From Burkholderia sp. USMB20 (lineage in GTDB: Bacteria; Pseudomonadota; Gammaproteobacteria; Burkholderiales; Burkholderiaceae), in the NCBI RefSeq assembly GCF_000949135.2, contig NZ_JTAN02000012.1, positions 791,731 through 855,730 on the forward strand: a DNA stretch of 64,000 nt. The letters run 5' to 3'. Every line of letters starts with the position of its first letter. Within the stretch, counting starts at the first letter, position 1. Positions 1-64,000 of the stretch are shown in pieces. Position numbers and translations under genes: made by a program. Below the pieces are notes generated by a model, which had not been told where the DNA came from, did not search any database, and saw only the letters and a list, made by a program, of their open reading frames with translations.

Positions 1-2
1 AG

Positions 3-185
3 GCGCTCGCCAATCCCGCGTCGGTCAACTGCGAGAAGCTCGGCGGCCGCCATGTGATCCGCAACCTGTCGAGCGGGCAGGTCGGCATGTGCGTGTTCAA
101 GGACGGCCGGGTGTGCGACGAATGGGCGCTGTACCGCGACGACCGCTGCGTCGGCGGCGGCGGCGCCAAACGCGTGTCGAACTGA
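3..185 (+). CDS. DUF333-type small protein, 3' end only
   Basis: The window opens inside this gene; the last 60 codons are present and end at TGA 183-185. The visible part reads [17 protein letters not shown], a Cys-containing Asn-Pro-Ala-Ser start typical of the DUF333 (putative hemolysin / YoaF-like) family, followed by [19 protein letters not shown] with two further Cys and a Trp, also family-typical. Such proteins are usually short secreted proteins or lipoproteins of unknown role; the signal sequence would lie upstream of the window. Family assignment is from recognised motifs, function unknown. Confidence 0.75.
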
Positions 186-298
186 GGCCGGGCGCGGCCG
201 GGCGGCGGCCCGCGGGCCATGCGTCGCAGCGATCCCTCCGTTCGCCCCCGGCCGGTGCATCCGGCATGCCCGTAAGCGTCTTGTTATACTCGGCGCCG

Positions 299-355
299 CC
301 CGGGGACGACCCCGGGCCATTCGCTTCAACGGGGACGGCCCCATCCGATCCGGAG
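299..355 (+). promoter_or_regulatory. Guanidine-II (mini-ykkC) riboswitch
   Basis: Two GC hairpins with the diagnostic ACGR tetraloop lie just before the exporter gene. P1 is 299-305 paired with 310-316 around loop ACGA (306-309). P2 is 331-334 paired with 339-342 around loop ACGG (335-338). A 14-base linker separates them and the Shine-Dalgarno GGAG (352-355) follows P2. This is the architecture of the guanidine-II class, in which guanidinium stabilises a P1-P2 loop-loop contact and frees the ribosome binding site. Genes of the SMR/SugE (Gdx) family are its known targets, which matches the gene at 365. Confidence 0.93.
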
Positions 356-364
356 TACGTCGAG

Positions 365-685
365 ATGGCGTGGGTATGGTTGTTGATCGCCGGTTTGCTG
401 GAAGTGGCCTGGGCGGCCGGCATGAAATCGTCCGAGGGTTTCACGAAGCTCGGACCGTCGGTGGTGACGATCGTGGCGGCGCTCGCCAGCTTCGGGCTGC
501 TCGCGGTCGCGATGCGCCAGTTGCCGCTCGGCACCGCGTATGCGGTATGGACGGGCATCGGCGCGGTCGGCGCGTTCGTGTTCGGGATCGTGATGATGGG
601 CGAGGCGCTCACCGCCGCCCGCGTCGCGAGCGCGTCGCTGATCGTGCTCGGGCTGATCGGCCTGAAGCTGTCGTCGGCTGCGTGA
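365..685 (+). CDS. sugE: SMR-family guanidinium exporter (SugE/Gdx)
   Basis: 106-residue, four-helix small multidrug resistance protein. The essential membrane glutamate is E13 in LLEVAWA of helix 1, and helix 3 carries the Gdx/SugE-type [11 protein letters not shown] stretch. Family members work as dual-topology homodimers in the inner membrane and exchange guanidinium for protons; some also move quaternary ammonium compounds. The start ATG at 365 is fixed by GGAG 352-355 nine bases upstream and by the riboswitch before it. Expression is expected to rise with guanidinium through the guanidine-II element at 299-355, which supports the Gdx rather than the multidrug subtype. Confidence 0.93.
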
Positions 686-761
686 CGCCGCCGCGCCGGC
701 CGGCGCCCGCGCCCGGCCGTGACGCACTGCGGAATTGCGGCGGCCCGCCTGCCAGCCTGTC

Positions 762-767
762 TATAAT
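762..767 (+). promoter_or_regulatory. Candidate -10 box TATAAT
   Basis: A perfect TATAAT stands out in GC-rich DNA between sugE and the DUF4126 gene, 134 bases before the latter's start. No -35 hexamer is found at 16-18 bases; the nearest TTG (735) is too far away. It may be an activator-dependent or weak promoter for the genes from 901 onward. Confidence 0.4.
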
Positions 768-900
768 GGAACGCATTCGGGCCTGAATGCCGCTGCGCCG
801 TTCCCGGCAGGCGGCACCGGTTGCCACGCGCCGCGCGGCCGGTCATACCGACTCGATCCGATCAATCGGCAAAGCGCACGGAAAGTGCAAGGAGAGGGCC

Positions 901-1518
901 ATGATCGAAGCCATTTCGCTCGGCGCGGGGCTCGCGTGGGCGAGCGGGCTGCGCCTTTACCTGACGGTGCTGATCGCCGGCGTGCTCGCGCGGGTCGGCT
1001 GGCTCCATTTGCCCGACACGCTGGCGGTGCTGACGTCGCCGTGGGTCATCGGCGCCGCCGCCGTGCTCGCCGTCACCGAATTCCTTGCCGACAAGATTCC
1101 CGCGTTCGATTCGCTGTGGGACGCCGTCCACACCTTCATCCGCATTCCGGCCGGCGCGGTGCTGGCCGCCGGTGCGCTCGGCCATGCCGACCCGACCGTG
1201 CTCGCGGTCGCCGGGCTGGCCGGCGGCACGCTCGCCGGTGCCGCGCACGTCGCGAAGGCCGGCACGCGCGCGCTGATCAACCTGTCTCCCGAGCCGATCT
1301 CGAACTGGGTCGCATCGTCCACCGAAGACGGCCTCGTGTTCGGCGGCCTCGCACTCGCGTTCTTCGTTCCGCTCGCATTCCTCGTGCTGCTCGCGGCGTT
1401 CATCGCGGCGTCGGCCTGGGCGCTGCCGCGTCTGTGGCGCGGCGTGTCGGGCGGCTTCCGCGGGATGGCGAACCACATGGTGTCGCGGCTCAACTCGATC
1501 GGGGGCAAGCGCGATTGA
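901..1518 (+). CDS. DUF4126 domain integral membrane protein
   Basis: 205 residues, almost entirely hydrophobic, with about five predicted membrane segments (near residues 5-28, 42-62, 78-98, 100-115 and 145-180). The N-terminal LGAGLAWASGLRLYLTVLIAG and the FLADKIPAFDSLWDAVHTFIRIPAGA stretch are typical of DUF4126. No catalytic motif is visible and the family has no established function. The start at 901 has an AGGAGAGG ribosome site about 4-10 bases upstream (around 890-897). The stop codon overlaps a possible TTG start of the downstream FtsX-type permease, suggesting translational coupling. Confidence 0.85.
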   Translation: MIEAISLGAGLAWASGLRLYLTVLIAGVLARVGWLHLPDTLAVLTSPWVIGAAAVLAVTEFLADKIPAFDSLWDAVHTFIRIPAGAVLAAGALGHADPTVLAVAGLAGGTLAGAAHVAKAGTRALINLSPEPISNWVASSTEDGLVFGGLALAFFVPLAFLVLLAAFIAASAWALPRLWRGVSGGFRGMANHMVSRLNSIGGKRD

Positions 1519-4130
1519 AGGCGCCGTCAACCGCCGAGCGGCAGCGTCCTGACCCTTCGCCGGCCGGGCGGCCCGGCCATGCCGGCCGCTTCGGCTGGCA
1601 CGACCTGATCCGCCAGGCCGCACGGATGACCGCACGCGACTGGCGTGCCGGCGAACTGACGCTGCTGGTGCTCGCGCTGGTGCTCGCGGTCGCCGCGCTG
1701 ACGAGCGTCGGTTTCCTCGCCGACCGGTTGCGCCAGGGGCTCGAGCGCGACGCGCGCCAGATGCTCGGCGCCGATTTCGTCGTGCGTGCCGACCATCCCG
1801 TCGATCCGTCGTTCGATCGCGAGGCGCGCGCACTCGGCCTGCGCACCGCGACGACCGCGATCTTCCCGAGCATGATCGCGTCGGCCGCCGGCGGGCAGGC
1901 GAGCGACGCGGCGCCCGCGCGCCTCGCGGCCGTGAAGGCCGTGTCGCCCGGCTATCCGCTGCGCGGCGCGGTCGAGATCGTGCCGGCCGGCACCGCCGCC
2001 GCGCACAAGGCGGTCGCGATTCCCGCGCCCGGCACCGTGTGGGCCGATCCCGCGCTGCTCGATGCTTTGCATCTGAAGGCGGGGGATACCGTGCGTGTCG
2101 GGTTGCGCACGTTCACGGTCGCCGCGTCGATCTCCCGCGAACTCGATCGCGGCTTCTCGTTCGTCAATTTCTCGCCGCGGCTGATGATGCGCGCGGACGA
2201 GCTTGCCGCGACCGGGCTCACCGGCTACGGCAGCCGCGTCACGTACCGGCTGCTGGTCGCCGGCGACCCGGCGGCCGTCGCGCGCTTCGAGGCCTATGCG
2301 CACGGGCGCGTCGACGGCGGCAAGCTGCGCGGCGTCGGTCTCGAATCGCTGCAGGAAGGCCAGCCGCAAGTGCGCCAGACGCTCGATCGTGCGCGCCATT
2401 TCCTGACGCTCGTCGCGCTCCTGACCGCATTGCTCGCGGCGGTCGCGATCGCGATGGCCGCGCAGCGCTACATGCGGCGCCATCTGGACGGCTGCGCGAC
2501 GATGCGCTGCCTCGGCGTGAGCCGGCGCACGCTCGGCGCGCTGTTCGCGCTCGAATTCGCCGGCCTCGGCGTCGTCTCGGGCGTCGCCGGCGCGGTGCTC
2601 GGCTACGGCGGCCACTGGGCGCTCCTGGCGGCGCTCGGCGGCCTGATCGACGTCGCGCTGCCGCCGCCGACGCTTTGGCCCGCGCTCGTCGGTATCGGCG
2701 CCGCGCTCGTGCTGCTGCTCGGCTTCGCGTTGCCGCCGCTCGCGCCGCTCACGCGCGTGCCGCCGGTGCGCGTGCTGCGGCGCGACTGGGGCGACGCGTC
2801 GCGCACCGCGTGGGCCGCGTATGCGCTCGGTGTCGTGCTGTTCGCGGGGCTGCTGATCGTCGCGGCGGGCAACCTGAAGCTCGGGCTGATCGTCACGGGT
2901 GGGTTCGCCGGCGCCCTGGTCGGTTTCTCGCTGATCGCGCGGCTCGTGCTGTACGCGGCGGCGCGCGCGGTGCGCGATGCGCGCGTGGCGGCGGGTATCG
3001 GCTGGCGCTATGCGCTTGCGTCGCTGCACCGGCGCGGCACGGCGAGCGCGCTGCAGATCACCGCGCTCGCGCTGGGCCTGATGTGCCTGCTGCTGATCGC
3101 GATCACGCGCAACGATCTCGTCGCCGGCTGGCGGCAGTCGATGCCGCCCGATGCACCGAACCAGTTCCTGATCGACATCCAGCCCGACCAGCGCGACGAC
3201 GTCGCGGCGTGGCTCGCCGCGCACGGCGTGCGCGATGCGGCGCCCGCGCCGACGGTGCGCGGCCGGCTCGTCGCGATCAACGGCAAGCCGGTGAACCCGG
3301 ACGCGTATCCGTCCGACGAGGCGCGCCGGCTCGTCGACCGCGAGTTCAACCTGTCGTATACGACCGAGCTGCCGCCCGACAACCGGATCGTCGCAGGCGA
3401 CTGGTTCGGCAATTCGGCCAGCCCGCAGATCTCGATCGAGGCCGGGCTGGCGCAGACGCTGAACGTGAAGCCGGGCGACACGCTGCGCTTCGACGTGACG
3501 GGGCTGACGGTCGATGCGCCGGTCACCAGCGTGCGCAAGCTCGACTGGGGCACGTTCCGCGTCAACTTCTTCGTGCTGATGCCGCCGCCGGTGCTGAAGG
3601 ATTTCCCGGCCGTCTACCTGACGAGCTTCCACCTGCCGGCCGAGCAGGCGGCGCTGCTCGATCCGCTGATCGCGCGCTACCCGAACCTGACCGCGATCGA
3701 CATCGCGCCGATCCTCGCGCAGCTGCAGCGGATGATGCTGCAGGTGGTCGGCGCGGTGCAGTTCCTGTTTGCGTTCACGCTCGCGGCGGGCGTGCTGGTG
3801 CTGTACACGGCGCTGGCCGGCTCGCGCGACGAGCGCGTGCGCGAGGCCGCGCTGCTGCGCGCGCTCGGCGCGTCGCGCGCGCAGGTCAATGCGGTGCAGC
3901 GCGCGGAATTCATCGTCGTCGGCGCGCTGGCCGGCGCACTGGCTGCGGCGGGGGCGATCGCGGTCGGCTGGGTGCTCGCGTCGCGCGTGTTCGAGTTCCG
4001 GCTCGCCATCGATCCGTGGCTCGTGCCGGCCGGCATCGCGGCCGGCGTCGCGTGCGCCGGTGCGGCCGGCTGGCTGAGCCTGCATAATGTGTTGCGGCGC
4101 CCGGCGCTGCAGTCGCTGCGCGACGCCTGA
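1515..4130 (+). CDS. FtsX-type ABC transporter permease (YbbP-like)
   Basis: About 871 residues with the layout of large MacB/FtsX-domain permeases: an N-terminal helix after TARDWRAGELTLL, a periplasmic domain, a four-helix block with VALLTALLAAVAIAMAAQR, a second periplasmic domain, and a last FtsX block near residues 740-860 containing ERVREAALLRALGASRAQV. E. coli YbbP is the nearest model; it works with a separate ATPase (YbbA), and none is encoded nearby. I place the start at TTG 1515, overlapping the previous stop as TTGA, with GGGG about 10 bases upstream. ATG 1626 (MTARDW) is the alternative and would give 834 residues. Role unknown; export or release of lipids or lipoproteins is a family-based guess. 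Confidence 0.85.
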   Translation: MKAPSTAERQRPDPSPAGRPGHAGRFGWHDLIRQAARMTARDWRAGELTLLVLALVLAVAALTSVGFLADRLRQGLERDARQMLGADFVVRADHPVDPSFDREARALGLRTATTAIFPSMIASAAGGQASDAAPARLAAVKAVSPGYPLRGAVEIVPAGTAAAHKAVAIPAPGTVWADPALLDALHLKAGDTVRVGLRTFTVAASISRELDRGFSFVNFSPRLMMRADELAATGLTGYGSRVTYRLLVAGDPAAVARFEAYAHGRVDGGKLRGVGLESLQEGQPQVRQTLDRARHFLTLVALLTALLAAVAIAMAAQRYMRRHLDGCATMRCLGVSRRTLGALFALEFAGLGVVSGVAGAVLGYGGHWALLAALGGLIDVALPPPTLWPALVGIGAALVLLLGFALPPLAPLTRVPPVRVLRRDWGDASRTAWAAYALGVVLFAGLLIVAAGNLKLGLIVTGGFAGALVGFSLIARLVLYAAARAVRDARVAAGIGWRYALASLHRRGTASALQITALALGLMCLLLIAITRNDLVAGWRQSMPPDAPNQFLIDIQPDQRDDVAAWLAAHGVRDAAPAPTVRGRLVAINGKPVNPDAYPSDEARRLVDREFNLSYTTELPPDNRIVAGDWFGNSASPQISIEAGLAQTLNVKPGDTLRFDVTGLTVDAPVTSVRKLDWGTFRVNFFVLMPPPVLKDFPAVYLTSFHLPAEQAALLDPLIARYPNLTAIDIAPILAQLQRMMLQVVGAVQFLFAFTLAAGVLVLYTALAGSRDERVREAALLRALGASRAQVNAVQRAEFIVVGALAGALAAAGAIAVGWVLASRVFEFRLAIDPWLVPAGIAAGVACAGAAGWLSLHNVLRRPALQSLRDA

Positions 4131-4172
4131 GCGTCGCCGGCGGCCCCGACTATCCCGTTTCCGATTATCCGT

Positions 4173-4583
4173 ATGACCGATGTGAATGATGAAGCGCCGT
4201 CGCAGCCGACGGCGTTCGAGCTCGTGGGCGGCGAAGCCCGCGTGCGCGAGATGGTGGACCGTTTTTACGACCTGATGGACCTCGAGCCCGAGTTCGCGGA
4301 GATTCGCGCGCTGCATCCGGCGTCGCTCGACGGCTCGCGCGACAAGCTGTTCTGGTTCCTGTGCGGCTGGCTCGGCGGCCCCGATCACTACATCAGCCGG
4401 TTCGGCCATCCGCGGCTGCGCGCCCGGCACCTGCCGTTCCCGATCGCGTCGGTCGAGCGCGATCAGTGGCTGCGCTGCATGGCGTGGGCGATGGAGGACG
4501 TCGGGTTGCCCGAGCCGCTGCGCGAACGGCTCATGCATTCGTTCTACGACACGGCCGACTGGATGCGCAACCGGCCCGGTTGA
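4173..4583 (+). CDS. Group II truncated hemoglobin
   Basis: 136 residues, the usual size for a 2-over-2 globin with a short N-terminal extension. Recognisable residues are Tyr32 at B10 (DRFYDLM), the proximal His86 at F8 in RARHLPFPI, and Trp99 at G8 (DQWLRCM), the hallmark of group II. The globin core begins near FELVGGEARVREMVDRFY. Such proteins bind oxygen and often handle nitric oxide or peroxide in the cytoplasm. It starts 42 bases after the FtsX-type permease. Identity is secure; the physiological ligand is not determinable from sequence. Confidence 0.93.
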   Translation: MTDVNDEAPSQPTAFELVGGEARVREMVDRFYDLMDLEPEFAEIRALHPASLDGSRDKLFWFLCGWLGGPDHYISRFGHPRLRARHLPFPIASVERDQWLRCMAWAMEDVGLPEPLRERLMHSFYDTADWMRNRPG

Positions 4584-4687
4584 TCGACCGGTACGCCGCT
4601 GTCCGGACGCCGGGCGAACTGCGTCTGGGCGGCCGGCGCGGTGCGGCGCGACACTGGTCGTTTCCCCATCGATACGAGGTTCGCCCG

Positions 4688-5419
4688 ATGATGACCCAGG
4701 CCCTGTTTCGCGACGATGCCTATCTGACGCAGTGCGAGGCCGTCGTCGCGGCCGTCGGCGAAGACGGCATCCGGCTCGACCGCACCGTGTTCTATCCGCT
4801 CGGCGGCGGGCAGGCCGGCGACAGCGGCACGCTGACGCTGCCCGACGGCAGCACGATCGCGATCGTCGACACGCGCAAGGCGAAGTTCGAAGGCGCAACC
4901 CCCGACGATGCCGTGCACGTGCCCGAGGCGGGCCAGGAAGCGCGCGTCGCGGCGCTGGCACCCGGCGCGCGCGTGGTCGCGGACATCGACTGGCTGCGCC
5001 GCTACCGGCACATGCGGCTGCATACGGCCGCGCACCTGATGTGCGCGGTGCTGCCTTACCCGGTCGACGGCTGCAGCGTGACGGCCGACTACGTGCGGCT
5101 CGATTTCGCGACGTCGGACACGATCGACCGCGTCGACGTCGAGCGCCGTCTCGCGGAACTGGTCCACGGCGCGCATGCGGTCACGACCGAATGGATCGCC
5201 GACGCGGAGATGGCCGAGCGCCCCGAGCTCGTGCGCACGATGAGCGTGAAGCCGCCACTGGGGCTGGGCCGCGTGCGGCTGCTGCGCATCGAAGGTGTCG
5301 ATCTGCAGCCGTGCGGCGGCACGCATGTGCGCAATACGTCGGAAATCGGCGACCTGCGGGTCGCCAGACTTGAAAAGAAGAGTGCGCGGACACGGCGCCT
5401 CGTGCTGGAGTTTGCATGA
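4688..5419 (+). CDS. AlaX-type alanyl-tRNA editing protein
   Basis: 243 residues resembling the editing and C-terminal parts of alanyl-tRNA synthetase. An N-terminal barrel contains FYPLGGGQAGDSG (residues 35-47). The zinc-binding editing site is HTAAH (H112, H116) plus CGGTH (C209, H213). AlaX proteins hydrolyse Ser-tRNA(Ala) or Gly-tRNA(Ala) in trans, protecting translation fidelity. ATG codons at 4688 and 4691 are both possible starts. The stop overlaps the start of the DUF924 gene as ATGA, so the two are translationally coupled. Confidence 0.92.
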   Translation: MMTQALFRDDAYLTQCEAVVAAVGEDGIRLDRTVFYPLGGGQAGDSGTLTLPDGSTIAIVDTRKAKFEGATPDDAVHVPEAGQEARVAALAPGARVVADIDWLRRYRHMRLHTAAHLMCAVLPYPVDGCSVTADYVRLDFATSDTIDRVDVERRLAELVHGAHAVTTEWIADAEMAERPELVRTMSVKPPLGLGRVRLLRIEGVDLQPCGGTHVRNTSEIGDLRVARLEKKSARTRRLVLEFA

Positions 5420-6033
5420 CGATCGACAACCTGACGGACAGCGCCGCGGCGCTCGATCCGCAAGCGCGCGAGATTCTCGATTTCTGGTTCGGCGAACCGG
5501 ATTCGGCGGCGTTCGGCCACGCGCGCAAGGTGTGGTTCAACGGCGGCGCGGCGTTCGACGACGTGCTTCGTACGCGCTACGGTGCGTTGCTCGACGCCGC
5601 GTGCGACGGCGCGTGCGATCACTGGGCCGACACGCCGCTCGGCGCGCTCGCGCTGATCGTGGTCCTCGACCAGTTCTCGCGCAACATTCACCGCGGCACG
5701 CCGCGCGCGTTCGCCGCCGATCCGAGAGCGCTGGCGCTTGCGCGGCGCGTCGTCGCGGCCGGGTGGGACGCGCAGTTGCCGAGCGGCCATCACCGCGCGT
5801 TTGCGTACCTGCCGTTCGAACATGACGAGTCGGACGCGAGCCAGCGCGAGGCCGTGCGCCTGTGCGCGGGCATTCGCGGCGAGGCCGGGTGTGCGAGCTA
5901 TCACGACTTCGCGTTGCGTCATGCGGCCGTGATCGGGCGTTTCGGCCGTTTTCCGCACCGGAACGCGATTCTCGGCCGTGCATCGACCGATGCGGAGGCG
6001 GCATTCCTGCGCGAGCCCGGCTCGTCGTTTTGA
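5416..6033 (+). CDS. DUF924 family protein
   Basis: 205 residues with the family signature ILDFWFGEPDS near the start and LIVVLDQFSRNIHRGTPRAFAAD in the centre, followed by HHRAFAYLPFEHDESDASQ. DUF924 proteins are all-helical, TPR-like and cytoplasmic; no enzymatic role is established. The start overlaps the stop of the alanyl-tRNA editing gene by four bases (ATGA). Family assignment is confident, function unknown. Confidence 0.9.
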   Translation: MTIDNLTDSAAALDPQAREILDFWFGEPDSAAFGHARKVWFNGGAAFDDVLRTRYGALLDAACDGACDHWADTPLGALALIVVLDQFSRNIHRGTPRAFAADPRALALARRVVAAGWDAQLPSGHHRAFAYLPFEHDESDASQREAVRLCAGIRGEAGCASYHDFALRHAAVIGRFGRFPHRNAILGRASTDAEAAFLREPGSSF

Positions 6034-6106
6034 CGGGCAGGGTGGCGGGATGGCGGGCATGAAGCCGCGCTCGCGCGCCGCTTGCCTGGTCTTGCGGATA
6101 TGACGA

Positions 6107-6127
6107 CGGCGCCGTTTCGCGGCGCCG
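6107..6127. terminator. GC hairpin between convergent genes
   Basis: An 8-bp perfect stem (6107-6114 with 6120-6127) with loop TTTCG lies between the convergent DUF924 and GT39 genes. It lacks a clear T-run on either strand, so it may be a weak bidirectional terminator or only an RNA-stabilising hairpin. Confidence 0.45.
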
Positions 6128-6134
6128 CCTTGCA

Positions 6135-8078
6135 TTACTTCGTTTCGTGCATTTCGTGCGCCTCGGGCGTGCGCACGTAGACGCGCAGCAGCTCCTCGTC
6201 GTCGCCCGGGCGGGCGCCGGTCCAGAACAGTTTCCATTCGCTGCCCGGTGCCGGATCGACGGCCCGCACGCCCTGGACGATCATCCACGTGCAGCGCGTC
6301 GTCTTCGCGTCGTCGATCGGCGTGTGCTGGATACCGGAGAAGTAGTACATCATCGGCGCTTCCGATTCGCCGAGCCCGTGCAGGCTCGCCATGCAGTCGC
6401 CGTCGCTCCACTCGAGCGCGAGATGCGCGTTCAGGTCGTCGAACACCGATCGGTAGCTCTTCGCGACGTCGAGCCACGGCAGCAGCAGCGTATAAACGAG
6501 ACCCCACGCGACCAGCGCGCCTGCGCCCCACGACAGCGCGCCGCGCCACAGGCCGGTCGTGCGCAGCTTCGGCAGCAGCGACAGCCAGCCGACCGTCAGC
6601 GCGAGCGCACCGATCACGAGCCCGGGCACGATCGGCATGGTCCAGTCGAGCGGCAGCCAGCGGCCGAGCACCGCGAGGTTCGCGCGCGATGCACCGGGAT
6701 CGGCCATGACCGCCCAGATCATCCACGCGAGCGCGACGACGGTGCCGAACAGCAGGCGGCTCAGGTAGTCCCATGCGAGATGCAGCCCGCGCGGCAGGCG
6801 GTCGATCGCCTGCGCGGCGACCAGCGCGAGCGGCGCGAAGAACGGCAGGATGTAGAGCTGGCGCGAGGTCGCGGACACTTGCAGCACCGCGAGGCCGATC
6901 CCGGCGAACAGCACGGGCAGCGCGATGCGCGGCGTGCGCCAGTCGCGCCATGCGCCGCGCGCCAGCGCGACGATCGCGAGCGGCGCGACCGGGAAGCCGA
7001 GCAGCAGGAACGCACGCAGGATGAAGAACGGCTTGTCGTTTTCCGCACCGAGTTCCGGCACCGAGAAACCGAAGAAGCGGCCGACGTTGTTGTCCCAGAA
7101 CCACGTCATGAACAGCGTCTCGGAACGCAGGAACAGCGCGGTCGGCCAGATGAGCGCGAACGGTGCGAACACCAGCGCGGCGACGCCGAGCGAGCGTGCG
7201 AACGCGCGCGTACGGCAGGCGGGGTAGAGCACCAGCGCGCCCGTGAGCGTGGCCGCGAACACGAGCGGCACGAACAGCCCCTTCGCCATCAGCGCGATGC
7301 CGACACCCGCGCCGAAGAGCGGCGCGGCCCAGCGGCCGGACGGCCGCACCGGCAGCCCGTGCCGCATCTGCCGCGCCTGCGCGACGTGCCGCATCACGAG
7401 CTCGAGCAGGCCGCAGAAGCCCATTGCGGTACCGGCGAACAGCGCGACGTCCGTCATCATGTCGTGCACGTGCTTGATGACGACGAGCGTGCCCGCGCTC
7501 AGCACGACGGGGCCGATCACGCGCAGGTCGAGCCAGCTGTCGGCCCGGCCGGCACTGCGGGCCGCGCGAGCGATGAAGCCGAACGCGAGCGCCGCGAACA
7601 GCGCGCTCGCGAGCCGTGCCGCGTCGTGCAGCGGCATTACCCGCTGCAGCAGCCACGCGAGGCTCGTCGCGACCCATGCGTAGAGCGGCGGCTTTTCCAT
7701 GAACGGCTGGCCGGCGCTGGTCGGCACGACGAAGTCGCCCGTCTCGAGCATGTGCTGGATGATGCCGAACGTATAGGTTTCGTCCTGCTTCCACGGATCG
7801 TGGCCGAGCACGCCCGGCAGCGTATACGCGCACACCAGCGCGGCAACCAGCAGCCAGACGCGCCAGCCGAGCCGGAGGACGCGATCGCGGGTGGCGTTAG
7901 GCGCGGTGGCGCCGGCCACGGCAGGCGTGCCGGCGCCATCGAGTGTCGCGCTGAGGTTGGGATCGGCGGCTGAGCGTGCGTGCGCGGCCGAAGCGGGCAC
8001 GGCCGTGCGTCGCCGGCCGGGCGCTGCGGTTCCTGGCATGGAAAAGATCTCGGTCGGGTCAAGCCGGTCCGGCGACAT
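6135..8078 (-). CDS. GT39-family membrane glycosyltransferase (PMT/ArnT-like)
   Basis: 647 residues from ATG 8078; an internal ATG at 8039 would give 634. A Pro/Ala-rich cytoplasmic tail of about 70 residues is followed by roughly 11-12 membrane helices. The first periplasmic loop holds HDPWKQDETYTFG, with the acidic DE pair expected of the catalytic base in polyprenyl-phosphate-sugar glycosyltransferases, and then GQPFMEKPPLYAW, typical of bacterial PMT/ArnT-like enzymes. Members transfer a sugar from an undecaprenyl-phosphate donor to lipid or protein on the periplasmic face. Donor and acceptor cannot be read from sequence, and no other polysaccharide or arn genes are adjacent. No clear Shine-Dalgarno distinguishes the two starts. 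Confidence 0.85.
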   Translation of the reverse strand: MSPDRLDPTEIFSMPGTAAPGRRRTAVPASAAHARSAADPNLSATLDGAGTPAVAGATAPNATRDRVLRLGWRVWLLVAALVCAYTLPGVLGHDPWKQDETYTFGIIQHMLETGDFVVPTSAGQPFMEKPPLYAWVATSLAWLLQRVMPLHDAARLASALFAALAFGFIARAARSAGRADSWLDLRVIGPVVLSAGTLVVIKHVHDMMTDVALFAGTAMGFCGLLELVMRHVAQARQMRHGLPVRPSGRWAAPLFGAGVGIALMAKGLFVPLVFAATLTGALVLYPACRTRAFARSLGVAALVFAPFALIWPTALFLRSETLFMTWFWDNNVGRFFGFSVPELGAENDKPFFILRAFLLLGFPVAPLAIVALARGAWRDWRTPRIALPVLFAGIGLAVLQVSATSRQLYILPFFAPLALVAAQAIDRLPRGLHLAWDYLSRLLFGTVVALAWMIWAVMADPGASRANLAVLGRWLPLDWTMPIVPGLVIGALALTVGWLSLLPKLRTTGLWRGALSWGAGALVAWGLVYTLLLPWLDVAKSYRSVFDDLNAHLALEWSDGDCMASLHGLGESEAPMMYYFSGIQHTPIDDAKTTRCTWMIVQGVRAVDPAPGSEWKLFWTGARPGDDEELLRVYVRTPEAHEMHETK

Positions 8079-8118
8079 GGGCCGGGACCAATAAGGGTCG
8101 CATCGAGGCGAAATGACA

Positions 8119-8139
8119 GCCGGATGACCGGCCGTTTTT
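8119..8139 (+). terminator. Plus-strand hairpin with T-run, upstream of the GT39 gene
   Basis: Stem 8119-8123 with 8128-8132 (loop ATGA), followed after CG by five T (8135-8139). It has the look of a small intrinsic terminator for plus-strand transcription, although the flanking genes run on the minus strand. Confidence 0.4.
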
Positions 8140-8227
8140 GGCTTGGCGCTAGTAGAACACGGAACCGTTACGGATGTTTACTGAAACAGCCGCGATATTG
8201 TGGAGATTTGTGGTGTCGTGACCACGG

Positions 8228-8249
8228 ACGGCCGCGGTCGGCCGTTTTT
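8228..8249 (+). terminator. Plus-strand intrinsic-terminator-like hairpin
   Basis: Perfect 7-bp stem 8228-8234 with 8239-8245, loop CGGT, then T-run to 8249. It points along the plus strand, against the neighbouring minus-strand genes. It could protect the SDR gene from opposing transcription or end an unannotated small RNA. Confidence 0.45.
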
Positions 8250-8267
8250 CCGCCTTTTGGGGCGGGA

Positions 8268-9029
8268 TTACCGGCCGCCGCCGACGTCGAGCAGGGCGCC
8301 CGTCGTGTAAGACGCCGCGTCGCCGAGCAGCCAGACGATCGCTTCCGCGATCTCCTGCGCTTCGCCGGCGCGGCCGAGCGGCGTCTGCGCGCCGAGGCGT
8401 GCCGCGCGGCCCGGCTGGCCGCCGCTCGCGTGGATTTCCGTCTCGATCAGGCCGGGGCGCACCGCGTTGACGCGTACGCCGTGCGGGCCGAGTTCCTTCG
8501 CGAGGCCGATCGTCAGCGAATCGACCGCACCCTTCGAGCCCGCGTAGTCGACGTACTCGTTCGGCGAGCCGAGCCGGGACGCGATCGACGACACGTTGAC
8601 GATCGCGCCGCCGCGCCCGCCGCGATCGGTGGACAGCCGGCGCGCGGCTTCGCGCGCGCACAGGTAGGCGCCGAGCACGTTGGTGTCGAACATCCGCCGC
8701 AGCCGTTCGACCGGCATGTCGGCGAGCGGCAGCGACGGCGCGACGATCCCCGCATTGTTGACGAGCGCGTCGAGGCGACCGAACGCGGTCGCGACCGTAT
8801 CGAACATCGCGATGACGTCCGCTTCGTTCGCGACGTCGCCGGCGACGACGCACGCGCGGGCGCCGGCGTCGCGAACGGCTTGCGCGGTCAGTTCGGCGGC
8901 CGCCGCGTCGCGCGCGTAGTTGATGCCGACGTCCCAGCCGCGCCTGGCCGCGAGCACGGCGGTCGCGCGACCGATGCCGCGGCTCGCGCCGGTGATGAGG
9001 ACGGCCTTGCGCTCGGACGGTGCGGGCAT
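8268..9029 (-). CDS. SDR-family NAD(P)-dependent oxidoreductase
   Basis: 253 residues, classical short-chain dehydrogenase length. The cofactor motif TGASRGIG is at residues 14-21, NNAG near 90, the catalytic Ser in NVSSIAS near 147, and Tyr-x-x-x-Lys as YAGSK near 161-165; a PG motif (RPGLIETEIH) follows. The active site is complete. An Arg in TGASRGIGRA suggests NADPH preference; the substrate is unknown. It is the last gene of a minus-strand set starting with the TetR regulator, 22 bases after the LOG-family gene. Confidence 0.92.
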   Translation of the reverse strand: MPAPSERKAVLITGASRGIGRATAVLAARRGWDVGINYARDAAAAELTAQAVRDAGARACVVAGDVANEADVIAMFDTVATAFGRLDALVNNAGIVAPSLPLADMPVERLRRMFDTNVLGAYLCAREAARRLSTDRGGRGGAIVNVSSIASRLGSPNEYVDYAGSKGAVDSLTIGLAKELGPHGVRVNAVRPGLIETEIHASGGQPGRAARLGAQTPLGRAGEAQEIAEAIVWLLGDAASYTTGALLDVGGGR

Positions 9030-9051
9030 CGCGTGCGGCTCCTGATGAAGG

Positions 9052-9633
9052 TTACTTGGCCGCGTCGGTTGCCCATTTGTCCTGGGCGAGCGGCTGGTAG
9101 CGGCGCAGCTGTTCGATCAGCGCGACCGGTTCGGCGTCGATGCACAGCGCGTCGAAGTAGGCCGGGCGCATGAAGCCTTCGTCGACCGTATGGCGCAGCA
9201 GCGCGATCAACGGATCGTAGAACGAATCGATGTTGTACAGCGCGACGGGCTTGCGGTGATAACCGAGCTGCGCCCACGTATAGACCTCGAAGAATTCCTC
9301 GAGCGTGCCGGCGCCGCCGGGCATCGCGACGAACGCGTCGGACAGGTCGGCCATCATCTTCTTGCGGTGGTGCATGTCGGGTACGACGTGCAGTTCGGAC
9401 AGCCCCGTATGGCCGACTTCCTTGTCGACGAGCAACTCGGGGATCACGCCGACCGCACGGCCGCCGGCCGCCATCACTTCATCGGCGATCACGCCCATCA
9501 AACCGACGCGGCCGCCGCCGTAGACGAGCGTGAGGCCCGCATCGACGAGCGCGCGGCCGAATGCGCGCGCGGCGTCCGCATAGACGGGCCGCACGCCGGA
9601 CGACGAGCCGCAGTAAACACAGACTGCCTTCAT
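9052..9633 (-). CDS. LOG-family protein (TIGR00730 Rossmann fold)
   Basis: 193 residues starting MKAVCVYCGSSSGVRPVY, with the nucleotide-binding GGGRVGLMG near residue 45 and the diagnostic PGGAGTLEEFFE (PGGxGTxxE). This is the active-site signature of cytokinin-riboside-5'-monophosphate phosphoribohydrolases. In bacteria such enzymes split nucleoside 5'-monophosphates into base and ribose-5-phosphate. The start overlaps the stop of the TetR gene by four bases, so the two are coupled. Confidence 0.92.
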   Translation of the reverse strand: MKAVCVYCGSSSGVRPVYADAARAFGRALVDAGLTLVYGGGRVGLMGVIADEVMAAGGRAVGVIPELLVDKEVGHTGLSELHVVPDMHHRKKMMADLSDAFVAMPGGAGTLEEFFEVYTWAQLGYHRKPVALYNIDSFYDPLIALLRHTVDEGFMRPAYFDALCIDAEPVALIEQLRRYQPLAQDKWATDAAK

Positions 9634-10385
9634 TGTTTCGTATCCTTCGCGGCGGGCTTGGCGGCGACCGGGCTGCCCGCGGGGCGCGGCGAACCGTCGC
9701 GAGGCGGCAGGTAGTCGGTGAACTGCCGCTTGGGCAGCTTGCCGGAGACGAGATCGTCGAACAGCTGGCGCGAACGGCCGCGCAGGTACGGGGCCATGAT
9801 CGAGATCACGTGCATGCTCACCTGGTGCAGCTCTTCGCGGATCGCGTCCTGGTCGTTGTACTTGCGCGGATGCATCACGTACTGATACGACAGCCAGTAC
9901 GTCGAGATCACCGCCATGTTGGTGGCGATGACTTCGATCTCGGCGGGCGTCGCGACCATTTCGGCGTCGGACACGAGCAGTTCGCACATCTCGTGCGCGA
10001 AGCGCACCTTGTGGCTGATGATCTGCTTGAAGTGCGTCTCGAGCGTGCGGTTGCGCGCGAGCAGGTCGTTGAGGTCGCGATACAGGAACCGGTAGGTCCA
10101 CATGAAATCGGCCATGTACTGCAGGTACGACCAGGTCTCGTCGATCGTCGGACGGTGATCTTCGGGGAAGCGCAGCCGCCGTTCGATCTGCTGCTCGAAC
10201 TGCGCGAAGATGCTGTTGATGATGTCGTCCTTGTTGCGGAAATGGTAGTACAGGTTGCCTGGACTGATTTCCATTTCCTCGGCGATCGTCGTGGTCGTGA
10301 CGTTCGGCTCGCCGATCTCGTTGAAGAGTTTCAACGACAACTCGAGAATCCGTTCGCGGGTGCGGCGGGGAGGTTTCGCTTCCAT
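9630..10385 (-). CDS. TetR/AcrR-family transcriptional regulator
   Basis: 251 residues. The N-terminal helix-turn-helix spans about residues 10-55: RERILELSLKLFNEIGEPN, then TTTTIAEEMEISPGNLYYHFRNK. The C-terminal ligand domain is longer than average and ends in a disordered Pro/Ala/Lys tail (PRPAGSPVAAKPAAKD). It heads an apparent operon with the LOG and SDR genes. A 12-bp palindrome overlapping a minus-strand TATAAT about 100 bases upstream is a natural autoregulatory site. Ligand unknown. Confidence 0.93.
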   Translation of the reverse strand: MEAKPPRRTRERILELSLKLFNEIGEPNVTTTTIAEEMEISPGNLYYHFRNKDDIINSIFAQFEQQIERRLRFPEDHRPTIDETWSYLQYMADFMWTYRFLYRDLNDLLARNRTLETHFKQIISHKVRFAHEMCELLVSDAEMVATPAEIEVIATNMAVISTYWLSYQYVMHPRKYNDQDAIREELHQVSMHVISIMAPYLRGRSRQLFDDLVSGKLPKRQFTDYLPPRDGSPRPAGSPVAAKPAAKDTKQ

Positions 10386-10479
10386 GTCGTCCGGCCCTGT
10401 GTGTGCCGGACTGGCGGGCGCTGCAATCGATGCTGCGGGATTCGTCCGGCGCGGGTTGCTGTTCTAAGTCTGGCGGACG

Positions 10480-10496
10480 ATTATAAACCGCGGTTT
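10480..10496 (-). promoter_or_regulatory. -10 box with abutting palindromic operator for the TetR operon
   Basis: On the minus strand a perfect TATAAT (10485 to 10480) is joined to the 12-bp palindrome AAACCGCGGTTT (10485-10496), which would sit in the spacer of the promoter. No good -35 hexamer is seen. Location and symmetry suit a TetR-type repressor site controlling the operon from 10385 downward. Confidence 0.6.
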
Positions 10497-10577
10497 CCTT
10501 GCATCGGGCGCATTTCGTGATCGCGATGCGTTCCGCGCATGGTGCGCCGCCGCACGCGGGCGGCGGCGCGGGGGTTG

Positions 10578-11114
10578 CTAGAAGCCGAGCCAGCGGGCGA
10601 TCACCGGCCCGAGCACGAAGCCCCACGTCGTCACGCACGCGAACAGCGCGACCGTGACCGCCGCGCTGCCGAGATCCTTCGCGCGCTTCGACAATTCGTG
10701 GCGCTCGAGCGAGATGCGGTCGATCGCGGCCTCGACGCTCGAGTTCAGCAGCTCGACGATCAGCACGAGCAGCACCGACGCGATCAGCAGCGCGCGCGAT
10801 GCGGCGGGGACCGGTGAGAACGCACCGATCGGCAGCATCAGCGCGGCGAGCGTGAGCTCCTGGCGAAACGCGCTCTCCTCGCGGATCGCGACGCGAAATC
10901 CGTTCAGCGAATGCTTGAGCGCGTACCACGCGCGCGTGATGCCGCGGTGGCGCTTGTACGGGTTCGGCGGCAGCGGCGCCAGGCGATCGTCGGGGCCGAG
11001 CGGTTCGTGCGGGTGCACGTCCGCGTCGGCGTGCGGCTCTTCTTCGTCGAACGGACGATGCAGTGGCGCCGTGATGGCAGGGGACGGGGTCTTGTCGTTC
11101 AGGTCTCGTTTCAA
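10578..11114 (-). CDS. dgkA: Diacylglycerol kinase (DgkA family)
   Basis: 178 residues: a soluble N-terminal extension of about 60 residues, then the DgkA core with three membrane helices and the active-site signature LIVELLNSSVEAAIDRIS. It phosphorylates diacylglycerol to phosphatidic acid at the inner membrane. There is no ATG before the core; the likely start is TTG 11114, overlapping the stop of the glycosyltransferase gene as TTGA. It is third in an operon with the PlcP-like phospholipase and glycosyltransferase, a context that supplies diacylglycerol. The N-terminal extension is longer than in E. coli DgkA. Confidence 0.9.
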   Translation of the reverse strand: MKRDLNDKTPSPAITAPLHRPFDEEEPHADADVHPHEPLGPDDRLAPLPPNPYKRHRGITRAWYALKHSLNGFRVAIREESAFRQELTLAALMLPIGAFSPVPAASRALLIASVLLVLIVELLNSSVEAAIDRISLERHELSKRAKDLGSAAVTVALFACVTTWGFVLGPVIARWLGF

Positions 11115-12145
11115 ACGGCGGCACCTTCGGCGGGCGAGTACGCAGTCTTCGGCAGCGGCTTCAGATGCGACGCGAACTGCTCGGACGCCGCGCGCCACGA
11201 GAAGCGTTCGGCCCACGCGCGGGCCGTCTCGCGTTCGATCTTCAGCGCCTCCAGGCAGGCTTCCTGCAGGTCTTCGTGCATCGCGCCGGCAGCGCCCCCG
11301 CCGAGCACGTCGATCGGGCCCGTGACGGGGTAGGCGGCGACCGGCGTGCCGCACGCGAGCGCCTCCAGCAGCACGAGGCCGAACGTGTCGGTGCGACTCG
11401 GGAACACGAACACGTCGGCCGCAGCATACACCTTGGCGAGCTCGGCTTGCGACAGTACGCCAAGATAGTTCGCTTCCGGGTAGCGCGACTTCAGCTCGGC
11501 GAGCGCCGGACCTTCGCCCGCGACCCACTTCGAGCCGGGCAGGTCGAGGCGCAGGAACGCCTCGACGTTCTTCTCGATCGCGACGCGGCCCACGTACAGG
11601 AAGATCGGCCGGGCGGTGTTGAGCACCTTCGACTCCATCGGCCGGAAGATGTCGAGATCGACGCCGCGCGTCCACAGCACGACGTTCGTGAAGCCGAACT
11701 TCTCGAGGTCCTGCTTCACGACCGGGGTCGGCGCCATCACCGCGAGCGACGGCCCGTGGAACCAGTGCAGGAACTTGTAGGTCGCCGACAGCGGAATCCC
11801 GAAGCGCGCCTGCACGTATTCCGGAAAGCGCGTGTGATACGCGGTCGTGTACGGCAGCTTGCGCGCGCGTGCATAGCGTCGCGCGGCGAGGCCGAGCGGG
11901 CCTTCGGTCGCGATGTGCAGCGCGTCGGGGGCGAACGCATCGATCCGCGCGCGCAGCTTGCGGTACGGCAGGATCGACAGGCGGATCTCGGGATAGGTCG
12001 GGCAGGGCACCGTGCGGAATTCCAGCGGCGTCAGCATTTCGACCCGGTGGCCGAGCGCGGTGAGTTCACGGGTGGTGCTCTTCAGCGTGCGCACGACGCC
12101 GTTGACCTGCGGTTCCCACGCGTCGGTGACGATCATGATCTTCAT
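11111..12145 (-). CDS. GT4-family glycosyltransferase (MgtA/Agt-like)
   Basis: 344 residues with GT-B architecture. The N-terminus MKIMIVTDAWEPQVNGVVRTL is typical of bacterial GDP-mannose/UDP-sugar GT4 enzymes that glycosylate lipids. Further markers are TRGVDLDIF near residue 160 and the C-terminal nucleotide-sugar EX7E region FPSRTDTFGLVLLEALACG. No signal peptide is present, so the enzyme is cytoplasmic or membrane-peripheral. It lies 30 bases after the PlcP-like gene and overlaps dgkA. In other proteobacteria the GT4 enzyme Agt next to plcP makes glycosyl-diacylglycerol under phosphate limitation; I infer the same here. The sugar donor is not certain. Confidence 0.88.
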   Translation of the reverse strand: MKIMIVTDAWEPQVNGVVRTLKSTTRELTALGHRVEMLTPLEFRTVPCPTYPEIRLSILPYRKLRARIDAFAPDALHIATEGPLGLAARRYARARKLPYTTAYHTRFPEYVQARFGIPLSATYKFLHWFHGPSLAVMAPTPVVKQDLEKFGFTNVVLWTRGVDLDIFRPMESKVLNTARPIFLYVGRVAIEKNVEAFLRLDLPGSKWVAGEGPALAELKSRYPEANYLGVLSQAELAKVYAAADVFVFPSRTDTFGLVLLEALACGTPVAAYPVTGPIDVLGGGAAGAMHEDLQEACLEALKIERETARAWAERFSWRAASEQFASHLKPLPKTAYSPAEGAAV

Positions 12146-12175
12146 CGCGGCATGTGTCCTGTAAGTGGAGTTGTG

Positions 12176-13114
12176 TCAGGCAGTGGCCTTGGCCTTGCGC
12201 GACGGGGCAGCGGACGGCGCGGTGCGCATCGCCGTCCAGTAGACGACCTTCAGTTCGCCTTCCATCGTCTCGACGAGCGCGGACAGGCTCTCGACCCAGT
12301 CGCCGTCGTTGCAGTACAGCACGCCGTCGATGTCGCGGATCTCCGCCTTGTGGATGTGCCCGCACACGACGCCGTCGCAGCCGCGGCGGCGCGCCTCGTC
12401 GGTCATCACGGTCTCGAACTGCGAGATGAAGTTCACCGCGTTCTTCACCTGATGCTTCAGGTACTGCGACAGCGACCAGTACTGGAAGCCCAGCCGGCTG
12501 CGGATCCGGTTGAACCAGCGGTTCAGCACGAGGATCAGCGTGTAGAGCGTGTCGCCGAGATACGCGAGCCATTTCGCGTGCTGGATCACGCCGTCGAACA
12601 GGTCGCCGTGCACGATCCACAAACGTTTGCCGGCGAGCGTCGTGTGGAACGCCTCGCCGCGCACCTGGATGTCGCCGAACGCGAGGTCGCAGAACTGCCG
12701 CGCGCCTTCGTCGTGGTTGCCCGGGATGTAGACGACCTGCGTGCCCTTGCGCGCCTTGCGCAGCACCTTCTGCACGACGTCGTTGTGCGCCTGCGGCCAG
12801 TACCAGCCTTTCTTCAGCTGCCAGCCGTCGATGATGTCGCCGACGAGGTACAGGTATTCCGAATCGTTGTGGCGCAGGAAATCGAGCAGGTACGGCGCCT
12901 GGCAGCCGCTCGAGCCGAGATGGATGTCGGACAGCCAGATCGTGCGGTAGCGATGGGTGGACGGCTCGGGGTCGTCGCGCTGCGTGACGTGTGCGGCCGC
13001 CGGTTCGTGCGGCGAAAGGGCATCGGTTGCGGCCGAGCCGGACAGGAAGGCGGTGACGGCGCGGGCGCCGAGCGGTTGACGGAACAGGGAGGTCGCGGAC
13101 GTTTTCTGGCCCAT
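12176..13114 (-). CDS. plcP: PlcP-like metallophosphoesterase (phospholipase C type)
   Basis: 312 residues. The calcineurin-like metal site is complete: D63 and H65 (WLSDIHLG), D93 (VGDIIDGW), N133-H134 (PGNHDE), H169 (HGDLFD) and a C-terminal GHIH. The family resembles LpxH, but CQAPYLLDFLRH, WYWPQAHNDVVQK and the long RLGFQYWSLSQYLK segment match the PlcP branch described in rhizobia and marine bacteria, which cleaves phospholipids to diacylglycerol during phosphate starvation. A disordered tail of about 55 residues precedes the domain. I chose ATG 13114, because an upstream ATG at 13168 falls inside the Pho-box-like site. Often annotated as UDP-2,3-diacylglucosamine diphosphatase. Confidence 0.85.
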   Translation of the reverse strand: MGQKTSATSLFRQPLGARAVTAFLSGSAATDALSPHEPAAAHVTQRDDPEPSTHRYRTIWLSDIHLGSSGCQAPYLLDFLRHNDSEYLYLVGDIIDGWQLKKGWYWPQAHNDVVQKVLRKARKGTQVVYIPGNHDEGARQFCDLAFGDIQVRGEAFHTTLAGKRLWIVHGDLFDGVIQHAKWLAYLGDTLYTLILVLNRWFNRIRSRLGFQYWSLSQYLKHQVKNAVNFISQFETVMTDEARRRGCDGVVCGHIHKAEIRDIDGVLYCNDGDWVESLSALVETMEGELKVVYWTAMRTAPSAAPSRKAKATA

Positions 13115-13160
13115 GCATGACTCGCGCCGGTTGACATTACCGGCATTGCGCCATGCGGGC

Positions 13161-13178
13161 GTGACCATGCCGTGACAG
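13161..13178 (-). promoter_or_regulatory. Candidate Pho box before the PlcP-like gene
   Basis: Minus-strand CTGTCAC-GGCA-TGGTCAC: two 7-base direct repeats with an 11-base period, as in the 18-bp PhoB site (CTGTCAT-N4-CTGTCAT). It matches 10 of 14 consensus positions, or 12 of 14 if C is accepted at the last position of each half. It ends 46 bases before the chosen ATG. The following -10 region is weak. Confidence 0.6.
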
Positions 13179-13373
13179 TCACGAGACGTTCTTATTACTG
13201 TCGTCGCGGCGTGTTTAGCAGTGAATGTGGCGGTGTTGCGTAACCTGCCGAACCGACCGGCCTGCGGTTACCGTGCAAGCCGCGCGGGGCGGGCGTGTGG
13301 GCGGTTTCGAGGGGTTTTATATGATGAATGCACGGATGCACGGAGCCGTCCCGCGATCACGCGAACCGCGCGG

Positions 13374-13886
13374 TCAGCGCGGAATCGCGACGACGCGCGT
13401 GCGGGCGATGCGGTCGTGCGGAAACTGGCGATCGCTATGCAGGCGGGCGGCGCCGGCCCATACGACGATCCATGCGGCGGCGAGCGCGAGCGTGACGGGC
13501 ACCGACAGGCCGAGGAGCGGATGCAGTGCGAGCGGCGGCAGGAACCACAGCCAGCCGAGCGCGTAGCGGACGAGCGCGTGGCCGGCGTTCAGCGGCCGGC
13601 CGCTCGACGATTCGAGCCGCAGCCGCCAGGTCTTCATCGGCAGCGTCTGGCCGCCATGGGTCCAGAACCAGACGAAGTACGCGCCGACGACGAGTGCGAT
13701 CCACGCGGCGAGCAGGTTGTGATGGACGAGGCCGTTGCGCTGCTGCGTCGCGAGGCTGAAGGCGAGGGCGGCGAAAAATACGACGCCGAACAGCAGCACG
13801 GCTTCGTACAGCATCGCCGCGAGGCGCCGCCGCACGGACGGCGCGGCGGCGACGGCCGGGGCCTCGGGTGCGGGGGCGCTTGCCAC
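13374..13886 (-). CDS. RDD-family membrane protein
   Basis: 170 residues with the RDD features: RRRLAAMLYEAVLLFGVVFF (an Arg/Asp-rich helix 1, here R-R-L-x-A-M-x-Y-E), then TLPMKTWRLRLESSSGRPLN after helix 2 and a third helix pair near 118-145. Function of the family is unknown; roles in ion exchange or envelope stress have been proposed. It follows DUF3106 by 6 bases and is last in the operon that starts with the ECF sigma factor. Confidence 0.88.
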   Translation of the reverse strand: MASAPAPEAPAVAAAPSVRRRLAAMLYEAVLLFGVVFFAALAFSLATQQRNGLVHHNLLAAWIALVVGAYFVWFWTHGGQTLPMKTWRLRLESSSGRPLNAGHALVRYALGWLWFLPPLALHPLLGLSVPVTLALAAAWIVVWAGAARLHSDRQFPHDRIARTRVVAIPR

Positions 13887-13892
13887 GGCGGG

Positions 13893-14654
13893 TCAGGAAC
13901 CCTTGAACATCGACGGCGCGTCGGCCGGCGACACGGGCGTGACGGTCGCGGGTGCGGGGGCGGTGCCGGACGTGGCCGATGCGGTCACCGGCGGCGCGCC
14001 GGCGCCGACCGATGCGGGCGCCGGTGCCGCAACAGGGTTGCTCGCCGGATGTTCGTGCGAATTGACGAGGCGGCGCACGTCGCGGTCGGCGACGGTCGGC
14101 GGCGCGCTGACGACGCTCGGCCGGCGCCGGCGCTCGGTCGCGGCGAGGCGCTGCTTCTGTTCTTCGGGCAGTTGCTGGTAGGCCTTCCATGCGCGCTCGC
14201 GCGCCTGCGCGGAAAGCTCCTTCGCGCTCTGGTAATTCTCGCGCGCGACGCGGCGCTGCTCGGGCGTCATCCGCGCCCACTCGGACATCCTGTCCTGCAG
14301 GTGTTTCTGCTCATCGGGCGTCAATTTCGCGAAACGGGACGCGATCTTCAGCCATTTGCGCTTGCGCGCATCGCTGAAGCCATCCCACTGATCGGCGAAC
14401 GGCGCGAGTGCCTCGCGTTGCGCGGGCGTCAGGCGCGCCCACGACAGCGGGCCGTTGGCGGCCGGCAGCGGCAGGGGCAGCGGGGCGAGTTCGGTGGTCA
14501 GGCCGGCTGCGGCCGAGGTCGGCGCGGGCGCGCTGCTGGCCGCGGCGGAGACCGTCGCGGGGGGCGGGTTGAATCGGGAATAGGTGGCGACGTAGGAAAT
14601 GGCGATCGCGATCACGCATCCGAAAAATACGGCCAGGCCGCGTTTCTGATTCAC
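13893..14654 (-). CDS. DUF3106 protein: periplasmic helical protein with LTxxQ-like repeats
   Basis: 253 residues. One N-terminal membrane helix (residues 7-25) anchors it; a Pro/Ala linker follows, then a helical region (70-175) with four LTxxQ-like motifs: LTPAQ at 75, LTPDE(Q) at 111, MTPEQ at 129 and LPEEQ at 162, interleaved with Trp 72, 90, 101, 126 and 156. The C-terminal 75 residues are low-complexity. LTxxQ motifs mark the CpxP/Spy/CnrX-type periplasmic stress sensors and chaperones, so a sensor role is a reasonable inference. The gene lies between the DUF3619 and RDD genes in the sigma-factor operon. Confidence 0.82.
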   Translation of the reverse strand: MNQKRGLAVFFGCVIAIAISYVATYSRFNPPPATVSAAASSAPAPTSAAAGLTTELAPLPLPLPAANGPLSWARLTPAQREALAPFADQWDGFSDARKRKWLKIASRFAKLTPDEQKHLQDRMSEWARMTPEQRRVARENYQSAKELSAQARERAWKAYQQLPEEQKQRLAATERRRRPSVVSAPPTVADRDVRRLVNSHEHPASNPVAAPAPASVGAGAPPVTASATSGTAPAPATVTPVSPADAPSMFKGS

Positions 14655-14684
14655 CCGTGCGATCCCCTCGTTATTGTCTGTTTG

Positions 14685-15110
14685 TTAGCGTGTGTGCGAA
14701 AGATACGCGTTGAACCCGTGATCGAGATACGCGTTGAGCGGCAGGTCGTCGCTGAGCATCGCCGCGTCGATGTCGGCGAGTTCGGCGGTGCGCTGCATGT
14801 CTTCCCAGTACGCGATGCCGACGAGCCCCGCGAGCAGCAGCGCGAGCGGCCACGCGCGCAGCAGGCGGCGCGCGAACGACGTCTGCGGACGGCTCGCGGG
14901 CGGCGTGCCGTATGCGGCGGCGGCACCGGCGAAGGCGGGCACGAACACCGGCGCGGTGGCGGCTTCCGGCTTCTTGCGCGCGAGCGCGGCCCGGCGCGCG
15001 ACGGCCAGACGATCGGTGGTCGCGGCAGGCAGCGCCGCGGCACGTTCGTCCAGTGCGCGGCGGACCTTCAGCGCGAATTCGTGTTCTCGATTTACGGGAG
15101 CGGAGCTCAT
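14685..15110 (-). CDS. DUF3619 single-pass membrane protein, possible anti-sigma factor
   Basis: 141 residues. The cytoplasmic N-terminus (1-82) is helical and charged near NREHEFALKVRRALDERAA. One membrane helix follows (about 86-101, AWPLALLLAGLVGIAYW), then a 40-residue periplasmic tail. The ATG overlaps the stop of the ECF sigma gene (ATGA). Size, topology and coupling are those of ECF anti-sigma factors, but no ZAS zinc motif is present and the family has no proven function. Anti-sigma activity is an inference. Confidence 0.8.
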   Translation of the reverse strand: MSSAPVNREHEFALKVRRALDERAAALPAATTDRLAVARRAALARKKPEAATAPVFVPAFAGAAAAYGTPPASRPQTSFARRLLRAWPLALLLAGLVGIAYWEDMQRTAELADIDAAMLSDDLPLNAYLDHGFNAYLSHTR

Positions 15111-15670
15111 AGCGTGATTCCTTTGGCCTTGAGCGCTTGCGCCAGGGCATGGGTGGCTCGCGAGCAGTGCGTCTTGACGCTGCCTTCGGAGCACCCCATT
15201 GCGGCGGCAGTCTCGGCGACATCCATATCTTCCCAATAACGCATCAGGAACGCTTCCCGTTGACGCGTCGGAAGTTTCTGGATTTCTTCGTCGATCAGGG
15301 CCAGAACCTGCTCCCGCTCGAGGCGGTGCTCGGTGCTCTCGACACCTGCATTGTCGTCCGCGGACTCGAGCGTTTCCAGCGGATCGAAGTCCTCGTCGTC
15401 CGTATTGTTGAGCGACGAGAACAACGTGACCCAGGTGTTGCGGACCTTCTGCCGGCGGAACCAGTCGTGGATCGCGTTCTGCAGGATCCGCTGGAACAGC
15501 AGCGGCAGTTCGGCCGCCGGCCGGTCGCCGTATTTCTCCGCCAGCTTGATCATCGCGTCCTGCACGATGTCGAGCGACGCATCGTCGTCACGCACGGCGT
15601 ACGCAGCCTGCTTGAACGCGCGCCTTTCGACGCCCGCCAGAAAGTCGGCGAGTTCCTTGTCTGATGCCAT
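15107..15670 (-). CDS. ECF-type RNA polymerase sigma factor
   Basis: 187 residues with the two sigma regions and no region 1 or 3. Region 2 runs about 8-75 (FKQAAYAVRDDDASLDIVQDAMIK, then LLFQRILQNAIHDWFRRQK). Region 4 is near 125-178 with the helix-turn-helix VAETAAAMGCSEGSVKTH. The linker is unusually acidic (NNTDDEDFDPLETLESADD). It is the first gene of a four-gene minus-strand operon with DUF3619, DUF3106 and RDD genes, and is divergent from ilvI. I chose ATG 15670 (MASDKELADF); longer in-frame forms upstream have no family support. Confidence 0.92.
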   Translation of the reverse strand: MASDKELADFLAGVERRAFKQAAYAVRDDDASLDIVQDAMIKLAEKYGDRPAAELPLLFQRILQNAIHDWFRRQKVRNTWVTLFSSLNNTDDEDFDPLETLESADDNAGVESTEHRLEREQVLALIDEEIQKLPTRQREAFLMRYWEDMDVAETAAAMGCSEGSVKTHCSRATHALAQALKAKGITL

Positions 15671-16022
15671 TCCGTAAAGGTATGCGCTGCGGACTGCGGC
15701 GTGTGAAAGGTCGAAAAATTTCGTAAAACCCGCGGATGCTAACAAATTTTCGCGCGACTTGGCACCGGTTGCGGCTCGCCCCGTTGCTTGCGAGCCGCGT
15801 CCGCGGCCCGCCGGGCGGGGCGCATGATGCGCTGCGGGATATTTTGCTTGACGACCCAATCATGACCCGCTATCGTCAGCGATTCGCAACATGAAGTGAT
15901 GGTCTCATTTGAGGCTGGCCCAAGAAGCCCGCCCTTCAAACTGGACGCGCCGCTTGAACCCGAGCCACAAGCCCGGCAGAGAGCACCCGATCAATTTTTT
16001 GCCGAAAATTCGAAAGGTCAAA
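15671..16022. other. Divergent promoter region between the sigma-factor operon and ilvI
   Basis: 352 bases without a supported gene. It is relatively AT-rich at 15705-15755 and 15990-16022. It must carry the promoters of the ECF operon (minus) and of ilvIHC (plus), but I could not assign hexamers with confidence. I looked for a branched-chain-rich leader peptide before ilvI and saw none. Confidence 0.5.
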
Positions 16023-17786
16023 ATGAACATGCCCAGCGCGGAATTCTCCACGTCGGAACCCCTTTCCCCTCCCGATAGCGACTCCATCGGCGCCACCGTG
16101 CTCATGAAGGCACTGGCCGACGAAAACGTCGAATTCATCTGGGGCTACCCCGGCGGCTCGGTACTCTACATCTACGACGAGCTTTACAAGCAGGACAAGA
16201 TTCAGCACGTGCTGGTGCGCCACGAACAGGCGGCCGTGCACGCAGCCGATGCGTATGCGCGTTCCACCGGCAATGTCGGCGTCTGTCTCGTGACGTCCGG
16301 CCCCGGTGTCACCAATGCGGTGACCGGCATCGCGACGGCCTACATGGATTCGATCCCGATGGTCGTGATCAGCGGCCAGGTGCCGACTGCCGCGATCGGC
16401 CAGGACGCGTTCCAGGAATGCGATACGGTCGGTATCACGCGTCCGTGCGTGAAGCACAACTTCCTCGTGAAGGACGTGCGCGACCTCGCGGAAACCGTCA
16501 AGAAGGCGTTCTACATCGCCCGCACCGGCCGTCCGGGCCCGGTGCTGATCGACATCCCGAAGGACATCTCCAAGACACCGTGCCAGTACGAGCCGGTCAA
16601 GAGCGTGTCGCTGCGCTCGTACAACCCCGTCACGAAGGGCCATTCGGGCCAGATCCGCAAGGCCGTGTCGCTGCTGCTGTCGGCGAAGCGTCCCTATATC
16701 TACACGGGCGGCGGCATCATCCTCGCCGATGCGGCACGCGAACTGAACCAGTTCGCCGACCTGCTCGGCTACCCGGTCACGAACACGCTGATGGGCCTCG
16801 GCGGCTATCGCGCGTCGGACAAGAAATTCCTCGGCATGCTTGGCATGCACGGCACCTACGAAGCGAACATGGCGATGCAGCACTGTGACGTGCTGATCGC
16901 GATCGGCGCGCGCTTCGACGACCGCGTGATCGGCGACCCGGCGCACTTCGCGTCGCGTCCGCGCAAGATCATTCACATCGACATCGACCCGTCGTCGATC
17001 TCGAAGCGCGTGAAGGTCGACATCCCGATCGTCGGCGACGTGAAGGAAGTGCTGAAGGAGCTGATCGAGCAGCTGCAGACGGCCGAGCATGGCCCCGACA
17101 CCGACGCGCTCGCGCAATGGTGGAAGGACATCGAAAGCTGGCGCGCGAAAGACTGCCTGAAGTTCGACCGCGACAGCGAGATCATCAAGCCGCAGTACGT
17201 GGTCGAGAAGGCGTGGGAGCTGACGGACGGCAACGCGTTCGTGTGCTCGGACGTCGGCCAGCACCAGATGTGGGCTGCGCAGTTCTACCGTTTCAACAAG
17301 CCGCGTCGCTGGATCAACTCCGGCGGCCTCGGCACGATGGGCTTCGGCCTGCCGGCAGCGATGGGCGTCAAGATGGCGCACCCGGACGACGACGTGCTGT
17401 GCATCACGGGCGAAGGCTCGATCCAGATGTGCATCCAGGAACTGTCGACCTGCCTGCAGTACGACACGCCCGTGAAGATCATTTCGCTGAACAACCGCTA
17501 TCTCGGCATGGTCCGCCAGTGGCAGCAGATCGAATACAGCAAGCGCTATTCGCATTCGTACATGGATGCGCTGCCCGATTTCGTGAAGCTCGCCGAAGCG
17601 TACGGCCATGTCGGCATGCGGATCGAAAAGACCTCAGATGTGGAGCCGGCGCTGAAGGAAGCGCTGCGCCTGAAGGACCGCACCGTGTTTCTCGACTTCC
17701 AGACCGATCCGACCGAAAACGTCTGGCCGATGGTACAGGCCGGCAAGGGCATCACCGAGATGCTGCTCGGATCGGAAGATCTGTAA
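16023..17786 (+). CDS. ilvI: Acetolactate synthase, large (catalytic) subunit
   Basis: 587 residues, normal for the thiamine-diphosphate enzyme that condenses two pyruvates, or pyruvate with 2-oxobutyrate, in valine/isoleucine/leucine synthesis. Recognisable parts are GATVLMKALADENVEFIWGYPGG, the catalytic Glu in LVRHEQAAVHAADAYAR, the FAD/central domain, and the C-terminal ThDP motif running from GEGSIQM to SLNNRYLGM. The metal-binding motif reads GEG rather than the GDG of E. coli IlvI. AAAGG lies 6 bases before ATG 16023. It is followed by the regulatory subunit and ilvC in one operon. Confidence 0.97.
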   Translation: MNMPSAEFSTSEPLSPPDSDSIGATVLMKALADENVEFIWGYPGGSVLYIYDELYKQDKIQHVLVRHEQAAVHAADAYARSTGNVGVCLVTSGPGVTNAVTGIATAYMDSIPMVVISGQVPTAAIGQDAFQECDTVGITRPCVKHNFLVKDVRDLAETVKKAFYIARTGRPGPVLIDIPKDISKTPCQYEPVKSVSLRSYNPVTKGHSGQIRKAVSLLLSAKRPYIYTGGGIILADAARELNQFADLLGYPVTNTLMGLGGYRASDKKFLGMLGMHGTYEANMAMQHCDVLIAIGARFDDRVIGDPAHFASRPRKIIHIDIDPSSISKRVKVDIPIVGDVKEVLKELIEQLQTAEHGPDTDALAQWWKDIESWRAKDCLKFDRDSEIIKPQYVVEKAWELTDGNAFVCSDVGQHQMWAAQFYRFNKPRRWINSGGLGTMGFGLPAAMGVKMAHPDDDVLCITGEGSIQMCIQELSTCLQYDTPVKIISLNNRYLGMVRQWQQIEYSKRYSHSYMDALPDFVKLAEAYGHVGMRIEKTSDVEPALKEALRLKDRTVFLDFQTDPTENVWPMVQAGKGITEMLLGSEDL

Positions 17787-17898
17787 CGGCGCGACGCGCG
17801 TCCAGGCCGGGAGCGGCCGCCTTCACGAAGGGCGGTGCGGCACCGGGCGGCGCGCGGCGCGAGTGAATCGACACGGACACATTCTGGAAGAAGCGAAC

Positions 17899-18390
17899 AT
17901 GAGACACATCATTTCCGTCCTGCTGGAAAACGAACCGGGCGCGCTGTCGCGCGTGGTCGGTCTGTTTTCCGCACGCGGCTACAACATCGAAACCTTGACG
18001 GTGGCGCCGACCGAAGACCAATCGCTGTCGCGGCTCACCATCGTTTCCATTGGCTCCGACGACGTGATCGAACAGATCACGAAGCATCTGAACCGCCTGA
18101 TCGAGGTGGTGAAAGTGGTGGACCTGACCGACGGTGCACACATCGAACGCGAGCTGATGCTGATCAAGGTACGTGCAGTGGGCAAGGAGCGCGAAGAAAT
18201 GAAGCGGATGTCGGACATTTTCCGCGGCCGCATCATCGACGTGACCGAAAAGACCTACACGATCGAATTGACGGGCGCGAGCGACAAGCTCGACGCATTC
18301 ATCCAGGGGCTGGACGCCACCGCGATCCTAGAGACCGTGCGTACCGGCAGCTCCGGCATCGGACGCGGCGAGCGCATCCTGAAGGTGTGA
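17899..18390 (+). CDS. ilvH: Acetolactate synthase, small (regulatory) subunit
   Basis: 163 residues, starting MRHIISVLLENEPGALSRVVGLFSARGYNIETL, a textbook ACT domain that binds valine for feedback inhibition. The C-terminal half (about 80-163) is the conserved regulatory-subunit domain, with DIFRGRIIDVT. It partners the large subunit 112 bases upstream. An in-frame ATG at 17863 adds 12 residues that do not fit the family, so 17899 was chosen. The name ilvN is also used. Confidence 0.96.
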   Translation: MRHIISVLLENEPGALSRVVGLFSARGYNIETLTVAPTEDQSLSRLTIVSIGSDDVIEQITKHLNRLIEVVKVVDLTDGAHIERELMLIKVRAVGKEREEMKRMSDIFRGRIIDVTEKTYTIELTGASDKLDAFIQGLDATAILETVRTGSSGIGRGERILKV

Positions 18391-18476
18391 TGCCGAAATT
18401 GCCAAAGAGGCACGCCGGGTGCGCCGTCATGTCCCGGCCCGCAGTACTCCATCTGAACGAATTGTTGAATTTTTGA

Positions 18477-19511
<1,035 letters not shown>

Positions 19512-19555
19512 GCACCGCGTGCTGCTCCGGCCCTTCGAGTGGAGGGTCGGTTTCA

Positions 19556-19594
19556 AAAAGCCGTCCGAAGGCAGCAGTGCCCCGGGCGGCTTTT
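19556..19594 (+). terminator. Rho-independent terminator after ilvC
   Basis: 11-bp stem (19556-19566 with 19584-19594, one G-U pair) whose ends are A and T runs (AAAAGCCG/CGGCTTTT). It closes the ilvIHC operon and separates it from psd. Confidence 0.85.
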
Positions 19595-19638
19595 GCTATC
19601 CTACGGGCTTTGCAATTCACCGAACACCGAACGAACCC

Positions 19639-20283
19639 ATGAACTATCCTCATCCGATCATCGCGCGCGAAGGCTGGCCGTTCATCGCGATTGCAGCCGT
19701 CATCGCGTTGTTGATCCACGCCGTCGGGGGCTTCGGCTTCGCGTGGCCGTTCTGGCTGCTGCTCGTCTTCGTCGTCCAGTTCTTCCGCGATCCGCAGCGC
19801 CCGATCCCGGCGCAGCCGAATGCGGTGCTGTGCCCGGCCGACGGCCGCATCGTCGCGGTCGAGACCACGCAGGATCCGTATGCGAACCGCGAAGCGCTGA
19901 AGATCAGCGTGTTCATGAATGTCTTCAACGTCCATTCGCAGCGTTCGCCGGTCGACGGCGCGATCTCCAAGGTCGAGTACTTCCCGGGCGCGTTCCTGAA
20001 CGCGGCGATCGACAAGGCGTCGACCGAGAACGAGCGCAATGCGGTCGTGATCCAGACGGCGAGCGGCAAGACCGTCACCGCCGTGCAGATCGCCGGCCTC
20101 GTCGCCCGCCGGATCCTCTGCTACGTGCGCGCCGGCGAGCCGCTGTCGCGCGGCCAGCGCTACGGTTTCATCCGCTTCGGTTCGCGCGTCGACGTGTATC
20201 TGCCGCTCGGCAGCCGCGCGAAGGTGTCGATCGGCGAGAAGGTCTACGCGTCGTCGACGATCCTCGCCGAGCTCGAACAGTAA
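19639..20283 (+). CDS. psd: Phosphatidylserine decarboxylase (short form)
   Basis: 214 residues, the short self-cleaving form. One or two membrane helices lie at 14-48, then [25 protein letters not shown] and [16 protein letters not shown] (the catalytic His region). The cleavage site creating the pyruvoyl cofactor is Gly181-Ser182 in [11 protein letters not shown]. The enzyme converts phosphatidylserine to phosphatidylethanolamine at the inner membrane. The start at 19639 is supported by the family's N-terminus. pssA follows 15 bases later, so the two steps of PE synthesis are encoded together. Confidence 0.95.
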
Positions 20284-20298
20284 GCGGCGGGGCGCACG

Positions 20299-21171
20299 AT
20301 GGCCGCATTCAAACCGCGTCGGCCGCGTAACGGCTCGGGCCAGACGCCACGTCCGTTCCGCCGCAACAAGGGAATGGCGCCCGATCCCGCGCCGCTCGAG
20401 AGCCGCCGCGCCGCGCGCCAGCGGTTCCTGAAGACACGTGGCATCTATCTGCTGCCGAACGCATTCACGACCGCCGCGCTGTTCTGCGGCTTCTTCGCGG
20501 TCGTGCAGGCGATGAACGTGCGCTTCGAGATCGCCGCGATCGCGATCTTCGTCGCGATGGTGCTCGACGGGATGGACGGGCGCGTCGCGCGCATGACGCA
20601 TACGCAAAGCGCGTTCGGCGAACAGTTCGACAGCCTGTCGGACATGGTGTCGTTCGGCGTCGCCCCCGCGCTCGTGATGTACGAGTGGGTGCTGAAGGAT
20701 CTCGGCCGCTGGGGCTGGCTTGCCGCGTTCGTCTATTGCTCGGGCGCCGCGCTGCGTCTCGCGCGCTTCAACACGAACATCGGCAGCGTCGACAAGCGCT
20801 TCTTCCAGGGGCTGCCGAGCCCGGCCGCCGCCGCGCTGATCGCCGGCTTCGTCTGGCTCGCGACCGACAACCGCGTGCCGATGAAGCTCGGCTGGCTGCC
20901 GTGGGTCGCGTTCGCACTGACGATCTATGCGGGCGTGACGATGGTGTCGAACGCGCCGTTCTACAGCGGCAAGGCGCTCGACGTGCGGCACCGCGTGCCG
21001 TTCGCGGCGATCCTGCTGGTCGTCGTCGCGTTCGTGCTCGTGTCGTCTGATCCGCCGCTGATGCTGTTCTGCCTGTTCGTGCTGTACGGGCTGTCCGGCT
21101 ACGTGTTCTGGGCCTACATGGCCGTGCGCGGGCGGGCGAATCCCGCGCGCTCGTCGCAACGCGACCACTGA
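20299..21171 (+). CDS. pssA: CDP-diacylglycerol-serine O-phosphatidyltransferase
   Basis: 290 residues. After a basic N-terminal stretch of about 45 residues comes LLPNAFTTAALFCGFFAVVQA and the full CDP-alcohol phosphatidyltransferase motif D-G-x2-A-R-x8-G-x3-D-x3-D, seen as DGRVAR, then FGEQFDSLSD, near residues 95-117. About six further membrane helices follow. It makes phosphatidylserine from CDP-diacylglycerol and serine, the substrate for Psd encoded just upstream. This is the membrane-embedded type II enzyme, not the E. coli type I form. Confidence 0.95.
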   Translation: MAAFKPRRPRNGSGQTPRPFRRNKGMAPDPAPLESRRAARQRFLKTRGIYLLPNAFTTAALFCGFFAVVQAMNVRFEIAAIAIFVAMVLDGMDGRVARMTHTQSAFGEQFDSLSDMVSFGVAPALVMYEWVLKDLGRWGWLAAFVYCSGAALRLARFNTNIGSVDKRFFQGLPSPAAAALIAGFVWLATDNRVPMKLGWLPWVAFALTIYAGVTMVSNAPFYSGKALDVRHRVPFAAILLVVVAFVLVSSDPPLMLFCLFVLYGLSGYVFWAYMAVRGRANPARSSQRDH

Positions 21172-21187
21172 CGCGCAACCTGTCCGG

Positions 21188-21225
21188 AAACGGCGGCCTC
21201 GGAGATGATTCCGGGCCGCCGTTTT
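21188..21225 (+). terminator. Rho-independent terminator after pssA
   Basis: 11-bp stem 21188-21198 with 21214-21224, an inner 4-bp extension (CGGA/TCCG), and a short T-run ending at 21225. It ends psd-pssA before the leuA promoter. Confidence 0.85.
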
Positions 21226-21276
21226 CATTTGCCCCTTTTTCGTGCGTCGGAGCCCGGTATCCCGGGTGCCGTCCGA

Positions 21277-21305
21277 TTGCGCACCCGGCGGAATGTCGCT
21301 ATAGT
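21277..21305 (+). promoter_or_regulatory. Promoter of the leu leader and leuA
   Basis: TTGCGC (21277-21282), 17-base spacer, TATAGT (21300-21305). The predicted transcription start is about 21311-21313, which is at or one base from the ATG of the leader peptide at 21313. Confidence 0.7.
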
Positions 21306-21312
21306 CTTCGGC

Positions 21313-21393
21313 ATGACTGCATTTCCCCGCCTCTCCCTCCTTCTAGCCGGTGCGCCGCTACGCGCGCTAGCTTTGGCGCGCCTGCCGCGCTGA
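21313..21393 (+). CDS. Leucine-rich leader peptide before leuA
   Basis: 26 residues, MTAFPRLSLLLAGAPLRALALARLPR, with eight Leu. The Leu codons are CTC, CTC, CTT, CTA, CTA, CTA, TTG and CTG; CTA and CTT are very rare in this GC-rich genome, whose genes otherwise use CTG/CTC almost exclusively. This is the expected design of an attenuation leader in which scarce charged tRNA(Leu) stalls the ribosome. It starts directly at the predicted transcript 5' end, so translation may be leaderless. It lies 102 bases before leuA. Confidence 0.8.
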   Translation: MTAFPRLSLLLAGAPLRALALARLPR

Positions 21394-21495
21394 CCGTTCT
21401 CGCCCTCCGTCAAGCCTCGTCTGTTGTTGAGCGTCGCCAGCGGTGGCGCGATCTCATTACGTTCGATTCCCGTATAAAGAGCCCTGGAGCCCCCC
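21394..21495 (+). promoter_or_regulatory. leuA leader region downstream of the leader peptide
   Basis: 102 bases between the leader stop and the leuA start. A hairpin (CGCCA 21435-21439 with TGGCG 21444-21448, loop GCGG) is the clearest structure. Another lies over the Leu codons (GCGCGC near 21362-21367 with GCGCGC near 21376-21381). No canonical U-tract terminator follows, so attenuation might act through Rho or leuA translation initiation. The fold is not resolved here. Confidence 0.5.
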
Positions 21496-23040
21496 ATGAC
21501 AGACAAGCTGATCATTTTCGATACGACGTTGCGTGACGGTGAACAATCGCCCGGCGCGTCGATGACGAAGGAAGAGAAAATCCGCATCGCGAAGCATCTC
21601 GAGCGGATGAAGGTCGACGTGATCGAGGCCGGTTTCGCGGCCAGCTCGAACGGCGATTTCGACGCGATCCACACGATCGCCGGTCTCGTGAAGGACAGCA
21701 CGATCTGCTCGCTGGCGCGCGCCAACGACAAGGACATCCAGCGTGCGGCCGACGCGCTGAAGCCGGCCAACAGTTCGCGGATCCACACGTTCATCGCGAC
21801 GTCGCCGCTGCACATGGAAAAGAAGCTGCGCATGACGCCGGACCAGGTGTTCGAGCAGGCGCGCCTCGCGGTGCGCTTCGCGCGCAAGTTCACCGACAAC
21901 GTTGAATTCTCGCCGGAAGACGGCAGTCGTTCGGATCTCGACTTCCTGTGCCGCGTGCTGGAAGCGGTGATCGCCGAAGGGGCGACGACGATCAACATCG
22001 CCGACACGGTCGGCTACGGCGTGCCGGAACTCTACGGCAACCTCGTGAAGACGCTGCGCGAACGCATTCCGAACTCGGACAAGGCGATCTTCTCCGTGCA
22101 TTGCCACAACGATCTCGGGATGGCGGTGGCGAACTCGCTCGCCGGCGTGAAGATCGGCGGCGCGCGCCAGGTCGAGTGCACGATCAATGGTCTCGGCGAG
22201 CGCGCGGGCAACACGTCGCTCGAGGAAATCGTGATGGCCGTGAAGACCCGCAAGGACTACTTCGGCCTCGACGTCGGCATCGACACGACGCAGATCGTGC
22301 CGACCTCGAAGCTCGTGTCGCAGATCACCGGTTTCGTCGTGCAGCCGAACAAGGCGGTGGTCGGCGCCAACGCGTTCGCGCACGCGTCGGGCATCCACCA
22401 GGACGGCGTGCTGAAGGCGCGCGACACCTACGAAATCATGCGCGCGGAAGACGTGGGCTGGACCGCGAACAAGATCGTGCTCGGCAAGCTGTCGGGTCGC
22501 AACGCGTTCAAGCAGCGCCTGCAGGAGCTTGGCGTGTCGCTCGACAGCGAAGCCGAACTGAACGCCGCGTTCATGCGCTTCAAGGACCTCGCCGACCGCA
22601 AGGCCGAGATCTTCGACGAAGACATCATCGCGATCGTCTCGGAAGAATCGGCGCTCGCGCACGAGCAGGAGCACTTCAAGTTCGTGTCGCTGTCGCAGCG
22701 TTCGGAGACGGGCGAGCAGCCGCAGGCGAAGATCGTGTTCGCGGTCGAAGGCAAGGAAGTGACCGGCGAGGCACGCGGCAACGGGCCGGTCGACGCGACG
22801 TTCAACGCGATCGAGGGTGAAGTCGGCAGCGGTTCCGAACTGCTGCTGTACTCGGTGAACGCGATCACGACCGGCACGCAGGCGCAGGGCGAAGTGACGG
22901 TCCGGCTGTCGAAGAGCGGGCGGATCGTCAACGGTGTCGGCACCGATCCGGACATCGTCGCCGCGTCCGCGAAGGCGTACATCTCGGCGCTGAACAAGCT
23001 GCATTCGAAGGACGACAAGGTCAACCCGCAGCGCGCGTAA
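21496..23040 (+). CDS. leuA: 2-isopropylmalate synthase
   Basis: 514 residues, the bacterial LeuA length. The catalytic domain begins [18 protein letters not shown] (Arg-Asp and metal Asp near residues 8-15). The metal-binding [13 protein letters not shown] is near 200 and [12 protein letters not shown] near 300. The C-terminal leucine-binding allosteric domain spans about 390-514. It catalyses the first committed step of leucine synthesis from 2-oxoisovalerate and acetyl-CoA and is inhibited by leucine. The leader peptide upstream suggests a second, transcriptional or translational, leucine control. Confidence 0.97.
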
Positions 23041-23070
23041 GCGCTGCGCGTCGAGCGCCCGAAGCACACG

Positions 23071-23109
23071 AAACGCCCCGTGCGGCCTCGCGCCGCGCGG
23101 GGCGTTTTT
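23071..23109 (+). terminator. Strong Rho-independent terminator after leuA
   Basis: 16-bp stem (23071-23086 with 23092-23107, one G-U), loop CTCGC, T-run to 23109. The A-run on the other side allows it also to act on the convergent SulP gene. Confidence 0.9.
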
Positions 23110-23119
23110 CATGCGCCGC

Positions 23120-24670
23120 TCATTCGGCGGCCGGCGCGCGGAACGACCAGCGGCGAGCGGCCGGGCGGGGCGCCGGGCTGCGGCGGCGGAATTCGACCGC
23201 GATCCCGCGCCGCGGCGCATCGGCGATGAACGCGTCGAGCAGTTCGAGCACGTCGTGGTCGATGTAGTCGGCGCGCGTCGCGTCGATGATCACGGCCGCG
23301 CGGTCCGGAATGTGCCGCAGGTGATGCTTGACCTGCACCTTGCCGAGGAACGACACGTCCTTGCGGAACGACAGCAGGAAGTGGTCGTCGTGCTGCGCGA
23401 GCGTGACGGGGCTCTTCAGGTTCGCCACCGCGACCGCCAGCACGCTGCAGGCGAGGCCGAGCGCGATGCCGAACAGCAGGTCGACCGCCAGCACGCCCGC
23501 GATCGTCGCGGCGAACGGCACGAACGCGGCCGGGCCCTGCTTCAGCACCGAGCGGAACAGCGCCGGTTTCGCGAGCTTGAAGCCGGTGTGGATCAGGATC
23601 GCCGCGAGGCTCGCGAGCGGGATCAGGTTGATCAGCCCGGTGAGTGCGAACACGCTGGCGAGCAGCAGGATCCCGTGCACGATCGCCGACATCCGGCTTT
23701 GGGCACCCGCGTTCACGTTGACCGAACTGCGCACGATCACCGACGTGATCGGCAGCCCGCCGACCGCGCCCGCGACGAGATTGCCGACGCCCTGGGCCTT
23801 GAGTTCGCGGTCCGGCTGGGTCGGCCGGCGCTTCGGATCGATCTGTTCGACCGCCTCCAGGCTCAGCAGCGTCTCGAGGCTCGCGACGACCGCGAGCGTG
23901 ATCGCGACGCGCCACACGTCCGGATTGACGAGTTGCGCGAAGTTCGGGCCGAGCTCGGCATGCTTCAGCGATGCCGCGAGCGCCGCGAACGATTCGAGCT
24001 CCGGCAGCGTGACGCGATGCGCGGCGCCCGGCGCGACCGACGGTGCAACGACGCCGAGCACCAGCGTCGCGCCGATGCCGAACACGACGACCGCGAGCGG
24101 CGCAGGCACCGCGCGTACCCAGCCGAAGCGCTTGAGCGCGGGCGTGTCCCACGCGACCAGCAGCGCGAGCGAGGCGAGCGCGATGGCCGTTGCGGCCCAG
24201 GCGGTCGGCAGGCCGGGCCATGATGCAAACGATTGCGCGGCCGGCCCGCCGATGCCGAATGCGAACGGAATCTGCTTCACGACCAGCAGCAGGCCGATCG
24301 CCGCGAGCATGCCCTTGATGACGGGCGACGGTACGTACGCGGCGAAGCGGCCGGCGCGCAGCATGCCGAAGCCGAACTGCAGCACGCCGGACAGCAGCAC
24401 CGCGAGCAGGAACGCGGAAAAGCTGCCGAGTTGCGCGATCCCTTCGACGACGATCACGACGAGGCCGGCGGCCGGCCCGCTGACCGACAGTGACGAGCCG
24501 CTCAACAGCGCGACGATGATCCCGCCGACGATGCCGGACACGAGCCCGGCGAACGGCTCGACGCCGGACGCATTGGCGATGCCGAGACATAACGGCAGCG
24601 CGACGAGGAACACGACGATGCCGGCGACGATGTCGCGCGGCAGGATGGACAGGCGGTCGTTCAGTTTCAT
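23120..24670 (-). CDS. SulP-family inorganic anion (probable bicarbonate) transporter
   Basis: 516 residues. The N-terminus DRLSILPRDIVAGIVVFLVALPLCLGIANASG is the SulP signature, followed by about 11-12 further membrane helices with GLPITSVIVRSSVNVNAGA in the middle. The C-terminal 100 residues form a short STAS-like domain (HDDHFLLSFRKDVSFLGK, then AAVIIDATRADYIDHDVLELLDAF). SulP proteins move sulfate, bicarbonate or dicarboxylates. The gene directly follows beta-carbonic anhydrase on the same strand (36 bases), a pairing known for bicarbonate transport, so bicarbonate is the favoured substrate. Confidence 0.9.
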   Translation of the reverse strand: MKLNDRLSILPRDIVAGIVVFLVALPLCLGIANASGVEPFAGLVSGIVGGIIVALLSGSSLSVSGPAAGLVVIVVEGIAQLGSFSAFLLAVLLSGVLQFGFGMLRAGRFAAYVPSPVIKGMLAAIGLLLVVKQIPFAFGIGGPAAQSFASWPGLPTAWAATAIALASLALLVAWDTPALKRFGWVRAVPAPLAVVVFGIGATLVLGVVAPSVAPGAAHRVTLPELESFAALAASLKHAELGPNFAQLVNPDVWRVAITLAVVASLETLLSLEAVEQIDPKRRPTQPDRELKAQGVGNLVAGAVGGLPITSVIVRSSVNVNAGAQSRMSAIVHGILLLASVFALTGLINLIPLASLAAILIHTGFKLAKPALFRSVLKQGPAAFVPFAATIAGVLAVDLLFGIALGLACSVLAVAVANLKSPVTLAQHDDHFLLSFRKDVSFLGKVQVKHHLRHIPDRAAVIIDATRADYIDHDVLELLDAFIADAPRRGIAVEFRRRSPAPRPAARRWSFRAPAAE

Positions 24671-24706
24671 GGTTGGGGTGATTTCATTGGCGTAGGGAGG
24701 GGCGGG

Positions 24707-25348
24707 TCAGCCGAGAGCGACGGCCATGGCGGCATGCTCCGGTTCGGCTTCGGCCGGCGCTGTCGTGTAGCCGGAATCGAGTTCCTTCAGGCGGCCGTCG
24801 GCGAGCGAAAAGATCCAGCCGTGCACGAGCGGCGGCCGCTGCCGGCCATGCACGATCGGCGAAGCGCGCAGCAGCCGCACCTGTTCGAGCACGTTGAGTT
24901 CCGCCAGGCGGTCGGCGGCGGCCGTGTCGTCGAGTCCGTCGAGCGTGTCGCGATGGCGCCGTGCAAGCGCGCACAGCGGCGCGATGCGGCGCGCGACGTG
25001 CGGCAGGTCGGCCGGCGGCGGCAGCAGCGACGCGCGCACCCCGCCGCATCCGTAGTGGCCGCACACGATCACGTGGTCGACTTCGAGCACGCGCACGGCG
25101 TACTCGAGCACGCTCGCGGAATTGTCGTCGTCGGGATGGAACAGGTTCGCGATGTTGCGATGGACGAACAGCTCGCCGGGCACGCAATGCGTGATGGTTT
25201 CGGCTGGCACCCGGCTGTCGGCGCAGCCGATCCACAGCACGCGCGGATTCTGGCCGCGCGCGAGTGCGTCGAAGAAACCGGGCGTATGCTCGTGCGTCTC
25301 GCGGGCCCAGGCGATGTTGGCAACCAGCATGCTCTTGGGGCGATTCAT
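24707..25348 (-). CDS. can: Beta-class carbonic anhydrase
   Basis: 213 residues. Zinc ligands of the beta class are present: C42 and the Asp44-Arg46 pair in GCADSRVPAE, H98 and C101 in CGHYGCGG. HRNIANLF and SASVLEYAVRVLEV support the family. It interconverts CO2 and bicarbonate in the cytoplasm, providing bicarbonate for carboxylases. GGAGT lies just upstream of ATG 25348. It heads a two-gene unit with the SulP transporter; an 8-bp inverted repeat 64 bases upstream is a candidate operator. Confidence 0.95.
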   Translation of the reverse strand: MNRPKSMLVANIAWARETHEHTPGFFDALARGQNPRVLWIGCADSRVPAETITHCVPGELFVHRNIANLFHPDDDNSASVLEYAVRVLEVDHVIVCGHYGCGGVRASLLPPPADLPHVARRIAPLCALARRHRDTLDGLDDTAAADRLAELNVLEQVRLLRASPIVHGRQRPPLVHGWIFSLADGRLKELDSGYTTAPAEAEPEHAAMAVALG

Positions 25349-25411
25349 GAGGACTCCTTTCTGATAAGGACAAACAAATACCGGACGAAGTGGAGCAATA
25401 GGATGCTTTCT

Positions 25412-25430
25412 AAATTGAAAGGTTCAATTT
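25412..25430. promoter_or_regulatory. Inverted repeat, candidate operator of can-sulP
   Basis: AAATTGAA-AGG-TTCAATTT, a perfect 8-bp inverted repeat with a 3-bp spacer, 64 bases before the can start. The core TTGAAAGGTTCAA fits the T-N11-A shape of LysR-type sites. The regulator is unknown. Confidence 0.55.
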
Positions 25431-25658
25431 CATCCGATATTAGGGGTATGCCCTAACATCCGGTGCCAATGATACAAATTGTTTCAACTCGATCTGGCGA
25501 GGTGCACCGAATGCACCAATGCAACGCATGACATGTATCGTGCATGCCTGTTTCCCGCCGGCGGCCGCGTGGCGCGGGGCTCGCCGCGATGCTTTGGGCG
25601 CATATTCGATCGGAAAGGATTGCTGCTTCAATTCGAAATTAATCGAATATGACGGAAA

Positions 25659-25700
25659 AAATGAAATGGCCATTCACGCAACGATTCGTGAATGGCCATT
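25659..25700 (-). terminator. Terminator of the lipoprotein gene
   Basis: Perfect 14-bp stem (25665-25678 with 25687-25700, loop CAACGATT). On the minus strand it is followed by TTCATTTTTTCC, so it ends transcription of the gene whose stop is at 25735. Confidence 0.85.
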
Positions 25701-25734
25701 GTGAAAATTTCGCGTAAATGCGCAATCGATCCGA

Positions 25735-26247
25735 TCAGAACAGATTGCGGCGGTCGGGATCGTGCAGCGGGTCCGGTGTTTTCTGCGTGGTGCGCAGGAT
25801 GCCCTGCGGGTCGAAGTAGAAGCTGTACATCATGTACCAGACGTTGTCTTCGAGATAGCGGTAGGTCCATACCTCGCGCTTCATCAGCGGGAAGTAGGAC
25901 GTCTCGACCGGGCGGCCGAAATTGACGAGCACGTCGGTCTTGGTCCACTTGCCGATATCCGCGCGATAGAACTCGCTCGGCTGCAGCACCTGGCGCACGT
26001 TGACGATCCGGTGGGCCGCGTCGACGTCGGCCGCGATGGTGATCTCGCCCATCGGCTGGGTCGGCCACATCAGGCGCTTGCCGCCGCCGGGCAGGTCATA
26101 GATCTCGCGCGGCGGGCCCATGCGCGCGACGATCGCCGACTCGTCCTGGCCGGCCTGATATTGCTGCCACGGTTGCGCACAGCCGGCGAGCAGCGCCGCC
26201 GCACAGGCGACCAGCACCGGCAGGCGCGCGGAAATGCGAATGCGCAT
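25735..26247 (-). CDS. Outer-membrane-type lipoprotein, SmpA/BamE-like fold likely
   Basis: 170 residues with a clear lipoprotein signal: MRIRISARLPVL, a hydrophobic core, and the lipobox LLAGC with Cys23. The mature part begins with ESAIVARMGPPREIYDLPGGGKRLMW, a segment typical of SmpA/OmlA (BamE)-like repeats, and a second similar unit comes later (KWTKTDVLVNFGRPVETSYFP). The real BamE is shorter, so I do not assign that name. It would be attached to the periplasmic side of a membrane. Standalone gene, divergent from the binding protein at 26438. Confidence 0.8.
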   Translation of the reverse strand: MRIRISARLPVLVACAAALLAGCAQPWQQYQAGQDESAIVARMGPPREIYDLPGGGKRLMWPTQPMGEITIAADVDAAHRIVNVRQVLQPSEFYRADIGKWTKTDVLVNFGRPVETSYFPLMKREVWTYRYLEDNVWYMMYSFYFDPQGILRTTQKTPDPLHDPDRRNLF

Positions 26248-26437
26248 GGGATCCTCCAGAACGCTCTAACCGTTCAGTTGTATCACGGACGGCGCGCGCC
26301 GGCGCATCGTGCCGAAAAAATCGGTGCGGATCGCCGGCCGGGTGTCGTCGGGCTATCGTTGCGCGCCGGGCTTGCGGCCGGCGCCGCCCGCGTCCTATGA
26401 TCCGCGCTTCTCGGACAGGTTGAAGGGCAGGGAGCCG

Positions 26438-27697
26438 ATGCAGCTGTGGAAACGGTACGCGCTCGCATGGAGCGCCGGGTGGATGCTGGCGTCGTCCGCG
26501 TTCGCGGCAGGCGAGCCGGTGCGGATCGCGCTGATCGAAGGGATGTCGGGCCCGTTCGCGAACGCGGGCGCGGCCGTCGAGCGCAACCTGCGCTTCGGCG
26601 TCGAGCGGGTCAACGCGGCGGGCGGCGTGAAGCTGCGTGACGGCGCGCACCCGCTCGAACTCGTCGTGCTCGACAGCAAGGGCAGCCCGGAGGAGGCGCT
26701 GGTGCAGTTGCGCGCGGCGGCGGACCGGCACATCGGTTTCGTCGCGCAGGGCAACAGCTCGGCGGTCGCGGCCGCGCTCGTCGCGGCGCTCGACAAGCTG
26801 AACGCGCGCAATCCGGACAGCCGGATGCTGTTCCTCAACTATTCGGCCGACGATCCGGCGCTGACCGGTGCGCGCTGCAGCTTCTGGCATTTCCGCTTCG
26901 ACGCGCACGCGGGGATGCGGATGGCCGCGCTGGCGGACGTGATGGCGCGCGACCGCCCGCTGCGCAAGGTCTACCTGCTGAACCAGGACTACAGCTTCGG
27001 CCACGACGTCAGCGCGCTGGCGCGGCAGGCGCTGGCCGAGCGGCGCCCCGACGTGACGATCGCCGGCGACGAATTCCACCCGATCGGCCGCATCAAGGAT
27101 TTCTCGCCGTACATCGCGAAGATCCGCGCAAGCGGCGCGGACGCCGTCGTGACCGGCAACTGGGGCAACGACCTCACGCTGCTCGTGAAGGCGGCGCGCG
27201 AGCAGGGGCTGAACGCGAAGTTCTATACGTTCTATGGCAACAGCCTCGGCGCGCCGGCCGCGCTCGGCGATGCGGGCGTCGGCCGGGTGGTCGCCGTCGC
27301 GGACTGGCATCCGAACGCGGGCGGTGCGCAATCGGATGCGTTCTACCGCGCGTTCCGGACCCGTTTTCCCGCTGCCCCGGACGACTATCCGGTGCGACGG
27401 ATGAGCCTGATGATCGAGATGCTCGCGGCGGCGATGAATCGCGCCGGCTCGTCCGACCCCATCGCAGTGGCGCGCGCGCTCGAAGGGCTGTCGCTCGACG
27501 ACGGCTTCCACGCGTCGTCGATGCGGGCGCAGGATCACCAGTTGATCCAGCCCCTTTACATGATGGAAATGGACAAGGCCGGCACGCCGGGCGTGCGCTT
27601 CGACAACGAGGGCTCGGGATACGGTTTCCGGACCGTCCTCGCGGTGCCCGCGCAGCGCACGCAGATGCCGTCGACCTGCTCGATGACGCGCCCGTGA
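26438..27697 (+). CDS. Periplasmic substrate-binding protein, branched-chain amino acid type
   Basis: 419 residues. Signal peptide MQLWKRYALAWSAGWMLASSAFA is followed by the mature start EPVRIALIEGMSGPFANAG, a typical Leu/Ile/Val-binding family I opening. The fold continues with VYLLNQDYSFGHDVSALARQAL and ASGADAVVTGNWGNDLTLLVKAAREQG. GGAG six bases upstream fixes ATG 26438. No permease or ATPase genes are adjacent, so it must share a transporter encoded elsewhere or act as a sensor. The ligand cannot be told; family I proteins also bind urea, amides and aromatic acids. Confidence 0.9.
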   Translation: MQLWKRYALAWSAGWMLASSAFAAGEPVRIALIEGMSGPFANAGAAVERNLRFGVERVNAAGGVKLRDGAHPLELVVLDSKGSPEEALVQLRAAADRHIGFVAQGNSSAVAAALVAALDKLNARNPDSRMLFLNYSADDPALTGARCSFWHFRFDAHAGMRMAALADVMARDRPLRKVYLLNQDYSFGHDVSALARQALAERRPDVTIAGDEFHPIGRIKDFSPYIAKIRASGADAVVTGNWGNDLTLLVKAAREQGLNAKFYTFYGNSLGAPAALGDAGVGRVVAVADWHPNAGGAQSDAFYRAFRTRFPAAPDDYPVRRMSLMIEMLAAAMNRAGSSDPIAVARALEGLSLDDGFHASSMRAQDHQLIQPLYMMEMDKAGTPGVRFDNEGSGYGFRTVLAVPAQRTQMPSTCSMTRP

Positions 27698-27814
27698 CAG
27701 GAGGCGATGGAACGGCGTGCAGTTGTGCTACAATGCCCGCCGGTTGTAAGTCACGGCACGGCCATTCTTCCGTGTCCGCCTGTTAGTTAGCCAGTAGGAA
27801 ACAAAGGAAATCTC

Positions 27815-28084
27815 ATGTCTGTTGCAGATATCAAGAAGTCGGAAGTCGTTGCTCAGTTCGCCCGCGGTACCAACGACACGGGTTCGCCCGAAGTCCAGGT
27901 CGCACTGCTGACCGCACGTATCGTCGAACTGACGGGTCACTTCAAGACCCACGCGAAGGATCACCACAGCCGCCGCGGCCTGCTGCGCATGGTGAGCCGC
28001 CGCCGCAAGCTGCTCGACTACCTCAAGGGCAAGGATGCCGACCGTTACCGCGCGCTGATCGAGAAGCTGGGTCTGCGTAAGTAA
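27815..28084 (+). CDS. rpsO: 30S ribosomal protein S15
   Basis: 89 residues, exact family length. Sequence landmarks are [38 protein letters not shown] and the C-terminal [29 protein letters not shown]15 binds the 16S central domain and nucleates platform assembly. ACAAAGGAAA precedes the ATG. rpsO sits before pnp as in most proteobacteria, separated by a terminator and a structured leader. Confidence 0.99.
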
Positions 28085-28107
28085 TCGAGGCGATTGCCGC
28101 CAGCAAG

Positions 28108-28143
28108 ATGCCTGTGTCAGTCCGCTGATGCAGGCATTTTGTT
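28108..28143 (+). terminator. Rho-independent terminator after rpsO
   Basis: 13-bp stem 28108-28120 with 28125-28137 (loop TCCG, two G-U pairs), followed by TTTGTTTTT. Read-through into pnp is likely partial, as in other bacteria. Confidence 0.85.
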
Positions 28144-28237
28144 TTTGCGCGGTGCGTAGCGTCACGCGCACCGCAGGTCGTCCGGCACGTGGGTGCCGGG
28201 CTGCCGGAACGGCTGATACCGGGGTCGGGATTTGTGT

Positions 28238-28276
28238 CATTCCAGCGCGCCGCTCGTCGAGCGGCGTGCTGGAATG
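28238..28276 (+). promoter_or_regulatory. Long leader hairpin before pnp, likely RNase III/PNPase autoregulatory site
   Basis: An 18-bp stem with only one G-U pair (28238-28255 with 28259-28276) and a 3-base loop, about 100 bases before the pnp start. No U-run follows, so it is not a terminator. In E. coli the pnp mRNA leader has such a duplex, cut by RNase III and then used by PNPase to destabilise its own mRNA. The position and shape here fit that role. Confidence 0.7.
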
Positions 28277-28375
28277 GCATAAAAAACACACCTTGCTCCG
28301 GGTGATTCGGTCGGGACGCCGCCGCGCGGGATGGCCCGCACGGCGAATGAAATGAATGAATTCAAAGGAGCAACC

Positions 28376-30523
28376 ATGTCCATGTTCAACAAGGTCGTGA
28401 AGGAATTCCAGTGGGGCCAGCACAAGGTGCGCCTCGAAACCGGCGAAGTCGCCCGCCAGGCGAGCGGTGCCGTGATCGTCGACGTGGAAGACACCGTCGT
28501 GCTGGCCACCGTCGTCGGCGCGAAGTCGGCGAAGCCGGGTCAGGACTTCTTCCCGCTGACCGTCGACTACCTCGAGAAGACCTACTCGGCCGGCAAGATC
28601 CCGGGCGGCTTCTTCCGTCGCGAAGGCCGTCCGTCGGAACACGAGACGCTGACGTCGCGCCTGATCGACCGTCCGCTGCGCCCGCTGTTCCCGGAAGGCT
28701 TCTACAACGAAGTCCAGGTCGTGATCCACGTGCTGTCCGTGAACCCGGAAATCCCGGCGGACATCCCCGCGCTGATCGGCGCATCGGCCGCGCTCGCCGT
28801 ATCGGGCCTGCCGTTCAACGGTCCGGTCGGTGCCGCGCGCGTCGCGTACATCGACAACGCCTACGTGCTGAACCCGACGCGTGACCAGATCAAGGCATCG
28901 AGCCTCGACCTCGTCGTCGCCGGTACGGAGCGTGCGGTGCTGATGGTCGAATCGGAAGCCGACCAGCTGCCGGAAGATGTGATGCTGGGCGCGGTCGTGT
29001 TCGGCCACGAGCAGATGCAGACGGCGATCGACGCGATCCACGAACTCGTGCGCGAAGGCGGCAAGCCCGAGTGGGACTGGCAGCCGGCACCGAAGAACGA
29101 AGCGCTGATCGCGCGCGTGACGGAACTGGCGCACGGCGACCTGCTCGCCGCTTACCAGCTGCGCGACAAGCAAGCGCGTTCGACGAAGCTGAAGGAAGTC
29201 TACGCGGCAACCTCGGCGAAGCTCGAGGAAGACGCGCTGGCGGCCGGCACGGTCGCGGCCGACAAGGCGACCGTCGGCAACATCCTGTTCGACATCGAAG
29301 CGAAGATCGTCCGTTCGCAGATCCTGAACGGCGAGCCGCGCATCGACGGTCGCGACACGCGCACCGTGCGTCCGATCGAGATCCGCACCGGCGTGCTGCC
29401 GCGCACCCACGGTTCGGCGCTGTTCACGCGTGGCGAAACGCAGGCGCTCGTCGTCGCGACGCTCGGCACCAAGGGTGACGAGCAGATCATCGACGCGCTC
29501 GAAGGCGAATACCGCGAGCGTTTCATGCTCCACTACAACATGCCCCCGTTCGCGACCGGCGAAACGGGCCGCGTCGGCTCGCCGAAGCGTCGTGAAATCG
29601 GCCACGGCCGTCTCGCGAAGCGCGCGCTGGTCAAGTGCCTGCCGAGCGCCGACGAATTCGGCTATTCGATCCGCGTCGTGTCGGAAATCACCGAATCGAA
29701 CGGTTCGTCGTCGATGGCATCGGTGTGCGGCGGCTGCCTCGCGCTGATGGACGCCGGCGTGCCGATGAAGGCGCACGTCGCGGGCATCGCGATGGGCCTG
29801 ATCCTCGAAGGCAACAAGTTCGCGGTGCTGACCGACATCCTCGGCGACGAAGATCACCTCGGCGACATGGACTTCAAGGTGGCCGGCACGGAGCAAGGCG
29901 TGACGGCGCTGCAGATGGACATCAAGATCCAGGGCATCACGAAGGAAATCATGCAGGTCGCGCTCGCGCAGGCGAAGGAAGGCCGCATGCACATCCTCGG
30001 CAAGATGACCTCGGCGGTCTCGGGTGCGAACACGCAACTGTCGGAATTCGCGCCGCGCATGATCACGATCAAGATCAACCCGGAAAAGATCCGCGACGTG
30101 ATCGGCAAGGGCGGTTCGGTGATCCGCGCGCTGACCGAAGAAACCGGCACGACCATCGACATCTCCGATGACGGCGTCGTGACGATCGCGAGCACGAACA
30201 GCGAAGGCATGGCCGAAGCGAAGAAGCGCATCGAGCAAATCACGGCTGAAATCGAAGTCGGCCAGGTGTACGAAGGCACGGTGCTCAAGCTGCTCGATTT
30301 CGGCGCGATCGTGAACCTGCTGCCGGGCAAGGACGGCCTGCTGCACATCTCGGAAATCGTCAACGAGCGCGTGAAGGACATCAACGACTACCTGAAGGAA
30401 GGCCAGCAGGTGAAGGTCAAGGTGATCCAGACGGACGAGAAGGGTCGCGTGCGTCTGTCGGCGAAGGCGCTGCTGAACGAAGCAGCGGCGGCGTCGCATT
30501 CGGATACGCCGCCGCAGCAGTAA
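28376..30523 (+). CDS. pnp: Polyribonucleotide nucleotidyltransferase (PNPase)
   Basis: 715 residues, normal length. Two RNase PH domains are seen (first about 5-215, with [16 protein letters not shown]; second about 310-545, with [17 protein letters not shown] and the catalytic [18 protein letters not shown]). These are followed by KH ([20 protein letters not shown], about 555-615) and S1 ([19 protein letters not shown], about 620-690). It degrades RNA 3' to 5' phosphorolytically and is part of the degradosome. AAAGGAGCAACC before ATG 28376 supports this start over ATG 28382. Confidence 0.98.
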
Positions 30524-30538
30524 GCGGACAGGCGTGAG

Positions 30539-30575
30539 AACGGCCGGCAGTGCGAAAGCGTGCCGGCCGTTTTTT
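30539..30575 (+). terminator. Rho-independent terminator after pnp
   Basis: 11-bp stem AACGGCCGGCA/TGCCGGCCGTT (30539-30549 with 30561-30571), GAAA inner loop, T-run to 30575. Confidence 0.9.
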
Positions 30576-30666
30576 CTGTAGCATCGTTGTGCGGCGCAGC
30601 AGCGCCGGCGAGGCGCCCGTGCCGCGCACGGGTGCGCCACCCGATTCCGATCCTGGAGCGACCACC

Positions 30667-31686
30667 ATGCAAGCCATCGAAATCACCGAATTCGGCGCCC
30701 CCGACGTGCTGAAGCTCGCGGAGCGTCCGCGCCCCGAACCGAAGCGCGGCGAAGTGCTGATCAAGGTGGCGGCTTCCGGCGTGAACCGGCCCGACGTATT
30801 CCAGCGCAAGGGCGCCTATGCGCCGCCGCCGGGGGCATCGGATCTGCCGGGCCTCGAGGTCGCGGGCGAGATCGTCGGCGGCGACCTGTCGGATGCGGCG
30901 CTGAACCCGTTCGGCCTGAAGCTGGGCGATCGCGTCTGCGCGCTGCTCGCGGGCGGCGGCTACGCCGAGTACGCGGTCGCGCCGCTGCCGCAATGCCTGC
31001 CGGTTCCCGACGGGCTGACCGACATCGAAGCCGCATCGCTGCCCGAAACGTTCTTCACGGTGTGGAGCAACGTGTTCGACCGCGCGCTGCTCGGCGCGGG
31101 CGAGGGCGGCGAGCAGGAAACGCTGCTCGTGCAGGGTGGCTCGAGCGGGATCGGCGTGACGGCGATCCAGATCGCGCACGCGCTCGGCTATCGCGTGTTC
31201 GCGACGGCCGGGAATGCCGACAAATGCCGGGCATGCGAGGCGCTCGGCGCCGAGCGCGCGATCAACTACAAGACCGAGGACTTCGTCGAGGTCGTCAAGT
31301 CGCTGACGCACGATCGCGGCGTCGACGTGATCCTCGACATGGTCGCAGGCTCGTACGTGCCGCGCGAACTGTCCGCGCTCGCGGATGGCGGCCGCCTCGT
31401 GCTGATCGCGCTGCTCGGCGGGGCGAAGGCCGAGGTCAACCTGAACGAGATCCTGCGCCGCCGGCTGACGGTGACGGGCTCGACACTGCGTCCGCGTCCG
31501 GTCGAATTCAAGGCGCGCATCGCCGCACAGCTGAAGGCGCGCGTCTGGCCGCTGCTCGCGGACGGCCGCATCAAGCCCGTGATCTACCGCGTGCTGCCGG
31601 CCGGCGAGGCCGCGCAGGCGCATGCGCTGATGGAAAGCGGCGAGCACATCGGCAAGATCGTGCTCGATTGGGGTACGACCACCTGA
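30667..31686 (+). CDS. NAD(P)H-quinone oxidoreductase (zinc-independent MDR, PIG3/QOR type)
   Basis: 339 residues. N-terminal GroES-like domain with VKVAASGVNRPDVFQRKGAYAPPPGASDLPGLEVAGEIV, then a Rossmann domain with LLVQGGSSGIGVTAIQIAHALG (about 155-176) and ERAINYKTEDFVEVVKSLTHDRGVDVILDMVAG. No catalytic zinc Cys/His set is present, as expected for the quinone reductase branch of the MDR superfamily. It probably reduces quinones or enones with NADPH. Flanked by the pnp terminator and the tpiA promoter, so it is likely a single-gene unit. Confidence 0.92.
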   Translation: MQAIEITEFGAPDVLKLAERPRPEPKRGEVLIKVAASGVNRPDVFQRKGAYAPPPGASDLPGLEVAGEIVGGDLSDAALNPFGLKLGDRVCALLAGGGYAEYAVAPLPQCLPVPDGLTDIEAASLPETFFTVWSNVFDRALLGAGEGGEQETLLVQGGSSGIGVTAIQIAHALGYRVFATAGNADKCRACEALGAERAINYKTEDFVEVVKSLTHDRGVDVILDMVAGSYVPRELSALADGGRLVLIALLGGAKAEVNLNEILRRRLTVTGSTLRPRPVEFKARIAAQLKARVWPLLADGRIKPVIYRVLPAGEAAQAHALMESGEHIGKIVLDWGTTT

Positions 31687-31717
31687 CGGCCGTGCGGCCG
31701 GACTTGACATGCGCGGT

Positions 31718-31747
31718 TTGACCGGTTCAAGCCGCGCGCAGTAAAAT
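31718..31747 (+). promoter_or_regulatory. Promoter of tpiA-secG
   Basis: TTGACC (31718-31723), 18-base spacer, TAAAAT (31742-31747), 80 bases before the tpiA ATG. A second TTGACA at 31704 has no matching -10. Confidence 0.65.
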
Positions 31748-31826
31748 CGCGGGTTTGCTTCGCCAGATCCAACCTGACGGCCGGTTTCCGGTGCGTTAAT
31801 GACAAGATAGTGACGAGACAGACACG

Positions 31827-32582
31827 ATGTCGAAACAACGAACGAAGCGAGTGATCGGCAACTGGAAGATGCACGGCCGGCTGGCCGGCAACCAGGCGTT
31901 GCTGAACGAAGTGGTGCAGGGCGCAGGCGCGGTGGCGGCCGAGACGTCGATCGGCGTGTGCGTGCCGTTCCCGTATCTCGCGCAGGTTCAGGCGCAGCTC
32001 GCCGGCGGCCGTGTCGCGTTCGGCGCGCAGGACGTGTCCGCGCACGAGCAGGGCGCGTTCACCGGTGAAGTGGCGGCCGCGATGGTGGCGGAGTTCGGCG
32101 CGCAATATGCGATCGTCGGTCACTCGGAGCGCCGCGCGTATCACGGCGAGCGCAGCGAAGCCGTCGCTGCGAAGACGCAGCGCGCGCTCGCGGCAGGCCT
32201 CACGCCCGTCGTGTGCGTCGGTGAAACGCTCGACGAGCGCGAAGCCGGTGCGACCGAGCAGGTGGTCGGTGCACAGCTCGACGCCGTGCTGGCCGTGCTG
32301 ACGGCCGACGAAGCGGCGCGCATCGTCGTCGCGTACGAGCCGGTCTGGGCGATCGGCACGGGCAAGAGCGCGACGTCGGCGCAGGCGCAGGACGTACACG
32401 CATTCCTGCGTGCGCGTCTTGCGGCGAAGGGGGCGGCGGACGTATCGGTGCTGTACGGCGGCAGCGTGAAGCCGGACAACGCGGAAGAGCTGTTCGCGCA
32501 GCCGGACATCGACGGCGGCCTGATCGGCGGCGCGTCGCTGAAGGCGGAAGATTTCCTGGCGATCTGCCGGGCCGCGCGTTGA
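31827..32582 (+). CDS. tpiA: Triosephosphate isomerase
   Basis: 251 residues. Active-site motifs are GNWKMHG (Lys14), the catalytic His in IVGHSERR, and the catalytic Glu in [16 protein letters not shown], followed by the phosphate-binding [11 protein letters not shown] and GLIGGASL. It interconverts dihydroxyacetone phosphate and glyceraldehyde 3-phosphate. tpiA-secG order is common in proteobacteria; secG starts 73 bases downstream. Confidence 0.98.
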
Positions 32583-32654
32583 GCGGTCCGGGGTCGAATT
32601 GAACCATGATGGCGGCCGGTCGGTCCGGTCGCCTGATCCAATCGGGTGGGTGTG

Positions 32655-33035
32655 ATGCTGTTATTCAAGACGCTGATTATTGTCGTGCAGGTGCTGTCTG
32701 CACTGGGTGTGATCGGGCTGGTGCTGCTCCAGCACGGCAAGGGAGCCGACATGGGTGCTGCATTCGGCAGCGGCGCGTCGGGCAGCCTGTTCGGTGCGAC
32801 CGGCTCCGCGAACTTTCTGTCGCGCACGACGGGCATTCTCGCGACGATCTTTTTCGTCGCGACGCTCGCACTGACGTATCTCGGTTCGTACAAGTCGACG
32901 CCGTCGGCCGGCGTGCTCGGCACGGCAGCGACCGCGCCGGCATCGGCACCTGCAGCATCGGCACCGGCAGTCGCGGCGTCCGCCGCGGTTGCTGGGTCGG
33001 CCGCAAGCGCGCCGGGCCAGGACGTCCCGAAATAA
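32655..33035 (+). CDS. secG: Preprotein translocase subunit SecG
   Basis: 126 residues. Two membrane helices (about 3-22 and 54-74) flank the conserved cytoplasmic loop GLVLLQHGKGADMGAAFGSGASGSLFGATGSANFLSR. The C-terminal 45 residues are Ala/Pro-rich, as in other Burkholderiales. SecG assists SecYE during protein export. ATG 32655 was preferred to an in-frame GTG three codons earlier. Confidence 0.96.
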   Translation: MLLFKTLIIVVQVLSALGVIGLVLLQHGKGADMGAAFGSGASGSLFGATGSANFLSRTTGILATIFFVATLALTYLGSYKSTPSAGVLGTAATAPASAPAASAPAVAASAAVAGSAASAPGQDVPK

Positions 33036-33061
33036 AAAGTTAAATTTTTTGCGGTTGTGCG

Positions 33062-33090
33062 TTGAACAAATCTGGAACTCGGGTTAGAAT
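33062..33090 (+). promoter_or_regulatory. Promoter of tRNA-Leu
   Basis: TTGAAC (33062-33067), 17-base spacer, TAGAAT (33085-33090), 57 bases before the mature tRNA 5' end. Confidence 0.8.
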
Positions 33091-33146
33091 TTAATTCTTG
33101 AAGCGATTCGCGGGAAACGAGCAGTACAACCCGAGTTGCATGCAGT

Positions 33147-33231
33147 GCCGACGTGGTGAAATTGGTAGACACGCTATCTTGAGGGGGTAGTGGCGAAAGC
33201 TGTGCGAGTTCGAGTCTCGCCGTCGGCACCA
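33147..33231 (+). tRNA. tRNA-Leu(GAG)
   Basis: 85 bases with encoded CCA (33229-33231). The acceptor stem GCCGACG pairs with CGTCGGC (33221-33227). The D-loop has AATTGGTAGAC, the anticodon loop is TTGAGGG (anticodon GAG, reads CUU/CUC), a long type II variable arm is present, and the T-loop is TTCGAGT. All features of a class II leucine tRNA. Confidence 0.97.
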
Positions 33232-33240
33232 AAGTTACTC

Positions 33241-33273
33241 AATGCCAGCCGCTTCTAGTGGCTGGCATTTTTC
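33241..33273 (+). terminator. Terminator after tRNA-Leu
   Basis: 10-bp perfect stem AATGCCAGCC/GGCTGGCATT (33241-33250 with 33260-33269) followed by a T-run. It separates the tRNA from nuoA, so the nuo operon needs its own promoter within 33274-33385. Confidence 0.88.
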
Positions 33274-33385
33274 ATTTGTGGGGTGTGCCTTGCGATTGTC
33301 TTGTGATTGCACGCACTCCGAAATGATTCCTTCCGCCGGAAGTGGTATTCTCCGGACGCTCAGAACCAACCGATAGAGGATTGCC

Positions 33386-33745
33386 TTGAACCTCGCAGCC
33401 TATTACCCCGTCTTGTTGTTCCTCCTCGTGGGCACTGGTTTAGGTATAGCGCTGGTCAGCATCGGCAAGCTCCTTGGTCCCAACAAGCCGGACGTCGAGA
33501 AGAACGCACCGTACGAGTGCGGCTTCGAAGCCTTTGAAGACGCCCGGATGAAATTCGACGTCCGGTACTACCTCGTCGCCATCCTGTTCATCATCTTCGA
33601 TCTCGAAACCGCATTCCTGTTTCCGTGGGGCGTCGCGCTCCGGGACATCGGCTGGCCGGGTTTCATCGCAATGATGATTTTTCTGCTCGAATTCCTGCTG
33701 GGCTTTGCCTATATCTGGAAGAAAGGCGGCCTCGACTGGGAGTGA
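33386..33745 (+). CDS. nuoA: NADH-quinone oxidoreductase subunit A
   Basis: 119 residues, three membrane helices, with the conserved loop [42 protein letters not shown]. The start is TTG 33386, preceded by AGAGGA at proper distance; no ATG is available in frame before the conserved N-terminus [15 protein letters not shown]. NuoA is part of the membrane arm at the junction with the peripheral arm near the quinone site. First gene of the 14-gene complex I operon. Confidence 0.97.
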
Positions 33746-33807
33746 TGGGTTAATCGCCGGTTTGCATGGGCGGCCACGCTGGGCCGCTCGTCTGGAGTGG
33801 AAAGCAA

Positions 33808-34287
33808 ATGAGTATCGAAGGGGTCTTGAAGGAAGGGTTTGTCACCACGACGGCTGACAAGCTGATCAACTGGACGCGTACCGGCTCGCTGTGGCCGATG
33901 ACGTTCGGGCTCGCGTGTTGCGCCGTCGAGATGATGCATGCGGGCGCGGCCCGTTACGACCTGGACCGGTTCGGGGTCGTGTTCCGTCCGAGCCCGCGTC
34001 AGTCGGACGTGATGATCGTCGCCGGCACGCTGTGCAACAAGATGGCGCCCGCACTGCGCCGCGTGTACGACCAGATGGCCGAGCCGCGCTGGGTGATCTC
34101 GATGGGGTCGTGCGCGAACGGTGGTGGCTACTACCACTACTCGTACTCGGTGGTCCGCGGTTGCGACCGGATCGTGCCGGTCGACGTCTACGTACCGGGC
34201 TGTCCGCCCACGGCCGAGGCGCTGGTCTACGGCGTGATCCAGCTTCAGGCGAAGATCCGCCGCACCAACACCATCGCCCGTCAATAA
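33808..34287 (+). CDS. nuoB: NADH-quinone oxidoreductase subunit B
   Basis: 159 residues. Ligands of the terminal 4Fe-4S cluster N2 are in [11 protein letters not shown] (tandem Cys), [18 protein letters not shown] and [12 protein letters not shown]. NuoB delivers electrons to quinone. I chose ATG 33808 ([11 protein letters not shown]); an upstream in-frame ATG at 33766 adds 14 residues outside the family. Confidence 0.98.
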
Positions 34288-34308
34288 AGCCCCGAGCGTC
34301 CCCTCAAT

Positions 34309-34911
34309 ATGGCAAGCAAAATCGAGACCCTCAAGGCCAACCTCGAAGCCGCGCTCGGCGCGCGCGTGGTGAGCCTCACCGAAGCGATCGGTGAACTGAC
34401 GCTCGTCGTGAAGGCGAGCGATTACCTCGAAGTCGCAAAGACGCTGCGCGACGATCCGAAGCTCCGTTTCGAGCAGCTGATCGACCTGTGCGGCATCGAC
34501 TATCAAACGTACGGCGACGGCGCCTACGACGGCCCGCGTTTCGCGGCCGTGTCGCAGCTGCTGTCGGTCACGAACAACTGGCGCCTGCGCCTGCGCGTGT
34601 TCGCGCCGGACGACGATCTGCCGATCGTGGCGTCGCTCGTCGACATCTGGACCTCCGCAAACTGGTACGAGCGCGAAGCGTTCGACCTGTACGGCCTCGT
34701 GTTCGAGGGTCACCCCGACCTGCGCCGCATCCTCACCGACTACGGCTTCATCGGCCATCCGTTCCGCAAGGACTTCCCGGTGTCGGGCTATGTCGAAATG
34801 CGTTACGACCCGGAAGAGAAGCGGGTCGTCTACCAGCCGGTGACGATCGAGCCGCGCGAAATCACGCCGCGCGTGATCCGCGAGGATCGCTATGGCGGTC
34901 TGAAACATTAA
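34309..34911 (+). CDS. nuoC: NADH-quinone oxidoreductase subunit C
   Basis: 200 residues as a separate gene, not fused to nuoD as in E. coli. The 30-kDa subunit signature ERE(A)[33 protein letters not shown] is intact near residues 125-160. It is part of the peripheral arm connecting module, 21 bases after nuoB. Confidence 0.98.
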
Positions 34912-34920
34912 GGGGGCGTC

Positions 34921-36174
34921 ATGGCAGAAATCAAGAACTACACCCTCAACTTCGGCCCGCAGCACCCGGCAGCGCACGGCGTGCTGCGCCTGGTGCTCGA
35001 GCTCGACGGCGAAGTCATTCAGCGTGCCGATCCGCACATCGGCCTGCTGCACCGCGCGACCGAAAAGCTCGCGGAAAGCAAGACCTTCATTCAGTCCGTG
35101 CCGTACATGGATCGTCTCGACTACGTGTCGATGATGGTCAACGAGCACGGCTACGTGCTCGCGATCGAGCGCCTGCTCGGCATCGACGTGCCGGAGCGCG
35201 CGCAGTACATCCGCGTGCTGTTCGACGAGATCACCCGCGTGCTGAACCACCTGATGTGGATCGGCGCGCACGCACTCGACGTCGGCGCGATGGCCGTGTT
35301 CCTGTACGCATTCCGCGAGCGCGAAGACCTGATGGACGTGTACGAAGCGGTGTCCGGTGCCCGGATGCACGCGGCGTACTACCGTCCGGGCGGCGTCTAT
35401 CGCGACCTGCCTGACGCAATGCCGCAATACAAGGCGTCGAAGATTCGCAACGAGAAGGCGCTCGCGAAGATGAACGAAGCGCGCAGCGGCTCGGTGCTCG
35501 ACTTCATCGACGACTTCTTCACGCGCTTCCCGAAGTGCGTCGACGAATACGAAACGCTGCTGACCGACAACCGGATCTGGAAACAGCGTCTGGTCGGGAT
35601 CGGCGTCGTCAGCCCGGAGCGTGCGCTGCAGATGGGCCTGACGGGCCCGATGCTGCGCGGCTCGGGCATCGCCTGGGACCTGCGCAAGAAGCAGCCGTAC
35701 GAAGTGTACGACCGCATGGACTTCGACGTGCCGGTCGGCGTGAACGGCGATTGCTACGACCGCTATCTGGTGCGCGTCGAAGAAATGCGCCAGTCGGTCC
35801 GTATCGCGAAACAGTGTATTGAGTGGCTCCGCAAGAATCCGGGCCCGGTGATGACCGACAATCACAAGGTTGCACCGCCGTCGCGCGTCGGCATGAAGAC
35901 CAACATGGAAGACTTGATTCACCACTTCAAGCTCTTCACCGAAGGTTTTCACGTGCCGGAAGGCGAAGCGTACGCAGCAGTCGAGCATCCGAAGGGCGAG
36001 TTCGGCATCTACCTCGTGTCGGACGGTGCCAACAAGCCGTATCGCCTCAAGATCCGCGCACCGGGCTTCGCGCACCTCGCGTCGCTCGACGAAATGGCGC
36101 GCGGTCACATGATTGCCGACGCCGTCACGATCATCGGTACGCAGGACATCGTGTTCGGCGAAATCGATCGCTAA
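34921..36174 (+). CDS. nuoD: NADH-quinone oxidoreductase subunit D
   Basis: 417 residues, 49-kDa subunit derived from the [NiFe] hydrogenase large subunit. The quinone-site motif [21 protein letters not shown] is at the N-terminus, followed by [20 protein letters not shown] and [12 protein letters not shown]. Together with NuoB it forms the quinone cavity. A 180-base gap with no visible gene separates it from nuoE. Confidence 0.98.
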
Positions 36175-36354
36175 TGGTTGCGCCGCCTGCGCGAGCGGGC
36201 GGCGAGCAGTCAGTCACACGCGAAGTCACATGCGGTATGCGCCGAGCCGGCGCGGCTTCGCAAGCTGTCAACAGTGAGCGCCAGGTCTGCCGTCCATGCA
36301 CAGCAGTGCGGCAGGTTGTTCGTTCGGTAGGAATTGAAAGAGTCGTGTCTGAAA

Positions 36355-36840
36355 ATGATCTCAGCTGAAGGCCTGAAGGAAATCGATCGAGCGTTGACGA
36401 AGTATCCCGCCGATCAGAAACAGTCCGCCGTGATGTCGGCGTTGGCCGTCGCTCAGGAAGAGCACGGCTGGCTGTCGCCCGAACTGATGCAGTTCGTCGC
36501 GGACTATCTCGGCATGCCGGCCGTCGCCGTGCAGGAAGTCGCGACGTTCTACACGATGTACGAGCTCAAACCGGTCGGCAAGCACAAGATCACGCTCTGC
36601 ACGAACCTGCCGTGCCAGCTTGGCCCGCACGGCGGCGCGGAAGCGACTGCCGACTACCTGAAACAGAAGCTGGGCATCGGCTTCGGCGAAACCACGCCCG
36701 ACGGCAAGTTCACGCTGAAGGAAGGCGAATGCATGGGCTCGTGCGGCGATGCGCCGGTGCTGCTGGTGAACAATCACAGAATGTGCAGCTTCATGAGCCG
36801 CGAGAAGATCGACCAGCTGCTTGAGGAGCTCTCGAAATGA
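36355..36840 (+). CDS. nuoE: NADH-quinone oxidoreductase subunit E
   Basis: 161 residues, 24-kDa thioredoxin-like subunit carrying the 2Fe-2S cluster N1a. Ligands are the two Cys of CTNLPCQLG and the two of [14 protein letters not shown] 36355 is used; a TTG at 36334 would add seven residues. The last four bases overlap the start of nuoF (ATGA), so the two diaphorase-module subunits are coupled. Confidence 0.97.
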
Positions 36841-38147
36841 CGTCCCTCCACGACCGTCACATCAAACCGCTGATCCTCGCTGGTCTGAACGGCGAGAACT
36901 GGCATCTCGAAGACTACGTTGCGCGCGGCGGCTACAAGCAGCTGCGCCGCATTCTCGAAGAAAAGATTCCGCCGGAGCAGGTGATTGCCGACGTGAAGGC
37001 GTCGGGCCTGCGTGGCCGTGGCGGTGCGGGCTTCCCGACCGGCCTGAAGTGGAGCTTCATGCCGCGCCAGTTCCCGGGACAGAAGTACCTCGTCTGCAAC
37101 TCGGACGAAGGCGAGCCGGGCACGTTCAAGGATCGCGACATCCTGCGCTGGAACCCGCATGCGCTGATCGAAGGCATGGCCATCGGCGCGTACGCGATGG
37201 GCATCACCGTCGGCTACAACTACATTCACGGCGAAATCTTCGAAGTGTATCGACGCTTCGAGGCCGCGCTCGATGAGGCGCGCGCCGCGGGTTTCCTCGG
37301 CGACAACATCATGGGCTCGGAATTCTCGTTCCAGCTGCACGCGCACCACGGTTACGGCGCGTACATCTGCGGCGAGGAAACGGCGCTGCTCGAGTCGCTC
37401 GAAGGCAAGAAGGGCCAGCCGCGCTTCAAGCCGCCGTTCCCGGCGAGCTTCGGCGTGTACGGCAAGCCGACCACGATCAACAACACCGAGACGTTCGCCG
37501 CGGTGCCGTTCCTGCTGTCCATCGGGCCGCAGAATTACCTCGAGATCGGCAAGCCGAACAACGGCGGCACGAAGATTTTCTCGGTGTCGGGCGACGTCGA
37601 GCGTCCGGGCAACTATGAAGTGCCGCTCGGCACGCCGTTCGCGACGCTGATGGAGCTCGCCGGCGGGATGCGCGGCGGCCGCAAGATCAAGGCCGTGATT
37701 CCGGGCGGCTCGTCGGCGCCGGTGATCCCGGGCGACATCATGATGCAGACCGATCTCGATTACGACTCGATCGCGAAGGCGGGCTCGATGCTCGGCTCCG
37801 GCGCGGTGATCGTGATGGACGAGACGCGCTGCATGGTGCGTTCGCTGCTGCGCCTGTCGTATTTCTACTACGAGGAATCGTGCGGCCAGTGCACGCCGTG
37901 CCGTGAAGGCACCGGCTGGCTGTATCGCGTCGTGAATCGTATCGAGCACGGCGAAGGCCGCCAGGAAGATCTGGACCTGCTGAATTCGGTTGCCGAGAAC
38001 ATCATGGGCCGCACGATCTGCGCGCTCGGCGATGCGGCGGCGATGCCGGTTCGCGGGATGCTCAAGCATTACTGGGACGAATTCGCGTACCACGTCGAGC
38101 ACAAGCACTGCATGGTCGGCGGCCACGCGCACGCGGCGGCAGCCTGA
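36837..38147 (+). CDS. nuoF: NADH-quinone oxidoreductase subunit F
   Basis: 436 residues, the NADH- and FMN-binding 51-kDa subunit. The NADH motif is [16 protein letters not shown] (about 57-72), FMN binding is at [14 protein letters not shown], and the 4Fe-4S cluster N3 uses [12 protein letters not shown] plus a later Cys (TICALGD). It oxidises NADH and passes electrons to NuoE and NuoG. Confidence 0.98.
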
Positions 38148-38231
38148 AGCGAAGCACCGGTTGCGGAATTTGAGCGCACGGTCGGGCGAAGGCGCGAACG
38201 GGCGGAAATAGGTTAAGGACCATTCACCATC

Positions 38232-40562
38232 ATGGTTGAACTTGAAATAGACGGCAAGAAGGTCGAGGTGCCCGAAGGCAGCATGGTGATCCAGGCTGCG
38301 CACAAGGCGGATACGTACATTCCTCACTTCTGCTATCACAAGAAACTGTCGGTCGCGGCCAACTGCCGGATGTGTCTCGTCGAAGTCGAGAAGATGCCGA
38401 AGGCCGTGCCTGCCTGCGCGACGCCCGTGTCGGCCGGCATGATCGTGCACACGCAGTCCGACAAGGCCGTGAAGGCGCAGCAGTCGGTGATGGAATTCCT
38501 CCTCATCAACCATCCGCTCGACTGCCCGATCTGCGATCAGGGCGGCGAATGCCAGCTGCAGGATCTGGCGGTCGGCTACGGCAAGTCGTCGTCGCGCTAC
38601 TCGGAAGAGAAGCGCGTGGTGTTCCACAAGAACGTGGGCCCGCTGATCTCGATGGAAGAAATGTCGCGCTGCATCCACTGCACGCGCTGCGTCCGCTTCG
38701 GCCAGGAAATCGCCGGCGTGATGGAGCTCGGCATGCTGGGCCGCGGCGAGCACTCGGAAATCACGACGTTCGTCGGCAAGACGGTCGACTCCGAACTGTC
38801 GGGCAACATGATCGACCTGTGCCCGGTCGGCGCGCTGACCAGCAAGCCGTTCCGCTACAGCGCCCGTACGTGGGAACTGTCGCGCCGCAAGTCGGTGAGC
38901 CCGCACGATTCCGTCGGCGCGAACCTCGTCGTGCAGGTGAAGAACAACCGCGTGATGCGCGTGCTGCCGTTCGAGAACGAAGCGATCAACGAATGCTGGA
39001 TCTCGGACAAGGATCGTTTCTCGTACGAAGGCCTGAACAGCGAAGAGCGCCTGACGAAGCCGATGCTGAAGCAGGGCGGCCAGTGGATCGAAACCGACTG
39101 GCAGACCGCGCTCGAATACGTCGCGAAGGGCCTGAAGGGCATCGCAGCGGATCACGGCGCGAATGCGCTGGCGATGCTCGCGAGCGCGCACAGCACCGCT
39201 GAAGAGCTGTTCCTCGTGAAGCAGCTCGCCAACGAACTGAAGACGCCGAACGTCGACTTCCGGCTGCGTCAGCAGGATTTCTCGGCGCCGGTCCAGGGCG
39301 CACCGTGGCTCGGCATGCCGATCGCCGACCTGTCGAACGTGGATGCCGCGTTCGTCGTCGGTTCGTTCCTGCGCCGTGACCACCCGCTGTTCGCCGCACG
39401 CCTGCGCCAGGCCGCGAAGAACGGCGCGAAACTGCACTTCCTGCACGCGACCGCCGACGACTCGCTGATCCCGACCGCGAAGCGCATCGTCGCCGCGCCG
39501 TCGGCATGGCTCGACGAACTGGCCGGCGTGGCCGCAGCCGTCGCGCAACTGCGCAGCGTCGCGCTGCCGGACGCGCTCGCGGGCGTCGCCGCATCGCCGG
39601 CTGCGCAAGCGGTCGCCCAGTCGCTCGTGAACGGCGAGCGCCGCGCGGTGCTGCTCGGCAACGCAGCCGTCCGTCATCCGCAATTCGCGAAGCTGCACGC
39701 CGTCGCACAGTGGATCGCCGACAACACCGGCGCCACGTTCGGCTTCCTGACGGAAGCGGCGAACACGGTCGGCGCGCACGTCGTCGGCGCACTGCCGGGC
39801 GAAGGCGGCCTGAACGCACGCGAAGCGTTCGCGCAGCCGCGCAAGGGTTACGTGCTGCTGAACGTCGAACCGGAATTCGACACGGCCGATCCGGCGCAGG
39901 CGCTTGCCGCGCTGAACCAGGCCGAGATGGTCGTCGTGATGTCGCCGTTCAAGCACGGCCTCGATTACGCCGACGTGCTGCTGCCGATCGCGCCGTTCAC
40001 GGAAACGGCCGGTACGTACGTGAACGCGGAAGGCTCGGTGCAGAGCTTCAACGGCGTCGTGCGCCCGCTCGGCGACACGCGTCCGGCATGGAAGGTGCTG
40101 CGCGTGCTCGGCAGCCTGCTCGGCCTGCCGAACTTCGAATACGAAACGGCGGAAGAAGTGCGTCTCGCGGCGCTCGGCGACGCAGGCGTCGCGAACCGTC
40201 TGTCGAACCAGGCGTCGGCCGCACCGGCCCGCGTCGCGGCAACGGCCGCGAACGGCGGCTTCGAGCGCCTCGCCGACGTGCCGATCTATCATGCCGACGC
40301 ACTCGTGCGCCGCGCAGGTGCGCTGCACCTGACGGCCGCCGCGAAGGTAGCGAACGCCGCAGCCCTGCCGGCCGCGCTGTTCGACAAGCTGGGCTTGAAG
40401 GAAGGCGACGCGGTGCGCGTGCGCCAGGGCGAGCGTGCGGTGCAGTTGCCGGCCGTGCGCGACGCGAATCTTGCGGAGACGGTCGTTCGCGTGTCGGCGG
40501 CAACGCCTGCCGGCGCAGCGCTCGGCAGCCTGTCCGGTGAACTGGTGGTGGAGAAGGCGTAA
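38232..40562 (+). CDS. nuoG: NADH-quinone oxidoreductase subunit G
   Basis: 776 residues. The N-terminal ferredoxin-like domain has the N1b ligands ([19 protein letters not shown] with a later Cys), the HxxxCxxC block [18 protein letters not shown] for N5, and [13 protein letters not shown] for N4. The remaining 540 residues are the degenerate molybdopterin-oxidoreductase domain. The C-terminal region (about 540-776) is Ala-rich and less conserved. Stop and nuoH start are directly adjacent. Confidence 0.97.
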
Positions 40563-41630
40563 ATGAGCTTGTTCGATACGATCAACGCGGGCGGCGCCCA
40601 GGTTCTCGGCGTCGCGTGGCCGACGGTGTGGGCAATCGTGCGCATCCTCGTCGTCTCCGTCGTCATCCTGCTGTGCGTCGCGTACCTGATTCTGTGGGAA
40701 CGCAAGCTGATCGGCTGGATGCACGTGCGTCTCGGCCCGAACCGCGTCGGCCCCGCCGGCCTGCTGCAGCCGATCGCCGACGTGCTGAAGCTGCTGCTGA
40801 AGGAAGTGATTCAGCCGAGCGCCGCCAGCCGCTGGCTGTACCTGATCGCACCGGTCATGACCGTCGTGCCGGCGTTCGCCGTGTGGGCGGTGATCCCGTT
40901 CCAGGCCGAAGCCGTGCTCGCGAACGTGAACGCGGGCCTGCTGTACGCGATGGCGATCTCGTCGATCGGCGTGTACGCGGTGATTCTCGCCGGCTGGGCA
41001 TCGAACTCGAAGTACGCGTTCCTCGGCGCGATGCGCGCCGCGGCGCAGATGGTCTCGTACGAAATCTCGATGGGCTTCGCGCTGGTGCTCGTGCTGATGA
41101 CGGCCGGCAGCCTGAACCTGTCGGAAATCGTCGGCTCGCAGCAGCACGGCTTCTTCGCCGGCCACGGCGTGAACTTCCTGTCGTGGAACTGGCTGCCGCT
41201 GCTGCCGGCGTTCGTCGTCTACTTCGTGTCCGGCATCGCCGAAACGAACCGTCACCCGTTCGACGTGGTGGAAGGGGAGTCGGAGATCGTCGCGGGTCAC
41301 ATGATCGATTACTCGGGCATGGCGTTCGCGCTGTTCTTCCTCGCCGAGTACATCAACATGATCGTGATCTCGGCACTGGCCTCGACGCTGTTCCTCGGCG
41401 GCTGGGACGCACCGTTCGAATTCCTGTCGTTCATTCCGGGCATCTTCTGGCTGGTGCTGAAGGTATTCGCGCTGCTGTCGGTGTTCATCTGGGTGCGCGC
41501 GACGTTCCCGCGCTACCGTTACGACCAGATCATGCGTCTGGGCTGGAAGGTGTTCCTGCCCGTCACGGTGATCTGGGTGGTCGTGGTCGGCTTCTGGATG
41601 ATGTCGCCGCTCAACATCTGGGTGAAGTAA
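40563..41630 (+). CDS. nuoH: NADH-quinone oxidoreductase subunit H
   Basis: 355 residues, eight or nine membrane helices. Conserved loops are [36 protein letters not shown] and, later, [23 protein letters not shown], whose acidic residues line the quinone entry and proton path. It forms the heel of complex I. ATG 40563 follows the nuoG stop without a gap. Confidence 0.98.
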
Positions 41631-41645
41631 AGATCGGACGAAATC

Positions 41646-42134
41646 ATGACGGCAATCCAACACTTCTTTAAGACCTTCTTCCTGACGGAGCTGCTGAAGG
41701 GGCTCGCGCTGACCGGTCGTTACACGTTCCGGCGCAAGTTCACCGTGCAGTTCCCGGAAGAGAAGACCCCGATTTCGCCGCGTTTCCGCGGGCTGCATGC
41801 GCTGCGCCGCTACGAAAACGGCGAAGAGCGCTGCATCGCGTGCAAGCTCTGCGAGGCCGTGTGCCCCGCGATGGCGATCACGATCGAATCGGAAACGCGC
41901 GCGGACAACACGCGCCGCACGACGCGCTACGACATCGACCTGACGAAGTGCATCTTCTGCGGTTTCTGCGAAGAAAGCTGCCCGGTCGATTCGATCGTCG
42001 AGACGCAGATTCTCGAATATCACGGCGAAAAGCGCGGCGACCTGTATTTCACGAAGGAAATGCTGCTCGCGGTGGGCGATCGCTACGAGAAGGACATCGC
42101 TGCGGCGAAGGCTGCCGACGCGCCGTATCGTTGA
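41646..42134 (+). CDS. nuoI: NADH-quinone oxidoreductase subunit I
   Basis: 162 residues with two 4Fe-4S ferredoxin motifs, [12 protein letters not shown] and [12 protein letters not shown] (clusters N6a and N6b). An N-terminal amphipathic helix ([21 protein letters not shown]) attaches it to NuoH. Fifteen bases separate it from nuoH. Confidence 0.98.
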
Positions 42135-42248
42135 TTGTGTTTGCAGTGCCGGCCCGGCATGAACGGGCCGAGCCGCCGCGACGGGTGCGGCACGCGAGAG
42201 CGTCCCGCAAGCCGCGCCTGACTATGGCCTAACGATGAACCGGTAATC

Positions 42249-42899
42249 ATGGAATTCACGACCGTACTGTTCTACATCTTCGCGCTGCTCCTGGTGGTAT
42301 CAGGGCTGAAGGTGATCACTTCGCGCAACCCGGTGGCGTCTGCGCTTTTCCTTGTGCTGGCGTTCTTCAACGCCGCCGCGATCTGGATGCTGCTGGAAGC
42401 GGAGTTCCTCGCGATCCTGCTGGTGCTGGTGTACGTGGGCGCCGTGATGGTGCTGTTCCTGTTCGTCGTGATGATGCTGGACATCAACATCGATTACCTG
42501 CGCCGCGACTTCAAGCGCTTCGTGCCGATGGCGACGGTCGTCGGCGCGATCATCGTGGTCGAGACCGCGCTGATCCTGTGGCGTGGCTACGGCGACACGC
42601 ACACCGTGCACGCGATGGCGACGGGCGCGATGGCCGACTGGTCGAACACGCGTCTGATCGGCAAGGTGATCTACACCGACTACATCTTCGCGTTTGAAAT
42701 CGCCGGCCTGGTGCTGCTGGTCGCGATCATCGCCGCGATCGGGCTGACCGAGCGCAAGGGCAAGGACAGCAAGCGCCAGCGCGTGTCGGATCAGGTCAAG
42801 GTGCGCCGCGACGACCGCGTGCGCCTCGTGAAGATGGAAGCGGACAAGCCGCAGCCGGAAACGGCGCAGAGCGAAGCCGGTACGAGCACCAACGGCTAA
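42249..42899 (+). CDS. nuoJ: NADH-quinone oxidoreductase subunit J
   Basis: 216 residues, five membrane helices in the first 170 residues, including AIDYVGAVMVLF-type helix 3 (ILLVLVYVGAVMVLFLFVVMML) with its conserved Gly/Glu region. A charged C-terminal tail of about 45 residues (from ERKGKDSKRQR) is cytoplasmic and longer than in E. coli, as usual in this group. A 114-base gap precedes it. Confidence 0.96.
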   Translation: MEFTTVLFYIFALLLVVSGLKVITSRNPVASALFLVLAFFNAAAIWMLLEAEFLAILLVLVYVGAVMVLFLFVVMMLDINIDYLRRDFKRFVPMATVVGAIIVVETALILWRGYGDTHTVHAMATGAMADWSNTRLIGKVIYTDYIFAFEIAGLVLLVAIIAAIGLTERKGKDSKRQRVSDQVKVRRDDRVRLVKMEADKPQPETAQSEAGTSTNG

Positions 42900-42917
42900 G
42901 CGGAGGAAAGGAAAACC

Positions 42918-43223
42918 ATGCTGACTCTTGCTCATTACCTCGTGCTCGGCGCGATCCTCTTTGCGATCGCGATCGTCGGGATCTTCCTGAACCGCCGCAA
43001 CATCATCATCATCCTGATGGCGATCGAACTGATGCTGCTGGCGGTGAACACCAACTTCGTCGCGTTCTCGCACTACCTCGGCGACGTGCACGGCCAGATC
43101 TTCGTGTTCTTCGTGCTGACCGTCGCCGCAGCGGAAGCCGCGATCGGTCTCGCGATTCTGGTGACCCTGTTCCGTAAGCTCGACACGATCAATGTCGAGG
43201 ATCTCGATCAGCTCAAAGGTTAA
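42918..43223 (+). CDS. nuoK: NADH-quinone oxidoreductase subunit K
   Basis: 101 residues, three membrane helices, MrpC homologue. The two proton-path glutamates are visible in [15 protein letters not shown] and [26 protein letters not shown] precedes ATG 42918. Confidence 0.98.
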
Positions 43224-43240
43224 TTTCAGGCAACGCTGTT

Positions 43241-45298
<2,058 letters not shown>

Positions 45299-45316
45299 GG
45301 CGAGGGGACAAGAACA

Positions 45317-46807
45317 ATGCACGCTTTTCCGATTCTCAGTACCGCGATCTGGTTGCCGATCGTTTTCGGCCTCCTGGTACTCGCGGTAGGTAACGACAAA
45401 AATCCGGGGACGGCCCGCTGGGTCGCGCTGATCGGCTCGCTGCTCGGTCTCGCGGTCACGGTCCCGCTGATCACGGGCTTCGACTCGAGCACGGCTGCGC
45501 TGCAGTTCGTCGAGCAGTCGACCTGGATCGAACGCTTCAAGATCTCGTACCACCTCGGCGTCGACGGCATCTCGATGTGGTTCGTCGTGCTGACCGCGCT
45601 GATCACGGTGATCGTCGTGATCGCCGCGTGGGAAGTGATCACCGAGAACGTCGCGCAGTACCTCGCGGCCTTCCTGATCCTGTCCGGGATCATGATCGGC
45701 GTGTTCTCGGCCGCTGACGGCCTGCTGTTCTACGTGTTCTTCGAGGCGACCCTGATCCCGATGTACATCATCATCGGCGTGTGGGGCGGCCCGAACCGCG
45801 TGTATGCGGCATTCAAGTTCTTCCTGTACACGCTGGCCGGCTCGCTGCTGATGCTGGTCGCGCTGATCTACCTGTACACGCAGACGCATTCGTTCGACCT
45901 CGCGACGTGGCAGGGCGCCAAGATCGCGATGACGCCGCAGATCCTGCTGTTCATCGCCTTCTTCCTCGCGTTCGCGGTGAAGGTGCCGATGTGGCCGGTG
46001 CACACCTGGCTGCCGGACGCGCACGTGGAAGCGCCGACGGGCGGTTCGGTCGTGCTGGCGGCGATCATGCTGAAGCTGGGCGCATACGGCTTCCTGCGCT
46101 TCTCGCTGCCGATCACGCCTGACGCAAGCCACTTCCTGGCGCCGGTCGTGATCACGCTGTCGCTGATCGCGGTGATCTACATCGGTCTCGTCGCGATGGT
46201 GCAGGCCGACATGAAGAAGCTGGTCGCGTATTCGTCGATCGCGCACATGGGCTTCGTCACGCTCGGCTTCTTCATCTTCAACCAGCTCGGCGTCGAGGGC
46301 GCGATCGTCCAGATGATCTCGCACGGCTTCGTGTCGGGCGCGATGTTCCTGTGCATCGGCGTGCTGTACGACCGCGTGCACTCGCGCCAGATCGCCGATT
46401 ACGGCGGCGTCGTGAACGTGATGCCGAAGTTCGCGGCATTCGCGATGCTGTTCTCGATGGCCAACTGCGGCCTGCCGGGCACCTCGGGTTTCGTCGGCGA
46501 GTTCATGGTGATTCTCGCGGCCGTCCAGTACAACTTCTGGATCGCATTCGGCGCGGCATTCACGCTGATCCTCGGCGCGGCCTACACGCTGTGGATGTAC
46601 AAGCGCGTGTACTTCGGCGCGGTCGCGAACGATCACGTTGCCAAGCTGAAGGACATCGGCCGTCGCGAATTCGTGATGCTGGCAGTGCTCGCCGCGTTCA
46701 CGATGCTGATGGGCCTGTATCCGAAGCCTTTCACCGACGTGATGCACGTTTCCGTGGAAAACCTCCTCTCCCAAGTCGCGCAGTCGAAGCTGCCGCTGGC
46801 CCAGTAA
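45317..46807 (+). CDS. nuoM: NADH-quinone oxidoreductase subunit M
   Basis: 496 residues, antiporter-like proton-pumping subunit. It has YHLGVDGISMWFVVLTALI, the essential Glu in YVFFEATLIPMYIIIGVWGG, and KVPMWPVHTWLPDAHVEAPTGGSVVLA. It begins 18 bases after nuoL with GGCGAGGGGAC as ribosome site. Confidence 0.98.
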   Translation: MHAFPILSTAIWLPIVFGLLVLAVGNDKNPGTARWVALIGSLLGLAVTVPLITGFDSSTAALQFVEQSTWIERFKISYHLGVDGISMWFVVLTALITVIVVIAAWEVITENVAQYLAAFLILSGIMIGVFSAADGLLFYVFFEATLIPMYIIIGVWGGPNRVYAAFKFFLYTLAGSLLMLVALIYLYTQTHSFDLATWQGAKIAMTPQILLFIAFFLAFAVKVPMWPVHTWLPDAHVEAPTGGSVVLAAIMLKLGAYGFLRFSLPITPDASHFLAPVVITLSLIAVIYIGLVAMVQADMKKLVAYSSIAHMGFVTLGFFIFNQLGVEGAIVQMISHGFVSGAMFLCIGVLYDRVHSRQIADYGGVVNVMPKFAAFAMLFSMANCGLPGTSGFVGEFMVILAAVQYNFWIAFGAAFTLILGAAYTLWMYKRVYFGAVANDHVAKLKDIGRREFVMLAVLAAFTMLMGLYPKPFTDVMHVSVENLLSQVAQSKLPLAQ

Positions 46808-46831
46808 TCGCGAGCGGAGGAACTCAAGATC

Positions 46832-48298
46832 ATGAACGCTCCTATGAATGTCCTGTTGCCTGACGCGCTGGTGATGGTCGCCATCGTCGTCGCATGGCTG
46901 AACGACACCTTTACCGGTGCCGCTGGCCGCCGCCTGACCTATCTGATCGCGGTGGTTTCGTCGGTCGTCGCCGGCGTGTGGTTCGCGGTGCAGGCGCTCG
47001 ACCCGCAGCCGTACTACTTCTTCTCGCGGATGGTCGTCGTCGACTCGTTCGCGAGCATGATGAAGGCCGTCGTGTCGATCGGCTTCGCGGTCTCGCTCGT
47101 TTATTCGCGCAAGTACCTCGAAGACCGCGACATGTTCCGCGGCGACGTGTTCCTGCTGGGCATGTTCTCGCTGCTCGGTCAGCTGGTGATGGTGTCGGGC
47201 AACAACTTCCTGACGCTGTACCTCGGCCTCGAACTGATGTCGCTGTCGCTGTATGCGGTCATCGCGCTGCGCCGCGATGCCGCGCAGTCGAGCGAAGCCG
47301 CGATGAAGTACTACGTGCTGGGCGCGCTCGCGTCGGGCTTCGTGCTGTACGGCATCTCGATGCTCTACGGCGCGACCGGCTCGCTCGAGCTGGGCGAGGT
47401 GTACAAGGCGGTCGGCGGCAACACCGACGCGGCCGTGCTGATGTTCGGCGTGATCTTCATCGTCGCCGGTATCGCGTTCAAGCTCGGCGCCGTGCCGTTC
47501 CACATGTGGGTGCCGGACGTCTACCAGGGCGCACCGACCGCGATGACGCTGTTCGTCGGCGGCGGCCCGAAGGTTGCCGCGTTCGCGTGGGGCCTGCGTT
47601 TCCTGGTGATGGGCCTGCTGCCGCTCGCACAGAACTGGCAGACCGCGCTCGTGATCCTCGCCGCGCTGTCGCTGATCGTCGGTAACATCACCGGTATCGT
47701 CCAGCGCAACATCAAGCGGATGCTCGCGTATTCGGCGATCTCGAACATGGGCTTCGTGCTGCTCGGCCTGCTCGCCGGCATCGTGAAGGGCGACGCGGCC
47801 GCACCGGCGAACGCGTACAGCTCGGCGATGTTCTACGCGATCGTCTACCTGATCACGACGCTCGGCTCGTTCGGCGTGGTGATGCTGCTCGCACGCCGCG
47901 ATTTCGAAGCGGAAACGATCGACGACTTCAAGGGTCTCAACAAGCGCAGCCCGGTGTTCGCGTTCGTGATGATGGTCATGATGTTCTCGCTGGCAGGTAT
48001 CCCGCCGACCGTCGGCTTCTACGCGAAGCTCGCGGTGCTCGAGGCGACCGTCAATGCGGGTCTCACGTGGCTGGCCGTGCTGGCCGTGATCACGTCGCTG
48101 TTCGGCGCGTTCTACTACCTGCGCATCGTCAAGCTGATGTACTTCGATGCACCGCAGGATACGGCTCCGGTCACCGGCGATTTCTGCAAGCGCACGATCC
48201 TCGTGCTGAACGGCCTCGCGGTCGTCGTGCTCGGCCTGATCCCGAGCCCGCTGCTGACGGCCTGCCTGCAGGCGATTCGTCACACGCTGCCGCTGTAA
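46832..48298 (+). CDS. nuoN: NADH-quinone oxidoreductase subunit N
   Basis: 488 residues, third antiporter-like subunit. Typical segments are LTLYLGLELMSLSLYAVIALRRD, AGIAFKLGAVPFHMWVPDVYQGAPTAMTLFVGGGPK and KRMLAYSAISNMGFVLLG. AGCGGAGGAACTC precedes ATG 46832. Its TAA shares a base with the ATG of the DUF2818 gene, so translation of the two is coupled. Confidence 0.98.
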   Translation: MNAPMNVLLPDALVMVAIVVAWLNDTFTGAAGRRLTYLIAVVSSVVAGVWFAVQALDPQPYYFFSRMVVVDSFASMMKAVVSIGFAVSLVYSRKYLEDRDMFRGDVFLLGMFSLLGQLVMVSGNNFLTLYLGLELMSLSLYAVIALRRDAAQSSEAAMKYYVLGALASGFVLYGISMLYGATGSLELGEVYKAVGGNTDAAVLMFGVIFIVAGIAFKLGAVPFHMWVPDVYQGAPTAMTLFVGGGPKVAAFAWGLRFLVMGLLPLAQNWQTALVILAALSLIVGNITGIVQRNIKRMLAYSAISNMGFVLLGLLAGIVKGDAAAPANAYSSAMFYAIVYLITTLGSFGVVMLLARRDFEAETIDDFKGLNKRSPVFAFVMMVMMFSLAGIPPTVGFYAKLAVLEATVNAGLTWLAVLAVITSLFGAFYYLRIVKLMYFDAPQDTAPVTGDFCKRTILVLNGLAVVVLGLIPSPLLTACLQAIRHTLPL

Positions 48299-48594
48299 TG
48301 TCGGCAGCCGGCTGGTTCATCGTGCTGTTGGCGCTCGTCTGCGCCAACCTGCCGTTCCTGAACCAACGCCTCTTCGCCGTCGTGCCGATCGGTGCGACGA
48401 AGAAGAACGCGTGGGTTCGGATCGGCGAGCTGATCGTGCTGTATTTCGTCGTCGGCGCGCTCGGCTTCTGGCTCGAGTCGCGCGCCGGCAACCGCTTCGA
48501 ACAGGGCTGGCAGTTTTACGCGATCACGTTCAGTCTCTTTGTCGTGTTCGCGTTCCCCGGCTTCACGTTCCAGTATCTCGTCAAACGACGCTGA
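48298..48594 (+). CDS. DUF2818 family small membrane protein, tail of the nuo operon
   Basis: 98 residues with three predicted membrane helices (about 4-21, 42-60, 73-92) and the conserved N-terminal ANLPFLNQRLFAV. The ATG overlaps the nuoN stop by one base, which indicates co-translation. The family seems limited to betaproteobacteria and, in my experience, follows nuoN; function is unproven. A role as an assembly factor or accessory subunit of complex I is an inference from coupling alone. Confidence 0.88.
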   Translation: MSAAGWFIVLLALVCANLPFLNQRLFAVVPIGATKKNAWVRIGELIVLYFVVGALGFWLESRAGNRFEQGWQFYAITFSLFVVFAFPGFTFQYLVKRR

Positions 48595-48630
48595 CGGCTT
48601 CGGCCGTCGCGCTCATTCTTGGAGCCGCCG

Positions 48631-49221
48631 ATGGCCGAACTACCCAATCACGACGCCGCACTGACCGAAACCTGCCTCGAGAGCGAGGCGATTTTCGAAG
48701 GCTCGTTCCTCAAGCTGAAGCGCGATACCGTCCGTCTGCCGGACGGCAAGCAGGCCACGCGCGAATACGTCCAGCACCCGGGCGCGGTGATGGTGATCCC
48801 GCTGTTCGACGACGGTCGCGTGCTGATGGAAAGCCAGTACCGCTATCCGATCGGCAAGGTCATGGCCGAATTCCCGGCCGGCAAGCTGGATCCGAACGAA
48901 GGCGCGCTCGCCTGCGCGGTGCGCGAACTGCGCGAGGAAACCGGCTACACGGCACGCGAATACGTGTTCCTGGCCCGGATTCACCCGATCATTTCCTATT
49001 CGACCGAATTCATCGACCTGTATCTCGCGCGCGGCCTGACGGCCGGCGAGCGCAAGCTCGACGAAGGCGAATTCCTCGAAACCTTCACGGCGACGCTGCC
49101 CGACCTGCAGGAGTGGGTGCGCACGGGCCAGATCACCGACGTGAAGACGATCATCGGCACGATGTGGCTCGACAAGGTGCTGTCCGGCGCCTGGCCGCTG
49201 GGTCCGGTCGAGCAGCCCTGA
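48631..49221 (+). CDS. Nudix hydrolase, ADP-ribose pyrophosphatase type
   Basis: 196 residues with a complete Nudix box G-x5-E-x7-R-E-L-x-E-E-x-G (GKLDPNE through RELREETGY) near residues 87-109. The surrounding EYVQHPGAVMVIPLFDDGRVLMESQYRYPIGKVMAEFPAG is characteristic of ADP-ribose pyrophosphatases, which hydrolyse ADP-ribose to AMP and ribose-5-phosphate. GGAG 10 bases upstream supports ATG 48631. Position after nuo and DUF2818 places NAD(H)-breakdown-product clearance next to NADH oxidation. Confidence 0.92.
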   Translation: MAELPNHDAALTETCLESEAIFEGSFLKLKRDTVRLPDGKQATREYVQHPGAVMVIPLFDDGRVLMESQYRYPIGKVMAEFPAGKLDPNEGALACAVRELREETGYTAREYVFLARIHPIISYSTEFIDLYLARGLTAGERKLDEGEFLETFTATLPDLQEWVRTGQITDVKTIIGTMWLDKVLSGAWPLGPVEQP

Positions 49222-49298
49222 CGACGCGTCAGCGGCGGGTGGGGCGCCGCGTTACAATCGGGTGACGCGGTTGCTGGCCGGCCGCGCGATCCTGGTTT

Positions 49299-49336
49299 AG
49301 CACGATCGTTCACAAAAGCGCGTTTTGCGCTACACT
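49299..49336 (+). promoter_or_regulatory. Promoter with palindromic operator before the acyl-CoA gene set
   Basis: Palindrome AGCACG-AT-CGTTCA (49299-49312, 10 of 12 positions symmetric) overlaps a -35 TTCACA (49309-49314). A 16-base spacer follows and then -10 TACACT (49331-49336), 21 bases before the DUF1178 ATG. The half-site AGCACG recurs at 54992-55005. Confidence 0.6.
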
Positions 49337-49357
49337 CGTCACACGCCCTGATTCAGC

Positions 49358-49780
49358 ATGAAGGTCCTCGATTTACAGTGCCCGCACGGCCATCGGTTCG
49401 AAGGCTGGTTCGCTTCCGCCGATGAGTTCGAAGCGCAGTTGTCCCGCAAGCTGGTCGAATGTCCGGTGTGCGGGACGACCGAGATCAACCGGATGCCGTC
49501 GGCGCCTCGCCTGAACCTGTCGGGCGCGACGCAGGCCCAGCCGGCCGATCCGCGTGCGCTGCAGGCGCAGGTGATGCGCGCGCTGCGCGAGGTGCTGGAG
49601 AAGACCGAGAACGTGGGCGAGCGCTTCGCCGAGGAAGCGCGGCGCATCCATTACAACGAGGCGCCGGCACGCAGCATTCGTGGCGTCACGACGCCGGAGG
49701 ATGCGCAATCCTTGGCCGAAGAAGGCATCGACGTGATGCCGCTGCCGATTCCTGCCGCGCTGAAAGAACCGCTGCAATGA
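49358..49780 (+). CDS. DUF1178 family protein
   Basis: 140 residues. An N-terminal zinc-ribbon-like element is built from CPHGHRFEGWF (Cys8, His10/12) and CPVCGTT (near residues 37-43). The rest is helical, with EVLEKTENVGERFAEEARRIHYNEAPARSIRGVTTPEDA, a stretch strongly conserved in the family. Function unknown. It is first in a plus-strand set with the acyl-CoA dehydrogenase and MaoC genes, 54 bases before the next gene. Confidence 0.88.
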   Translation: MKVLDLQCPHGHRFEGWFASADEFEAQLSRKLVECPVCGTTEINRMPSAPRLNLSGATQAQPADPRALQAQVMRALREVLEKTENVGERFAEEARRIHYNEAPARSIRGVTTPEDAQSLAEEGIDVMPLPIPAALKEPLQ

Positions 49781-49834
49781 CGTATGCAGTGTGTCCTTGG
49801 CGGCCCGGACGGCCGCGGCCAGGAGACACTGCGC

Positions 49835-51031
49835 ATGGATCTGGATTATTCCCCCGCCGACGACGCGTTCCGCGTCGACGTCCGCGCCTGGCTCGAGGCC
49901 AATCTGCCTCACGCACTGCGCGCCAAGGTACTCGATCACAAACGACTCGACCGCGAGGATTTCGCGAGCTGGCACCGGATTCTCGGCCAGCGCGGCTGGT
50001 CCGCGCCCGCGTGGCCGGCCGAATACGGCGGCCCGGACTGGAACGCGACGCAGCGGCACATCTGGGATGAGGAGTGCGCACGCATCGGCGCGCCGACCGT
50101 ACTGCCGTTCGGCGTGTCGATGGTCGCGCCCGTGCTGATGAAATACGGCAGCGAAGCGCAGAAGCGCCATTATCTGCCGCGCATTCTCGACGGCACCGAC
50201 TGGTGGTGCCAGGGCTATTCGGAGCCGGGCTCCGGGTCGGACCTCGCATCGCTGCGCACGCGCGCCGAACGCCACGGCGATCACTACGTCGTCAACGGCC
50301 AGAAGACCTGGACGACACTCGGCCAGTATGCGGACATGATGTTCTGTCTCGTGCGCACCGATCCGGCGGCGAAGAAGCAGGAGGGCATCTCGTTCCTGCT
50401 GATCGACATGAAGACGCCCGGCATCACCGTGCGTCCGATCATCACGCTCGACGAGGATCACGAAGTCAACGAAGTGTTCTTCGAGGACGTGAAGGTGCCC
50501 GTCGAGAATCTCGTCGGCGATGAAAACCGCGGCTGGACCTACGCGAAATACCTGTTGGGCCACGAGCGCACCGGCATTGCACGCGTCGGCGCGTCGAAGC
50601 GCGAGCTCGCATTCCTGAAGCGCGTGGCATCGAACCAGCGCAAGAACGGCAAGCCGTTGCTCGCCGATCCCGTGTTCGCCGCGAAGGTCGCGGCGCTCGA
50701 GGTCGAGCTGATGGCGCTCGAGGTGACGGTGCTGCGCGTCGTGAGCCGCGAGACGAGCGGCAAGGGGCCGGGCCCCGAGGCATCGATGCTGAAGATCAAG
50801 GGCACCGAGGTGCAGCAGGCGCTCACCGAGCTGATGTTCGAGGCGATCGGGCCGCTCGCCGCGCCGTTCGATGTCCCGTTCCTCGAGGGCGAGCGCGAAC
50901 ACAGCAGCGCGGGCGACGACGATGCGGCGCCGCTCGCCGCGTACTACTTCAATTACCGGAAGACGTCGATCTACGGTGGTTCGAACGAGATTCAGAAGAA
51001 CATCATCGCGCAGATGATCCTGGGGCTGTGA
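49835..51031 (+). CDS. Acyl-CoA dehydrogenase
   Basis: 398 residues. The N-terminal helical domain (1-120) is followed by the flavin/substrate motif CQGYSEPGSGSDLASLRTRA and NGQKTWTTLGQYADMMF. The C-terminal domain has GASKRELAFL and ends IYGGSNEIQKNIIAQMILGL, the FAD-binding signature. It oxidises acyl-CoA to enoyl-CoA with electrons to ETF. AGGAG 8-12 bases upstream fixes ATG 49835. Paired with a second, diverged acyl-CoA dehydrogenase, like the heteromeric FadE pairs of actinobacterial steroid degradation; whether these form a complex is unknown. Confidence 0.93.
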   Translation: MDLDYSPADDAFRVDVRAWLEANLPHALRAKVLDHKRLDREDFASWHRILGQRGWSAPAWPAEYGGPDWNATQRHIWDEECARIGAPTVLPFGVSMVAPVLMKYGSEAQKRHYLPRILDGTDWWCQGYSEPGSGSDLASLRTRAERHGDHYVVNGQKTWTTLGQYADMMFCLVRTDPAAKKQEGISFLLIDMKTPGITVRPIITLDEDHEVNEVFFEDVKVPVENLVGDENRGWTYAKYLLGHERTGIARVGASKRELAFLKRVASNQRKNGKPLLADPVFAAKVAALEVELMALEVTVLRVVSRETSGKGPGPEASMLKIKGTEVQQALTELMFEAIGPLAAPFDVPFLEGEREHSSAGDDDAAPLAAYYFNYRKTSIYGGSNEIQKNIIAQMILGL

Positions 51032-51050
51032 TCAGGGAACGGAGACAACC

Positions 51051-52184
51051 ATGGATTTCAGCTTTACCGATGAGCAGCAACAGTTCGCCGACGCGCTGCG
51101 CCGTTATCTCGGCGAGCAATACGGTTTCGACGCGCGCCAGGCCATCGTGCGCAGCGAGGCGGGCGTGTCGGACGCACAATGGAGCGCATTCGCGGAGTTG
51201 GGCCTGACCGCGCTGCCCGTGCCGGACGCACAGGGCGGATTCGGCGGCGGCCCGGTCGACATGCTGGTCGCGATGCAGGAGCTCGGCCGCGCACTCGTGG
51301 TCGAGCCGTATTGGGCGACGGCGGTCGGTATCGAGGCGCTGCGCATCGCCGGGTCCGGCACGGGCGACGATGCCGCGCTGCTGGAAGCGATCGCACAAGG
51401 GCAGAAGCGCGTTGCCGTTGCATTCCACGAACCGCGGGCGCGCTACGACCTGTACGAACTCGAAACGCATGCGCGCGAGCAGGGCGGCACGTACCGGCTG
51501 ACCGGCATCAAGTCGATCGTTCAGCACGGCGCACAGGCCCATGTGTGGATCGTGCCCGCGCGCGTCGACGGCGGCGGCATCGGCCTGTTCGTCGTCGATC
51601 GCGATGCCGCGGGCGTGAAGCTCGTCGACTACCGGACGATCGACGGCCAGCGCGCCGCGACGATCGAGTTCAAGGAAACGCCCGCGCGGCAGTTGACGGG
51701 CGGCGCACGCGATGCGGCCGCACTCGAGCAGATTGCCGATTACGCGACCTTCCTGCTCTGCGCGGAAGCGGTCGGCGCACTCGACGAACTGAACCGCGCG
51801 ACGGTCGAATACACGAAGACGCGCGAACAGTTCGGCGTGCCGATCGCGCGCTTCCAGGCGCTGCAGCACCGGATGGTCGACATGCTGATTCACGCGGAGC
51901 AGGCGCGCTCGCTGACTTACCTGGCCGCCGTGCGTTACGCGGGCGGCGACGCCGACGCGCGGCGCAAGGCGGTGTCGGCCGCGAAGGCGCGGGTCGGCGC
52001 GGCCGCGCGCTTCGTCGGCCAGCAGGCCGTGCAACTGCACGGCGGCATGGGTGTGACCAACGAGGTCGCCGCCGCACACCTGTTCAAGCGGCTGTCGATC
52101 ATCGAGACGACCCTCGGCGACACCGATCATCACCTTGCGCGCATCGCGGCCCTGCCGGATTTCGCGCAGACCGACGCGGCATGA
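51051..52184 (+). CDS. Acyl-CoA dehydrogenase, second subunit-like paralogue
   Basis: 377 residues. Starts FSFTDEQQQFADALRRYLGE; the middle domain is less conserved than in the upstream paralogue (TGIKSIVQHGAQAHVWIVPARV replaces the usual NGxK motif, and there is no clear CxTEPxxGSD). The C-terminal part has TREQFGVPIARFQALQHRMVDMLIH and QAVQLHGGMGVTNE, typical ACAD elements. The weak flavin/substrate motif suggests a partner subunit of the upstream dehydrogenase rather than an independent enzyme. Nineteen bases separate them. Confidence 0.9.
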   Translation: MDFSFTDEQQQFADALRRYLGEQYGFDARQAIVRSEAGVSDAQWSAFAELGLTALPVPDAQGGFGGGPVDMLVAMQELGRALVVEPYWATAVGIEALRIAGSGTGDDAALLEAIAQGQKRVAVAFHEPRARYDLYELETHAREQGGTYRLTGIKSIVQHGAQAHVWIVPARVDGGGIGLFVVDRDAAGVKLVDYRTIDGQRAATIEFKETPARQLTGGARDAAALEQIADYATFLLCAEAVGALDELNRATVEYTKTREQFGVPIARFQALQHRMVDMLIHAEQARSLTYLAAVRYAGGDADARRKAVSAAKARVGAAARFVGQQAVQLHGGMGVTNEVAAAHLFKRLSIIETTLGDTDHHLARIAALPDFAQTDAA

Positions 52185-52218
52185 CGGCGACGCGCGAGCG
52201 CGCTACAGGAGATAGACA

Positions 52219-52680
52219 GTGGGTATCAGTTACGAAGATCTGGAAGTCGGCAGTACGACCGAAATCGGCCGCTATACGTTCGAACCGGACGACATCAAGG
52301 CGTTCGCGCAACGCTACGATCCGCAGCCGTTCCACCTCGACGAGGAAGCCGGCAAGGCCTCGCCGTTCGGTGGACTGGTCGCGAGCGGCTGGCATACGTG
52401 TTCGGTGTTCATGAGCCTGCTCATCAAGAAGCTCGGGCCGGATTCGACCAGCATGGGCTCGCCCGGCATCGATTCGATCCGCTGGCTCAAGCCCGTGCGT
52501 GCCGGCGACACGATCACGATGTACCAGAAGGTCCACGACAAGCGCGTGTCGGCGAGCAAGCCCGATCGCGGCATCGTGTCGACGGAGTGGATCGGCCTCA
52601 ACGGTGCCGGCGACACGGTGATCACCGTGCATACCAAGGTGATCTTCGGGCTGCGCCACCCGCAAGGAGCGGGTGCATGA
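52219..52680 (+). CDS. MaoC-type hot-dog dehydratase
   Basis: 153 residues, starting at GTG 52219 after AGGAGATAGACA. The hydratase motif is D34-x4-H39 (YDPQPFHLDEEAG) followed by SPFGGLVASGWHTCSVFMSLL. Such proteins hydrate enoyl-CoA to (R)-3-hydroxyacyl-CoA or act on related thioesters. It overlaps the second MaoC gene by four bases. Confidence 0.92.
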   Translation: MGISYEDLEVGSTTEIGRYTFEPDDIKAFAQRYDPQPFHLDEEAGKASPFGGLVASGWHTCSVFMSLLIKKLGPDSTSMGSPGIDSIRWLKPVRAGDTITMYQKVHDKRVSASKPDRGIVSTEWIGLNGAGDTVITVHTKVIFGLRHPQGAGA

Positions 52681-53153
52681 CGGACGTGACATTGCCGCTG
52701 ATCGCGTCGACGCAAGCGTTGCTCGAGCGAGTCGGCGCGGAACCGCTCGCGAGCGGCTGGGTCGAGATCGACCAGCGCCGGGTCGACGGGTTCGCCGACG
52801 CGACCGGCGATCACCAGTGGATTCACGTCGATCCCGAGCGTGCGCGGCGCGAGTCGCCGTTCGGCGGCCCGATCGCGCACGGCTTCCTGACGCTGTCGCT
52901 GATTCCCGCGCTGATGACCGATGCGATGCGCTTCGAGCAGAAGATGGGCGTGAACTACGGACTGAACCGCGTGCGGTTCCTGAAGCCGGTGCCGGTCGGC
53001 GCACGCGTGCGCGCGCTGTTCGCGGTGAAGGAAGCCGCGCAGGCCGCGCGGGGCGGCGTGCAGGTGACGTGGTCGGTGTCGATGCAGGTCGAGCGTCCGG
53101 ATGCGCCGTTGCCCGTTTGTTCGGCGGAATTCATTACGCTGCACTACTTCTGA
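52677..53153 (+). CDS. MaoC-type (R)-specific enoyl-CoA hydratase
   Basis: 158 residues with the motif D45-x4-H50 (ATGDHQWIHVD) and ESPFGGPIAHGFLTLSLIPALM, the standard (R)-hydratase site. The start overlaps the previous MaoC stop as ATGA. With the two acyl-CoA dehydrogenases upstream it would carry out the second step of an acyl-CoA oxidation. No thiolase or hydroxyacyl-CoA dehydrogenase is in the cluster, so the pathway is incomplete locally. Confidence 0.93.
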   Translation: MTDVTLPLIASTQALLERVGAEPLASGWVEIDQRRVDGFADATGDHQWIHVDPERARRESPFGGPIAHGFLTLSLIPALMTDAMRFEQKMGVNYGLNRVRFLKPVPVGARVRALFAVKEAAQAARGGVQVTWSVSMQVERPDAPLPVCSAEFITLHYF

Positions 53154-53204
53154 TGCGCGCGGCGGCAGCGACGGATGCCGCTGCGTCGCACGGCGCGCGG
53201 TGCT

Positions 53205-53897
53205 TCAGTGCTTCGCGTATTGCGTCGCGCCGAACAGCATCTCGCGTGCCTTGTCGTCCTGCAGCGGCTTGCGCAGCGACGCGAGTACTTCGACGCCTCG
53301 CTGCACGGCGGCACGCGCGGCAATGGCTTCATGCCAGCGCTTCACGTTCGGCAGTTCGTCGAGCACGATGCCCTGGTTTTGCCACGAACGCGTCCACGGG
53401 AACGTCGCAATGTCCGCGATCGTGTACGTGTCGCCCGCGAGATAGGCGGATTCGCCGAGGCGCTTTTCCATCACGTTGTACAGGCGCTTCGCTTCGTTCG
53501 TGTAGCGATTGACCGCGTACTCGATCTGCTCCGGCGCATACAGCCGGAAGTGATGCGCCTGGCCGAGCATCGGGCCGACGCCGCCCATCTGGAACATCAG
53601 CCATTCGAGCGTCGCGTAGCGCGCGGCCGGCTCGGTCGGCAGGAACTTGCCGGTCTTTTCCGCCAGGTAAACGAGGATCGCGCCGGATTCGAACAGCGAG
53701 ATCGGCTTGCCGCCGGGGCCGTCCGCGTCGACGATCGCGGGGATCTTGTTGTTCGGGCTGATCTTCAGGAATTCGGGCTCGAACTGGTCGCCCGCACCGA
53801 TATCGACCGGATGCGCACGATACGCGAGGCCTGTTTCCTCGAGCATGATGTGTACCTTGTGGCCGTTCGGGGTCGCCCAGCTGTAGACGTCGATCAT
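53205..53897 (-). CDS. Glutathione S-transferase (Nu class / YfcG-like)
   Basis: 230 residues. Thioredoxin-like N-terminal domain with SWATPNGHKVHIMLEETGL and the glutathione-binding SPNNKIPAIVDADG and ESGAILVYLAEKTG. The C-terminal helical domain has YTIADIATFPWTRSW. Thr/Asn near residue 9-11 replace catalytic Ser/Tyr, as in YfcG-type enzymes with disulfide reductase activity. AAAGGAG six bases upstream of ATG 53897 makes this start secure. It is convergent with the MaoC operon. Confidence 0.92.
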   Translation of the reverse strand: MIDVYSWATPNGHKVHIMLEETGLAYRAHPVDIGAGDQFEPEFLKISPNNKIPAIVDADGPGGKPISLFESGAILVYLAEKTGKFLPTEPAARYATLEWLMFQMGGVGPMLGQAHHFRLYAPEQIEYAVNRYTNEAKRLYNVMEKRLGESAYLAGDTYTIADIATFPWTRSWQNQGIVLDELPNVKRWHEAIAARAAVQRGVEVLASLRKPLQDDKAREMLFGATQYAKH

Positions 53898-54071
53898 CGT
53901 CAACTCCTTTATTGCATGCGCGAAAACGGCGCCGACAGGGCGCCGCGACAGGCGGTCATTAGAGCATGGATCGATGCGGGCTGCAGGCGACGGCAACGTG
54001 CGGCCACGCGCCTGCGCGCGCGTGTCGCCGAGGCAGCGGAACCGGCGTTCGAGCGGTGGCCGCGAGCCGGA

Positions 54072-54863
54072 TCAGCGCTTGTAGCGCGGCTGGCGTTTCT
54101 CGAGGAATGCGGTAATGCCTTCGAACGCGTCCGCGTGATGCAGTGACGCGACGAAGTGATCGCGCTCGGTGCCGAGGTGCGCATCGAGCGGCTGCGCGGT
54201 CGCATCGTCGAGCAATGACTTGATGCGTGTCAGCGCGTTCGGCGAGATGCCGGCAAGCGAGTCGGCCCACGCGAGTGCGTCGGACAGCACGGCACCGGGC
54301 GCGGCGAGCCGGTTGACGACGCCGAGCGCATGCAGGCGTTCGGCCGCGACAGGCTTGCCCTCGAACAGGATTTCGGCGGCGAGCGCACGCGGCAGCGCAC
54401 GTGCGAGGAACCACGAGCCGCCGCCGTCGGGCGTGAGGCCGACGCGTGCGTACGACATCACGAACTTCGCATCGTGCGCGGCAACGATCAGGTCGCACGC
54501 GAGCGCGAGCGAGAAGCCCGCGCCGGCCGCGGCGCCTTCGACGGCCGCGATCACGGGCTTCGTCGTTGCGCGCAGCGCCGTGATCCACGCGCCGAGCTGA
54601 TCGATGCTGTCGGCCTGGTAGGACGGATCCTTCGAGCGGTTGTCGAGCAGCCGGTTCAGGTTGCCGCCCGCGCAAAAGAAGCGATCGGCCCCCGTGAGCA
54701 CGACCGCGCGAATCGCGGGATCGCGCTCGGCGGTGGCGAGCGCTTCGACGCCGGCCGCATACATGTCGGGATGCAGCGCGTTGCGCGCGCCGGGATTGGA
54801 CAGCGTGAGGACGAGCGTCGATTCGCTTTCGGGCGGACGCGAGGCCAGCAGTTCAGCACTCAT
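54072..54863 (-). CDS. Enoyl-CoA hydratase/isomerase
   Basis: 263 residues, crotonase fold. Oxyanion-hole segments are GADRFFCAGGNL (about 66-77) and EGAAAGAGFSLALACD (about 108-123). The catalytic acidic position reads GLTPDGGGSWF, with Asp as in PaaG-type isomerases, rather than the Glu pair of classical hydratases. ATG 54863 (MSAELL) was chosen over ATG 54905. The substrate is uncertain; paa-type or fatty acyl-CoA isomerisation are both possible. Confidence 0.92.
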   Translation of the reverse strand: MSAELLASRPPESESTLVLTLSNPGARNALHPDMYAAGVEALATAERDPAIRAVVLTGADRFFCAGGNLNRLLDNRSKDPSYQADSIDQLGAWITALRATTKPVIAAVEGAAAGAGFSLALACDLIVAAHDAKFVMSYARVGLTPDGGGSWFLARALPRALAAEILFEGKPVAAERLHALGVVNRLAAPGAVLSDALAWADSLAGISPNALTRIKSLLDDATAQPLDAHLGTERDHFVASLHHADAFEGITAFLEKRQPRYKR

Positions 54864-54991
54864 GCGAGTGTGTCTCCATCGAATGGCGGGGTTGCGGCGT
54901 CGCATGTTGTGCGGGCTTGCGCGCCTACCCGTGAGGATGATGCCGCAGCGGATGTATCGTTGTCTTGACGGACGCGAAACTGCTTTAGACT

Positions 54992-55005
54992 AGCACGAAC
55001 GTGCT
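54992..55005. promoter_or_regulatory. Perfect palindrome between enoyl-CoA hydratase and GST genes
   Basis: AGCACG-AA-CGTGCT, a perfect 12-of-12 inverted repeat. It directly follows a possible promoter for the GST gene (TTGACG 54965-54970, TAGACT 54986-54991, a short 15-base spacer). It is near-identical to the site at 49299-49312, which suggests one regulator of acyl-CoA-related genes. Confidence 0.6.
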
Positions 55006-55074
55006 TTTCAGCGCGACGCATCCCGATGCGGCCGGCATCACTGCGGCCGCGCCTCAGCAACGAAGGAGACTCCG

Positions 55075-55731
55075 ATGCTACAGCTGTGCGGTATTCCGTT
55101 GTCCAACTATTACAACAAGGTGAAGTTTGTCCTGCTCGAGCATGGCATCCCGTTCGAGGAATCGGCATGCGGTCTGCCGATCAACGATCCGGCACTGCTT
55201 GCCGATTCGCCGCTCGGCAAGATTCCGTTCCTGAAGACGGAAGAGGGCGCGCTGTTCGAGTCGCAGGTGATCATCGAGTATCTGGCGGCGCGTTATCCCG
55301 ACAAGGCCATTTTCCCGGCCGGGCCGTTCGCGGCCGCGAAGGTGCGCGAACTCGTCGAGACGCTCGAGCTGTATCTCGAATGGACCGCGCGCGAGGTCTA
55401 TACGGAAGCGTTTTTCGGCGGCAAGGTCAGCGACGGGATGAAGGCGCACGTCGAGAAGCGCCTGCCGCGCGCGATCGATGCGTTCAAGCGGATGACGCAG
55501 TTCTCGCCGTACGTGCTCGGTGACACGTTCGGTCTTGCGGACATTGCGGCAGCGATCCATCTGCCGGTGATCGGGATGGCGACGAAGGCCGTCTTCGGCC
55601 GCGATTTCCTGCTCGACGCCGGCATCGACTGGAAGGCGCACGTGAAGCTGGTCGGCGAGCGGCCGGCCGCGCAGCGCGTGGCGGCCGATCGCAAAGCCTA
55701 CGTCGAGGCGGCGAGCGCCGCGCGTTCGTAA
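55075..55731 (+). CDS. Glutathione S-transferase family protein
   Basis: 218 residues. N-terminal thioredoxin-like domain (LCGIPLSNYYNKVKFVLLEHGIPFEE, SPLGKIPFLKTEEGALFESQVIIEYL) and an all-helical C-terminal domain with YVLGDTFGLADIAAAIHL. The Ser in PLSNYYNK is the likely glutathione-activating residue. CGAAGGAGACTCC precedes ATG 55075. Function beyond glutathione conjugation is not evident. Confidence 0.92.
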   Translation: MLQLCGIPLSNYYNKVKFVLLEHGIPFEESACGLPINDPALLADSPLGKIPFLKTEEGALFESQVIIEYLAARYPDKAIFPAGPFAAAKVRELVETLELYLEWTAREVYTEAFFGGKVSDGMKAHVEKRLPRAIDAFKRMTQFSPYVLGDTFGLADIAAAIHLPVIGMATKAVFGRDFLLDAGIDWKAHVKLVGERPAAQRVAADRKAYVEAASAARS

Positions 55732-55780
55732 GCGCGGTGCAGGCGCGGTGTCGTACCGCGCCCGGCCGCCGAGGCAAGCC

Positions 55781-56953
55781 TTACAGGCGCGCGAGCCGTT
55801 CGAGTGCGGATGCGAGCGTGCTTTCCTGCTTTGCAAAGCAGAAGCGCACGACGCCCGACTCGTGCGGCTCGTGGTAGAACGCCGACACCGGAATCGCCGC
55901 CACGCCGATCTCCGACGTGAGCCACTTCGAGAATTCCGCTTCGGGCAGATCGCTGATCGCCGAATAGTCGACGCACTGGAAGTACGTGCCGGTGCACGGC
56001 AGCAGTTTGAAGCGCGTGCGCTCGAGGCCGGCGCGGAAGAAGTCGCGCTTGTTCTGGTAGAAGCCGGCCAGCGTCAGGTACGGCGCCGGATCGCGCAGGT
56101 AGTCGGCGAGCCCGATCTGCATCGGCGTGTTCACCGTGAACACGTTGAACTGATGGACCTTGCGGAACTCCGCGGTCAGCGCGGCAGGCGCCGCGACGTA
56201 GCCGACCTTCCAGCCCGTCACGTGGTAGGTCTTCCCGAAGCTCGACACGATGAAGCTGCGCGCGGCCAGGTCCGGGTAGCGTGCGACGCTCTCGTGCCGC
56301 GCGCCGTCGTAGACCATGTGTTCGTACACTTCGTCCGACAGGATCAGCACGTTGGTGCCGCGCACGATCTCCTCGAGCCTGCGCATGTCGGCCTCGCGCC
56401 ACACGGTGCCGGTCGGGTTGTGCGGCGTGTTGATCATGATCATCCGCGTCTTCGGCGTGATCGCGGCGGCCAGGCGATCGAACGGGATCGCATAGTCGGG
56501 CGCTTCCAGCGTGACGAACACGGGTTTGCCGCCGGCCAGTTCGATCGAAGGCAGATAGCTGTCGTAGGTCGGTTCGACGACGATCACTTCGTCGCCGGGA
56601 TGCACCGCGCACAGGATCGCCGTCAGCAGGGCCTGCGTCGCGCCGGCCGTGACCGTGATCTCGGTGGCCGGATCGTAGCGCCGGCCGTAGACCTGCGCGA
56701 TCTTGTCGGCGATCGCATCGCGCAACGGCGCGACGCCGGCCATCGGCGGATACTGGTTGTGACCGTTGCGCATCGCGGCCGCGACCGCGTCGACGATGCG
56801 CGGGTCGCAGTCGAAATCCGGGAAGCCCTGGCCGAGGTTCACGGCGCCTTTCTCGGCGGCGAGCGCGCTCATCACCGTGAAGATCGTCGTGCCGACGTTC
56901 GGCAGGCGCGAGGGGAAAACGGGAGTCGTAGGCATGTCGGTAGGAGCGTTCAT
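55781..56953 (-). CDS. PLP-dependent aminotransferase (class I, MtnE/YbdL-like)
   Basis: 390 residues of fold type I. The substrate and cofactor motifs are NLGQGFPDFDCDP, NTPHNPTGTVW (about 175-185), SDEVYEHMVYDG, and the Schiff-base Lys241 in SSFGKTYHVTGWKVGY. The order matches methionine/glutamine transaminases (YbdL, kynurenine aminotransferase-like). It probably transfers the amino group from methionine or aromatic amino acids to a 2-oxo acid. Standalone gene convergent with the GST gene at 55075. Confidence 0.92.
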   Translation of the reverse strand: MNAPTDMPTTPVFPSRLPNVGTTIFTVMSALAAEKGAVNLGQGFPDFDCDPRIVDAVAAAMRNGHNQYPPMAGVAPLRDAIADKIAQVYGRRYDPATEITVTAGATQALLTAILCAVHPGDEVIVVEPTYDSYLPSIELAGGKPVFVTLEAPDYAIPFDRLAAAITPKTRMIMINTPHNPTGTVWREADMRRLEEIVRGTNVLILSDEVYEHMVYDGARHESVARYPDLAARSFIVSSFGKTYHVTGWKVGYVAAPAALTAEFRKVHQFNVFTVNTPMQIGLADYLRDPAPYLTLAGFYQNKRDFFRAGLERTRFKLLPCTGTYFQCVDYSAISDLPEAEFSKWLTSEIGVAAIPVSAFYHEPHESGVVRFCFAKQESTLASALERLARL

Positions 56954-56986
56954 CGATACGGTCGCAAGCGGGTGGCGCCGGGCTCG

Positions 56987-57484
56987 TCAGGCCGGCGTGG
57001 TGGGGGTGGCCGACGCGGCATCGAGCGCGCAGGCTTCGGTAAATGGCGCGGGCTGCGCGATCCGGAAGCCGAAGTCGCGTGCGGTGCGCTTCGCGAGCTT
57101 GAGCAGCGCACGGTCCTTCGACACGAGCCAGTCGGCCTGCGCGGCGCGCGCGAGCTCGAGAAACTTCTGATCGTCGCGGTCCTTGCACTTCGGCAGCGGC
57201 GGCGCGTCGGCGTCGACGGGCGGCGGCTCGACGAGGCGCGTCAGGCGGGCGACGGTCGCGAGCGCTTCGGCCTTGTCGATCGCGCGCGCCTGGAACTGCG
57301 GATAGTCGAGCACGAGCTCGAGTTCGTTCAGGCAGCGGCCGTCGATCACGGCGGCCAGCGTGCCGCGTTCGAGCGCAGCCCGGATCGGGCGGGTGGCGGG
57401 GTCGTCGAATACGAGTATGTCGATCCAGACGTTCGAGTCGAGCACGACGCGATGTGCGGCATGCGGGGCGAGGGAGCGGGTCAT
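56987..57484 (-). CDS. PIN-domain protein, putative toxin family
   Basis: 165 residues. The PIN fold begins VVLDSNVWIDILVF (acidic residue D16), with ELELVLDYPQF and the CKDRDDQKFLELARAAQADWLVSKDRALL block supplying further acidic residues. Such proteins are Mg-dependent RNases, often toxins. No antitoxin gene lies next to it on either side: upstream is the divergent yaaA and downstream the aminotransferase. It may be an orphan chromosomal nuclease. Confidence 0.88.
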   Translation of the reverse strand: MTRSLAPHAAHRVVLDSNVWIDILVFDDPATRPIRAALERGTLAAVIDGRCLNELELVLDYPQFQARAIDKAEALATVARLTRLVEPPPVDADAPPLPKCKDRDDQKFLELARAAQADWLVSKDRALLKLAKRTARDFGFRIAQPAPFTEACALDAASATPTTPA

Positions 57485-57541
57485 TCGTTACAATCGGTGG
57501 TTTTCGTCTGACCGCAAGGCACGGCGTGCCAGCGAGCCTCT

Positions 57542-58324
57542 ATGATAATCGTTCTCTCCCCAGCCAAATCCCTCGACTACGATACGCCCGCCCACGTCCC
57601 GTCTTACACGAAGCCTGCATTCGTCGACGATGCGTCGGAACTGATCGACGGCCTGCGCAAGCTGTCGCCGCAGGACATCTCGACGCTGATGGACATCTCC
57701 GATCCGCTCGCGCGGCTGAACTTCCAGCGCTACGCGGACTGGTCGCCGACCTTCACGACGGCCAATGCGAAGCAGGCGGTGCTCGCGTTCAACGGCGACG
57801 TGTACGAAGGGTTCGATGCCAGATCGCTGTCGGCCGCCGATCTCGACTATGCGCAGCAGCACGTGCGCGTGCTGTCGGGCCTGTACGGGCTGCTGCGGCC
57901 GCTCGACCTGCTGCAGCCGTACCGGCTCGAGATGGGCACGCGTTTCGCGAACGCGCGCGGCAAGGATCTGTATGCGTTCTGGGGCGACCGCATCACGCGG
58001 GCACTGAACGAGCAGCTCGAGACGCGCAGCGGCGCGGCACGTGTGCTGATCAACTGCGCGTCGACCGAGTACTTCAAGTCGGTCAAGCCGAAACTGCTGG
58101 CCGCGCCGATCGTCACGCCGGTGTTCGAGGACTGGAAGGGCGGCCGCTACAAGATCATCAGCTTCCATGCGAAACGCGCCCGTGGCCTGATGGCGCGCTA
58201 TATCGTCGAGAACCGCATCTCCGAGCCGGCCGCGCTGAAGGATTTCGCGGTGGAAGACTACGCGTTCGATGCCGCTGCGTCGAACGATTCGACTTACGTA
58301 TATCGCCGGCGAATCGGCGAGTGA
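57542..58324 (+). CDS. yaaA: Peroxide stress protein YaaA (DUF328)
   Basis: 260 residues with the family N-terminus [47 protein letters not shown] in the first third, and [23 protein letters not shown] near the C-terminus. YaaA is a DNA-binding protein that lowers intracellular free iron under peroxide stress in E. coli, limiting Fenton damage. Divergent from the PIN gene with 57 bases between. Confidence 0.95.
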
Positions 58325-58412
58325 CCGAGCCGGCCGTTCACGAGACGGCCGGTGCATGCATGAGGCCGGACACGTGGCAGACCGCCCGCTCCGGTCGCAA
58401 TTGGAGAGACAG

Positions 58413-59567
58413 ATGACCCTTTCGATCACCAGCAATTTCGACGCAGGCGCCGTCGACGTCGTGTCGTGCGACAGCCCGGACGCGATCCGGCTGCGCATAC
58501 GTGGCGACAACCGCTCGGAATTCGCGCAATGGTTCTACTTTCGCCTGACGGGCGCGCGCGGCGAGCGGTGCGTGATGTCGTTCGAGAATGCAGCCGAATG
58601 CGCGTATCCGTCGGGATGGCGCAACTACAGTGCAGTCGCGAGCTACGACCGGGTCGACTGGTTCCGCGTGCCGACGACATTCGACGGCAAGACGATGACC
58701 ATCGACCATACGCCCGAGTTCGACAGCATCTACTACGCGTATTTCGAGCCGTACTCGGAAGAGCGCCATGCGGCGTTCCTCGGCGCGGTTCAGCAATTGC
58801 CGCAGGCGAGCGTCGTCGAACTCGGCCGCACGGTCGAAGGCCGTCCGATGTCGCTGCTGACGCTCGGTACGCCGGAAGTCGACGGGGCACCGAAGAAGAA
58901 GGTATGGATCATCGCGCGCCAGCACCCGGGCGAGACGATGGCCGAGTGGTTCGTCGAAGGGCTCGTCAAGCGGCTGGCCGGATGGGGCGACTGGGCGGGC
59001 GATCCGGTGGCGCGCAAGCTGTACGACCGCGCGACGTTCTACATCGTCCCGAACATGAATCCGGACGGCAGCGTGCACGGCAACTTGCGCACCAACGCGA
59101 CGGGCGCGAACCTGAATCGCGAGTGGATGGAGCCCGATGCCGAGCGCAGCCCCGAAGTGCTGGCCGTGCGCGATGCGATCCATGCGATCGGCTGCGACAT
59201 GTTCTTCGACATTCACGGCGACGAAGATCTGCCGTACGTGTTCGTTGCGGGTTCGGAGATGCTGCCGAGCTTTACCGAGCAGCAGGGCAGGGAGCAGACC
59301 GCGTTCATCGAGGCGTTCAAGGTCGCGAGCCCGGATTTCCAGACCGAGCACGGCTATGCGGCGAGCAAGTACAAGGAAGACGCGCTCAAGCTCGCGTCGA
59401 AGTACATCGGCCATCAGTTCGGCTGCCTGTCGCTGACGCTCGAGATGCCGTTCAAGGACAACGCGAACCTGCCCGACGAGCGGGTCGGCTGGAATGGCGA
59501 GCGGAGCGCGGCGCTTGGCGCTGCAATGCTGGCGGCAATCCTGGTGCACGTCGAGACGTTCGCGTAA
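58413..59567 (+). CDS. M14 carboxypeptidase of the cytosolic carboxypeptidase (CCP) type
   Basis: 384 residues. An N-terminal beta-sandwich domain (about 1-125) with NRSEFAQWFYFRLTGARG is typical of CCP/AGBL proteins. The zinc carboxypeptidase domain has H171 and E174 (RQHPGETMAEW), H268 (FFDIHGDED) and the general base E344 (LTLEMPFK), plus NLNREW (233-238). GGAGAGAC lies upstream of ATG 58413. Eukaryotic homologues trim glutamate chains from tubulin; the bacterial substrate is unknown. No signal peptide, so it acts in the cytoplasm. B. cenocepacia is one of the bacteria known to carry such an enzyme. Confidence 0.92.
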   Translation: MTLSITSNFDAGAVDVVSCDSPDAIRLRIRGDNRSEFAQWFYFRLTGARGERCVMSFENAAECAYPSGWRNYSAVASYDRVDWFRVPTTFDGKTMTIDHTPEFDSIYYAYFEPYSEERHAAFLGAVQQLPQASVVELGRTVEGRPMSLLTLGTPEVDGAPKKKVWIIARQHPGETMAEWFVEGLVKRLAGWGDWAGDPVARKLYDRATFYIVPNMNPDGSVHGNLRTNATGANLNREWMEPDAERSPEVLAVRDAIHAIGCDMFFDIHGDEDLPYVFVAGSEMLPSFTEQQGREQTAFIEAFKVASPDFQTEHGYAASKYKEDALKLASKYIGHQFGCLSLTLEMPFKDNANLPDERVGWNGERSAALGAAMLAAILVHVETFA

Positions 59568-59586
59568 GCGCATCGTCGTCGATATG

Positions 59587-59622
59587 AAAAAGCCGGCGCA
59601 TCGCATGATGTGCCGGCTTTTT
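59587..59622. terminator. Bidirectional terminator
   Basis: 16-bp stem (59587-59602 with 59607-59622, one G-U pair) with loop GCAT, and A5/T5 at the two ends. It serves both the carboxypeptidase gene (+) and the DUF930 gene (-). Confidence 0.9.
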
Positions 59623-59649
59623 GGCTTCTGTCGTTGCCGCTCCGTCGTA

Positions 59650-60273
59650 TCAGGACTTCTTCGCGGTTTTCTTCTTCACGGCATTCTTCTGGCCACTGGA
59701 TTTTTTCGTTGCGACGGCTTTCTTGCCGGTGCGGCCGGATGCCTTGGCCTTCACCTTGCCGCGGTGTGACTTGCCGTTGAACTTCTTCGTCGACGACGAC
59801 GGCCGCTCGACGCGCGGCTTCAGCGGCGGCACGGGATCGTTCCAGCTGAACGCAAGCATTTGCTGACCGACGTAGCCGCAGCGGAATTTCAGCGGTGTCG
59901 GGTCGCTGCCGTCGCTGTGGACGCCGAGGCCATCCACGGTAACGATGTTGTCGACCTTCACGCGCTGCTTGCCCTGATCGAACGAATCGTTCCACGGCGT
60001 GATCGTCGCCTTGCCGTTTTCGAACGCGTTCGGCGCGAAGTCGACGCGATCGAAGGCCGACGACGTGCTGGCGATGAAGCTGCCGTGCGCCGCACAATCG
60101 GCGACGATCGGATCGGCGTGCATCTCGTTGACGAATTTGTTGATCAGTTCGGAGCGCTGGTCGAGGAGGTCGGCGAATACCGGTGCCGGAAGCGCAAGCG
60201 ACAGGCCCGCGACACAGGCCGCCAGCTTGCCGAGCGCCCGGAAAATCCGGAGCGAGGCAGGTGAGCTGTCCAT
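59650..60273 (-). CDS. DUF930 protein with lysine-rich tail
   Basis: 207 residues from ATG 60273; a longer form from ATG 60303 is possible. A signal peptide is followed by ALPAPVFA-DLLDQRSELINKF, so the protein is exported. The central domain (about 35-145) is DUF930-like, with two Cys (VADCAAHGSF and LKFRCGYVGQQMLAFSWND) that could form a disulfide. The C-terminal 50 residues are Lys/Ala/Ser-rich with KKAVATKK- and KKKTAKKS-type repeats, like histone H1. Function unknown. Confidence 0.82.
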   Translation of the reverse strand: MDSSPASLRIFRALGKLAACVAGLSLALPAPVFADLLDQRSELINKFVNEMHADPIVADCAAHGSFIASTSSAFDRVDFAPNAFENGKATITPWNDSFDQGKQRVKVDNIVTVDGLGVHSDGSDPTPLKFRCGYVGQQMLAFSWNDPVPPLKPRVERPSSSTKKFNGKSHRGKVKAKASGRTGKKAVATKKSSGQKNAVKKKTAKKS

Positions 60274-60439
60274 CTGGTTATTGGTGAGGAGCAAATGAGG
60301 CATCGGGCACGTATAGATGCCCGATGAAGATCAGGAGTTCAATCTTAGCGTAAAAAAGTTGTGCGGCAGTAGGCGTTGCACTCTCCCGCGCTGCGCAAAC
60401 GGATCGCCGCGCGCACCGCTCGCATCGGGGCCGCCGCGT

Positions 60440-61114
60440 TCAGGCGCGCGGGCCGCCGAGGCGATAGCGCCGAACGTCGAAGGTCGTGACCCACGCCGGA
60501 CGATAGACAGCGATGAGCGCGGTGGCCATGCCGGTGAACCACGCTTCGCCGAGCGCGAGCAGCGCGGTGTTCAGCAGATAGCCGGCGGGAATCACGACGG
60601 GCACGCCGTCCGCGAGCGCGAGCTGGACACCGGCCGCGGCCGCGGCGACCGAGACGATCGCGATGGCCGGTGACAGGAACCCCTGGCCGATGATGAACGA
60701 TGCGAGGTTGTGTGGGAGCCACGCGATCGCGGCGCGTTGCAGCAACGCGGACACGGCGACCGGTAGCGCGCCGTAGATCAGATAGGTGAGACCGATGCCT
60801 TGCCACGGCGCATCGAAGACGATCGCGGCGACGGCCGTGACGGCACCCATCGCGATCAGCGCAAGCGTCCAGTCGAACAGCGTGACGAGCAGCGTCGCGC
60901 CGAGCAGGTGCATGACGATGCCATCTTCGAGCCACGCATTCGAGGCCCACAGCACCGTGATCGCAGTGACGAGCGCGAGCCACACGTGCTGGAGCGTTGC
61001 GTCCTGCAGCCGGACGAAGGGACGATTCCAGAGCGCGAGCACGAGCAGCGCCACGGCGGCGATCCAGCCACCGATGCCAACCCAAAGCGGAAGCGGTGTG
61101 AAAAGAAAACCCAT
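60440..61114 (-). CDS. CbiM-like energy-coupling factor transporter permease
   Basis: 224 residues, about seven membrane helices. VMHLLGATLLVTLFDW, QGIGLTYLIYGALPVAVSALLQRAA and GEAWFTGMATALIAVYRPAWV resemble CbiM/NikM-type substrate-binding permeases. The N-terminus (MGFLFTPLPLWVG) lacks the metal-binding MHI/His2 of true CbiM, and no EcfT or ATPase genes are nearby. Substrate and partners are therefore open. It is separated from the DUF930 gene by 166 bases. Confidence 0.78.
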   Translation of the reverse strand: MGFLFTPLPLWVGIGGWIAAVALLVLALWNRPFVRLQDATLQHVWLALVTAITVLWASNAWLEDGIVMHLLGATLLVTLFDWTLALIAMGAVTAVAAIVFDAPWQGIGLTYLIYGALPVAVSALLQRAAIAWLPHNLASFIIGQGFLSPAIAIVSVAAAAAGVQLALADGVPVVIPAGYLLNTALLALGEAWFTGMATALIAVYRPAWVTTFDVRRYRLGGPRA

Positions 61115-61189
61115 GGGTCCATATTACTCGTTGAGCATCAAAGGTGGGAATCCGCACATGTCGACCGTCGCAATATCGAGACTGTCCGA

Positions 61190-62026
61190 TCAGCGGTCGC
61201 GCCGAAACCGCGCCCGCGGTTCGGCCGCGAGCGGCAGGTCGCGAGTGCTGGTGTCCGCGGCAGGCAGCGGGTATGGACGGTCGTTCCGTTGCTTGCGCAG
61301 GGGGACCGGGCCGCGTTCGCCGATGACGGGCTTGCTTGCACGATCGCGGTTCGCCAGCAGCACCTCGAGATGGGGCGACAGCCAGCCGTTGTAGATCGCG
61401 ACTGCGGCAGCGCGGTTTGCCGCGCCCAGCTGCTGGAAGATGCTGGCGAGGTGGATCTTCACGGTGCCTTCGCTGATGCCGAGCGTGCGGGCGATCATCT
61501 TGTTGGTGCTGCCCATATGGACGAAGCGCATGATCTGCGCCTGTCTAGGCGACAGGAGGCTGCTTGGCGGGCGGCGCGGCAGCGATCCGGCGAGCGTCTG
61601 GAAATGGGCATCGTGACGCGCCGCGGCGGCGGAAGGCAGCAGGCTGAGCGCGATCGGCGGGATGTAATGGCCGCCCAGCAGAACCATTTCGAGCGCCCGC
61701 ACGATCAGGTGCGGCCGTGTGGAGTGCGGGATCACGCCCGCGACGCCGTAGTTGTAGAAGCGCTGGATGGCCTCCGGCGTGGATTCGTCGATCAGCACCG
61801 CGGCGGGCGTCGGCGAGCAGGCGCTGCAGAGCGCCTGGAGTTCGCTGTGCCGCCCGACGTCCAGCCAGTCGATGGCAACGAGGTCGAAACGTTGGGTACG
61901 CAGCAGCCGGCGCGCCTGGAAACCATCGGGTGCATCGTTGATGCGGGCGTGACGGTCGATCTGCCGCAGCAGGGCTTTCAGTCCGTCACGCCGTTCGGCG
62001 TCTGAGTTAAGCACCAGGAACCGCAT
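61190..62026 (-). CDS. LuxR-family response regulator with atypical receiver
   Basis: 278 residues. Receiver-like N-terminal domain (1-125) with the putative phospho-acceptor D53 (VAIDWLD), but the usual conserved Lys position reads PHST. The LuxR helix-turn-helix is at about 157-215 (LLSPRQAQIMRFVHMGSTNKMIARTLGISEGTVKIHL). A basic, probably disordered tail of 60 residues follows. GGAGG six bases upstream of ATG 62026 fixes the start; a TTG two codons earlier abuts the ribosome site. No sensor kinase is adjacent. Confidence 0.9.
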   Translation of the reverse strand: MRFLVLNSDAERRDGLKALLRQIDRHARINDAPDGFQARRLLRTQRFDLVAIDWLDVGRHSELQALCSACSPTPAAVLIDESTPEAIQRFYNYGVAGVIPHSTRPHLIVRALEMVLLGGHYIPPIALSLLPSAAAARHDAHFQTLAGSLPRRPPSSLLSPRQAQIMRFVHMGSTNKMIARTLGISEGTVKIHLASIFQQLGAANRAAAVAIYNGWLSPHLEVLLANRDRASKPVIGERGPVPLRKQRNDRPYPLPAADTSTRDLPLAAEPRARFRRDR

Positions 62027-62164
62027 ATTCAACCTCCGTAAGGTGAGTCATTGAGCTGCCGTCGGCATGGGGTGGCTCCGATAATGACAAAAACCTTACA
62101 CGATGTCTGCTTGGCTGAAAGGATTAGGAAAAGTCTGAAATTTCTCGTGAGGGAAATGCGGACG

Positions 62165-62200
62165 AAAAAAAGCCGCTCCGGCAGGAACCGGGAACGGCTT
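62165..62200 (-). terminator. Terminator of the DUF2863 gene
   Basis: Hairpin with outer stem AAGCCG/CGGCTT (62170-62175 with 62195-62200) and an inner TCC-GG/CC-GGA helix. On the minus strand a run of seven T (62171 to 62165) follows. Confidence 0.8.
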
Positions 62201-62234
62201 CGTTGGGCAGGCTCAGCGGGCCTGCCGTGCACGA

Positions 62235-63452
62235 TCAGTGAAAGTGCGGCTGGGCGGGCGATGCGTCTTCCGGCATTTCCGCGTGGACGATCTCGCCGAG
62301 CGGATCCGCATAGAGCGGCACGCCACAGTCGTCGCAGTACTCGGGCTCGAAGCGGCCTGCGTGCCGGCGGACGTCGGTTACGCCGCATTCCTTCAACAGA
62401 CTCACGATCTCCTCGAGCGGCCCTTCGATCGGTGCTTCGCCTTCGAGCGTCGCGCTGTCGATCGACACGTCGCCGTTCTCGCGACCGTACAGCGGCCACA
62501 CGACGCCATAGATCACGTCGTTGCTGGCACGTCGCGTGAAGCCGACGCGATACTCGTCGATCCGGCGCTCGCCAAAGCCCGCGACCACCGCGCGCAGCTC
62601 TTGCGGTGCCGCACCAAGTGTGTCGAAAAGATAACGGATGGCCGTTCGGACCGTGTGCGGACGGATGCGCTCGTCCGCATCGCGGCAGGCCGAGTAGTAC
62701 GCGTCCGGAAGCAGGCATTCGAACTCGCAGCCTGGCAGGGCAGCCGACAGGTTCGGGCCGCCCTGGGCAGTCCATTGCTCGAGACACTGGCCGCGTTCGA
62801 TCCGGTTGCCGTGTTCTTCCTCCTGCCAGCGAAACAGCGGTGCGCCGGCCGGCGCGGCGACGACGGCGAGCAGGAAGCGCGGGTCGGCCAGGATCGGTGA
62901 GGTTTCGGGCAGGTCGCCGAAGCTGAGCTTGGCGGCGTGCTGGCCGAGCGCCGCGTGCGCGAGCTGCTGGGCGAGCCGATAGGTCTCGACGTGGTGGCGC
63001 GGCAACTGGTCGATGCTGTACAGGAACGGGGCCAGCCCGACGAGCGTGCCGGTGGCGAGCACGTGCGCCTGCAGGTGCGTGCGCAGTGCGTCGGCGACGT
63101 CGCCTTTCAGCGGGCCCGACGGAATCATGTAGCGCGTCCAGGCGAGAACGGGAACGGCGACCAGCAGCGCATCGTACGGCTGGCCGTCGTGTTCGATCAC
63201 CATCGATTCGCTATGCGTCTCGGCCATGTCGGCGAGCGCGCCATAGGCGTCGGGGTGGTTCTGCTGCAGATGGTCGAGTGCTGCGTCGAGCGTGGTCTGG
63301 TTGCCGTTGCGAACAATCTTGGCAAGCAGCGCATCGAGCTTCGCTTCCCAGAAGCGATCCTCGATGCGACTGCCCGAGGCGAAGAGCGCAAGCGACAGGC
63401 CGACCAGTTTGTCGGCGTCGGGGGGGAGGCGTTTGGCGATTCGCTGGCGCAT
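62235..63452 (-). CDS. DUF2863 family protein
   Basis: 405 residues from ATG 63452 (MRQRIAKRLPPDADKLVGLSLALFASGSR). The first 110 residues are helical. A large mixed domain follows, with YDALLVAVPVLAWTRYMIPSGPLKG and FECLLPDAYYSACRDADERIRPHTVRTAIRYL. The C-terminus has a CDDCG motif (near 377) that could bind metal with nearby His. No catalytic motif is known to me; the family looks restricted to Burkholderiales and relatives. Standalone gene next to the rRNA operon. An upstream ATG in frame (63614) is unsupported. Confidence 0.85.
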   Translation of the reverse strand: MRQRIAKRLPPDADKLVGLSLALFASGSRIEDRFWEAKLDALLAKIVRNGNQTTLDAALDHLQQNHPDAYGALADMAETHSESMVIEHDGQPYDALLVAVPVLAWTRYMIPSGPLKGDVADALRTHLQAHVLATGTLVGLAPFLYSIDQLPRHHVETYRLAQQLAHAALGQHAAKLSFGDLPETSPILADPRFLLAVVAAPAGAPLFRWQEEEHGNRIERGQCLEQWTAQGGPNLSAALPGCEFECLLPDAYYSACRDADERIRPHTVRTAIRYLFDTLGAAPQELRAVVAGFGERRIDEYRVGFTRRASNDVIYGVVWPLYGRENGDVSIDSATLEGEAPIEGPLEEIVSLLKECGVTDVRRHAGRFEPEYCDDCGVPLYADPLGEIVHAEMPEDASPAQPHFH

Positions 63453-63743
63453 ATTAAATACGTATAGAAAGAGGCGAAGAACCTCACATTCTAGTCCGTT
63501 CTTTGCGCCATAAGCGGTCTCGTGCTCCGGCATGGCCGGAAGGCCGAATCGGCGGGGATGAAAGAAAAATCCATCGAACCCCTTGCGCGATTGCCGGCAG
63601 GTGCTTAGAATCACGCCTCTTTCGCGCTAACGGAAACGCGGCGCGGGGGAAGAAGGGAAGCGGTGCTGTCGGGCGGGTCGTAGCGGCCTCGGCGGTGCAG
63701 GAAGTTGAACCTCAGTCGTCGCAACGAAGCAGTTAAAAAGTTG
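63453..63743. other. Intergenic region between DUF2863 and the rRNA operon promoter
   Basis: 291 bases with no supported gene. It carries the unmapped promoter of the DUF2863 gene on the minus strand and the upstream region of the rrn promoter, including AT-rich GTTAAAAAGTTG (63732-63743) that could serve as an UP element. Confidence 0.6.
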
Positions 63744-63772
63744 TTGACGAATTGAAAAAGACGGTTCATAAT
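63744..63772 (+). promoter_or_regulatory. rRNA operon promoter
   Basis: TTGACG (63744-63749), 17-base spacer, CATAAT (63767-63772), with an A/T-rich segment just upstream. Predicted start near 63779. The leader elements downstream identify it as an rrn promoter. Confidence 0.85.
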
Positions 63773-63806
63773 CTTGCTTCTCTGCTGCTGAAAACGCAGC
63801 GCTGCT

Positions 63807-63851
63807 GAGAAACGCGGAGTTTCTCGCAGAAATGCTCTTTAAAAATTAACA
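63807..63851 (+). promoter_or_regulatory. boxB/boxA antitermination signals of the rrn leader
   Basis: boxB-like 7-bp hairpin with a 5-base loop (63807-63825), then boxA core TGCTCTTTAA (63833-63842), nearly the E. coli sequence. NusB-NusE binding at boxA prevents premature Rho termination of rRNA transcription. Confidence 0.85.
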
Positions 63852-63859
63852 GCCGATAA

Positions 63860-63926
63860 GTGTGGGCGCTTGATGGTAGCGAGCTGATCTTCGGATCAGA
63901 TAGCGAAAGTATCAAGAGTCTCACAC
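63860..63926 (+). other. Structured rrn leader element with UUCG hairpin
   Basis: GTGTG (63860-63864) pairs with CACAC (63922-63926), CTTGAT (63869-63874) with ATCAAG (63911-63916), and at the tip CTGATC-TTCG-GATCAG (63884-63899) forms a UUCG tetraloop hairpin. The whole folds into one three-tier arm, likely important for pre-16S processing. Confidence 0.7.
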
Positions 63927-64000
63927 TAAAGTAAGTCAGGTTTATGAAGTGATTCATATTCCTGTCAGCTTTGAGTGAGCGACCGGTTCTTAACTGAACC

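Follow-up and report, generated by a model that had tools for sequence, protein, structure and literature searches.

A plcP-agt1-dgkA gene cluster behind a Pho-box-like site in Burkholderia sp. USMB20, a candidate operon for membrane lipid replacement under phosphate starvation

We analysed a 64-kb stretch of DNA from Burkholderia sp. USMB20 (the window), the minus strand of which carries three co-directional genes encoding a metallophosphoesterase, a GT4 glycosyltransferase and a DgkA, preceded by a Pho-box-like site:

13161 to 13178, minus strand: Pho-box-like site CTGTCACGGCATGGTCAC, reading CTGTCAC-GGCA-TGGTCAC on the coding strand (consensus match, pstS matrix, conservation)
12176 to 13114, minus strand: plcP, PlcP-type metallophosphoesterase of 312 aa, predicted intracellular phospholipase C (Pfam, 53.0% identity to P. 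aeruginosa, tree, motifs)
11111 to 12145, minus strand: agt1-like GT4 glycosyltransferase of 344 aa, predicted diacylglycerol (DAG) glucosyltransferase (Pfam, 52.7% identity to P. aeruginosa)
10578 to 11114, minus strand: dgkA, prokaryotic diacylglycerol kinase of 178 aa, starting at a TTG that overlaps the stop codon of the GT4 gene (PF01219)

The gap between plcP and the GT4 gene was 30 bases, and the GT4 gene and dgkA were joined by a TTGA overlap. A preliminary description of the locus had given this layout, and its co-directional genes, gap, overlap and Pho-like site all stood, while its DgkA start was corrected to the TTG at 11114-11112, with the next codon starting at 11111. A terminator scan of positions 10400-13400 gave none on the gene strand, its three sites all lying on the opposite strand. 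A sigma-70 scan of the same interval gave no hit, which is uninformative for a PhoB promoter, and no Rfam match was observed at gathering thresholds within 9000-16000.

The product of the first gene matched Pfam Metallophos (PF00149) and Metallophos_2 (PF12850), with poor conservation over its first ~50 residues, and shared 53.0% identity with P. aeruginosa WP_003091510.1 over residues 55-290. Its orthologues are commonly named otherwise: 24 among the 32 plasmid records listed were labelled "UDP-2,3-diacylglucosamine diphosphatase" (the other 8 had no feature there), which bears out the earlier remark that annotators would give this gene an LpxH-type name. We weighed the reading suggested by that name, under which the operon would make envelope glycans and the gene would encode an additional LpxH or a different lipid A enzyme. 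LpxH (TIGR01854) does share with the window protein the calcineurin-like family and the SDxH, HGD and GHxH motifs, and the LpxH profiles matched weakly, but at 33.1 bits (TIGR01854, cut-off 190.35) and 34.4 bits (a second LpxH model, cut-off 134) the scores fell far below the cut-offs. The SDxH, GNHD, HGD and GHIH motifs, which we take to hold the metal-binding residues, were present in 44 of 44 PlcP rows, and the window protein likewise carries GNHD, whereas 9 of 9 LpxH rows have GNRD. In the tree, the 44 PlcP rows, including P. aeruginosa, were cleanly split from the 9 LpxH rows with a support of 100 (9 of the 10 LpxH loci were used; L065 was missed by the motif search). Moreover, a separate true LpxH was found elsewhere in the genome of 59 of 61 relatives, and the GT4 neighbour and Pho-site context also argue against a lipid A enzyme. 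LpxH identity was excluded on the sub-cut-off bits, the GNHD motif, the tree split and the separate LpxH of the relatives, and the envelope-glycan reading as a whole is extremely improbable. By these sequence criteria the product is PlcP and not the LpxH, with a predicted phospholipase C activity, and the phylogeny thus agrees with the PlcP-branch placement first proposed.

The second gene product (11111-12145) contained the Pfam domains Glyco_transf_4 and Glycos_transf_1, and no NCBIfam model scored above its cut-off for it. It shared 52.7% identity over residues 1-335 with P. aeruginosa WP_023093910.1, the gene of which lies directly downstream of plcP. This identity and the shared gene order sharpen the earlier MgtA/Agt-like description: the protein is an Agt1-type enzyme and is predicted to be a DAG glucosyltransferase.

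The closest known system is thus plcP-agt1 (PA3219-PA3218) of P. aeruginosa, in which both enzymes are orthologous (53% and 53%), the order is identical and a Pho-type site lies upstream. Excerpts of PMC8528852 describe a Pho box at this locus, the rise of PlcP (PA3219) and Agt2 (PA0842) under Pi stress, and the production of MGDG (glucosyl-diacylglycerol) in E. coli expressing Agt1 alone. P. aeruginosa differs in having no adjoining dgkA and, according to the same excerpts, in having a second transferase, Agt2, which makes GADG. The plcP-agt operons of marine bacteria and methanotrophs (PMC4796936, PMC9239053) likewise combine PlcP with a GT4, respond to low phosphate and pass through a DAG intermediate in the sections drawn on here; the word "kinase" is absent from the main text of both papers.

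The Pho-like site lies 47-64 bases ahead of the plcP ATG and fits CTGTCATN4CTGTCAT at 10 of 14 positions. It was scored with an 18-position matrix from pstS promoters only, built without plcP promoters; pstS boxes were chosen by consensus fit (at least 10/14), and 24 of 25 pstS loci gave one. With a score of 14.4 the site ranked 4 of 127,966 scored window positions. Taken singly it would be only suggestive, because three window sites score higher, the top one being wrongly oriented relative to its adjoining gene. The 10-of-14 fit of this single site and the three better-scoring sites favor an alternative in which the operon is a constitutive glycolipid or DAG-balancing operon and the Pho-like site is irrelevant in this genus, as does the retention of plcP in 124 of 150 family genomes, some of about 2 Mb. 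Conservation of the site points the other way. The best site was found at -63 to -65 in all 31 same-genus plcP loci fetched, and a significant site was present upstream of plcP in 74 of 79 named relatives compared to 17 of 336 control windows. Significance was determined by first-order Markov resampling instead of exact shuffles (200 per locus, 100 per control window); 79 of the 80 named loci were tested, L231 being short of upstream DNA, and the control windows were taken six per locus from the 56 of the 80 with a length of 9,500 bases or more. A chance origin of the site was rejected by the plcP-free matrix, the resampled sequences and the control windows. It is this conservation across relatives that makes the case for a putative Pho site beyond chance, and the initial suggestion of a Pho-box-like site was upheld by both the independent matrix and the conservation. 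We consider the phosphate-starvation reading of the operon well supported by these sequence comparisons, and a constitutive operon improbable.

DgkA scored 109.2 bits against PF01219 (cut-off 22.3), matched solved diacylglycerol kinase chains at 7e-27, presumably those of E. coli DgkA, and kept the AFRQE, IVELLNS and RAKDLGSAAV stretches, which we take to be catalytic. Its N-terminus is a variable extension of ~50 residues, and NCBIfam gave no family for it at E 0.001. Among the 124 family genomes with plcP, the GT4 gene was adjacent in 122 and the complete plcP-GT4-dgkA cluster was kept in 112, so that the three-gene order noted in the window proved to be conserved; all three genes were also present at 59 of the 80 named loci.

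Among 59 plcP genomes sampled across the order, 7 had no dgkA match, so DgkA is an add-on and is dispensable to the pathway. The remaining 52 carried both genes; the two lay no more than 5 kb from each other in 13, where 0.16 were expected, and were kept separate in the other 39. Linkage recurred in several gene orders, several families and several dgkA lineages, and at least three linkages lay outside the order. The DgkA tree (29 linked and 47 unlinked rows selected for it, 125 columns, open forks) included three rows of the genus, namely the window, L003 and L044; L202 gave no dgkA hit, and the tree did not include L204 or L205. A single clade of all 29 linked rows was rejected (p 5e-15), and the 22 linked rows with the order plcP-agt-dgkA, a subset named after the tree was seen, gave a marginal p of 0.011 as one clade. 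The link between dgkA and plcP is real.

Is DgkA then a working part of the system or a passenger, the general DAG kinase of the cell sitting by chance in an otherwise correctly read PlcP-Agt remodelling operon? In E. coli, the general role of DAG kinase is to recycle DAG left by the decoration of osmoregulated glucans or lipid A. The genome table shows one dgkA match in 88 of the 112 clustered family genomes, so the operon dgkA may serve general DAG recycling, and the 39 order genomes in which the two genes lie apart are in keeping with this. Upstream Pho sites were significant at just 7 of 47 unlinked dgkAs, somewhat above the 5% in control windows, and dgkA as a general Pho gene was rejected as a rule. 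The three loci in which dgkA precedes plcP (two in f76, one in f15) had no significant Pho site upstream of dgkA, so dgkA there may escape Pho control. Against a passenger stands the linkage itself, which was found far more often than the expected 0.16 cases and spans several gene orders, families and lineages of dgkA, and the other 24 of the 112 clustered genomes keep the operon copy despite a second dgkA match. We regard a passenger DgkA as a serious alternative, although an unlikely one.

The preliminary description had presented DgkA as the new element of the system. A DAG kinase in the low-phosphate response is not wholly new, because PlcP and a "DagK" were both enriched at low phosphate in the proteome of P. 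putida BIRD-1 (PMC5082522). That response resembles the one proposed here in placing a DAG kinase alongside PlcP; excerpts of the report state neither the linkage nor the DgkA type of DagK.

Building on the observed gene order, family memberships, Pho-type site and conservation of these, we propose as the probable reading a PhoB-controlled plcP-agt1-dgkA operon that swaps membrane lipids when phosphate is scarce, with DgkA as a salvage valve for DAG. Phosphate scarcity would activate PhoR/PhoB, and PhoB would bind the 13161-13178 site so that plcP, the GT4 gene and dgkA are transcribed together. PlcP would take phosphorylated head groups off membrane phospholipids to give DAG, to which the Agt1-type GT4 would add a sugar, with glucose donated by UDP-glucose as the likeliest case, yielding a phosphorus-free glycolipid. 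DAG left unglycosylated would be phosphorylated by DgkA to phosphatidic acid and returned to phospholipid synthesis, which would hold free DAG low and provide a way back. We infer the PlcP and GT4 steps from characterised orthologues; PhoB binding, a single transcript and the valve role of DgkA for PlcP-made DAG are our suppositions.

The re-phosphorylation of DAG would also spend phosphate gained by PlcP, which speaks against a valve. Excerpts of PMC7814305, on Burkholderia lipids, likewise weigh against the proposal, as they deal with ornithine lipids and name no Burkholderia glycolipid.

A further version of the proposal, possible but held tentatively, is that PlcP-GT modules have on several occasions acquired DgkA as a genuine third component. 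DgkA would form with PlcP a Pho-controlled editing cycle from phospholipid through DAG and phosphatidic acid to new phospholipid, with the glycosyltransferase competing for DAG, such that one operon may set both the extent of glycolipid conversion and the speed of its reversal when phosphate returns.

The PlcP-Agt core is known from other bacteria, and what looks new is the return enzyme DgkA built into the operon, an arrangement seen repeatedly in separate lineages. Because dgkA joined plcP repeatedly, the comparisons suggest that DAG disposal belongs to the lipid-swap machine. The named loci with all three genes, which go under a misleading LpxH name, include Burkholderia, Paraburkholderia, Caballeronia, Cupriavidus (among them a C. 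necator locus, L251), Ralstonia and Polynucleobacter; if our reading is true, lipid replacement under phosphate starvation, so far described in rhizobia, marine bacteria, methanotrophs and pseudomonads, would reach these genera as well. The operon would also offer a testable answer to what becomes of DAG when its production by PlcP outpaces its use by the transferase.

The three co-directional genes reported in the preliminary description were confirmed in the window, and the domains claimed for their products were recovered by a domain search.

Genes of the predicted operon and its surroundings, in order along the operon's coding strand
Further upstream, past the sigma-factor cluster, plus strand: ilvI and ilvH genes, assigned by visual inspection of translations
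Upstream, minus strand: sigma-factor cluster, the sigma factor named by eye from its translation
Upstream, minus strand: RDD protein gene
12176-13114, minus strand: metallophosphoesterase gene (plcP), first of three, domain match
11111-12145, minus strand: GT4 glycosyltransferase gene (agt1-like), second of three, domain match
10578-11114, minus strand: prokaryotic diacylglycerol kinase gene (dgkA), third of three, domain match
Downstream: TetR regulator gene and LOG-like protein gene

A gap of 30 bases separates plcP from the GT4 gene, which meets dgkA in a TTGA stop/start overlap. The layout first described stood, while its DgkA coordinate was one codon off (TTG begins at 11114). PlcP identity was 93-98% in the nine nearest named loci, all titled Burkholderia.

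Against two LpxH models the window PlcP reached 33.1 bits (cut-off 190.35) and 34.4 bits (cut-off 134), and a separate true LpxH was observed above cut-off in 59 of 61 relatives (37 of 37 within the genus). A tree of 44 PlcP-type and 9 LpxH rows split the two groups with a support of 100, with the P. aeruginosa protein on the PlcP side, and the motif GNHD was present in all 44 PlcP rows versus GNRD in all 9 LpxH rows. On these grounds an LpxH identity was rejected and the first gene was retained as plcP, as originally proposed. The misleading LpxH-type annotation that had been foreseen was also encountered, with 24 of 32 plasmid records with a match carrying the name "UDP-2,3-diacylglucosamine diphosphatase".

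For orthology with the CHARACTERISED pair, a plcP-agt1 region was present on a P. aeruginosa plasmid record. The window PlcP shares 53.0% identity with the PlcP encoded there (residues 55-290), and the window GT4 shares 52.7% with the GT4 encoded directly behind it (residues 1-335). The next gene after the pair encodes an adenylate/guanylate cyclase, in line with PA3219-PA3218-PA3217, where PA3217 is cyaB. No dgkA is present in this P. aeruginosa locus, which spans 10.7 kb, whereas the window operon contains one. The pair was observed on three P. aeruginosa plasmid records (L110, NZ_CP137508.1; CP075839.1; NZ_CP042268.1). Passages of PMC8528852 report PA3219 as up 4.6-fold at low phosphate in P. 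aeruginosa, a Pho box for the plcP-agt1 pair, and MGDG formation in E. coli by Agt1 alone.

A Pho matrix was derived from the sequences upstream of pstS, which supplied 49 distinct boxes, and plcP sequences were excluded; 24 of 25 pstS loci had at least one box at 10/14 or better. The Pho-box-like site at 13161-13178, 47-64 bases upstream of plcP, scored 14.4, the 4th of 127,966 window positions, and this single site proves little because three better-scoring sites lie elsewhere in the window. The top-scoring of these (31799-31816, minus strand) falls in the gap ahead of a gene at 31827 on the plus strand, whose product resembles triosephosphate isomerase on visual inspection; the site is oriented the other way and is likely a chance match. 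Across relatives, the best site was found at -63 to -65 in all 31 genus loci fetched, and the best upstream site was significant (resampling p-value <= 0.05) in 74 of the 79 named plcP loci with sufficient upstream DNA (of 80), compared with 17 of 336 control windows (5.1%) drawn from 56 of the named loci. A second, more diverse set gave a significant site at 41 of 47 plcP loci. Those lacking one were L256, L262, L276, L279 and L283 among the named loci, and L096, L108, L109, L149, L154 and L162 in the diverse set.

L108 (G008:C6:31624-32355) encodes an additional PlcP paralogue in one genus member; it is divergent (47% identity), and its upstream Pho site was non-significant (p-value 0.77). 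L109 (S. meliloti record CP090106.1, 2072091-2072936) is a PlcP-type gene without an adjoining GT4, at a locus that also holds acyl-homoserine-lactone synthase and LuxR regulator genes; its Pho site was borderline (p-value 0.065). L276 (CAMDGF010000010.1), titled as a Klebsiella pneumoniae MAG, matches contig C10 of Burkholderiales genome G038 (length 48,950 and plcP start 35567 in both), and its public title looks wrong. L111 (Mitsuaria sp. 7 plasmid, 212189-213067) is a plasmid-borne plcP, again without an adjoining GT4, directly ahead of ppk1 and close to a Ppx/GppA gene, a polyphosphate metabolism neighbourhood.

The family survey covered 150 genomes, of which 124 had plcP, 122 the GT4 (E <= 1e-40) and 128 dgkA. 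By coordinates, plcP and GT4 were adjacent in 122 of the 124 plcP genomes, and dgkA lay within the cluster in 112, of which 24 had a second dgkA match and 88 one only; the 12 others include contig breaks (G190, G116). The 80 named loci contained plcP-GT4 in 76 and all three genes in 59, some contigs ending too early to tell. The three-gene order, whose conservation had been proposed as a check, is conserved in the family.

Within 130 genomes of the order, plcP was found in 59, dgkA in 103 and both in 52. The two genes lay within 5 kb in 13 of these 52 (0.16 expected from genome sizes), spread over seven families; leaving out the window's family, the count was 9 of 48 (0.14 expected). Linkage also extends beyond the order: the phylum sample has 88 genomes with plcP, and at least three of them (G366, G389, G415) show it. 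Arrangements included plcP-agt-dgkA (window's family, f42, f38 and one of three f23 genomes), plcP-GT-dgkA (f96), plcP-GT-dgkA-GT (f21), dgkA-GT-plcP (f15), dgkA-plcP-agt (f76) and a divergent neighbour (f18). A DgkA tree with 76 rows needed 8 changes to account for the label "linked", at least three of them by well-supported branches, versus 23.5 in shuffles; a single clade of all 29 linked rows was rejected (p-value 5e-15). The DgkA tree places the f96 module beside f21, and the PlcP tree places it with both f21 and f15, a pattern suggesting that the module was transferred as a whole.

Other dgkA genes were also observed. In four genomes of family f88 (G353, G373, G491, G494), dgkA shares its strand with plcP but stands some 11-13 kb away, not adjacent, a distance that is perhaps not due to chance. 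Seven of 47 unlinked dgkA loci (L040, L182, L183, L184, L191, L198, L208) had a significant upstream Pho-type site, somewhat above the 5% background. A DgkA relative was encoded on 247 plasmid records, including 82 from Klebsiella and 80 from Escherichia; 143 were predicted conjugative.

PlcP-Agt remodelling is already established, as parts of PMC8528852, PMC4796936 and PMC9239053 describe. In their main texts, "dgkA" has a count of 0 in the first, "kinase" in the second and both terms in the third. Titles and abstract starts among top-ranked matches gave no account of plcP-agt-dgkA operons or of Burkholderia glycolipids at low phosphate, which is weak evidence of novelty because most subscription journals fell outside the search. 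The phosphorus-free lipids discussed for the Burkholderia group, in the part of PMC7814305 available, are ornithine lipids.

A strong role for DgkA is favored by the recurrent plcP-dgkA linkage and by the enrichment of both PlcP and a "DagK" at low phosphate in P. putida, as stated in a portion of PMC5082522. However, the DgkA reaction spends phosphate, a dgkA match is absent from 7 of the 59 plcP-bearing genomes of the order, the genes lie apart in 39 of the 52 with both, and the dgkA genes that lie ahead of plcP (f76, f15) showed no significant Pho site in front of them. In the proposed mechanism, PhoB would switch on the operon, PlcP would produce diacylglycerol, the GT4 would glycosylate it, and DgkA would return the remaining diacylglycerol to phosphatidic acid. 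The PlcP and GT4 steps are probable by analogy with characterised orthologues, and the DgkA step is proposed from its family and context. The interpretation of the operon as a phosphate-starvation lipid-remodelling system is supported, the role of DgkA within it being putative.
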